Of a stretch of 35,915 nucleotides of DNA, positions 1 through 35,915 are shown one piece after another. Source of the stretch: Sulfurimonas sp. (GTDB lineage: Bacteria; Campylobacterota; Campylobacteria; Campylobacterales; Sulfurimonadaceae); NCBI GenBank assembly GCA_026988315.1, contig JALSLJ010000094.1, positions 1 through 35,915 on the forward strand. Reading direction: 5' to 3'. The notes below the pieces were generated by a model. It did no database searches. It was not told where the DNA came from and saw nothing but the letters and a program-made list of their open reading frames with translations. A program made the position numbers and the translations under genes. Position 1 is the first letter of the stretch. Each line of letters begins with the position of its first letter.

Positions 1-31
1 GATGAAAGATTATATATAAAAAGGATTTGTT

Positions 32-1405
32 ATGGGTATTAGTTCACTTGGTGTCGGTTCCGGTATTTTAACTCAAGATGTATTAGACCAATTGCGTGAA
101 GCAGATGAAGCGAAGTTTGTTACTCCCTCAGAACTAGCGATTGCTAACGAAGAGGATAAAAAAACAGCACTTGCACAGCTAGATGCAACAATGACAAACT
201 TAACAGACAGCATCAGTGAACTTGCTAGTCCTCTGCTGTATGATGAGAGAACTACTGATGTTACTGGAACATCTGTTGAAGTAAGTGCCCTCGCGAACAC
301 AGATACTCAAGATTTTACTCTCGATGTAGTAAATCTTGCAACAAAGCAGATAGAACAGTCAGGTGCATTTACTTCAAGTACGGAGCTTATTGCTAGTGGT
401 GCTGGAAGCATGAACTTAAATATTGATGGGCTAGATTTTAGTATTGATTATGATGCGACAACAACATTGACAGATTTAAAAAATAGTATTAACGATATAG
501 CTGGAGACAAGGTGGATGCCACTATTGTTCAAATAAGCAGTGGCGAATTTCGTCTGTTTTTAAGTTCAGTTGATACTGGAACAACACAAAACATCACCAT
601 GACTGATACAACAGGAAATTTACTAGATACTCGTCTAACAACTGATTTTGATGCTCCTGCTATTCAAAGTGGAGTAGATGCAAACTTCACCTTTAATGGT
701 CAAGCAATCACTCGTACAAGCAATCTTGTTGATGATCTGATTGTGGGATTGGAGATCACTTTAAAAGAGGTTGGAAGTTCTGATGTTAGTGTATCTCAAA
801 ATAGAGAAAATATTTTAAGCAGATTAGATAGTTTTGTTGAAAAATATAATGCGGCAATGACAGAACTTGATAAAATGACAAAACCGAGTGTTGATAGCGC
901 TGATAGAGGAATATTCTCTAGTGACAGTAGTATCAAAAGTATGAAAACTATGATTAGAGATAGTATTGACAGTATCGGAGGTGGTGTAGGTACTCTATTT
1001 GATTATGGTTTTGATATTGATAAGGATGGTGTGCTTTCTATAGATAAAGATATTTTCAATACTAAGCTTGATGAAAATCCAACAAATGTAGAGGCTTTTT
1101 TCTCAGGGGGGACATTTACAAATGCTGATGGAACAACAACCCAAGTAGATGGTGCATTTAATGAATACTCTGTAAGTATTGAATCTTATACTAAATACAA
1201 TGGAACACTCGACCAACTTAAAACATATTTTACAGAAAACATTAGTTCACTTGAAGACAGAAAAGAGCTTGCTATAGAAAGATTAGATGACAAATACGAA
1301 ATTTTAGCAAAACAATATGCAGCATATGACCTAGTGATAAACAAATATAATCAAGCATCATCAATGTTTACAGAAATGGCAAATGCATCTGCAGATAACA
1401 ACTAA
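32..1405 (+). CDS. fliD: Flagellar hook-associated protein 2 (filament cap)
   Basis: FliD forms the pentameric cap at the tip of the growing flagellum and helps flagellin subunits fold into the filament. The 457-residue protein opens with the typical MGISSLGVGSG start. N-terminal and C-terminal heptad-rich helices (about residues 30-70 and 385-450) flank a Ser/Thr/Asp-rich beta region, as expected for the D0/D1 arms and D2-D3 domains. It has no cysteine, which is common in secreted flagellar axial proteins. An AAGGA ribosome binding site lies at 21-25. fliS follows 78 bases downstream, the usual fliD-fliS order. The length is shorter than the roughly 640 residues of Campylobacter FliD, so the variable D2/D3 part is probably small. 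Identification is by sequence character and context. Confidence 0.93.
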   Translation: MGISSLGVGSGILTQDVLDQLREADEAKFVTPSELAIANEEDKKTALAQLDATMTNLTDSISELASPLLYDERTTDVTGTSVEVSALANTDTQDFTLDVVNLATKQIEQSGAFTSSTELIASGAGSMNLNIDGLDFSIDYDATTTLTDLKNSINDIAGDKVDATIVQISSGEFRLFLSSVDTGTTQNITMTDTTGNLLDTRLTTDFDAPAIQSGVDANFTFNGQAITRTSNLVDDLIVGLEITLKEVGSSDVSVSQNRENILSRLDSFVEKYNAAMTELDKMTKPSVDSADRGIFSSDSSIKSMKTMIRDSIDSIGGGVGTLFDYGFDIDKDGVLSIDKDIFNTKLDENPTNVEAFFSGGTFTNADGTTTQVDGAFNEYSVSIESYTKYNGTLDQLKTYFTENISSLEDRKELAIERLDDKYEILAKQYAAYDLVINKYNQASSMFTEMANASADNN

Positions 1406-1483
1406 AAAACTAAAGAAAATCTGTAATGAGCCGATATACTTATCATGAATAATTCAAACAATGATGATACAAAAGGACTTAAA

Positions 1484-1858
1484 ATGTACGGTAATTTAGC
1501 TCATAATATTTATGCTCAAAACAACATAGGAGTTGAGTCTCCTGCCAAACTTATAGAGATGCTTTATGAGGGTGTTTTACGCTTTAACGCTCAAGCAAAA
1601 AAAGCGATTAAAGATGGTGATGTTGAAAAAAGAGTGTACTGGATAAACCGCTCAACTGCCATTGTTACAGAACTCATAACTATTTTAGATATATCTCAAG
1701 GTCAAATTTCTGAATATTTAGACGGTCTTTACAACTATCAAATCCAGCTTTTAACTTCTGCTGGTGTTGAGAATAATCCTGCAAAACTGGATGAAGTTAC
1801 CAATGTTTTTAAAGGTCTTTTAGAGGCATGGAGAGAAACAGCACATGTGGCTTACTAA
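1484..1858 (+). CDS. fliS: Flagellin export chaperone FliS
   Basis: FliS binds the C-terminus of newly made flagellin in the cytoplasm and stops it polymerising before export. The start was set at 1484 because the protein then begins MYGNLAHNIYAQNNI, matching the family's MYxN...Y..N opening. AAAAGGA at 1471-1477 sits six bases before this ATG, while an in-frame ATG at 1445 lacks such a site and adds 13 unlikely residues. The protein is 124 residues, all predicted helical, with the typical PAKLIEMLYEG motif in helix 1. It lies directly after fliD. The last codons overlap the next gene by 14 bases, suggesting coupled translation. Confidence 0.92.
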   Translation: MYGNLAHNIYAQNNIGVESPAKLIEMLYEGVLRFNAQAKKAIKDGDVEKRVYWINRSTAIVTELITILDISQGQISEYLDGLYNYQIQLLTSAGVENNPAKLDEVTNVFKGLLEAWRETAHVAY

Positions 1859-2099
1859 GCTAAAGATTGCCATCATTGAAAAAAACACAGATGCTTTATC
1901 TGAACTAGTAAGTGATATACCTAAACTTACAGATAAAAAAGATATAGAAGAAGCTCTTTATCTATCAAGAGAGGCTTTAGAGCTACTCTACACTCTCAAA
2001 GATGAAACAGCTTTAAACATGTCAAAAATTAAAAAAAACCTCTCTTTTTTACGCTCAACAGAAGTGCAAACATCAACCAAACTCGATATTAAACTCTAA
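1845..2099 (+). CDS. Small helical protein in the FliT position
   Basis: This 84-residue protein is rich in Lys, Leu and Glu and looks wholly helical, with no cysteine, signal peptide or membrane segment. It begins inside the last codons of fliS (overlap 1845-1858), with GGAGA about ten bases before the ATG, so it is probably translated by coupling. Many bacteria carry a small FliT chaperone for the FliD cap protein directly after fliS, and size and position here fit that role. No convincing FliT sequence signature is visible, so a FliT-like function is inference from context only. Its stop codon abuts the stop of the convergent gene at 2100. Confidence 0.75.
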   Translation: MWLTKLKIAIIEKNTDALSELVSDIPKLTDKKDIEEALYLSREALELLYTLKDETALNMSKIKKNLSFLRSTEVQTSTKLDIKL

Positions 2100-2789
2100 T
2101 TACTTTTTTTTTATTCCAAAATTTAAACTTCTTATGGTGTATTCACTCACCACAGCACCCTTTCTCATGGATAAAATATGCCCTATTGCATCAGCAATAT
2201 CACTACTCAAAAGTTTTTCATCATCTTTTTGACTTGTTGTAAATCTCAGTTCATCATAAAAAGAACTCTCTGTCATATCTGGATTGATATTTGTAATACT
2301 TAGTCCACTCTTTCTAGTCTCTTCAAAAAGCGAATCGCCAAAAGCTTTTAAACCTGCTTTTGTAGCACTATAAACTCCAGCAAACTTAGCGGCTCTTAGT
2401 GCTTCTATGGAATTTATATTGATGAGATAGCCATCACTAGCTTTAAGAGTTCTAAGCAAAGCGTTACTTAAAAGCATAGGTGCGGTTAAATTTACAAAAA
2501 TCATATCTGTTATAGTCTTTGCACTCAACTCTTCATGTGGTTCAAACCGTCCAAAACCAGCACAATTTACTAAGATATGAATTTTCTTTTTTCTAAGTAT
2601 TTCACATAGATGTATAGTAGCATTTTCATCACATAAATCTATCTGTAGTGGAGTAAATTTTTCACTCTTAAAACAGTTTTTTGATATGGTTCTACTTACA
2701 CCAATCACCTCATAACCTAAACTAAGAAGCCTCTTAGTTATCCCTTTCCCTATCCCGCTACTAGCACCAGTTACAACTGCTATTTTCAT
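2100..2789 (-). CDS. Short-chain dehydrogenase/reductase (SDR)
   Basis: This is a 229-residue classical SDR, an NAD(P)-dependent oxidoreductase of the cytoplasm. The cofactor-binding TGASSGIG motif is at residues 8-15 and the NCAG structural motif is present. The catalytic Ser lies in NINSIEA, followed by YSATK (Tyr-x3-Lys). An Arg in the GVSR segment after the second strand hints at NADP preference. The substrate cannot be told. The start overlaps the stop of the upstream nucleosidase-like gene by four bases (2786-2789), so the two are probably one transcript. The stop abuts the convergent FliT-position gene, with no clear terminator between them. Confidence 0.88.
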   Translation of the reverse strand: MKIAVVTGASSGIGKGITKRLLSLGYEVIGVSRTISKNCFKSEKFTPLQIDLCDENATIHLCEILRKKKIHILVNCAGFGRFEPHEELSAKTITDMIFVNLTAPMLLSNALLRTLKASDGYLININSIEALRAAKFAGVYSATKAGLKAFGDSLFEETRKSGLSITNINPDMTESSFYDELRFTTSQKDDEKLLSSDIADAIGHILSMRKGAVVSEYTIRSLNFGIKKK

Positions 2790-3328
2790 CTGTTAATTAT
2801 CCTATTGATGGCATCTAAATTTTTAAATATAAGTTGTTTCGTTTTTTCTTTAGTAACCTCACTTGGCTCAAAATGATCAGAAACCACTTTAAGAATATGT
2901 ATTTTTTTTAACGCTCCATGATGAAAAAAAGCCTTATAAAAACCGTATGATTCCATATCTACTATCTCATGCTTGTCACTGCTTGCCTCTTCATCAAGAC
3001 ATCTTAGATTGTTTTTTATTTTTTCATCTACCTCTACATACTCTTCGCCATAGGAGATTGAGCCTATCTCTATAAGTTCACCCACCCTATACTCCACACA
3101 AGCCCCACAGATACCAATATTTAAAAAACTATCAGTAGCAACAATATCAAATCTATCTAAAATATATTTTGTAGCCTTATATGAATTATCTACACCTAAG
3201 CCACTAATAATTAGGCAAATCTCTTCATTTACAAAAAAAGTTACATCATCTAGTTTTATTTTTCTTAATTTATACATATCTACAAAAGCTTGGGCCTCTG
3301 GCTTTAATGCAGTCACTATATACAACAT
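2786..3328 (-). CDS. Nucleoside phosphorylase / nucleosidase family protein
   Basis: This 180-residue protein resembles the nucleoside phosphorylase superfamily that includes methylthioadenosine/S-adenosylhomocysteine nucleosidase and futalosine hydrolase. Visible family features are the start LYIVTALKPEAQAF, the GICGAC loop after a beta strand, the VDMESYGFYKA segment (nucleoside-binding Met-Glu), and LKVVSDH, where the Asp normally acts on the purine base. At 180 residues it is clearly shorter than the usual 230, with the middle reduced, so the exact reaction is uncertain. It is the first gene of a two-gene unit with the SDR protein. The upstream region to 3437 is shared with the divergent Hpt gene. 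Confidence 0.72.
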   Translation of the reverse strand: MLYIVTALKPEAQAFVDMYKLRKIKLDDVTFFVNEEICLIISGLGVDNSYKATKYILDRFDIVATDSFLNIGICGACVEYRVGELIEIGSISYGEEYVEVDEKIKNNLRCLDEEASSDKHEIVDMESYGFYKAFFHHGALKKIHILKVVSDHFEPSEVTKEKTKQLIFKNLDAINRIINR

Positions 3329-3362
3329 TCAACACACCTCTTTTTGTAATAAAAATGTTACA

Positions 3363-3382
3363 TTTATCTATCTTTATCTATC
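3363..3382 (+). repeat. Tandem 10-base direct repeat between divergent genes
   Basis: TTTATCTATC occurs twice head to tail at 3363-3372 and 3373-3382, followed by a partial third copy (CTTAT). It lies in the 109-base gap between the divergent nucleosidase-like and Hpt genes, so it could be an operator or simply AT-rich slippage sequence. The repeat is directly visible, but a regulatory role is a guess. Confidence 0.55.
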
Positions 3383-3437
3383 CTTATGCTACTCTTTTAA
3401 AACTATTAAAAATTATACACAAAAAAGGAGCTTTTAT

Positions 3438-3776
3438 ATGCCCATTTTAAACCCAAACTACTCTAATTTAAATCATGATGAGATGGCATCAGCAATTGGT
3501 TTAAAAGTGAAACATATACCAATGTTGATAGGAAGCTTTTTAGAAGAATCAGAATTAATTATGAATAATTTAGAAGAAGCGATACAAAAAAAAGATTTTT
3601 CTCAAATAAAATCACATGCACACTCCATCAAGGGGAGCGCTGGAAATTTAAAATTTGATGCTATTTATGAGATGGCAAAAGAGATTGAGCTATCAGCAGC
3701 TACAGAAGATAACAGTTTTGATTATAAAACTTATTTTGAGGCAATAAAAACAGCTATTACAACAATTCCAAGCTAA
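3438..3776 (+). CDS. Stand-alone Hpt (histidine phosphotransfer) protein
   Basis: This 112-residue cytoplasmic protein is a single histidine phosphotransfer domain, a shuttle in multistep phosphorelays. The phospho-accepting His is His62 in the HSIKGSAGNL motif, the hallmark of the family (HxxKGxxxxLG type). The rest is predicted to form a four-helix bundle. A strong AAGGAG ribosome binding site precedes the ATG. No hybrid kinase or response regulator lies in the window, so its partners are encoded elsewhere. It is transcribed alone, upstream of the SRP RNA promoter. Confidence 0.9.
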   Translation: MPILNPNYSNLNHDEMASAIGLKVKHIPMLIGSFLEESELIMNNLEEAIQKKDFSQIKSHAHSIKGSAGNLKFDAIYEMAKEIELSAATEDNSFDYKTYFEAIKTAITTIPS

Positions 3777-3781
3777 AAACT

Positions 3782-3809
3782 TTGTAATTTTAGCTTTTTT
3801 AGCTATAAT
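3782..3809 (+). promoter_or_regulatory. Promoter of the SRP RNA gene
   Basis: TTGTAA at 3782-3787 and a perfect TATAAT at 3804-3809 are separated by 16 bases. The distance to the predicted 5' end of the SRP RNA (about 3816) is seven bases, as expected for a housekeeping promoter. Confidence 0.75.
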
Positions 3810-3815
3810 TCCACC

Positions 3816-3921
3816 GCTTCCCTTTAGACCTGTGCAATGATACTTTAAGACAATGTGTCAGGGTAGGAATACAGCAGCACACCTTATTGTATTATGTGCC
3901 GCAGGTATCTGGAGGGGAGTC
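3816..3921 (+). ncRNA. ffs: 4.5S signal recognition particle RNA (small bacterial type)
   Basis: This is the RNA part of the signal recognition particle, which binds Ffh and targets membrane proteins. Domain IV is directly visible: a 3-bp helix (3863-3865 with 3870-3872) closed by the GGAA tetraloop at 3866-3869, flanked by the CAGG (3859-3862) and AGCA (3873-3876) internal-loop strands that bind Ffh. Outer helices pair 3854-3858 with 3877-3881, 3837-3843 with 3889-3895, 3829-3832 with 3902-3905 and 3817-3825 with 3911-3919. A T run at 3922-3926 after the closing helix can act as terminator. The length of about 106 nt fits. The 3' end overlaps, on the opposite strand, the end of the diguanylate cyclase gene. 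Confidence 0.93.
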
Positions 3922-5157
3922 TTTTTCCTCAAACTTATTTTGAAAAACTTTTACGCAATTTTTTCCAGATTCCTTTGCCATATATAGTGCCTTATCAGAT
4001 TCTTCAATCACTGTATTTACATTATCCTTTGTTGTGCCAAAACTCATCCCTATTGATATGGTTATATTTTGTTTCTTACATTCAAAAACCATCTCTTGTA
4101 TAGATGCTCTTATCTGATGCGCTTTCTCAAGAGCATCTTGATGAGAGATGTCGATAAAAATAACAATAAACTCTTCCCCTCCATAGCGACAAAGTGTGTC
4201 TTTTGGTCTTATTAAAGATTTTAATTTCGTAGCTATTTTTCTTAAAACACAATCACCTTCAGCATGCCCAAAAGAATCATTAATTGATTTAAAATCATCT
4301 ATATCTACAAAAGCGATGGCATAGTTACTATCTTCTTTGCGTAAAGCTGTAAACTTTCCTGTAAATTTTTTTAAGTAGTGACGATTATACAAGCCCGTTA
4401 GTCCATCAGTATATGCATATGCGGAGGCTTTGTTCCCAATATTTTGAATCTCTTTTTTTGTCGTCATGTACAAAACCAACAAAACAAGCATAATAGAAAT
4501 TATAGAGAGCACTATCTCTTTTACAATAAAACTATAAAGTTTCTCAAAGCTTTTTGTATCTGGAATTTTTACGCTAACTATCCCTCTTAAATCTCCCTCT
4601 TTATATCCATAAGCTTTGTCATAAAGTTTTGCTATTATTGGTAAAACAGCTTCTTTTTTTCCATGACAGGCTAAGCAGTGTGATTTTATATATATGGGAT
4701 ATGCGTATTGGTATAGTTGTTTGCCATCTTCAGTGTATTGGGAAAAGTACTCTTTTGCTTCACTATTATCACTAAAATATTTTATCGCTTGCATCTCATA
4801 GATGTCGGCTTGGTTGTTTGGATTTCTTGGCTTGTCTGAAACACTATTTATATAAAAACCATCTTTATTTTTCAAAATAAATTTTTCAGATATCTTAGAA
4901 CTGACATGAGCTGGTAAAAACTTTAAAGTGTTCTCATTTATCTCCACCCCCTCTTGTAAAAACTGCTCTTGATAAGCAGTTCTCATAGAAACGAAATAAT
5001 CTTTTAAAACCCTAGCTTCTTTTTTTGTTTCTTCGCGCATAGAGTTTTTCATATCGTAATGTAAAAAAATCACTCTAATAATTGAGAGAGCAACTAAAAA
5101 TATCAAACTTACAAGAAGAATTTTAGAAAGTGAATATTTTGAATTTTCTTGGTTCAA
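3892..5157 (-). CDS. Membrane diguanylate cyclase with periplasmic heme-c sensor domain
   Basis: The 421-residue protein probably makes cyclic di-GMP in response to a redox or gas signal. It has a membrane segment at about 12-32, a periplasmic domain with one c-type heme site CLACH (Cys161, Cys164, His165) of the Tll0287-like/DUF3365 type, a second membrane segment at about 211-231, and a C-terminal GGDEF domain. The active site is RYGGEEF (GGEEF 326-330), and RPKD at 317-320 is an intact inhibitory I-site. The start codon is TTG at 5157, overlapping the stop of the AraC gene as TTGA with AAAGG upstream, so translation is coupled. The last ten codons lie antisense to the 3' end of the SRP RNA. 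Confidence 0.9.
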   Translation of the reverse strand: MNQENSKYSLSKILLVSLIFLVALSIIRVIFLHYDMKNSMREETKKEARVLKDYFVSMRTAYQEQFLQEGVEINENTLKFLPAHVSSKISEKFILKNKDGFYINSVSDKPRNPNNQADIYEMQAIKYFSDNSEAKEYFSQYTEDGKQLYQYAYPIYIKSHCLACHGKKEAVLPIIAKLYDKAYGYKEGDLRGIVSVKIPDTKSFEKLYSFIVKEIVLSIISIMLVLLVLYMTTKKEIQNIGNKASAYAYTDGLTGLYNRHYLKKFTGKFTALRKEDSNYAIAFVDIDDFKSINDSFGHAEGDCVLRKIATKLKSLIRPKDTLCRYGGEEFIVIFIDISHQDALEKAHQIRASIQEMVFECKKQNITISIGMSFGTTKDNVNTVIEESDKALYMAKESGKNCVKVFQNKFEEKDSPPDTCGT

Positions 5158-6014
5158 TCCTCAAACCTTTGTGCCCCAACTTGTTTTGCCTGATATATCA
5201 GTATTTTTTTGCTTTTTACATCATCTACAGTTTCACTCGGGGTCAAACCAATAAATTTTTTAAACACAGCATTCATGTGGGAACTATCACTATAGTGGTA
5301 CGGAAGCTCTTTAAATGTACAATCATCATTAACATAGGAGAGAAGAGTTTTACAGAATTTTCCTACAAAGATAAACTTTTTAGGTGTTAGACCAACAATC
5401 TTTTTAAATTGTCTCTCCATGGTGCTTCTGCTACAATTAAACTCGCGGAGTAAGTTCTCTACGCTAACATCATAATGGTACTCATCAGATATTTTTCTAA
5501 TCACATCTTCAATGCATAAATGCTCATTCTCATGCGATAAATAAAGAGATTTTAAAGAGTCATTGAGATAACTAATCTCTTCTTCTATGGTGTTGTGCTT
5601 GTATAAATCACTAAAATATTTTGTTTTTATCTCTTTGCTTAGCTTGAGATAATGAATATTATCACTCAAAAAATCTGTTTTGAAAAGTTTATAAAATCCA
5701 AGGGGCAATAGTTCAACCGCGATGATTGGAAAGTTTTGAGTCTTTAGATTGTTTTTTGGATCCAAAATCACTCTTTTTACTCTATGTGTTTTTTTAGTAA
5801 TACAATAGCCAGGGTAAATCTTAATAAAATTATCGTTATTTTGTGAGTGAAAAAATCCCTTTATCCCTCTGTTAAAGAGAATAAAATTCCCTCCATTTGG
5901 TATAAATAGCATTTTATCTATGTTATCAAACGAATCGATTACAACTATTTGTCTGACAATATGCTCCAGCTCTTGAGAAGGAGGATAAACATTATATACC
6001 ATTACTTGTACCAT
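5154..6014 (-). CDS. AraC-family transcriptional regulator
   Basis: This 286-residue protein has a C-terminal AraC-type double helix-turn-helix at about residues 170-275. The second half ends in the family signature, seen here as HYSDSSHMNAVFKKFIGLTPSE. The first helix-turn-helix contains NLLREFNCSRSTMERQFKK followed by GLTPKKF. The N-terminal 150 residues are the ligand or partner domain and show no motif I can name. The coding region overlaps the heme-c diguanylate cyclase by four bases, so both are made from one transcript and may respond to the same cue. ATGs at 6014 and 6002 are both possible starts, and neither has a strong ribosome binding site. Confidence 0.88.
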   Translation of the reverse strand: MVQVMVYNVYPPSQELEHIVRQIVVIDSFDNIDKMLFIPNGGNFILFNRGIKGFFHSQNNDNFIKIYPGYCITKKTHRVKRVILDPKNNLKTQNFPIIAVELLPLGFYKLFKTDFLSDNIHYLKLSKEIKTKYFSDLYKHNTIEEEISYLNDSLKSLYLSHENEHLCIEDVIRKISDEYHYDVSVENLLREFNCSRSTMERQFKKIVGLTPKKFIFVGKFCKTLLSYVNDDCTFKELPYHYSDSSHMNAVFKKFIGLTPSETVDDVKSKKILIYQAKQVGAQRFED

Positions 6015-6112
6015 TGTATTTTTTATTTTGTAAATTGTATCTGAAAAAATATCTTTACTACTTGTATTAAACCGTCATTCATTGCATTTCACTCTAAATT
6101 CAAATCTTAAAT

Positions 6113-6120
6113 GGTATAAT
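6113..6120 (+). promoter_or_regulatory. Extended -10 promoter for leuC-mobA
   Basis: TATAAT at 6115-6120 preceded by TGG gives the extended -10 form TGnTATAAT. No good -35 box is present, which is common in this phylum. The predicted start is near 6127, leaving a short leader with AAAGG before the leuC ATG. Confidence 0.6.
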
Positions 6121-6151
6121 CGCGAAATTATTATTTTTACAAAGGTTCATT

Positions 6152-7411
6152 ATGGCTCAAACTATAACTGAAAAAATATTTTCCGAGCATGTTGGCAAGG
6201 CAGTTTTTGCTGGTGAAATTATCCGCTCAAACATCGACATGGTTATCGGGAATGACATCACTACGCCTATATCTATAAAGGCATTTGAAGATAGCGGTGC
6301 AGAGTCTTTAGCAAATCCAGACGGTTTTTCTATAGTACTTGATCACTTTATCCCTGCTAAAGATATTGCATCAGCTAATCAAGCAAGAATCAGCCGTGAT
6401 TTTGCAAAAAAACATAAGTTAAAAAACTTTTTTGATGAAAAAGATATGGGGATTGAGCACGCTCTTTTACCTGAAAAAGGTCTCGTAGTTCCCGGTGATG
6501 TTATCATCGGTGCAGACTCACATACCTGTACCCATGGTGCATTAGGAGCGTTCTCGACTGGTATGGGTTCCACCGACTTAGCATTTGCAATGATTAGTGG
6601 AGGGAACTGGTTTAAAGTGCCTGAATCAATCAAGGTAAATCTTAGTGGAAAACCAGGACTGCATACAACTGGAAAAGATATTATCTTAGAAATCATCCGC
6701 CTTATTGGTGTCGATGGTGCACTTTACAGAACTTTAGAGTTTACAGGAAGTACAATTAAACACCTCTCTATGGATGATAGATTTTCTATGTGTAACATGG
6801 CGATTGAAGCTGGTGCAAAGAGTGGAATTGTTGCATACGACGAGATTACAAAAGAGTTCTTGTCTGACAAAGATTTAGCTCGTGAGCCTAAAATTCACTA
6901 TTCAGATGCAGATGCAGAGTATTGCATGACCTTAGATATAGATGTCGCAAGTCTTGAACCTGTAATCGCTTACCCTTTCTTGCCATCAAACGGGCATAGC
7001 ATCACTCAAGCTGTAAGTGATAAAATCAAAATAGACCAAGCTTTCATCGGAAGTTGTACAAATGGCCGTTTAGGTGATTTAAAAACTGCTGCCGAGATAC
7101 TCAAGGGTAAAAGAGTTCATGAAGATGTTCGTTTAATTGTGACACCTGGAACTCAAAAAATCTTACAAGAAGCGTATAAACTTGGCTATATGGATATCAT
7201 CATAGATGCAGGAGGAGTTGTTTCAAACCCTACTTGCGGAGCGTGTCTTGGTGGATATATGGGAATCCTTGGAGATGGTGAAGTAGCAGTCTCAACTACG
7301 AACCGTAATTTTGTTGGTCGCATGGGTTCACGCAGTTCTAAAGTATATTTAGCAAACTCTGCCGTTGCTGCAATTTCTGCTATAACTGGTTATATAACAG
7401 ACCCTAGGTAG
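6152..7411 (+). CDS. leuC: 3-isopropylmalate dehydratase large subunit
   Basis: LeuC with LeuD isomerises 2-isopropylmalate to 3-isopropylmalate in leucine synthesis, using a 4Fe-4S cluster of the aconitase type. At 419 residues it is the short archaeal-type LeuC/HacA class. The cluster ligands are visible as Cys302 in GSCTNG and Cys362 and Cys365 in [10 protein letters not shown]. Other aconitase motifs are [22 protein letters not shown] and [13 protein letters not shown] precedes the ATG. leuD is not next to it; instead mobA follows after two bases. Homoaconitase-type activity is possible for this subfamily but less likely in this kind of organism. Confidence 0.93.
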
Positions 7412-7413
7412 TT

Positions 7414-8007
7414 ATGTTTGACATCCCTTGCATCATCTTTGCAGGTGGCAAAAGTTCTCGAATGGGAGAGGATAAATCTCTTCTCCCTTTTGGAGGGTTT
7501 AGCACACTCACAGAGTTTCAACTCTATCGCCTTAGCAAAATTTTCAAAACTGTTTATATCTCATGTAAAGACAAAAAAAAGTTTGATTTTCAAGCAAATT
7601 ATATAGAAGATATAAAAACTAATTCTGTTTATGCTCCTACTGCTGGATTTCTTGCTATTTATAAAGGGTTGCAAGCAGATTCTTTCTTTGCCCTGAGTGT
7701 TGATGCTCCATTTGTAGGTGAAGCAGAGATAGCAAAAATTCTAGAAGCTGACTCTACAAACATAGACGCAACTATTGCAAAAACAGCATTTGGGATGCAA
7801 CCAATGTGTGGCATCTATCACCGCTCACTAGAAAATGATTTTATGAAGATGTTCAAAGAGAATAACCACAAACTCGGTTTTTTACTTAAAAATTCTAAGA
7901 CTAACTTTATCTACTTTGATGAAGAAGAACCATTCTTAAACCTCAACCACTCTTATGAATACCAAGCAGCCTTACACTTAATTAAATTAAAAGAAAATAA
8001 TTGTTAG
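7414..8007 (+). CDS. mobA: Molybdenum cofactor guanylyltransferase MobA
   Basis: MobA adds GMP from GTP to molybdopterin, giving the guanine dinucleotide cofactor used by DMSO-reductase-family enzymes. The nucleotide-binding start [20 protein letters not shown] matches the family signature (GGxSxRMGxDK). SVDAPFV corresponds to the metal-binding DxP segment, and [10 protein letters not shown] to the conserved QP-hGhY motif. The length of 197 residues is normal. It begins two bases after the leuC stop, so it is probably co-transcribed with leuC. Its product would be needed by the molybdoenzyme encoded at 17998-20898. Confidence 0.93.
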
Positions 8008-8019
8008 AATATAAGGCAT

Positions 8020-8025
8020 TATAAT
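8020..8025 (+). promoter_or_regulatory. Candidate -10 box before the binding lipoprotein
   Basis: A TATAAT sits 22 bases before the ATG at 8048. There is no good -35 at standard spacing (TTGTTA at 8001-8006 is only 13 bases away). This suggests that the lipoprotein and GGDEF-EAL gene have their own promoter in addition to read-through from mobA. Confidence 0.45.
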
Positions 8026-8047
8026 ATTAATACAAAAGAGGCTAGTG

Positions 8048-8926
8048 ATGTTAAAGAAAGTTTTACTATTTCTAGTTGTGCTTATTTTATTTACTTCATG
8101 CACCTCTGATTATGACAAAAAACTAAAAGTCTCTGCCACCACTTGGATAGGTTATACCCCTTTATTTTACGCAAAAGAAAAGGGTTGGCTTGAGCATATA
8201 AATGTAAAACTTTTAAATGTTTCTTCATTGAGTGAAAACATGTACCTCTACAAAGCGGGTAATTCTGATGCATATGTTGGAACGCAGTATGAATACAATA
8301 TTTTAAGTAAAGCAGACCCATCACTAAAACCTATTATCCTTTTTGATAAATCAAACGGTGGCGATATTGTTATGAGCAACACCTCTATAAAATCTTTGCA
8401 AACAAGTGAAAAAATAGATGCTTATTTAGAGATGGACTCTATAAACTTTACAATGCTTAAGAGTTTTATGAAAAAGTACAACATCGACACTAAAAAAATC
8501 AACTACATCAACAAAGACCAAACTCAAATAGCTGAACTAAAATCAATTAAAAATCAAACACCAACTATAATAGTCACATATGTACCATATAACCATACAC
8601 TTAAAAAAAATGGCTTTACAAGCATTGAATCTACAAAAAACAACTTGGATTTGCTTATAGTTGATGCGATGTTTACCACTACAAAAAAATTTCATCAACA
8701 TAAAAAGCAGTTTATCGAACTAAAAAAATTTGTAAACGAAGGGGTGAAAGCTTTAGAAAAAAACCCAAAAGAGTTTTATGACACCATTAAGCCCTATATG
8801 CTAGATGTCAGCTATGATGAGTTTAAAAGCTCTTTAGATGATATAATTTGGATAAATGAAAATATACCAAAAGAGCTAAAACAGGCTATCAACAGTTCTG
8901 TTTTTCCAACAAGAGATTTACTCTAA
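8048..8926 (+). CDS. Substrate-binding lipoprotein, NMT1/TauA-like
   Basis: This 292-residue exported protein has a lipoprotein signal (MLKKVLLFLVVLILFTSC, acylated Cys at the end). After it comes a periplasmic binding protein fold of the NMT1/SsuA type: TTWIGYTPLFYAKEKGWL is the typical first strand-helix of binding proteins for aminosulfonates, nitrate, or pyrimidine precursors. The ATG at 8048 with AAGAGG upstream was preferred to the GTG at 8045. No ABC permease or ATPase gene is adjacent. The gene is followed after three bases by a membrane GGDEF-EAL protein, so the binding protein may feed a signal to c-di-GMP turnover rather than a transporter. The ligand is unknown. Confidence 0.82.
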   Translation: MLKKVLLFLVVLILFTSCTSDYDKKLKVSATTWIGYTPLFYAKEKGWLEHINVKLLNVSSLSENMYLYKAGNSDAYVGTQYEYNILSKADPSLKPIILFDKSNGGDIVMSNTSIKSLQTSEKIDAYLEMDSINFTMLKSFMKKYNIDTKKINYINKDQTQIAELKSIKNQTPTIIVTYVPYNHTLKKNGFTSIESTKNNLDLLIVDAMFTTTKKFHQHKKQFIELKKFVNEGVKALEKNPKEFYDTIKPYMLDVSYDEFKSSLDDIIWINENIPKELKQAINSSVFPTRDLL

Positions 8927-8929
8927 GCT

Positions 8930-10924
8930 ATGCAATTAAATATTCAAAAATTTACATTATTTATTATTTTCATCCTAATAAGTGTTTTATTTTCAATATT
9001 TATTTATTATTATTTAGATCAAAGAGAGAGAACCGCTTTAGTAATTTTAAAATCTATAAACACTCAGATGTCTGAAGCTAGTTATGTACTCTCTAAAAAT
9101 ATTACAAACAAAAAAAATGCAAAATCTTTTCGTCCGCTACTTGATAGAATGGCATCAAATAGTGAATTTGTTTTAGCTATTCTTATTCATGATGGCAATG
9201 ATGTACTAGTAACAACCGATCCTCGCCATAGAACTATAGAGCCTATAAATTCATTATATACTTCTAATAAAACTGCATATGTAAAACTTATGAGTGAAAA
9301 AGCGATGGAGACAAGCATAAGATACTATAAGGGGGATAAGGCAAAAAAATTACAACTACTTTTTATACTAGATAAATCAGAGATAGATTCTTACTTTTAT
9401 GAAAAACATTCAAAGTATCTAATATACTTTGGTTTTATCCCTATGCTCATTTTTCTTTTAGTTTGGTTAATAATACGCCACTTTGTAGTAAAACCATTAG
9501 AGAGGCTTCGTCAGTTTGCATATTATCAAAATGATGTTCCAAAAAGTTTTATTCTCAAAGAGCTTGAAGTTATAAGATACTCTATGGTTCAAACATTTCA
9601 AAGACTAGAGAATGAAAAAAAAGAACTCTATTCTATGGCAAGAACCGACTCTCTCAGTGGTCTAGCAAATAGAAATGCCCTCAACGAATACCTAGAAAGG
9701 CTTATCTTAAATAAATCTCGACAAAACAAAGAGTTTGCTTTTCTTTTTTTAGACTTAGATCATTTTAAAATTATCAATGATTCTTTAGGTCACAATGTTG
9801 GAGATGAACTTTTAAAAAAAGTTGCATCTATCATTGATGAAGTGCTAAGAGCAGATAGTTTTGTTGCTCGCATTGGTGGAGATGAGTTTGCCATAATTAT
9901 ACAAGAGTACAACTCCTTAATCGACTTAACAAATATTATATATAGAATTCAGAAAAATCTTTCTAAAACATGGGTTATACAAACACATCCAATCTCCATA
10001 AGCAGTAGTGTAGGTATAGCAATATTTCCAAAAGATGGAGAAGATATAGTCTCTCTTATGAAACACTCAGATATAGCTATGTATGAAGCAAAACAAGAGG
10101 GTCGAGCGAGATACCATTTCTTTACAAAAGAGCTAAACAAAAGGGTTCAAGATACAATATCACTTGAAAAAGATATGAAAAAAGCTCTAAAAGATGGGGA
10201 ATATGAGCTTTACTATCAACCAAAAGTAGATGTTATTAGTGGGAAAATCATTGGCGCTGAAGCATTGATTAGATGGATTTCCCCCTCAAAAGGAATCATC
10301 TCGCCAGATACTTTTATCCCTCTTGCTGAAGAGTGCGGCTTTATTTTAAAACTTGGTGTTTGGATTGTAGAGGAGGCTGTTAGGCAACAAAGAGTTTTTA
10401 AAGAAAAAGGGATAGATATCAAAATGTCTATAAATATATCAGCAAAACAACTCTTAATGGATGATTTCATCACTAATTTTGTCAAAATTTTAGAAAAGAA
10501 TAATGTTCATCCAAAAGATATTGATATAGAGATAACAGAATATATGTTATTGCAACAAAACAAGAAAAATTCACAAGTGCTAAAACAACTTCACGATTAT
10601 GGGGTTTCTATCTCTCTTGATGACTTTGGAACAGGCTACTCCTCTCTTTCGTACTTAAAAAAATTTCCAATAGATTACCTAAAGATAGACAAATCTTTCA
10701 TGGATGACTTTAATACCGATCAAGGCTCTATCTTTGTTGATACTATTGTAAAAATGGGGCAAACACTAAACATACAAATCATAGCGGAGGGTGTTGAACT
10801 TCAAGAGCAGATAAAATATTTGCAAGAAATAGCTTGCAATCAATACCAAGGCTATTGGTTTTCAAAACCATTGTGTGTATCAGATTTTCAAGAACTTTAT
10901 TTAAATCAAAACAATAAAAACTAA
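8930..10924 (+). CDS. Membrane GGDEF-EAL protein (c-di-GMP turnover)
   Basis: The 664-residue protein has membrane segments at about 9-29 and 163-183 enclosing a periplasmic sensor domain, then GGDEF and EAL domains in the cytoplasm. The cyclase site ARIGGDEF is intact (GGDEF 316-320). The I-site position reads RADS rather than RxxD, so product inhibition may be lost. The EAL domain keeps all expected residues: EALIRW, NISAKQL, IEITE, DDFGTGYSS, LKID, AEGVE and the YQGYWFSKP end. It may therefore make or break c-di-GMP. It starts three bases after the binding lipoprotein gene, which strongly suggests that the two work together as a ligand sensor. Confidence 0.92.
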   Translation: MQLNIQKFTLFIIFILISVLFSIFIYYYLDQRERTALVILKSINTQMSEASYVLSKNITNKKNAKSFRPLLDRMASNSEFVLAILIHDGNDVLVTTDPRHRTIEPINSLYTSNKTAYVKLMSEKAMETSIRYYKGDKAKKLQLLFILDKSEIDSYFYEKHSKYLIYFGFIPMLIFLLVWLIIRHFVVKPLERLRQFAYYQNDVPKSFILKELEVIRYSMVQTFQRLENEKKELYSMARTDSLSGLANRNALNEYLERLILNKSRQNKEFAFLFLDLDHFKIINDSLGHNVGDELLKKVASIIDEVLRADSFVARIGGDEFAIIIQEYNSLIDLTNIIYRIQKNLSKTWVIQTHPISISSSVGIAIFPKDGEDIVSLMKHSDIAMYEAKQEGRARYHFFTKELNKRVQDTISLEKDMKKALKDGEYELYYQPKVDVISGKIIGAEALIRWISPSKGIISPDTFIPLAEECGFILKLGVWIVEEAVRQQRVFKEKGIDIKMSINISAKQLLMDDFITNFVKILEKNNVHPKDIDIEITEYMLLQQNKKNSQVLKQLHDYGVSISLDDFGTGYSSLSYLKKFPIDYLKIDKSFMDDFNTDQGSIFVDTIVKMGQTLNIQIIAEGVELQEQIKYLQEIACNQYQGYWFSKPLCVSDFQELYLNQNNKN

Positions 10925-10936
10925 ATTTACTTTAGG

Positions 10937-10942
10937 TATAAT
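10937..10942 (+). promoter_or_regulatory. Candidate -10 box for moaC
   Basis: A TATAAT in the 45-base gap between the GGDEF-EAL gene and moaC lies 27 bases before the moaC ATG. It could give moaC its own transcript. The -35 region is not recognisable. Confidence 0.45.
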
Positions 10943-10969
10943 TATAAAAATTAAAATAAAGAATTATAG

Positions 10970-11440
10970 ATGAATTTAACTCATTTAGATGAAAATCAAA
11001 GACCAAAAATGGTTGATGTTTCAGATAAAAACCAAACAACAAGAGTAGCAATAGCTAGCGGTATTATAGAGATGAGCCAAGATGCTTTTGATGCTATCGT
11101 AAGTGAAAAAACTAAAAAAGGTCCAGTGCTTCAAACAGCAGTAATAGCAGCGATAATGGGTGTCAAAAAAACAAGTGAACTTATCCCAATGTGTCATCCA
11201 CTCAATCTAAGTGGGATTAACTGTGATGTGGAAGAACTCTCAAGTTTGCCTGGATTTAAACTAAGTGTTACTGCAAAATTAAGAGGACAAACAGGTGTTG
11301 AGATGGAAGCACTCACAGGTGTTAGTATTGGACTACTTACAATTTATGACATGGTAAAAGCGATAGACAAAAGTATGATAATTAAAAATGTTCAATTAGA
11401 AAAAAAATCAGGAGGTAAAAGTGGAGATTATAAACGATAG
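10970..11440 (+). CDS. moaC: Cyclic pyranopterin monophosphate synthase MoaC
   Basis: MoaC converts the MoaA product from GTP into cyclic pyranopterin monophosphate, the first stable intermediate of molybdenum cofactor synthesis. The 156-residue protein has the typical opening [16 protein letters not shown], the active-site region PMCHPLNL, the [12 protein letters not shown] segment, and the C-terminal [10 protein letters not shown] with catalytic Lys. The length is normal. The GGAGG inside its last codons (11411-11415) serves as ribosome binding site of the next gene, which overlaps by 20 bases. It lies about 2 kb from the end of the molybdoenzyme operon and 3 kb from mobA. Confidence 0.95.
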
Positions 11441-11690
11441 TGAGAAAAAACTTGAACTTACTTATCCATGTGCTTGGACTTATAAACTCATAGGGCATGA
11501 AAAAGAAGCGATACAAAAAGCAATACGAGATGTAATACTAGAGAGAGAACACGATTTAGTTCACTCAAATGCTAGTAAAACGGGTAAATATGTAAGTATG
11601 AATCTTGATCTAGTTATACAAAATGAAGATGAAAGAAACTTTATATTTGCTGCTTTAAAAGCCCATCAAAATATTAAAATGGTGCTATAA
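11421..11690 (+). CDS. DUF493 / YbeD-like protein
   Basis: This 89-residue cytoplasmic protein matches the YbeD/DUF493 family (ferredoxin-like fold, often annotated as a lipoate regulatory protein, function not established). Visible family features are the [12 protein letters not shown] start segment and the [21 protein letters not shown] strand-turn-strand. The start is GTG at 11421, chosen because GGAGG lies five bases upstream and no better ATG exists. It overlaps the end of moaC by 20 bases and the end of the convergent PAS-GGDEF-EAL gene by six bases. Confidence 0.85.
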
Positions 11691-13316
11691 ATCTTCTGAT
11701 GGCTTTGAAAATAGATAACCTTGAGAGAAATCTACTCCTAGCTCAACAAGTACCTCGTATATGCTTTGTGTTTCTACAAACTCTGCTATGGTCTGAATAT
11801 TCAAAGATTTTGCAAAGTGTAAGATACTCTCAACTGTAATTCTTTGCGTTATGTCTGTATCAATATTTTCAATTAAAGAACCATCTATTTTTATATAATC
11901 GACATTCAATTTTGAGAGATAACTAAAATTAGAATAGCCTGTCCCAAAATCATCTATAGCTATCTGACATCCAAACTTTTTAATCTCTTTTATAAATACT
12001 ATCAATTCATCGAAATTTTCAATCCCTTCCGATTCAACTATCTCTAAAACAACTCTGTCTCCACATTTATGCGCTATAAGGTTATCTACCAATACCTTTT
12101 TCGTTGCATCAGACTCTATATCTTGGATGCAAAGGTTAATGGAAAATTTATAGTTTAAATTTGAAAACTTTTGAAATGCTTTTATAATCATAATTTGAGT
12201 TAATTTATCGTAAAGTTTAGCTTTTTTTGAATGTTCTAAAAAGAAATATGGAGAAACTATTGAGCCATCTTCATTTTTAAGACGAATAAGTGCTTCATAT
12301 TTTACAATTTTTTTAGTTTTATTATCAACTATTCCTTGATAATATGGGATAAATCTATCTTCTTCTAGGGCATGCTTGATAGTATGAATAATTTCTATAT
12401 TTTCTTTTGTTTTATTGTGCAAAGATTTTTCATCATTGTAAAACACTACTTTTTTATTACTAATTTTACTCTCTTTTATAGCTATATGTGAAAGTTTATA
12501 TACTACATCATTTTTTGCATACGCAACACCGCAAGAAACTAAGGTAGAAATTTCATTGCTTTTAATAAGAAATTTTTTACTCTCTAAATTAGCGATAAGT
12601 TTGTGTATATCAAATCTCAGCTCTTCGTTTAGCTCTTTTTTTGGACATAAAACAGCAAATTCATCACCCGATATTCTATACAATGATGAACTTTCTTCGG
12701 TATTGATGTTTCTAGAAAACTGTTTCAAAAGACTATCGCCAACATCATATCCGAAGTAACTATTGATATCTGAAAACCTATCTATGTTGATTAGGAGCAA
12801 AACACTATAATCATCAACTAGTGATAGGTCATGGATGAGAGCCTCTCTATTTCTTAACCTAGTAAGCTTATCTTTATATTGGTGTTTTATAATATTTTCT
12901 TTTTCTACAAGCTCCGTCACATCTGTTCTAGCTGCAATATATTCTACTATCTCTTTAGTATCATTTAAAATAGGCATAATGACTGACTTAACATAATAAG
13001 CTTTACCAGTTTTAGCAATATTTTTTATTGTACCTTTCCATATTTTTTTATCTTTAATGGTGTTCCACATATTTTTATAGATATGACTATGATTATTGAG
13101 ATCTCGTATGATGTTGTGAGTTTTACCGAGTAGTTCTTCTCTTTTATATCCAGAAATTTCACAAAAAGTATCATTCACATAAATAATTACACCCTTTGCA
13201 TCTGTTTTTGAAACTATAGCGCTTTCATCCAATATCTCTTTGTATTGGTTTAATAGGTTTATGCTAGAACTGTAATCAGCAGTAGAGGTTTTATTGTGTG
13301 TATCGTTTTTCAACAT
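11685..13316 (-). CDS. PAS-GGDEF-EAL protein, probable c-di-GMP phosphodiesterase
   Basis: The 543-residue soluble protein has a PAS domain (about residues 25-140, with the TDAKGVIIYVNDTFCEISGY core and a following PAC region), a GGDEF domain and an EAL domain. The GGDEF site reads RISGDEF, with Ser for the first Gly, so cyclase activity is probably weak or lost. The EAL domain is complete: EALIRL, SINLC, LEIVESE, DDFGTGYS, IKID, AEFVE and the SQGYLFSKP end, so it should hydrolyse c-di-GMP. The PAS domain resembles aerotaxis-type PAS domains, suggesting redox or oxygen sensing. GGAGGGG precedes the ATG. It lies 58 bases downstream of the ferredoxin gene of the molybdoenzyme operon, on the same strand. 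Confidence 0.9.
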   Translation of the reverse strand: MLKNDTHNKTSTADYSSSINLLNQYKEILDESAIVSKTDAKGVIIYVNDTFCEISGYKREELLGKTHNIIRDLNNHSHIYKNMWNTIKDKKIWKGTIKNIAKTGKAYYVKSVIMPILNDTKEIVEYIAARTDVTELVEKENIIKHQYKDKLTRLRNREALIHDLSLVDDYSVLLLINIDRFSDINSYFGYDVGDSLLKQFSRNINTEESSSLYRISGDEFAVLCPKKELNEELRFDIHKLIANLESKKFLIKSNEISTLVSCGVAYAKNDVVYKLSHIAIKESKISNKKVVFYNDEKSLHNKTKENIEIIHTIKHALEEDRFIPYYQGIVDNKTKKIVKYEALIRLKNEDGSIVSPYFFLEHSKKAKLYDKLTQIMIIKAFQKFSNLNYKFSINLCIQDIESDATKKVLVDNLIAHKCGDRVVLEIVESEGIENFDELIVFIKEIKKFGCQIAIDDFGTGYSNFSYLSKLNVDYIKIDGSLIENIDTDITQRITVESILHFAKSLNIQTIAEFVETQSIYEVLVELGVDFSQGYLFSKPSEDL

Positions 13317-13355
13317 TGATAATTACCCCTCCTTTTTACCGTACAGTTTCAAAAT

Positions 13356-13369
13356 ATTATACCATTATA
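13356..13369 (-). promoter_or_regulatory. Two candidate -10 boxes before the PAS-GGDEF-EAL gene
   Basis: On the minus strand TATAAT occurs twice, at 13369-13364 and 13361-13356, in the 58-base gap after the ferredoxin stop. No clear -35 box is seen. They allow separate transcription of the PAS-GGDEF-EAL gene. Confidence 0.4.
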
Positions 13370-13374
13370 TCTAG

Positions 13375-14463
13375 TTACATATCTTTTTGAAGGGTAAATA
13401 TATGTGCAAAATCTTCTCTAAAATCGGCACATCTATCACAAATAGGATCCCCACCGCGATATGGGTATGGACATCTACACTCACTACACATCACCATCTC
13501 ATAATGGACTAACTCAACCCCTCTATCAAAAGCAACATCTACCAAATCAATTCCCTTAGCAGTTTTTATTGCATCTGTTTTACATATATGATCACATATC
13601 CCACAGGCTATACAATTGCCCACATTAAAATTTATCCCTTGTTTATCAGAGGTGTGTAAAAGAGCTTCTGTTGGACAAAAATTTATACAGTCACCACAAT
13701 TTGTGCAATCTTTAAAACTTATCTCTTTTTTAGCAAATATATCAAAATTTGTTGCATGGGATGTAAATGATACTTTTGATATATTTTCTTTTAAAGCTTG
13801 TTTTAGATGTAAAAATTTTAAAGGAAGCCCATTTTTGTTTGGATCTTTTTGATACTCTAGTGTCATTGATAATGATTTCTCATCCTCTTCAATAGCATCT
13901 TTTACTTTTGAAAAAGCTGCTTTAAATAAAGCTCTTTTTGGGTTTTCTTCCTCTGTTGTCTCTTCAATAATGACAACACCATCTTTTAAGCCACAATCAC
14001 TTAGAAATATATTTGTCTTGTTTATTTCATCTCGGATAAAACTTGCAACTTTTTTATCTTTGTTTAATGAGCACTCTTGACAATGTGACATGTCGCAGGC
14101 AGGCATCTGCTCTGAACTAAGTGCCATTGTGATGTAGTGGTGTGCATCAAAAGCACCTAAACAAGCTGTCGTTTTTTTACAAGATAAAAGCTTCTCTTGA
14201 GTATCCTTAAAGCTTACTGTATATGCATTTGGATCAAAAGAGGTTATGCTTAAAGCTTCTGTTGGACAACTCCCTATACATGCACTACACTCAATACATT
14301 CATTTGAAAAAAGTGTTAATTTATCTCTTACTATATGAAAAGCATCCTCTGGACAAATCTCAACACAAAGTTGACACTCATGATGATAATAATCATTTCT
14401 TATACAATTAGTTCCAGAGTATGAAAAAAGTTCACTTTTTTGTATAAATGAAAAATCACTCAC
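13375..14463 (-). CDS. Cytoplasmic polyferredoxin with C-terminal CxxC pairs
   Basis: This 362-residue protein has no signal peptide. The N-terminal part carries two ferredoxin-type sites: ECQLCVEICP (Cys30, 33, 37, with Cys20 as possible fourth ligand) and ECIECSACIGSCP (Cys56, 59, 62, 66). After a variable middle with extra cysteines (CDMSHCQEC) come two more, DCTNCGDCINFCP and NCIACGICDHICK. The C-terminus has MCSECRCPYP...ICDRC, like a small zinc or rubredoxin-like knuckle. The start is GTG at 14463, with GAGGAG seven bases upstream, one base beyond the TorD-like stop, so the two are translationally linked. It may donate electrons to, or help mature, the molybdoenzyme. The exact role is unknown. 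Confidence 0.85.
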   Translation of the reverse strand: MSDFSFIQKSELFSYSGTNCIRNDYYHHECQLCVEICPEDAFHIVRDKLTLFSNECIECSACIGSCPTEALSITSFDPNAYTVSFKDTQEKLLSCKKTTACLGAFDAHHYITMALSSEQMPACDMSHCQECSLNKDKKVASFIRDEINKTNIFLSDCGLKDGVVIIEETTEEENPKRALFKAAFSKVKDAIEEDEKSLSMTLEYQKDPNKNGLPLKFLHLKQALKENISKVSFTSHATNFDIFAKKEISFKDCTNCGDCINFCPTEALLHTSDKQGINFNVGNCIACGICDHICKTDAIKTAKGIDLVDVAFDRGVELVHYEMVMCSECRCPYPYRGGDPICDRCADFREDFAHIFTLQKDM

Positions 14464-14464
14464 C

Positions 14465-15031
14465 TTAACGCTCCTCTAAAGCACAACAGTAATCAAAATC
14501 TGCCACAATAAACTCAACAATAAAATCACATATATCTCTGTAAAATGGTGTCAATGCCATACTCTTCATCCCAAGCATATACGGAACAACCCAGTTAAAA
14601 ATATGCTCTTTTAAAAAGTCGTATTGTGGTTTTTGCTCATCTCTAAAGATAAGTGTTTGCATAAAAGCAAATTCTATAGAGAGATGATCTGGTGCCATCA
14701 GTTCTGTTTGATCCATATTTAGCTCAAACCCGTGCCTGTAATAAAAATTCATTACTGGGTTTTGCAACCCAACAAGAGTTTCATTTTTAGCATCGAGAAC
14801 AAATGATTCCACTGCTTGTGTATTGATTACAAACATGGAAGAAAAATCCTCATTTAATGCATCAAAAATTGCATTATCATCATTTTCACTAAACCACTTT
14901 GTTGTTTCTTCGCCAAGCAATTCTAAAAGCTCACTATTGGCTCTTAGATCACTTATATATCTTCTATCAATTGTATCCGCCATTGTTCTTGAAAGAAATG
15001 CGTAGATATAGAGTCTATACTCTTTGTTCAT
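14465..15031 (-). CDS. TorD-family molybdoenzyme chaperone
   Basis: TorD-like proteins bind the Tat signal peptide of a molybdoenzyme and hold it until cofactor insertion is complete. The 188-residue all-helical cytoplasmic protein has the family signature MAPDHLSIEFAFMQTL (usual form E-PDHL-xEL-FM) and the expected length. It sits in the same operon as the Tat-exported catalytic subunit at 17998-20898, its probable client. The ATG at 15031 is preceded by a weak AGG. A 100-base gap with a hairpin separates it from the lipoprotein gene, and the polyferredoxin gene follows at once. Confidence 0.9.
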   Translation of the reverse strand: MNKEYRLYIYAFLSRTMADTIDRRYISDLRANSELLELLGEETTKWFSENDDNAIFDALNEDFSSMFVINTQAVESFVLDAKNETLVGLQNPVMNFYYRHGFELNMDQTELMAPDHLSIEFAFMQTLIFRDEQKPQYDFLKEHIFNWVVPYMLGMKSMALTPFYRDICDFIVEFIVADFDYCCALEER

Positions 15032-15108
15032 ATTATTGCCTAATTATAAATTTATGTGATTGGAGGGTTTTTTATTATAACTTTACTTAAATTTATAATA
15101 AAAACACC

Positions 15109-15132
15109 TCTTAAAGCCAAAAGGCTTTAAGA
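15109..15132 (-). terminator. Hairpin directly after the lipoprotein stop
   Basis: TCTTAAAGCC and GGCTTTAAGA form a perfect 10-bp stem with a four-base loop, starting right after the lipoprotein stop codon. On the transcribed strand it is followed by GGTGTTTTTA, a modest T run. It may be a leaky terminator or an RNA-stabilising element that lowers expression of the chaperone and ferredoxin relative to the enzyme subunits. Confidence 0.65.
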
Positions 15133-15660
15133 TTATAAACAGCCTTTAAAGAAAGACTTTTTAGGTGGTGGTGGAGCTTGAAACTCACTTGCGTATATCG
15201 TATTTGTTGCTTTATCGTACTCGCCGATAATTGTAACATCATTACGATTTATACCCATATCAATATCTTGAGCAGGAACAGCAGATGTTTCTATGTTGTA
15301 AGTATGCCCCTCTTTATGCAGATAGAGTACAATTTGTACATCACCAAACACGCCTGGTTCAAACTCTTTATAACATCCATCACTACCACAAATATAGTTT
15401 TCCAAATAGCAATCCGTAAAAGCACCAGACGCAGCACAGGTATCTATTGTTAAAAAGCCTTGCTTTTCAATAGGCACCAATTTTCCAGAAGCTTTTGCAA
15501 CAACTTTCGCTTCTGCATCCAGTTCAACTTTTGTTTTAGGTTTTTCAACACTAGGCTGTGCTGAACCACATCCACTAAAACCAAGCATTAGCCCAAGAGC
15601 TAATACTAAAGAGAGCAAAGTAATATTTCTCACCCTAAAGGCATTTATTTCACTGCGCAT
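15133..15660 (-). CDS. Cysteine-containing lipoprotein of the molybdoenzyme operon
   Basis: This 175-residue exported protein has a lipoprotein signal: a basic start, a hydrophobic run, and the lipobox GFSGC near residue 31. The mature part has six cysteines (DTCAAS, TDCYLEN, YICGSDGCYKEF and a C-terminal KGC), perhaps forming disulfides or binding metal, and a proline-rich APPPPKK tail. The ATG at 15660 was chosen because GGAGG lies six bases before it; a TTG two codons upstream is less likely. It overlaps the end of the gamma-subunit gene by 11 bases. I do not recognise the family. Position suggests a membrane-anchored periplasmic partner of the enzyme. Confidence 0.82.
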   Translation of the reverse strand: MRSEINAFRVRNITLLSLVLALGLMLGFSGCGSAQPSVEKPKTKVELDAEAKVVAKASGKLVPIEKQGFLTIDTCAASGAFTDCYLENYICGSDGCYKEFEPGVFGDVQIVLYLHKEGHTYNIETSAVPAQDIDMGINRNDVTIIGEYDKATNTIYASEFQAPPPPKKSFFKGCL

Positions 15661-16858
15661 TTTCAACCTCCACTTTTAAAGTTTTCAGGTATGCAACTAT
15701 ATCATCAATCTCTTGAGCTGACATCCAATCAAAACCAGGCATAGATGATACTCTTTTACCATTATCTATATTGTACCAAGCATAATTGCTATGTGCATTT
15801 CTATTGTAACCTGGAACAACAACTGCGGATGGGTTCATAAGTGATTCTTTAAGATAATCAATTGTTGAATAACCACCAATATTTGTCAGGGATGGACCCA
15901 TTAAGTTGGCAGCATCTCTTGATGTAAGCTGATGACATGCTGAACAATTTGCAGTTGCAATATCCTTCCCTCTCTTTGCATCACCTTTAACATCCGAATA
16001 TAGAGCAGATAAAAGCGCATCTGAACCTGGTTTTCCCTCAAGCTCAACCGCTGTCCAAGCTGAAAGATATTTTAACCCATTACGACCTAATTTATCTCCA
16101 TCCCAAACGGCAAAAGCAACAGGGATTACAGCACTATTTAGGTTTAGGTATTCATCTTTTAAAGGGCGACTGAGTGTACCTTTCCAGCCATCACCAGTGT
16201 ATGCTATACGCGCAAAAGACTTAGAACTACCATCTTTAATCTCGCTCATTGAACGGAAACCCTCAGATACAAAAGTTCTTTCATAATCACGAGTACCTAA
16301 TGTTTTCACCAGATCATTATATTTTTCAAGATCCTTACCAAATAGGTCTGTCTGATTTGGATTTACTTGGTAAGCAACATTACCGTTCCCGTTTGGCTCA
16401 TATGTTTTGCTTGTCTCTTTTTGAAGATGCACAACAACCTCGCGACCCTCAGAACCCATACCAATATAAGGAAGTTTTTTAGGGTTAGAATAGTTTGATG
16501 CAAACTGAATAGCAAAGCCATCCGAGTAAGTATCAGTTTTATCGTTCTGCTGAATACTTTGCGTACCATCAGGCCACTTAATCATAAAGGCTATTTTAGA
16601 GTTATTATATACCGCTGCAATCTCTGCAACAATAGCTTTATTTTTAGCATTTATCTCATTTGCTTTTTTATCATTAAACTTTATTGTTGTTTGAGGATAC
16701 AAAGTAACCTTTGAAAAATCAGCACTCTTCCAGATATCATCCTTGCAATTAATAGTATCAATGTTTGAGCTTACCTTAGTAGCCTCTATTGAAGAGTCTC
16801 CCAAAAGCGCCGAAACAATAACACTCGCTGCTAAAAGCGAATTTACCAACTTCTTCAT
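15650..16858 (-). CDS. Heme-b gamma subunit fused to cytochrome c
   Basis: The 402-residue periplasmic protein (signal peptide about residues 1-20) joins two electron-transfer modules. Residues about 35-275 resemble the heme-b gamma subunit of type II DMSO-reductase-family enzymes (ethylbenzene, dimethylsulfide, selenate and chlorate enzymes). The signature VAFAVWDGDKLGRNGLKYLSAW contains the likely heme ligand Lys263, and Met134 in GMGSEGRE is a candidate for the other. Residues about 290-398 are a class I cytochrome c with CSACH (Cys305, Cys308, His309) and a likely axial Met373 in SSMPGF. GGAGG precedes the ATG, which overlaps the beta-subunit stop by one base (TAATG). Known gamma subunits usually lack the cytochrome part. 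Confidence 0.9.
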   Translation of the reverse strand: MKKLVNSLLAASVIVSALLGDSSIEATKVSSNIDTINCKDDIWKSADFSKVTLYPQTTIKFNDKKANEINAKNKAIVAEIAAVYNNSKIAFMIKWPDGTQSIQQNDKTDTYSDGFAIQFASNYSNPKKLPYIGMGSEGREVVVHLQKETSKTYEPNGNGNVAYQVNPNQTDLFGKDLEKYNDLVKTLGTRDYERTFVSEGFRSMSEIKDGSSKSFARIAYTGDGWKGTLSRPLKDEYLNLNSAVIPVAFAVWDGDKLGRNGLKYLSAWTAVELEGKPGSDALLSALYSDVKGDAKRGKDIATANCSACHQLTSRDAANLMGPSLTNIGGYSTIDYLKESLMNPSAVVVPGYNRNAHSNYAWYNIDNGKRVSSMPGFDWMSAQEIDDIVAYLKTLKVEVENAQ

Positions 16859-17988
16859 TAGTGATGCCCTCCTATATTTCCATGGCCGCCATCATGATAA
16901 AAATTTATTTCATTATTTGGCTTAGTAAATTTACCAGCTATATAACGGTTATCAACTGGTGCAAGAGGATTGCGACCCTTATCTTTTGCCACTTGTTGAT
17001 AGTAAGTGTTATCAAGACGGAACATATCTGAGTGTTGGTATGCAATTAAGATATCCATAAGCTCACTCTCACCTGTTTCTTTACGCTTTTTCATCTCTGC
17101 TTTTAGAGTTTTTATAGCGCCATGAACTTCAGGACCAAAAAGTTTTTCAAGCTCTTCAATTGGAAGACGAGTTGAACCCTCTATGATTTTGCCATTTGCA
17201 TCAAATTTAGCTGGCGATTCAGTTGGTGGTACATAGAAAATATTTGGTTGCGTACCATAATCAGAACGGAGGGGTAATGCAACTTTATATTTCTCAACAA
17301 GTTTATAAACTTGCCCCTCTGTATCATCTTTAAATCCAACAAAACGGATACGCCCAACACACTGTTGTGCACATGCTGGTGGAAGACCCTGTTCAACTCT
17401 TGGAAAACATAAAATACATTTTTCAGATTTTGAAATCTTAGGATTAAAATAGATTTTTTTGTAAGGACATCCAGCGATACAATAACGATACCCTTGACAT
17501 CTATCTAAATCCACTAAAACAACACCATCCTCTTCACGCTTAAATATAGCATCTCTAGGACAAGCACTTAAACATCCAGGATTTGTACAGTGGTTACAAA
17601 TACGAGGTAGATAAAAGAAGTAGTTATCCTCAGGAAAAGAACCAGCTCCCTCATCTTCATCCCAGTTTGGACCCCAAGTAGGCTCTACATTTGGCTCAAA
17701 TGATGCTCCACCTTGTAAGGAATCATAGTTATAATCCCAAGGCACACCGTAATCTGCTTCAAGATTTGGGATGATACCTGGTTGTAAATCACCAGCCTCA
17801 TCAAAACCGCCACCTAAATCCATCCAGTTTTTTGGATATCCGGTACCAGGATATGTCTCAACATTATTCCAATACATATACTCACGACCATTACGATTAG
17901 TCCATTGAGTTTTACACGCTACAGTACATGTCTGACACCCGATACATTTATTCAGGTCCATAACCATTGCTAATTGTCTCTTTGACAT
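16858..17988 (-). CDS. Four-cluster iron-sulfur beta subunit (type II DMSO reductase family)
   Basis: The 376-residue NarH-like subunit passes electrons between the catalytic subunit and the heme subunit. It has no signal peptide and is probably exported with the alpha subunit by Tat. Four cysteine groups are seen: Cys15/18/21/25, Cys131/134/139/143, Cys164/170/174 and Cys191/194/206/210. In the third group Tyr167 stands where a 4Fe-4S cluster would need Cys (Trp in NarH), which predicts a 3Fe-4S cluster. The DYNYDSL...PNWDED segment and the ACAQQCVGRIRFVG motif are typical of this family and not of short DmsB-like subunits. It lies nine bases after the alpha stop and overlaps gamma by one base. 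Confidence 0.95.
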   Translation of the reverse strand: MSKRQLAMVMDLNKCIGCQTCTVACKTQWTNRNGREYMYWNNVETYPGTGYPKNWMDLGGGFDEAGDLQPGIIPNLEADYGVPWDYNYDSLQGGASFEPNVEPTWGPNWDEDEGAGSFPEDNYFFYLPRICNHCTNPGCLSACPRDAIFKREEDGVVLVDLDRCQGYRYCIAGCPYKKIYFNPKISKSEKCILCFPRVEQGLPPACAQQCVGRIRFVGFKDDTEGQVYKLVEKYKVALPLRSDYGTQPNIFYVPPTESPAKFDANGKIIEGSTRLPIEELEKLFGPEVHGAIKTLKAEMKKRKETGESELMDILIAYQHSDMFRLDNTYYQQVAKDKGRNPLAPVDNRYIAGKFTKPNNEINFYHDGGHGNIGGHH

Positions 17989-17997
17989 CTATACCCC

Positions 17998-20898
17998 TTA
18001 AACTTTTGCTTTTTCATAATTTACGGCGCCATCATATGCGTACTGATTACCGTCCCAAAGACCACCGAATTTTAGGTGACCCCAACCATCTGCCATCTCT
18101 AGTAGGTTCAGAGATGTAGGTACAACTTCGTTGTGACCTTTGTTAAACTTATACATGTATGGTTCCCATCCATGCTCCATCACAAGTCCATCTGCTGGTG
18201 AAGATGAACTTAATTTTGCCATTGCGAAGAACTCTCCAAGGTTATTAAATACACGGATAGTATCTCCATCTTCAATACCTTTTGCTTTTGCAACTACACG
18301 ATTGAGAGCAATCGCTGGTACACCACGCTGTAATCTAAGGAGTGTACGAGAAGTCTTATAGTTTGAGTGAATCGACCATCTAGCGTGTGGAGTCATAAGC
18401 ACATATGGATACTCTTTTCGTTGTGGACGAATCCCTTCCATACCTGTATTTGTAGCCGCTCCCATTTTGATATACATCTCATGGTCAACATAAAATGTTT
18501 GACGACCAGACATTGTGTGCATAGGCTCAAATTTATAAAGGTGGTTTTCATTTGAGTTATACGGCTTATCAGAATAGAGTGGAGATGTTTGAGCAGCTTT
18601 TTCATTAATCATCAAGAACCCACCCATTTTATACATCTTCTCTATAGTCCATGGCTGATACTGGTCACATTTTTCTAATGCAGCTTCAACAGCCATCTTA
18701 TCAGTTCCAAGATAAACCTCACCAGCACCCTCAGACTCTTCATCAGTATTTGTATATTCTTTATGGAAGATTGTTAAGTCATGGTACCCTGGTTTTGCAT
18801 AACGGATATCATCTTTAACCTTTGCTTTTGAGATATTTTCAGGACGCGTAGCTATCTCTTCTAGCTTTTTAGCTAAAAGTGTAAACATACTCCACTCATC
18901 CATAGCTTCACCAACATTTTTGATGTTAGCAACTGGTTGAGCCAAGTTTGTAAAGCGATGGTAACCTGGAGATGTACGAAGATCATAAACCTCATAGTGA
19001 GATTTTGCAGGAAGCAAAACATCTGCATACTGAGCTGCTTCACTCATCCTATAATCAACATAAGCAAAAAAGTCCATTCTTCCTAAGAATGCTTTACGAT
19101 ACTCATTACCCTTATTTCTTCTAAAAGTTGAATCTGCAACGATTAAAGCTGTAGTTGGTAGCCACCAAGGTTTCACAACATTACCAGTTGTGCTTGTGAG
19201 ATTATCTCCACCATTTTTACCTGCTTCAAGCATCTCGCTTAAAACTGCCATATACTCTTTTTTACTCATACCATTTTGAGCTCGTTTTACATCTTCATCG
19301 TCAAAATACTCATCAAAAGTTTTCATACCGTTACCATTCATGAACTCACCAACGAAACCTGAACCAAAACGGGGATTATACTTACCAGAAAAACCAGACA
19401 AGGCACCAAGACCTGAAAGTTGAAACTCATTCTCAGTATTTAAACCGCCATATGGACCCATACGACCTGTTAAACCACAGATTGAAGCCACATTCCAAAT
19501 AGTCATCATACCGTTAAAGTATTTGTTAAGAGAAAAACCAGTAGTAATTTCTACAACTTTTGGAAGTGCTATATCTTTTGCTAATTGTTTTACAGTATCT
19601 GGATGTACGCCAGTAGTATCTTTAGTTACCTCTGGAGCAAACTTGGAAGCTGATTTTTTCAACATCTCAAATACAGTTGTCACTTCTCTTTCATGACCAT
19701 GAACATCAGTTATAGTCCAAACTCCCTCTAAGGTTGGTACAACATCTTTAGGAAGACGAAGTGTACGAGTTTTATGGCCTTCAGTACCTGGCATTAAGAA
19801 AGGCTCACCTGAAGTTTCATTCATACAGTAAAATTGCTCATCCCATGCATGGTGGTCTTCTTTGTTTTCAGTATGTTCTAAATCATTTCTGCGAATCATC
19901 TTTTGAGTTTTCACATCTACTAAGAAAGGCAAATCTGTGTAAAGCTTAGCAAACTCTGGCTTGTACATTTTCTCATTTAAAATTTCATAAATAACACTCA
20001 TCGCTAAGATATTATCAGAGCCCGCTTTAATAGGTATCCAAAGATCTGCAGATTTTGCAGTTGCATTGAACTCGGGAGTAATTACAATGATTTTCGCACC
20101 ATTGTATTTACCTTCCCAAACAAAGTGAGCATCAGGGATACGAGAAACTGATGGATTACCACCCCACATAACAGCAGTATCTACTGTGTACATAAAGTCC
20201 CAAGTACATCCAAGATTACCCTCACCATAAGCAATTGCAGCACCAGAGAACATATCTCCAAGATAAGATGATGGATAGATTCTATTTGCTCCTAACTGAG
20301 TTGAGAAACGCAAAACTGAACCACGGCGACCCTCAGTTAAAAGGCCTGTTCCAGCATGAACCATTAACTTATCTGGACCACGCTCTGGATCTGTGAGAGT
20401 ATCAAAAATATTTTGACAAATCTTCTCAGCAGCCTCATCCCAAGAAGCTCTTTTCCATTTACCCTCACCACGCTCACCTGTACGAATCATCGGATAAAGA
20501 ATTCTATCTTTTTGATACATCACTTGTGAGTGCTGAACACCCTTGTTACATCCACGAGGATTAAAGTCAGGGATTTTAGCATTGATAACTGGGTAGCGAG
20601 CAGATTGATTTTCACGAGTGATTACACCGTTGTGAGACCAAACTTCCCAAGCACAGTTACCTTGACAGTTTACACAATGGTATGCAAAACCGTGTTCCTC
20701 TTTTTTACCATAAGTAAAAGAGAACTCATTTCTATACATCTCTTCAGTATAGTTTGTGTTTGGATACTCATTTTTTCCATTCTCAACACTCATCGCCTCA
20801 GTTTTCGCAAAAAGAGAACCTTGTGAAGCAACTAATGCAGCAGTCATTCCCGAAACTTTAAGGAAATTTCTACGCTTATTATTCATAACTTTTGTCAT
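17998..20898 (-). CDS. Type II DMSO-reductase-family molybdenum catalytic subunit, Tat-exported
   Basis: This 966-residue catalytic subunit binds the bis-molybdopterin guanine dinucleotide cofactor in the periplasm. The N-terminus has a Tat signal (KRRNFLK at 8-14, then a hydrophobic stretch ending near AKT). His74, Cys78, Cys82 and Cys117 form the His-type 4Fe-4S site typical of type II enzymes. Asp215 in YLGDMFSGAA is in the position of the Asp that ligates molybdenum in NarG and ethylbenzene dehydrogenase. The C-terminal domain has the RWSIHSNYKTS and VFNNLGEF segments of type II relatives. Family members act on nitrate, selenate, (per)chlorate, dimethylsulfide or hydrocarbons. The substrate here is not determinable by eye. 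It follows the rhodanese gene by 16 bases. Confidence 0.95.
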   Translation of the reverse strand: MTKVMNNKRRNFLKVSGMTAALVASQGSLFAKTEAMSVENGKNEYPNTNYTEEMYRNEFSFTYGKKEEHGFAYHCVNCQGNCAWEVWSHNGVITRENQSARYPVINAKIPDFNPRGCNKGVQHSQVMYQKDRILYPMIRTGERGEGKWKRASWDEAAEKICQNIFDTLTDPERGPDKLMVHAGTGLLTEGRRGSVLRFSTQLGANRIYPSSYLGDMFSGAAIAYGEGNLGCTWDFMYTVDTAVMWGGNPSVSRIPDAHFVWEGKYNGAKIIVITPEFNATAKSADLWIPIKAGSDNILAMSVIYEILNEKMYKPEFAKLYTDLPFLVDVKTQKMIRRNDLEHTENKEDHHAWDEQFYCMNETSGEPFLMPGTEGHKTRTLRLPKDVVPTLEGVWTITDVHGHEREVTTVFEMLKKSASKFAPEVTKDTTGVHPDTVKQLAKDIALPKVVEITTGFSLNKYFNGMMTIWNVASICGLTGRMGPYGGLNTENEFQLSGLGALSGFSGKYNPRFGSGFVGEFMNGNGMKTFDEYFDDEDVKRAQNGMSKKEYMAVLSEMLEAGKNGGDNLTSTTGNVVKPWWLPTTALIVADSTFRRNKGNEYRKAFLGRMDFFAYVDYRMSEAAQYADVLLPAKSHYEVYDLRTSPGYHRFTNLAQPVANIKNVGEAMDEWSMFTLLAKKLEEIATRPENISKAKVKDDIRYAKPGYHDLTIFHKEYTNTDEESEGAGEVYLGTDKMAVEAALEKCDQYQPWTIEKMYKMGGFLMINEKAAQTSPLYSDKPYNSNENHLYKFEPMHTMSGRQTFYVDHEMYIKMGAATNTGMEGIRPQRKEYPYVLMTPHARWSIHSNYKTSRTLLRLQRGVPAIALNRVVAKAKGIEDGDTIRVFNNLGEFFAMAKLSSSSPADGLVMEHGWEPYMYKFNKGHNEVVPTSLNLLEMADGWGHLKFGGLWDGNQYAYDGAVNYEKAKV

Positions 20899-20914
20899 AT
20901 TTTAAACCTCTCCT

Positions 20915-22057
20915 CTATCTTTTAAGTGGTAAACTCATATCGTTACCCCAAACATCCCAACTACCTGTAAATACTTTAATATTTTTGTATCCAAGAAGCT
21001 TAAGAGCTGTAATGTGTTCTGAGCCACGACCTGCACCAACCATACAATATGCATAAATTGTTTTATCTTTATCTATCCCGTTTTTAGCATATATAGCTTT
21101 TAAGTCTGTAGCCGATTTGAATGATCTTTTATTTTTAACATCAGAAATTTCACTCCACTCAATAAAACTAGACCCTGGTATATGTCCACCACGAGCAACA
21201 TTATCCATTTTACGCTCACCGATAATCTCAGCCATAGAACGAGAATCAATAATTACATACTTAGAATCTTTTCCATTTTTAAGAATATCTTCCATTGCAT
21301 GCTTCACCTCTTCCTTGCCCGCAATATTTGTTAAATTAACATCCTCTTTGTCAATTCTATATGTTTTTGGAGCTACATTCTCTTCCCCTTTAACAACTAA
21401 AAGATCAGGTTCTAATGCTTTCATTTGAGCTTTATACTCTTTTTGCTCTTTTTTACTTGCCTTAATGAGAGCTTTATATTCAGCAATTTGTACTTCGCTT
21501 AATTCTATCTTCCCTTTTTTATGATTTTTTAAAGCTTTTTTTGCTTTTTTTGCTGGCTTTTTAGCTTTTTTAGCTTCTGCTTTAATGGCATTATATTTTT
21601 GCTGAACTGGATCAATCTCCATAATAGCCGCACGACCGCCATTTAAAATTTTGATATTTGTATGTCCAAAACTTGTGAAAAAAGAGTAAACACCAGTAGC
21701 ATTTGGCCCTTTAAAATCATCATAAGCTATAATCATAGTATCGTTAGAGATGCCTTTTGATCCTATGTAGTGCTCAGCATCATCCAAACAACGATACAAT
21801 GGCTCGCAATGCATATTTCCTGTAATGTCTGAATGGTGTAAATGGTGAGCATACATCTCAACAGAACCTTTTATGTGCCCCAATTTATACACATCTTCAG
21901 TATCACCTGAGACAAACATTACATTTTCTTTACCAATAAGCTTAACTGCATCCTCTGCAGATATTAAAATATCATTATCATGATATTCATCTGCTACTAC
22001 TAACGGGGTCATAGCCAATGTCGCAGCTAGTAGCAACCCCTTTATCATTTTTTTCAT
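20915..22057 (-). CDS. Exported two-domain rhodanese (sulfurtransferase) with Lys-rich linker
   Basis: The 380-residue protein begins at the ATG at 22057, with AGGAGG seven bases upstream; a reading from 22084 adds nine unlikely residues. A signal peptide (MKKMIKGLLLAATLAMTPLVVA) predicts a periplasmic location. Domain 1 (about 30-155) has the rhodanese fold, but its active loop reads YDDFKGPNATG with Asp instead of Cys. Domain 2 (about 240-380) has the active loop AYCMVGAGRGS with the catalytic Cys. This inactive/active pair is typical of thiosulfate or mercaptopyruvate sulfurtransferases. A highly charged linker (about 160-215), full of Lys-Lys-Ala repeats, separates the domains and is unusual. 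It is the first gene of the molybdoenzyme operon and may deliver or accept sulfane sulfur (or selenium). Confidence 0.9.
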   Translation of the reverse strand: MKKMIKGLLLAATLAMTPLVVADEYHDNDILISAEDAVKLIGKENVMFVSGDTEDVYKLGHIKGSVEMYAHHLHHSDITGNMHCEPLYRCLDDAEHYIGSKGISNDTMIIAYDDFKGPNATGVYSFFTSFGHTNIKILNGGRAAIMEIDPVQQKYNAIKAEAKKAKKPAKKAKKALKNHKKGKIELSEVQIAEYKALIKASKKEQKEYKAQMKALEPDLLVVKGEENVAPKTYRIDKEDVNLTNIAGKEEVKHAMEDILKNGKDSKYVIIDSRSMAEIIGERKMDNVARGGHIPGSSFIEWSEISDVKNKRSFKSATDLKAIYAKNGIDKDKTIYAYCMVGAGRGSEHITALKLLGYKNIKVFTGSWDVWGNDMSLPLKR

Positions 22058-22096
22058 CCCTCTTCCTCCTAAACTTTTCAACAATCATTAGATTAA

Positions 22097-22102
22097 ATTA
22101 TA
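22097..22102 (-). promoter_or_regulatory. -10 box for the rhodanese-molybdoenzyme operon
   Basis: On the minus strand TATAAT (22102-22097) lies 40 bases before the rhodanese ATG, giving a leader of about 33 bases with AGGAGG. The -35 position (17-base spacer) reads TTTCCC, a poor match, which would fit a promoter that needs an activator. Confidence 0.55.
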
Positions 22103-22183
22103 CATAAATCTTATTGATTGGGAAATCTTTCAGCAAATTTAAACTCTTTCATTGTAGGCTCTTATATCTTACTTATAAGTTAA

Positions 22184-22205
22184 ATCACAATAATATCACA
22201 ATAAT
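22184..22205 (+). repeat. Perfect tandem 11-base repeat
   Basis: ATCACAATAAT occurs twice in direct succession at 22184-22194 and 22195-22205. An 11-base period places both copies on nearly the same face of the helix, as for a protein binding two tandem half sites. It lies about 85 bases upstream of the minus-strand -10 box. Confidence 0.7.
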
Positions 22206-22256
22206 GATTACAAAACGAAACACATTCATTTTATTTATTAATATTTCCTTAATAAC

Positions 22257-22270
22257 ATAGATTAATCTAT
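22257..22270. promoter_or_regulatory. Perfect 14-base palindrome
   Basis: ATAGATTAATCTAT is a perfect inverted repeat, a candidate operator for a dimeric regulator. It lies 110 bases before the repeat-protein ATG and about 155 bases from the minus-strand promoter, so either operon could be its target. Confidence 0.5.
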
Positions 22271-22380
22271 AAAAAAGTTTCTATAAACTCTTAATTTTCA
22301 CAATTAGAATCAATTTTTAGAGTTCTAACAGTAATACTTAGATATATTATCACATATTCATAACATATAGGCAGGTAATT

Positions 22381-22986
22381 ATGTCCAAAAACGCTATAGA
22401 AAATGCAATTGATACCAAAGATACTGATACTTTAATAGAGATACTAGAAGATAAAACTCTTCCCATAGAAGATATAAAAAAAATCTATTATCCCTTAAGA
22501 AACCATAAAGAGCTAGTTGCACAAGTTGCTATGAACTTGAGCCTAAGAACCTCTGTATATGATAGGGAAAAAGAGTATAGTGAAACTATGGTTGAACTTC
22601 TGCGTGATCTGGCTGTTAATGAAGCTGATATGGGTGCGAGATGGGCAGTTGCAAAAAATCCGCATACGCCAGAGGATGTTTTAAGTGATTTAGCAAAAGA
22701 TAAAATAAACTTAGTAAGAGCACTCGTTGCAACAAATCCAACAACTCCCTCTAATATTTTAGAAAAATTCTTTAGTGATGAAAAAATTGTAAGAGATGGC
22801 TTATCAGGCAATCCAAACACGCCTGTAAAAATTTTAAAAATTTTAGCAAGCGATAGCGATAAAATGGTAAGAATGAGATTAGCTGAAAATGCTAAAGCTC
22901 CAAAAGAGATACTCAAAGAACTGCTCAAAGACTCTGATGTAAATGTAGCAAAGGCTGCTGAAGTAAATATGGATAAATTATCATGA
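22381..22986 (+). CDS. Leucine-rich-variant (LRV) / HEAT-like repeat protein
   Basis: The 201-residue cytoplasmic protein is built of helical repeats of about 24 residues. At least four carry the sequence N-P-x-T-P-x-x-(V/I)-L followed by Asp/Lys-rich helices (KNPHTPEDVL, TNPTTPSNIL, GNPNTPVKIL, ENAKAPKEIL), the signature of leucine-rich-variant repeats. Unlike the Azotobacter LRV protein it has no cysteine, so no iron-sulfur cluster is expected in it. The ATG has a weak AGG upstream. Its stop overlaps the next ATG (ATGA), and an Mrp-type ATPase follows, so the three form an operon. The function is probably protein binding; the partner is unknown. Confidence 0.82.
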   Translation: MSKNAIENAIDTKDTDTLIEILEDKTLPIEDIKKIYYPLRNHKELVAQVAMNLSLRTSVYDREKEYSETMVELLRDLAVNEADMGARWAVAKNPHTPEDVLSDLAKDKINLVRALVATNPTTPSNILEKFFSDEKIVRDGLSGNPNTPVKILKILASDSDKMVRMRLAENAKAPKEILKELLKDSDVNVAKAAEVNMDKLS

Positions 22987-23354
22987 GAAAACATAGCAAA
23001 AGTATAAAAAGTAAGTTTACTGCACTTGAAAATCATTTTTTAAATACTTTTTTCTCAGGTATCTATATCAGTGCAAATGAGTTTATAACTATTGGTAGAA
23101 AAACAGGGCTTCAACTTGGGATGAACTCAAGAGAACTCCTCATAAAAGAGTTGCTAAACAAGAGTGATGCCAATGGCACTTTAAATCAAACAGCAGAACT
23201 GCTAAATACTCTCATTCAAGAAAGAATAGACAGATATAATGCTCTCAGTAGAGACTATCCCAATTCAGGATTACAACTCTCTGGGCTAGTACAAAAAGCA
23301 AATGCTACTAAATCTTTACTTACGCGTGAATCTCAAAGAAGTCCCTATGAATAG
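22983..23354 (+). CDS. Conserved-looking protein of unknown function
   Basis: This 123-residue protein begins with a basic stretch and is mostly helical, without cysteine, signal peptide or membrane segment. It overlaps the upstream repeat-protein gene by four bases (ATGA) and the mrp gene by eight bases, so all three are translationally linked. I do not recognise the family. The tight overlaps on both sides are good evidence that it is a real gene. A role linked to its operon neighbours is inferred from position only. Confidence 0.75.
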   Translation: MRKHSKSIKSKFTALENHFLNTFFSGIYISANEFITIGRKTGLQLGMNSRELLIKELLNKSDANGTLNQTAELLNTLIQERIDRYNALSRDYPNSGLQLSGLVQKANATKSLLTRESQRSPYE

Positions 23355-24387
23355 AAGTGAGCTACAAAAATCCTTAGCTCTGCTAAAGTATCCAGATATT
23401 GATAGAACCATAAAGGAATTAAAGCTTCTTGGAGAAGTTACAGTAAATAATCATGTAGCAAATATTGAATTGTTGACAGTAAGTGATGAATCATACCTGA
23501 GCGTTAAAAAACTTATTGAGCAAAACTACTCTACAAAATTTAAAGCTCTCAATATTACTAAAAAAACTCTTGGGAAAAAAGACACCAACTATGGAGATAG
23601 TGCCAATCCAAACAACCGTGCACCCTATGCCAAAAATATCATAGCAGTTACAAGTGGAAAAGGGGGCGTTGGAAAAAGTACCGTAAGTGTAAATATTGCC
23701 ATAGCACTCGCTCAAAAAGGTTTCAAAGTTGGGATACTAGATGCAGATGTCTATGGACCAAATATCCCTCGATTAACCAATATAGATACAGAACGAATAA
23801 AATGGGGTGACAATAATAAAATAATCCCTGCCGAAAATTATGGTCTAAAAATTATGAGTGTTGCACTTACAACTCCTAAAGCAGACACTCCTCTTGTATG
23901 GAGAAGTTCAGTTGCCGTCAATGCGCTTATACAGTTTTTAGAAGATGTTGATTGGGGTGAACTAGACTTTATGGTTATAGATATGCCTCCTGGAACTGGT
24001 GATGTGCAATTAACAATGGCACAAGAACTTCCAATATCTGCAGCAGTTCTTGTAACAACTCCACAAGTAGTAGCAACCGATGATGTAAGTCGTGCTATTA
24101 TGATGTTTAAAGATATAAATGTTCCAATGGCTGGTGTGATTGAAAACATGAGCTTTTTTATCGCTCCAGATACCAAAAATCGCTACGATATTTTTGGCAC
24201 AGATGGAGGCAAAAGAATAGCTAAAAAATATGATATACCATATTTGGGTGAGATACCTTTGGATATGCAAATTCGTGAGGCTTCCGATAAAGGTGAACCG
24301 CCCGTAGCCTTAGGTGAGCAAAATACTAAAAAATATTATAAAGATATAGTTAATAATATTTTGGATACCTCTGAATTTAAGCTATAA
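23347..24387 (+). CDS. Mrp/ApbC-type P-loop ATPase, iron-sulfur carrier family
   Basis: Mrp/ApbC proteins bind and deliver iron-sulfur clusters. The 346-residue protein starts at ATG 23347; a longer reading from 23302 uses an unlikely start inside the upstream gene. After a DUF59-like N-terminal domain (about 1-80) comes the deviant Walker A motif SGKGGVGKST, then DADVYGPN, Walker B-like DFMVIDMPPGTGD, and the family's QELP and VIENMS segments. Where many members have the cluster-binding CxxC after VIENMS, this one reads SFFIAPDTKNRYDIFG with no cysteine. Cluster transfer by the standard site is therefore doubtful, and a different binding mode or role is possible. Confidence 0.9.
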   Translation: MNRSELQKSLALLKYPDIDRTIKELKLLGEVTVNNHVANIELLTVSDESYLSVKKLIEQNYSTKFKALNITKKTLGKKDTNYGDSANPNNRAPYAKNIIAVTSGKGGVGKSTVSVNIAIALAQKGFKVGILDADVYGPNIPRLTNIDTERIKWGDNNKIIPAENYGLKIMSVALTTPKADTPLVWRSSVAVNALIQFLEDVDWGELDFMVIDMPPGTGDVQLTMAQELPISAAVLVTTPQVVATDDVSRAIMMFKDINVPMAGVIENMSFFIAPDTKNRYDIFGTDGGKRIAKKYDIPYLGEIPLDMQIREASDKGEPPVALGEQNTKKYYKDIVNNILDTSEFKL

Positions 24388-24440
24388 ATTGGATAGAAAA
24401 ATATAACCTAAATTAACTCTTTAGCTCTCAAGAGAATAAC

Positions 24441-24968
24441 TTACTTCCTAGAAGTTTTTTTCTCTTTTTGCATCCGCTTATACTCTTTTTCAAACTTTTT
24501 TCTGCGACTATAAGATAATTTATCTATAAACAATATACCATTAAGATGATCCATCTCATGTTGAATAGCTATACTCAGGAGCCCGTCAGCTTCAAGAGTT
24601 TTAGTATTTCCATCTCTATCTTGATAATTCAATGAGATATTTTCATATCTAGTTATATCTTCATAAAACTGCGGTACGCTCAAGCACCCCTCTTGATAAA
24701 CAGTGGTTCCGCTTTTTTGAGTAATAATAGGATTAATTATCTCTATGAGATTTTCTACAGACTGTTCATCGCCCTCTTCAGGGATGTTAAGTATCAAGAC
24801 CTCTTTAGCATAACCAACTTGTATTGCTGCTAAACCTATCCCGTTTGACTCTATCATGACGGGGTACATTGCATCTAAAAGCTCATGCAACTCTTTATCA
24901 AATTTTTCTACGCGTATAGATTTTTCTTTCAATTTTCTATCTGGATATTCTATAACTGTTAATTTCAT
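24441..24968 (-). CDS. def: Peptide deformylase
   Basis: Def removes the formyl group from the N-terminal methionine of new proteins. The 175-residue protein has all three metal-site motifs: GIGLAAIQVG (motif 1), EGCLSVP with the metal-binding Cys (motif 2), and QHEMDHLNG with HExxH (motif 3). The C-terminal KKFEKEYKRMQKEKK tail is basic and may contact the ribosome. It lies in the def-GGDEF-clpP-tig row on the minus strand, a set of protein birth and turnover genes seen together in Campylobacterota. A 53-base gap separates it from the convergent mrp gene. Confidence 0.96.
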   Translation of the reverse strand: MKLTVIEYPDRKLKEKSIRVEKFDKELHELLDAMYPVMIESNGIGLAAIQVGYAKEVLILNIPEEGDEQSVENLIEIINPIITQKSGTTVYQEGCLSVPQFYEDITRYENISLNYQDRDGNTKTLEADGLLSIAIQHEMDHLNGILFIDKLSYSRRKKFEKEYKRMQKEKKTSRK

Positions 24969-24986
24969 TTACTTTATTCACTGTTA

Positions 24987-26027
24987 TTATTTTCTAAGTG
25001 ACACTGAGTAGTCTATTGTAGAATCAGCATCAGCTTTTTTAATACCGTCCATTGCACTTACAATTATTTCGCTATCTGTAGATGTACAAGTGATATCAGT
25101 AATACCAATTGAGATTTTAAGCTGTATCTCGCGATCTGCTAAAAAAAAGTTACTATTTGATACCAAATAACAAAGTCTTTCACTCGCTTTTTTAGCACTT
25201 TCAATATCTGTATGTTTTAAAAGCATGGAAAATGTTCCATTCCCATAATGTGCTACGGTATCACTTCTTCTTGATGTTTTTAGAAGAAGTCTCGCTATAG
25301 CGCCATTCATTAGAGCTACAGCTTTTTGACTTCCTGCTGTTTCAAGAAGGTCTTTTGCTAATTCAATCATAATAAGGGAACTTTTATGCTTAAACTCTTT
25401 TATGAGTTCTTGTTCTTGCTCTATCTTTGTAATAAGGTATCTTTTGTTATAAACCCCGTATTTATTATCAAAGATTGTCTCATTATCGACACTCTTAATA
25501 ATTTTTGCTGTATCTTCATAGATAGTTTTCATTTGAGTGCTTTGTTTTTTTACAATAGTGCTAAGTTTGTCAACATCATTCTCGAGTACGCTTATAACAC
25601 CAATCGCCACATCTACATCTTTATGCTCACCTAGTTCACTCTTTCTTTTCTCAAGTATCTTGCTCATCAAACTCATATTTTTATATAAGCTGGCTGTAAC
25701 AGTCAAAATACTTTTTATTGTCGAGAAGCCTTGCTTTAAACTTTGCTCCAAAATGATGGTGTTTTCATCATCATTACTCTCTTCTAGTTCTAAGATTGAA
25801 AGTATTTGCTTACGAAAATTTTCACTTTTATCTTCTAGTAATCTATCAAAATAAAGTGAAAAATTATTTGGAGTTGGGGGAAGGTTGTCTGCTATAAGGG
25901 AGTTTAATACTTCATTTGAATAAAGCTCTAAATCGCTAACCGCCTCGTTAGCATATGATTTTTCAGCAGCTGCAGATTTGCCACCACTCACAGCATGGCG
26001 ATTTTTACTTTTTAAACTTCCTGACAT
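24987..26027 (-). CDS. Degenerate GGDEF-domain protein
   Basis: The 346-residue soluble protein has a helical N-terminal half (about 30-185) and a C-terminal GGDEF-like domain beginning near NKYGVYNKRYL. The active-site loop reads HYGNGTFSML, so the signature is lost (GNGTF), and the metal-binding Asp segment of strand one reads MIELAKD. No cyclase activity is expected. Such domains can act as c-di-GMP or GTP receptors or as protein scaffolds. It lies between def and clpP with gaps of 18 and 9 bases, hence in an operon with housekeeping genes. The partner or ligand is unknown. Confidence 0.85.
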   Translation of the reverse strand: MSGSLKSKNRHAVSGGKSAAAEKSYANEAVSDLELYSNEVLNSLIADNLPPTPNNFSLYFDRLLEDKSENFRKQILSILELEESNDDENTIILEQSLKQGFSTIKSILTVTASLYKNMSLMSKILEKRKSELGEHKDVDVAIGVISVLENDVDKLSTIVKKQSTQMKTIYEDTAKIIKSVDNETIFDNKYGVYNKRYLITKIEQEQELIKEFKHKSSLIMIELAKDLLETAGSQKAVALMNGAIARLLLKTSRRSDTVAHYGNGTFSMLLKHTDIESAKKASERLCYLVSNSNFFLADREIQLKISIGITDITCTSTDSEIIVSAMDGIKKADADSTIDYSVSLRK

Positions 26028-26036
26028 AGATTATCC

Positions 26037-26627
26037 TTACTCTTTATCGTTTTTTACCAACACTTCATCTATCATGCCATATTCTAGTGCTTCATGTGCG
26101 CTCATAAAGTTGTCTCGATCAGTATCTTTTTCTATTTTTTTTACACTTTGACCTGTATTTTTTGCCAAAATTGCATTCAGTTCTTTTTTCATACGAAGAA
26201 TCTCTTCTGCTTGAATTGCTATATCTGTTGCTTGACCTTGAGCACCGCCTAAAGGCTGGTGAATCATAATTCTAGCATGTGGAAGAGCGTATCTTTTACC
26301 TTTCTCTCCAGATGACAATAAAAATGCACCCATCGAAGCAGCTTGACCAATACAGATAGTAGCAACATCTGAACGGATATAATTCATTGTGTCAAATATT
26401 GCCATACCTGCCGTTACCACACCACCAGGAGAGTTTATATAGAAGTAGATATCCTTTTCTGGATCTTCAGCTTCTAAAAATAAAAACTGCGCAACTATTG
26501 TTGAAGCAACTTGATCGTTTACCTCTCCACTCAGCATTACAATTCTATCCTTTAAAAGACGAGAATAAATATCGTAAGAACGCTCACCGCGTCCCGTTTT
26601 TTCAACTACATATGGGATATAACTCAT
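26037..26627 (-). CDS. clpP: ATP-dependent Clp protease proteolytic subunit
   Basis: ClpP forms the double-ring serine protease chamber that works with ClpX or ClpA. The 196-residue length is standard. The catalytic Ser is in [14 protein letters not shown] and the His in [16 protein letters not shown], with the Asp in the [18 protein letters not shown] segment. The start [25 protein letters not shown] is the usual mature ClpP N-terminus. It begins three bases after the tig stop, giving the common tig-clpP order of an operon for folding and turnover of new proteins. Confidence 0.97.
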
Positions 26628-26630
26628 TGC

Positions 26631-27932
26631 TTAAGCTTCTTTTATCTTTGCATTTAAAAGCTTGCTTAAAACTTTGTCTTCTACCATTGACATCTGAATC
26701 GCAGGAATATATCCAGCTTTTTTGTAATCTTCATAAGCTTTTTGTGGATCTTGACCCATCTGCATAGCTTCAAAATAGATAGTTTGCATAACTTCTTGCT
26801 CTTGCACTTTTACATCTTCCGCTTGAGCTAAAGAGTCTATAATAAAGGTAGCTCTTACACTTCTTGCAGCATCATCACGGAAACTCTCGCGAAGCTCTTT
26901 GAGCTTATCTTCATTTTCACGAAGTTCTTTAATCTCATCTTCACTCATGGTGCTAGCTTGCTTATTGAGAGCCATATCTATCTCTTGCTCAACAACAAAC
27001 TCAGGTAAATCAAATTTAATCCCCTCTACAAAACTCTCCAGTAGTGCTGGTTTTAACTCATCATTATAGAGTTTTGATAACTCTTCATTTTCAATTTGAG
27101 TTTTTACTTGTTTTTTTAGACCCTCTAAGGTTGCGTCTTCTTCACCAGGAAGCATTTTTTTAGCTAAGGCATCATCAATTACTACTTCACCCTTAGTTTG
27201 GATATCATTAAGGTTCACTTTAAATTCAGCATCCTTACCAGCTAACTCTTTTCCACCATAGTTTTCAGGGAAAGTTACTTTGATTACTTTTTCTTCCCCT
27301 TTTTTCATGCCAACCATTTGATCTTCAAAACCTGGAATGAATTGACCTGAACCGATTGCTAATGAAAAGTCTTTTGCAGAACCACCCTCAAACAGTTCAC
27401 CATCTACAGAGCCCTCAAAATCAAAAACAGCAGTATCGCCACTCTCTAATGCACGATCATCTTCTATGCTAACAAGTGGAGCTTGAGCAGTAGCTAAATC
27501 TTTGATTCTGGCATCTACATCTTCATCACTTACAGTAGGTTTGTCAAACTCTTTAACCATTTCAGCATACTCACCAAGCTCTATCTCTGGTCTCATTGCA
27601 AGCTTCACAGTTACTTCTATCTTCTCGTCACTTTTATCAAACTGAGAGATATTTGGCTCACCAATGAGTGCTTCATTAGAGATATTCATCTCTTCTAAAC
27701 CTTTACTTAGAACTTCACGAAGTGCTTCTGCTTCAGCATCTTGAACTAAACGCTCACCATATTGTTTTTTGATAATGGCAACAGGAACTTTACCTTTACG
27801 GAAGCCTTGAACACTTGCCGTTTTTGTTAATCCTTTAGCAATTTTTTCTAAATTTGCATCAATAATTTCTTTTGAAATAGTAGCTTTGATCTCAGCGTTT
27901 GCACCGTTGATTTTATTCGATTTGATTTCCAT
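26631..27932 (-). CDS. tig: Trigger factor, ribosome-bound chaperone and prolyl isomerase
   Basis: Trigger factor meets nascent chains at the ribosome exit. The 433-residue protein has the ribosome-binding loop GFRKGKVPVAIIKKQYG (about 44-60), a central FKBP-type domain (about 150-240, DFEGSVDGELFEGGSAKDF and IPGFEDQMVGMKKGE) and a helical C-terminal arm domain. The ATG at 27932 is preferred, with AAAGGA five bases upstream; a TTG one codon earlier is less likely. clpP follows after three bases. The 80-base gap upstream to lspA contains a small inverted repeat. Confidence 0.97.
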   Translation of the reverse strand: MEIKSNKINGANAEIKATISKEIIDANLEKIAKGLTKTASVQGFRKGKVPVAIIKKQYGERLVQDAEAEALREVLSKGLEEMNISNEALIGEPNISQFDKSDEKIEVTVKLAMRPEIELGEYAEMVKEFDKPTVSDEDVDARIKDLATAQAPLVSIEDDRALESGDTAVFDFEGSVDGELFEGGSAKDFSLAIGSGQFIPGFEDQMVGMKKGEEKVIKVTFPENYGGKELAGKDAEFKVNLNDIQTKGEVVIDDALAKKMLPGEEDATLEGLKKQVKTQIENEELSKLYNDELKPALLESFVEGIKFDLPEFVVEQEIDMALNKQASTMSEDEIKELRENEDKLKELRESFRDDAARSVRATFIIDSLAQAEDVKVQEQEVMQTIYFEAMQMGQDPQKAYEDYKKAGYIPAIQMSMVEDKVLSKLLNAKIKEA

Positions 27933-27961
27933 CAATTTCCTTTGATATTTTTAGTATTTGT

Positions 27962-27977
27962 ATAGTTTTTTAACTAT
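27962..27977. repeat. Short inverted repeat between lspA and tig
   Basis: ATAGTT and AACTAT flank a four-T loop, giving a weak hairpin 30 bases before the tig ATG. It may be a small operator or transcript structure. It is too weak to call a terminator. Confidence 0.35.
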
Positions 27978-28012
27978 TAGTTTTGGCAATAATACCTAAA
28001 ATCTGCTTTTAA

Positions 28013-28468
28013 TTAGCTTTTGCATAATTTTGGTTTAAAATTAAGTAATAATATCCATGCAACTGCAACATTTATCATCACATCCGCAAAGTTAAATACT
28101 GCAAAATTAAATCCGCAATGCCAATAGACCATGTCAACCACTCCGCCATGCATAAATCTATCGTAAATATTTGAGAAAGCTCCACCAAGCATAAGCCCTG
28201 CAGGAAAAGCAAAACATATTTTTTTTAAATATATAATGTAACCAAATATTCCAGTTACTAGCATGAGTTGAATATACTTTAACCATTCATCTAAAAATGC
28301 CAGCATTGAAAATGCCACACCCTTGTTATAAACTAAAATCAGATCAATACACTCTGTATAGTAGCGAAAACCATCTACAAAAAGCATTTTTATATTTTGG
28401 TCTATTATAAAGATACCCGCCATAGTAAAAAATAAAATAGCACTCAGTTTAAACATATGATTAGGCAT
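28013..28468 (-). CDS. lspA: Lipoprotein signal peptidase II
   Basis: LspA cleaves signal peptides from acylated prolipoproteins in the inner membrane. The 151-residue protein has four hydrophobic segments. The catalytic aspartates lie in the family motifs [19 protein letters not shown] (first Asp, after Asn) and [10 protein letters not shown] (second Asp). The GVAFSML and DQNIK motifs are also present. It overlaps the glmM stop by eight bases (28461-28468), so the two are coupled. Its clients in this window would include the lipoproteins at 8048 and 15133. Confidence 0.95.
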
Positions 28469-29810
28469 TTAAAGCTTTTTGGAAAAATTCTACTAATGAG
28501 TCCATTTCTTTTCTCATCTGTTTAGCATCCTTAGCCTCTAAAAGCACTCTTAATTTGTTTTCTGTTCCTGAATATCTAATAAGATGGCGGATATGCGCTT
28601 TATCCAACTCTTTAAGTCTTTCGCTTAAGCCTTTTATTTTATCAAGTGGTTTTTTACTTTTTATATTTATATTAACCAATTTTTGCGGATACAAACTAAA
28701 TGGACGAAGAACTGCTGAAGCTTTCTCTTTACTGGCAATAATAAGAGCTAAAACTTGTAATGCACTCACAAGTCCATCGCCCGTTTTTGCATAATCACTT
28801 ATGATAACATGACCACTTTGCTCACCACCAAAGTTAATCCCCTCTTTTTTCATAATCTCTAAAACATATTTGTCCCCAACATCCGAACGAAATAACTTTA
28901 GCCCCTTGCTTGTTACATAATCTTCAAGGCCTTGATTGCTCATAACAGTTGATACAATTCCTCCACCTTTTAAAACACCTCTCTCGTGCATATACACACC
29001 AAGAGCACCTAAAAGCTGATCGCCATCAACAACTTCACCTCTTTCATCAACTACTACAAGCCTATCTGCATCACCATCAAGAGCTATCCCTAAATCAGCT
29101 CTATACTTAACAACACTTTCACATAAATCTTTTGTATGTAAAGCGCCACATCCCTCATTTATGTTAAATCCATCTGGCTTATTGTGAAGAACAATAACAT
29201 CTGCACCAAGCTCTTCTAAAACGGTTGGACCAACCATATAACCTGCTCCATTAGCAGTATCGAGAACTATTCTAATGCCCGTTAAAGTCATCTCTCTTGG
29301 GAAAGAGTTTTTTAACTGCACAATATAGCGCCCTATCACATCATCAATTCTTTTTGCTTTACCTATATTTTTTGCAACAGCTTGTGCATCTTGAAGCATT
29401 TCACTGTCTATACAAATAGCTTCAATTTGCTTCTCAATTTCAATTGAAAGCTTATTCCCCTGACCATCAAAAAACTTTATTCCATTATCTTCATAAGAGT
29501 TATGAGAAGCACTAATCATAATCCCCGCATCACATCTCATATTTTCTGTAATAAAAGCGATAGCTGGAGTTGGCATAGGACCAATCTGAACAACATCATA
29601 ACCTATAGCAGTTAAACCACTTACAATTGCATTTTCAATCATATACCCACTTCTACGAGTGTCTTTGCCAACTAAAATTTTATTAGTACAATGAGAACAG
29701 GCACTTTTTTTAAAGTAAATACCTGCTGCCATAGCAACTCTCATAGCAAGTTCAGCACTTAAAAACGAACCAGCCTCTCCCCTAACTCCATCTGTTCCAA
29801 ATAATTTCAT
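28461..29810 (-). CDS. glmM: Phosphoglucosamine mutase
   Basis: GlmM converts glucosamine-6-phosphate to glucosamine-1-phosphate for cell wall and LPS synthesis. The ATG at 29810 gives the standard start [14 protein letters not shown]; a reading from 29846 adds 12 residues not found in the family. The length of 449 residues is normal. The phosphoserine loop is [12 protein letters not shown], the magnesium site DGDADR, the sugar-binding loop GGEQSGH and the phosphate-binding loop [10 protein letters not shown]. It overlaps lspA by eight bases. The 143 bases upstream are shared with the divergent rpsT gene. Confidence 0.97.
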
Positions 29811-29953
29811 ATTATTTCCCGATATTAAAGTGATGTATTTTAACATAATTATCTAACAAAGATGAATTTTTTATATTTACCTTGTCTTTAACTTAATTTT
29901 AATTATTTTTAAGCTATTATTTCGCACTTAAATTTCATGAGAAGGACTCATAC

Positions 29954-30214
29954 ATGGCAAATCACAAGTCATCAATTAAGAGAATTCGCCAAACTATCGT
30001 TCGTACTGAACGAAATCGTTTCTATAGAACTCGTCTTAAAAACATTGTAAAAACTGTTACTACTGCAATTGAAACAGCAAACAAAGAAGAAGCTACTGCA
30101 GCATTAAAAGTTGCTAATCAACAAATTCACAAATTTGTAAGCAAAGGTATCTTAAAAAAAGAAACTGCTGCTAGAAAAGTAAGTCGTCTGCACAGAGCTG
30201 TAAACGCAATATAA
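29954..30214 (+). CDS. rpsT: 30S ribosomal protein S20
   Basis: S20 binds 16S rRNA early in 30S assembly. The 86-residue, very basic helical protein has the standard start [13 protein letters not shown] and ends near HRAVNAI. AAGGA lies eight bases before the ATG. An AT-rich upstream region with TATTAT near 29925 may hold the promoter. prfA follows 13 bases later, so the two are likely co-transcribed, a common arrangement in Campylobacterota. Confidence 0.97.
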
Positions 30215-30227
30215 GGTTAACTAATTA

Positions 30228-31295
30228 ATGTTAGCCGATAAACTTACCCCGTTTATCAACCGTTATAATGAACTTAGCGAATTGCTAAGTTCTCCTGACA
30301 TCACTTCTGACATCAAAAGGATGACAGAGCTCTCAAAAGAACAATCAAATCTTTTACCAATCGTTGAAAAAGCAAAAGAATACAAAACTTTAATCGCAGA
30401 TATCACTGATACTAAAGAGATGTTAAGTGATGCTGAGATGGGTGAAATGGCAAAAGAGGAACTTAAAGAGCTTGAACCACAGGTATCAATAATAGAAGAA
30501 GATATAAAAATGCTTCTTCTACCAAAAGATCCTAATGATGATAGAAATATTATTGTTGAGCTTCGTGCTGGTGCTGGTGGAGATGAAGCCGCTATTTTTG
30601 TTGGCGATTTGTTTGATGCTTATACTCGTTACGCTGACCTTCGTGGTTGGAAAATTGAGATTATGAGTACATCACCATCAGATGCTGGTGGATTTAAAGA
30701 GGTTACTGCCCTCATCAAGGGCGAACAGGTATATAGTCGGTTGAAGTACGAAGGTGGAACACACCGTGTTCAGCGTGTTCCAGCTACAGAATCTCAAGGA
30801 CGCGTTCACACATCAGCAATCACGGTAGCAGTTATGCCTGAGGTTGATGATGTTGAAGTTGTTATTGAAGATAAAGATTTAAAGATAGATGTTATGCGCT
30901 CATCTGGTTGTGGTGGACAATCTGTAAATACTACAGATTCTGCTGTAAGGATTACTCACCTGCCAACTGGTTTGGTCGTTACCAATCAGGATCAAAAGTC
31001 ACAACATAAAAATCGTGAAAAAGCGATGAAAGTTCTTAAAGCTAGACTTTATGATCTAGAGATGCAAGAACAACAATCAGAAAATGCAGCTGAAAGAGCA
31101 GCACAAGTTGGAACTGGAGATAGAAGTGGTCGTATCCGCACCTACAACTATCCTCAAAACCGTATGAGTGACCATAGAATTAACTTAACACTTTATAGAC
31201 TAAATGAAATTATGAATGGTGGACTTTTAGACGAAGTTGTAGAGCCTCTTATAGCTGATCATCAAGCAAAAATTGTTGAAGCTGCTGGACTATAA
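30228..31295 (+). CDS. prfA: Peptide chain release factor 1
   Basis: RF1 ends translation at UAA and UAG. The 355-residue protein carries the stop-codon recognition motif PAT in [14 protein letters not shown] and the catalytic GGQ in [16 protein letters not shown], whose Gln is normally methylated. No RF2-type SPF motif is seen. The length is normal. Its end overlaps the end of the convergent dapF gene by six bases. Confidence 0.97.
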
Positions 31296-32036
31296 AGTCC
31301 AGTTAGTTTCAAAAGTCTTTTTAACTTTTCCTCTAAATGTAATCGTTCTATCGTTCATTCCAAGGTATAAAGTATCTCCACTTTTTGGATATACTTCTAT
31401 ATTGTTACTCACTTTTTCTTCCACATAAGCTCTGTAAAAACACGCAGCCATACCAGTGCCACAAGCTAATGTTTCATCTTCAACACCACGCTCATAAGTT
31501 CTTACTTGAATATTTTTATTTGAATCTATAAAAGCGATATTCACATTTGCATTGTACTTATAACGCAGTTTTCTCGCCTCTGCTGTATCAAACTCTTCTA
31601 TGTTGTTTGTAAAATGAACCAAATGGGGAACGCCTGTATCAATGAGCCACCAAGATTTGCCATTGTACTCTATGTTCTTTTCTAATATTTTAGGAGGCGT
31701 AAGTTCGCTCAAAACCATAAAGCCATCCACCTCAGCGTTTATAATGCCAGCACCAGTTAGAAAGCTCATATTTTTTGGAGCAAGATTATTTACAAAAGCG
31801 TAATGAGCACAAGCACGAGAACCATTGCCACACATATCTGCATCACTTCCGTCTGAATTGTAAAATTGCCACTCAAAATCATAATCAAAGCTAGGAATAA
31901 TTACTATTAGTCCATCAGCACCGATGCCATCCTGACGATGGCATAATTCCTTTGCTAATGCACTTCTATCATTTTTCACATCGGAGTGAAAAATAACAAA
32001 ATCATTGCCATTTGCACTATATTTTGCAACTTGCAT
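31290..32036 (-). CDS. dapF: Diaminopimelate epimerase
   Basis: DapF interconverts LL- and meso-diaminopimelate, the precursor of lysine and peptidoglycan. The 248-residue protein has both catalytic cysteines, in [11 protein letters not shown] and in [12 protein letters not shown], and the start [18 protein letters not shown] precedes the ATG. coaE lies ten bases upstream, and the dapF-coaE pairing is also found in other Campylobacterota. It is somewhat shorter than the 270-residue E. coli enzyme. Confidence 0.96.
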
Positions 32037-32046
32037 ACTCTCTCCT

Positions 32047-32640
32047 TTATAAATATTTTTCTTTTATCTCTTCTACAAAATCTTCAACCTCTTGTTGAAG
32101 ATGCTTGAGGTTTTTAGAATTATCTATCACCCAAGTTGCTTTTTTTTTCTTTTCGTCAATTGGCATTTGAGATGCTATTCTTTTTAGCGATTCTTCTTCA
32201 CTATAGCCATTTCTTTTTATAAATCTTTCTAGCTGAACATCTTTTGGTGTATAAACAACTACGCTGTCTTTTATATCGTAAGCGCCATTTTCAAAGAAGA
32301 GTGGAATGTCTATAAGGTATGGAAACTTAAATCCATCTTGCTTAATGCTTCGTAACTCTATCTCTGCTCTAATCTTTGGATGTAAAAAATCTTCTAAAGT
32401 TTTTTTTGCCACCTCATCAGAAAAAACAAGCGCACCAAGTTTAGTTCGGTTTACTTTAGAGTTATTGAGATACTCCTCACCGTAAGTTTCCCTAACCCAA
32501 GAAGATGATGAATCTAATATCTCATGAGAGATGGTATCTGCATCTATCACTCTCATGCCATTTAAAGCTAAAAGAGAGGCTACCGTGCTTTTTCCAGTAG
32601 CAATTCCACCTGTGAGTGCGATAGCATACTTAAAAGCCAT
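32047..32640 (-). CDS. coaE: Dephospho-CoA kinase
   Basis: CoaE phosphorylates dephospho-CoA in the last step of coenzyme A synthesis. The 197-residue protein has the P-loop LTGGIATGKST at about 9-19, the DADTISHEIL segment that contacts substrate, and the PYLIDIPLFFENG segment typical of the family. It begins one base inside the stop of the SpeE-like gene, so translation is coupled, and dapF follows. Confidence 0.95.
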   Translation of the reverse strand: MAFKYAIALTGGIATGKSTVASLLALNGMRVIDADTISHEILDSSSSWVRETYGEEYLNNSKVNRTKLGALVFSDEVAKKTLEDFLHPKIRAEIELRSIKQDGFKFPYLIDIPLFFENGAYDIKDSVVVYTPKDVQLERFIKRNGYSEEESLKRIASQMPIDEKKKKATWVIDNSKNLKHLQQEVEDFVEEIKEKYL

Positions 32641-33185
32641 TAGTTTTTAATGATTCCTAAATACTCTTTGCGGATATAATTAGGCATTGCAAATGATGCT
32701 AAATGGATATCACAGTTATAGTAACTTAAGCCATCTAGCATATCGGCACGGTGTAAAATAATATCTGCTGTTGGATGGTACTCTTTAGAAGCTAAAAGAG
32801 CAGTTTCTCCATTACCAATATTGTATGGCATGATAACTTTAAAATAGTTACCTAAAATCTGCATCAATAATTTATTTTCATCAACTTTGTCTAAAGATGG
32901 ATGAGTCATTACAAGCTGTCCATCCTCTTTTAAAACACGGTTAATATGTGCTAAGGTTGCGGCATCTGAACTCATTTCAGAGACAACAACATCACAACTA
33001 TCATCTTCAATTTCTCTTAAAATATCCAAAGAGCATCCTATTGTTGAAGAACCAATATCGGTATGCTTCTGAACCTCTTGTACTAAACTCTCTGCTTTAT
33101 CACTAATTATTAGAACATTCTCTGGTGTTTTATTTGTGCATAATGGTACATGAACCATCATCTCAGGGTAAACAAATGATTTCAT
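32640..33185 (-). CDS. Shortened spermidine-synthase-like protein
   Basis: The 181-residue protein resembles the C-terminal two thirds of the divergent Helicobacter-type SpeE, including the ending YYNCDIHLASFAMPNYIRKEYLGIIKN-like block (residues about 154-181) and the LKEDGQLVMTHPSL strand. Normal SpeE is about 260-290 residues. The N-terminal beta-strand domain and the glycine-rich nucleotide loop are missing; the corresponding strand reads VLIISDKAESL. Decarboxylated-AdoMet binding is therefore doubtful, although the frame is open and overlaps coaE by one base, so it is expressed. speE-coaE adjacency is also known in Helicobacter. It may be a remnant with a new role. Confidence 0.75.
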   Translation of the reverse strand: MKSFVYPEMMVHVPLCTNKTPENVLIISDKAESLVQEVQKHTDIGSSTIGCSLDILREIEDDSCDVVVSEMSSDAATLAHINRVLKEDGQLVMTHPSLDKVDENKLLMQILGNYFKVIMPYNIGNGETALLASKEYHPTADIILHRADMLDGLSYYNCDIHLASFAMPNYIRKEYLGIIKN

Positions 33186-33314
33186 TTTTATAATTCCTAT
33201 ATTTATTATTTAAAGTGATTTTAGCATATTTGTCTTTATAACAATTAAAAAGCTTAAAGTTTGCATATATTTAAGGCTTAATTGATAATTGCTTTTATAT
33301 TGTAATAGAAATTT

Positions 33315-33322
33315 GATATAAT
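33315..33322 (+). promoter_or_regulatory. Extended -10 promoter for the DUF2892 gene
   Basis: TGATATAAT (TGn plus TATAAT at 33317-33322) lies 33 bases before the ATG. The predicted leader contains TAGGAGC as ribosome binding site. No clear -35 box. Confidence 0.55.
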
Positions 33323-33354
33323 TTCAGGATATAATTAATATAATAGGAGCAAAA

Positions 33355-33546
33355 ATGAATTTTAATAAAATCAGAGCATTTTGTAAACCATTTCGTATTG
33401 CAATGGGGCTGACATTAATCGCAACAGGTGTAGTTACTGGAATCAACTGGTTCTTTTTAGGTGTTATACCTTTAATCGCTGGCTTAACTAACTTTTGTCC
33501 GCTTTGTAGCATTACTAAAAAATGTGATTTACCAAACACAAACTAA
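33355..33546 (+). CDS. Small membrane protein, DUF2892/YgaP-tail type
   Basis: This 63-residue protein has two hydrophobic stretches (about 14-31 and 33-46) in the order IAMGLTLIATGVV and NWFFLGVIPLIAGLTNFCPLCSI. This matches the DUF2892 inner-membrane domain that also forms the tail of the YgaP rhodanese. The conserved FCPLC is present, plus a further Cys near the end. TAGGAGC lies before the ATG, and an extended -10 promoter precedes it. It is a single-gene unit with a weak terminator-like hairpin after it. DUF2892 proteins often accompany sulfurtransferases, but no rhodanese is adjacent here. Confidence 0.85.
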   Translation: MNFNKIRAFCKPFRIAMGLTLIATGVVTGINWFFLGVIPLIAGLTNFCPLCSITKKCDLPNTN

Positions 33547-33560
33547 AACTTTAAAAGTAG

Positions 33561-33582
33561 AGTGGTAATTGTTACTATTTTT
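33561..33582 (+). terminator. Weak hairpin after the DUF2892 gene
   Basis: AGTGGTAA pairs with TTACTATT (two G-T pairs) around a three-base loop and runs into a T tract at 33578-33582. It is a plausible but weak intrinsic terminator 15 bases after the stop. Confidence 0.4.
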
Positions 33583-33697
33583 AAAAAGCAAAAAGAGTAG
33601 CAATGGCAAGAAAATCAAGAGAGAGGCTTTCTCGCTAATCGTTCAATAAAAGGGGATAAAAAACGAGGTAAACCCAATCTTTGATATACTTGCATCC

Positions 33698-34441
33698 ATG
33701 AAATCAATACTAATACTCTTGATCATAACTACTCAAACCCTCTTTGGGCTTATCTCTATAGCTCCAGTAAAAATAGCTGAAAAGCCAGGACTTCACGGAA
33801 AAATAAGCACCTCTTTACAAACCAGAAGAGGTTCTACTAAAAAAGAGAGCTATAAAGCAGCTTTTAGAATAGCTTATGACAACAACTCTACTCATGTGAC
33901 ATGGAGTGAAGTCTCAGCAGAGTATGGTAAATCAAATGATGTAGAAGATACCAACAGACTCTATATGCACATCAGACATATCTACGCACTCACAGAAGAG
34001 GTTGTTCGCGGGGAAATACTCGGGCAACTTCAAAGAGATAAATTTAAACTTATTAGAGAAAGAGCAATTACTGGTTTAGGACTTAGGTTAAAAGCATTTG
34101 AACTACTAGAAAGCTCGAAGGGGTATCTTGGAGTTGGTGGATTCTATGAAAATATCAACTACACATCTGATGATGCAACAGAAAACCATATTAGAGGAAA
34201 TAGTTACTTTACCTATACCTCTGGCTTTAATGAAAATTCTTTCTCTTATACTCTTTATTATCAGCCATTACTAGATAATTTTTCTGACTACATAGAGTCA
34301 CATAAATTTCAACTAAAAATTCATGTTTTTAAGAAACTTTCTTTAAGCTTCAAACTTTCATACGATGTAGATTCAAAACCACCAGAGGGGATCAACAAAT
34401 ACGACTTTTATCAAGAAACCTCTTTTGTTTTTGAGTTTTGA
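33698..34441 (+). CDS. Putative outer-membrane beta-barrel protein, DUF481-like
   Basis: This 247-residue protein has a signal peptide (about 1-17, ending TLFG). The rest consists of alternating polar and aromatic strands such as YKAAFRIAYDNN, YLGVGGFYENINY and FSYTLYYQPLL, and the terminal Phe in SFVFEF is typical of barrel assembly signals. The pattern fits DUF481/YdiY-type outer-membrane proteins, whose function is not known. No strong ribosome binding site precedes the ATG. The last 31 bases overlap the end of the convergent MFS gene. Confidence 0.72.
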   Translation: MKSILILLIITTQTLFGLISIAPVKIAEKPGLHGKISTSLQTRRGSTKKESYKAAFRIAYDNNSTHVTWSEVSAEYGKSNDVEDTNRLYMHIRHIYALTEEVVRGEILGQLQRDKFKLIRERAITGLGLRLKAFELLESSKGYLGVGGFYENINYTSDDATENHIRGNSYFTYTSGFNENSFSYTLYYQPLLDNFSDYIESHKFQLKIHVFKKLSLSFKLSYDVDSKPPEGINKYDFYQETSFVFEF

Positions 34442-35523
34442 CCCCAAAAATATAAAAATAAAAACGAGATAAATGCTATGAGAGAAGCACTTAAAAACAG
34501 ATATCTAGGGAAAAGCTCATACATATACCCTGCATAGAGTGCACCCACAAATCCACCAAGCCCATATGTTACCCCCGAGAAAAACTGCTGTGCTAAAGAC
34601 CTATACCTGTAGAGTTGAAAGAGATAGCTTATCGCAGCTGAGTGAAACAGAGCAAAACTCAAAGCATGAAGCGTTTGTGCAAAAAACAATATGGCTAAAT
34701 TTTGTGGAAATAAAAACACCAACATCCATCTAATCACCGTTGCAAAAGTTGTAATTTGTAGGATAAATAAAAGATTATCTTTTAAAAATCTTCCCTGAAA
34801 ATAGAGCATTACTATCTCAGCTAGAACTCCAAAAGTCCAAAGATAGATGGTCATATCAAGACTCATCCCATAATCTGTCTCATAAATAGTAAAAAAGTTA
34901 TAAAAAGCTCCAAAACTCACCTGCATAAGGGTGAGACCAAGCCATAACCTCCAGTCACGCAGAAGGCTTATATCGTTTGTGAGTTCTTGCTCTTTGCTTA
35001 AAATAGTTTTTGCTTGACTTGCCGTTATATAAGCGATAAAAGATGTTACAAATACAAGTGTAATCAAATACTTAAGAGCAATATCTGGTGAACTTAAAAA
35101 TTTCACTAAAACCAAAGCTACAAGAACAAAACCTACAGAACCAAAAAGTCTTATTTTCCCATATCTTTCTTTCCCAAGATGATTTAGAGAGATTAGCTCT
35201 ATATATGGAAGAATAAGGCTAAGACCTATGCCAAGACCTATATTTGAAAGCAAAAGCTTATAGAAACTCTCAACTGAAAAGTAAAATGCCACTGCACTTA
35301 AGAGTAAAGCTATGAGCGCTGCATTAAATATCTCAATACTAAGCTTTAGCCCTTTAGTAAAGGCAAATGGAACTAAAAAACGGACCATCGGAGCAACTGC
35401 GAAAATTATCCCTATCTCACTAGCTGAATAACCAAGCATAGTCAAAACTTTAGGCATAAAAATAACATAAACACCTATAATTGCAAAATAGAAGAAGTAG
35501 AAACCGGCTAAAAGTATGGACAT
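34411..35523 (-). CDS. MFS transporter, HcaT/nucleoside-symporter-like
   Basis: This 370-residue inner-membrane protein has about 11-12 hydrophobic segments. The first, SILLAGFYFFYFAIIGVYVIFMPKVL, and the following GYSASEIGIIFAVAPMVRF loop resemble the MFS_1-like group with the phenylpropionate transporter HcaT and nucleoside:proton symporters. HLGKERYGKIRLFGSVGF matches the group's R-YG-IRLWGS-GF loop between helices 3 and 4. The ATG at 35523 is preferred to a TTG one codon earlier. The substrate cannot be told. It overlaps the convergent outer-membrane protein gene by 31 bases. Confidence 0.85.
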   Translation of the reverse strand: MSILLAGFYFFYFAIIGVYVIFMPKVLTMLGYSASEIGIIFAVAPMVRFLVPFAFTKGLKLSIEIFNAALIALLLSAVAFYFSVESFYKLLLSNIGLGIGLSLILPYIELISLNHLGKERYGKIRLFGSVGFVLVALVLVKFLSSPDIALKYLITLVFVTSFIAYITASQAKTILSKEQELTNDISLLRDWRLWLGLTLMQVSFGAFYNFFTIYETDYGMSLDMTIYLWTFGVLAEIVMLYFQGRFLKDNLLFILQITTFATVIRWMLVFLFPQNLAILFFAQTLHALSFALFHSAAISYLFQLYRYRSLAQQFFSGVTYGLGGFVGALYAGYMYELFPRYLFLSASLIAFISFLFLYFWGQNSKTKEVS

Positions 35524-35571
35524 CAATATATCTTTCTTAATTTAATAGCCCAATTCTATCGAATAGTTCCT

Positions 35572-35601
35572 TTGAAATAAATACCTAAGATATGCTATAA
35601 T
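35572..35601 (+). promoter_or_regulatory. Strong promoter before the right-edge truncated frame
   Basis: TTGAAA at 35572-35577 and TATAAT at 35596-35601 are separated by 18 bases, the best sigma-70-like match in the window. It points right and lies just before a tandem repeat, a ribosome binding site and a very short frame. Confidence 0.65.
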
Positions 35602-35602
35602 A

Positions 35603-35624
35603 ATGTCACTATTATGTCACTATT
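35603..35624 (+). repeat. Perfect tandem 11-base repeat at a transcription start
   Basis: ATGTCACTATT occurs twice head to tail at 35603-35613 and 35614-35624, directly after the TATAAT box. The position over the start site suits an operator for a repressor. Confidence 0.6.
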
Positions 35625-35639
35625 ATAAAAAGGGACTTA

Positions 35640-35660
35640 ATGAAAAATACGGGGGTCTAA
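35640..35660 (+). pseudogene. Six-codon frame, probable 5' stub of an interrupted gene
   Basis: ATG at 35640 follows a good promoter and AAAGGGA (35628-35634, five bases before the ATG) but reads only MKNTGV before TAA. The sequence right after it is the downstream side of a decayed transposase on the other strand. The simplest reading is that an insertion sequence entered after the first few codons, perhaps near the GGGGG at 35651-35655, and cut the gene off. The lost gene cannot be identified. Confidence 0.5.
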
Positions 35661-35664
35661 ATAA

Positions 35665-35915
35665 TCATTTTTTATTATAACTCACTAGATAATCATCAAC
35701 CATTTTCAGTTTCAAACTTTTAGTAAATCCGTTGTGTATTTTTAGTAACTTTTTGCCCTGACCGTAGGGAGGAAATACTCTTGGGGTGCATTGGAGAAAA
35801 GACCCCACCATCAATGGCATTTGTAGTGTTATGAATCTTGATATTTTTCTCATTCTTGTAAGTAAAAAGATAGGGTAAATTAGTTTTCAAACTTTTATAG
35901 GCTGACACAAGTTTT
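35665..35915 (-). pseudogene. Frameshifted C-terminal remnant of an IS transposase
   Basis: Two overlapping minus-strand frames together look like the end of one transposase. From the window edge, one frame gives KNIKIHNTTNAIDGGVFSPM, and after a shift between about 35795 and 35750 the other gives KKLLKIHNGFTKSLKLKMVD and then a terminal DYLVSYNKK. The TTNxxxGxFS plus LLKxHxGxxKxxKxKxVxxYL pattern resembles the C-terminus of DDE transposases with a MULE-like or IS1595/IS256-like core; the family is not certain. The 5' part lies beyond the window. The 35527-35915 stretch holds nothing else I can support. Confidence 0.6.

Follow-up and report, generated by a model that had tools for sequence, protein, structure and literature searches.

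The window, by which we mean the entire 35,915-nucleotide stretch of Sulfurimonas sp. contig JALSLJ010000094.1 that was analyzed, carries a compact operon of seven genes (Table 1). Specifically, the gene for a secreted rhodanese (RHOD) is followed by those for three molybdoenzyme subunits (ALPHA, BETA, and GAMMA), a small secreted protein (LIPO), a TorD-like chaperone (TORD), and a ferredoxin-like protein (FERR). Neighboring genes lie 1–101 bp apart or overlap. Promoter-like sites in the region, the match upstream of the rhodanese gene included, are no more common than in shuffled sequence, and terminator-like sites number 6 against 4.2 expected. The hairpin between the small-protein and TorD genes could make the first five products more abundant than the last two.

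Table 1. Features of the operon in the window (positions 1 to 35,915) and of one related locus
Feature	Position	Strand	Basis or detail
Sigma-70-like promoter match upstream of rhodanese, TTCCCA-16-TATAAT	22097..22124	(-)	Consensus, 10/12
Tandem-domain secreted rhodanese, first operon gene	20915..22057	(-)	380 aa; Pfam, Foldseek, VIA
Rhodanese domain 1, inactive, D113 at the Cys position	21611..21973	(-)	Residues 29-149
Conserved domain-1 loop, H71-H-L-H-H75 ... C84-x5-C90	21788..21847	(-)	Orthologue alignment
Lys/Ala-rich linker, lineage-variable	21404..21610	(-)	Residues 150-218; predicted helical hairpin 150-180 / 188-218
Rhodanese domain 2, catalytic C338 (codon 21044-21046)	20921..21295	(-)	Residues 255-379; loop C-x-V-G-[AT]-G-R-[GS]-[ST]
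Alpha, type II DMSO-reductase-like molybdopterin subunit	17998..20898	(-)	966 aa; twin-arginine RRNFLK; Mo-ligand Asp in SSYLGDMFSG
Beta, four-cluster-type Fe-S subunit	16858..17988	(-)	TIGR03478 above cut-off
Gamma, ethylbenzene-dehydrogenase-type (EB_dh) heme b domain fused to class I cytochrome c	15650..16858	(-)	Pfam
Small secreted (here lipo-) protein, OB-like body with C66, C75, C82, C87	15133..15633	(-)	GTG start, 166 aa
Disordered arm PPPPKKSFFKGCL-COOH, penultimate C165; candidate Sec (UGA) in relative L118	15136..15174	(-)	Alignment, model
Terminator- or attenuator-like hairpin right after small-protein gene, before TorD	15109..15132	(-)	Consensus match only
TorD-like chaperone	14465..15031	(-)	Pfam/NCBIfam, relatives' loci
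Multi-[4Fe-4S] ferredoxin-like protein, last of the conserved set	13375..14463	(-)	Pfam/NCBIfam, relatives' loci
UGA in frame at the codon of the invariant tail Cys	L118:8532-8596 (G157)		Candidate selenoprotein

The rhodanese reading frame is intact, running on the minus strand from an ATG at 22057 to a stop codon at 20915–20917, and its N-terminal sequence is hydrophobic, as is typical of a Sec signal. Pfam detects PF00581 twice (82.4 bits). The AlphaFold model (mean pLDDT 88.2) resembles tandem sulfurtransferases throughout. Its best Foldseek match is 1uar (E 2e-16), onto which VIA superimposes 264 residues at Z 28.2 and an rmsd of 3.3 Å, and it also matches 1urh and 1rhd. The original prediction, which read an Asp in place of the catalytic Cys of domain 1 and AYCMVGAGRGS in domain 2, was right on both counts: AYD113DFKG in the first domain corresponds to AYC338MVGAGRGS in the second. 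D113 and C338 are conserved among the aligned orthologues, in which the active loop always takes the form given in Table 1. We rejected the idea that the inactive first domain is a novelty. An Asp is ordinary there in tandem rhodaneses, and the bovine enzyme has one at the same position ("VVVYDGDD" aligned with "IIAYDDFK" of the window). Assignment of the protein as an SseA or ExtH orthologue was likewise rejected, given scores far under both cut-offs (71.6 vs 250 bits for the NCBIfam SseA equivalog; 32.7 vs 200 bits for the ExtH model NF040901). The signature loops CRKGVTA and CGSGVTA are absent from the window protein, which has CMVGAGRGS instead.

Three elements of domain 1 are conserved, in the order HHLHH, C-x5-C, and D-x3-GPNATGV. 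All full orthologues examined keep C84 and C90; both cysteines also remain in L118, the most divergent relative, where HHLHH is lost. At one related locus (L018, genome G096), the rhodanese frame contains several stops and a frame change, and a full small protein still lies downstream. Genome G108 carries two rhodanese copies on separate contigs.

The two rhodanese domains are joined by the segment on which the original prediction placed its emphasis, a linker of about 55 residues dominated by Lys, Ala, and Glu and thought to be unusually basic. The richness in Lys and Ala stands; the length does not. Sixty-seven residues lie between P150 and L219, among them 21 K/R, 7 D/E, and 12 A, for a net charge of +14. 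The window protein is thus indeed basic in this region, but the family is not: across 79 orthologues the linker measures 34–88 residues with a net charge ranging from −4 to +18 and a median of +2. In orthologues from other families (L020, L022, and L116–L121) the insert is absent, and the gene is still first in the same operon. Structure prediction yields not a floppy basic tether but two long helices (150–180 and 188–218) folded as a hairpin at pLDDT of about 97–98. Judged from these alignments, the basic linker is a feature of a lineage and not of the family. The model suggests a helical spacer that is probably incidental, rather than a polysulfide trap. Because charge and length drift, and because linkerless orthologues occupy the same operon, any role in binding polysulfide would not be a family property. 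The features observed in the rhodanese are real and no artifact of composition; the emphasis on the linker was wrong. Two features escaped that first reading, namely, the Cys tail of the small protein, which does not vary, and the exclusion between the operon and SoxC; we return to both below.

The second to fourth genes specify a molybdoenzyme whose scores and sequence identities suggest a distinct, so far unassigned branch of the type II DMSO reductase family. The beta subunit passes the curated model TIGR03478 (513.7 vs a cut-off of 480.7 bits). Alpha falls under the cut-off of TIGR03479 (720.3 vs 984.75 bits), as does gamma under that of TIGR03477 (83.2 vs 169.85 bits). Thus, the substrate cannot be read from homology. 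Among solved structures, alpha is closest to the perchlorate reductase PcrA (338 bits) and the ethylbenzene dehydrogenase EbdA (275 bits). It shares about 35% identity with ClrA, and its best annotated match on a plasmid is a chlorate reductase at 33% identity. The Asp that ligates molybdenum is conserved, the GD of SSYLGDMFSG aligning with YGDHPTG of PcrA, IGDTYMG of EbdA, and CDLPPAS of NarG. Where PcrA and NarG have the motif YDWYxD, alpha has SSYLGD. At one related locus (L095:9259-13804), alpha is in pieces and its region exceeds the usual length by about 1.5 kb, perhaps owing to an inserted element.

No Pfam or NCBIfam model matches the small protein, those for SoxY and DsrC included. 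An OB-like fold is predicted for its body, where structure comparison gives weak matches (best Foldseek E 0.14; VIA Z 6.8), and only some members possess a lipobox. The striking part is the C-terminus, a PPPP-x-KSFFKGCL ending in which Cys is the penultimate residue. Behind the poly-proline spacer, all 56 aligned rows read S160-F-F-K-G-C-L166 without exception, and the mean frequency of the majority residue is 0.998 over the last eight positions compared with 0.61 in the body. The arm is predicted to be disordered. In relatives whose rhodanese lacks the linker, the small protein lacks the C82/C87 pair and keeps the tail.

One relative offers a hint as to the chemistry of this tail. The small-protein gene of L118 (genome G157) ends ...PPPPVASDFKG-TGA-CTC-TGA; a UGA in frame takes the exact place of the tail Cys codon and is followed by Leu and a stop. 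The genome encodes SelA (537 bits), SelB (296 bits), and tRNA-Sec (62 bits). Fifty bases starting at the UGA have a predicted folding energy of −20.5 kcal/mol (z −3.1) and form a hairpin directly 3′, with its GGU apical loop 18–20 bases past the UGA. Among the features of bacterial SECIS elements is a small, G-containing apical loop (PMC1088965). An Rfam search of L118 returned no SECIS. The first four operon genes of L118 are open, and G157 possesses a second small-protein copy, a paralogue ending DTLFKGCL. The locus thus combines what is looked for in a selenoprotein: a UGA aligned to the Cys of homologues, a hairpin downstream of it, and a genome equipped with the Sec machinery. Searches across the order, the family, and the phylum turned up no second case, leaving one sequence in a draft genome. 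Occurrence of the UGA in more than one sequence is the criterion that guards against sequencing error, and a single case counts as a candidate only (PMC1088965). On this sequence evidence, we regard the L118 protein as a candidate new selenoprotein. If the replacement of Cys by Sec is real, the tail position is that of a redox-active thiol.

The arrangement of the operon is strongly conserved. A search of a genome collection recovered 113 relatives, and our locus figures come from 80 of these 113. Members of that set belong to Sulfurimonas, Sulfuricurvum, Sulfurovum, Sulfurospirillum, Hydrogenimonas, Nitratiruptor, and Thiovulum. The seven-gene order RHOD-ALPHA-BETA-GAMMA-LIPO-TORD-FERR holds as far as the contigs reach; at a few loci, TorD or the ferredoxin has no match above the score limit. 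Of the 80 loci, 79 lie on contigs that continue past the rhodanese gene, and alpha follows directly in all 79; the contig of the eightieth ends inside the gene. This essentially absolute linkage bears out the earlier view that the rhodanese opens an operon encoding a molybdoenzyme and a (lipo)protein as well. Among 299 genomes of the order, 87 possess the rhodanese, 84 the small protein, and 83 both; 83 of the 88 operon-positive genomes have the pair, and the five exceptions are draft assemblies of many contigs. On plasmids, the search met neither the small protein nor a rhodanese match covering 80% of the query. Our search of the open-access literature yielded no description of the operon.

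The surroundings of the operon also recur. Upstream and divergent from it (window 22381–24387) lie the gene of an Mrp/ApbC-type ATPase and two short genes, repeat-type or hypothetical. The same three genes flank the operon in about 60 related loci, which places it at a conserved chromosomal site. On the other side (window 7414–11440), MobA-like and MoaC-like cofactor genes lie near the operon; a GGDEF/EAL protein and an NrtA-like binding protein are encoded between the two. About 31 related loci also have MoaC downstream of the operon.

A possible link between the operon and sulfur oxidation emerges from its distribution among genomes. SoxC, counted as matches above the cut-off plus one fragment at 410 bits, is present in 91 of the 299 genomes of the order. 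It occurs in 4 of 88 operon genomes versus 87 of 211 others (Fisher p 7e-12, a value that ignores phylogeny). SoxB is uncorrelated with the operon in the same genomes (p 0.79). The 96 SoxB-positive genomes divide into 66 with SoxC only, 23 with the operon only, 4 with both, and 3 with neither (p 5e-15, again ignoring phylogeny). The contrast persists at close range: in the genus of the window, SoxC is found in none of 4 operon genomes and in all 14 others. Across the whole family of the window, SoxC is missing from 8 operon genomes, and every operon-free genome listed has it. Genera g34, g44, g23, g60, and g52 also hold both kinds of genome without overlap. The operon and SoxC nearly exclude each other, and these within-genus contrasts soften, without removing, the non-independence that phylogeny imposes. 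Sixty-one operon genomes possess neither SoxB nor SoxC, so many carriers are not obvious thiosulfate oxidizers. The genome of the window has no match to SoxB, SoxC, or SoxY.

Published descriptions of individual strains are in line with this pattern. Sulfuricurvum kujiense, RIFRC-1, and PC08-66 are reported to have SoxAXBYZ and to lack SoxCD (PMC4288042). We find the operon in a S. kujiense genome (L052) and in PC08-66 (L088), in agreement with that absence. Strains that carry soxCDYZ alone are reported to oxidize S0 but not thiosulfate (PMC12403661), a phenotype that parallels the operon-only genomes. The carriers also include members of Sulfurospirillum, a genus of hydrogen- and formate-oxidizing sulfur reducers (PMC11406935).

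How might these components work together? At the level of sequence, the features to be accommodated are the gene linkage, a single predicted catalytic Cys in the rhodanese, the invariant arm, a putative heterotrimer with a cytochrome c outlet, and the exclusion of SoxC. The reading we favor, at a little under even chances, is that the operon specifies a periplasmic module for the oxidation of sulfane sulfur that stands in for SoxCD and in which the rhodanese loads the Cys arm; both the direction and the substrate are inferred. The notion is that C338 would accept sulfane sulfur, from polysulfide, thiosulfate, or a product of sulfide oxidation, as a persulfide. The sulfur would be passed to the tail Cys (or Sec) of the small protein. 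The tail could then swing into the molybdenum pocket of alpha, where the bound sulfur would be oxidized. Electrons would run from the Fe-S clusters to heme b, to heme c, and on to periplasmic cytochromes. In genomes with SoxAXBYZ and without SoxCD, the module would perform the SoxCD step; in genomes without SoxB or SoxC, it would work alone. We put forward more tentatively the wider proposal that this is an undescribed Campylobacterota sulfur-oxidation module, in which a rhodanese loads an OB-like Cys/Sec-arm protein and a type II enzyme oxidizes the arm-bound sulfur, and that it has replaced SoxCD repeatedly in evolution.

Several observations weigh against the favored reading. Enzymes of the type II DMSO reductase family can run either way, four genomes possess both the operon and SoxC, 61 possess neither SoxB nor SoxC, Sulfurospirillum is among the carriers, and the Sec case is single. 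The main rival is that the same module runs in reverse. Specifically, polysulfide, elemental sulfur, or another acceptor would be reduced, with the rhodanese and the Cys arm delivering it, as in the Sud/polysulfide reductase system of Wolinella. There, a rhodanese is known to feed a molybdoenzyme in sulfur reduction. Such a role would suit the many carriers without SoxB and SoxC and the Sulfurospirillum relatives that reduce sulfur (PMC11406935). Near-exclusion with SoxC, however, would not be expected on this view, and it is seen even within a single genus. Moreover, to our knowledge, sulfur reductases are of the PsrA/PhsA type and not type II, whereas alpha is far closer to PcrA and EbdA. 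We judge reduction unlikely, if still a serious competitor.

Next comes a respiratory oxyanion reductase acting on selenate, a chlorate-like compound, or another substrate, in which the rhodanese and the Cys/Sec arm would handle selenium or protect the enzyme. The similarities of alpha to PcrA and to a plasmid-borne chlorate reductase point this way, and rhodaneses do occur in selenite-reduction clusters such as that of ExtH. Alpha nevertheless lacks the YDWYxD motif, the rhodanese scores far too low against the ExtH model, and the titles of the 80 of 113 loci name no known selenate respirer of the genus Sulfurospirillum. The exclusion of SoxC would go unexplained, and we consider this possibility improbable.

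A role for the rhodanese in maturation or repair, through sulfuration of the cofactor or of an Fe-S cluster and with no part in turnover, appears less probable again. Constant linkage and a TorD chaperone in the same operon would fit. Against this idea, the rhodanese has a secretion signal, whereas the molybdenum cofactor enters its enzyme in the cytoplasm, ahead of the Tat export for which alpha carries RRNFLK, and the invariant Cys arm of the neighboring protein would have no explanation. Finally, that the basic linker binds polysulfide or another polyanion as a key functional element is very improbable despite the net charge of +14 here and up to +18 in relatives, because the charge is not conserved, the segment is predicted to be a rigid hairpin, and linkerless orthologues keep both the operon and the partner tail.

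The favored reading, sulfane-sulfur oxidation in place of SoxCD, would change how these organisms are viewed. Sulfuricurvum and other Campylobacterota have been described as possessing SoxAXBYZ without SoxCD and, on account of that absence, are assumed to carry oxidation no further than elemental sulfur (PMC4288042, PMC12403661). Should the operon perform the missing step, predictions of sulfur deposition for such Campylobacterota would be wrong. Nature would also have arrived at a second, unrelated solution for oxidizing carrier-bound sulfur, and the reactions known for type II DMSO reductase enzymes would be extended. The operon would also offer a clear, deletable gene set in cultivated strains, for example, Sulfuricurvum kujiense and Sulfurospirillum arcachonense.

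We note that each component has counterparts among known systems. With tandem sulfurtransferases (bovine rhodanese, SseA, Thermus 1uar, and mycobacterial CysA2/SseA), the window rhodanese shares the two domains, the domain-1 Asp, the domain-2 catalytic Cys, and the whole fold. It differs in its active loop, CxVG[AT]GR[GS][ST] as opposed to CRKGVTA/CGSGVTA, and it adds the HHLHH...CxxxxxC loop, the helical hairpin insert, secretion, and a fixed operon. ExtH, a rhodanese of Geobacter selenite/tellurite reduction, likewise places a rhodanese domain in a redox gene cluster, but with different partners and with the low model score given above. The type II DMSO reductases PcrAB, ClrABC, and EbdABC have in common with the operon the Mo-ligand Asp, the TIGR03478 beta subunit, the EB_dh heme b gamma subunit, and a TorD-like chaperone; the gamma–cytochrome c fusion, the rhodanese, and the Cys-arm protein are the operon's own. 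The arm itself recalls those of DsrC and SoxY in form and position, a likeness that we take as analogy and not homology. DsrC/TusE possess a penultimate Cys on a flexible C-terminal arm that follows prolines, as does the small protein, but they are cytoplasmic, and the small protein has no match to the DsrC family. The Sox pathway (SoxYZ plus SoxCD) offers a functional analogy: both systems would be periplasmic, would present sulfur on a carrier with a C-terminal Cys arm, and would pass electrons from a molybdenum enzyme to cytochrome c, and their genome distributions are complementary. No homology between the two was detected. The arm reads FFKGCL here and GGCGG in SoxY, the operon adds a rhodanese, and its molybdenum enzyme belongs to the DMSO reductase family, whereas SoxCD belongs to the sulfite oxidase family.
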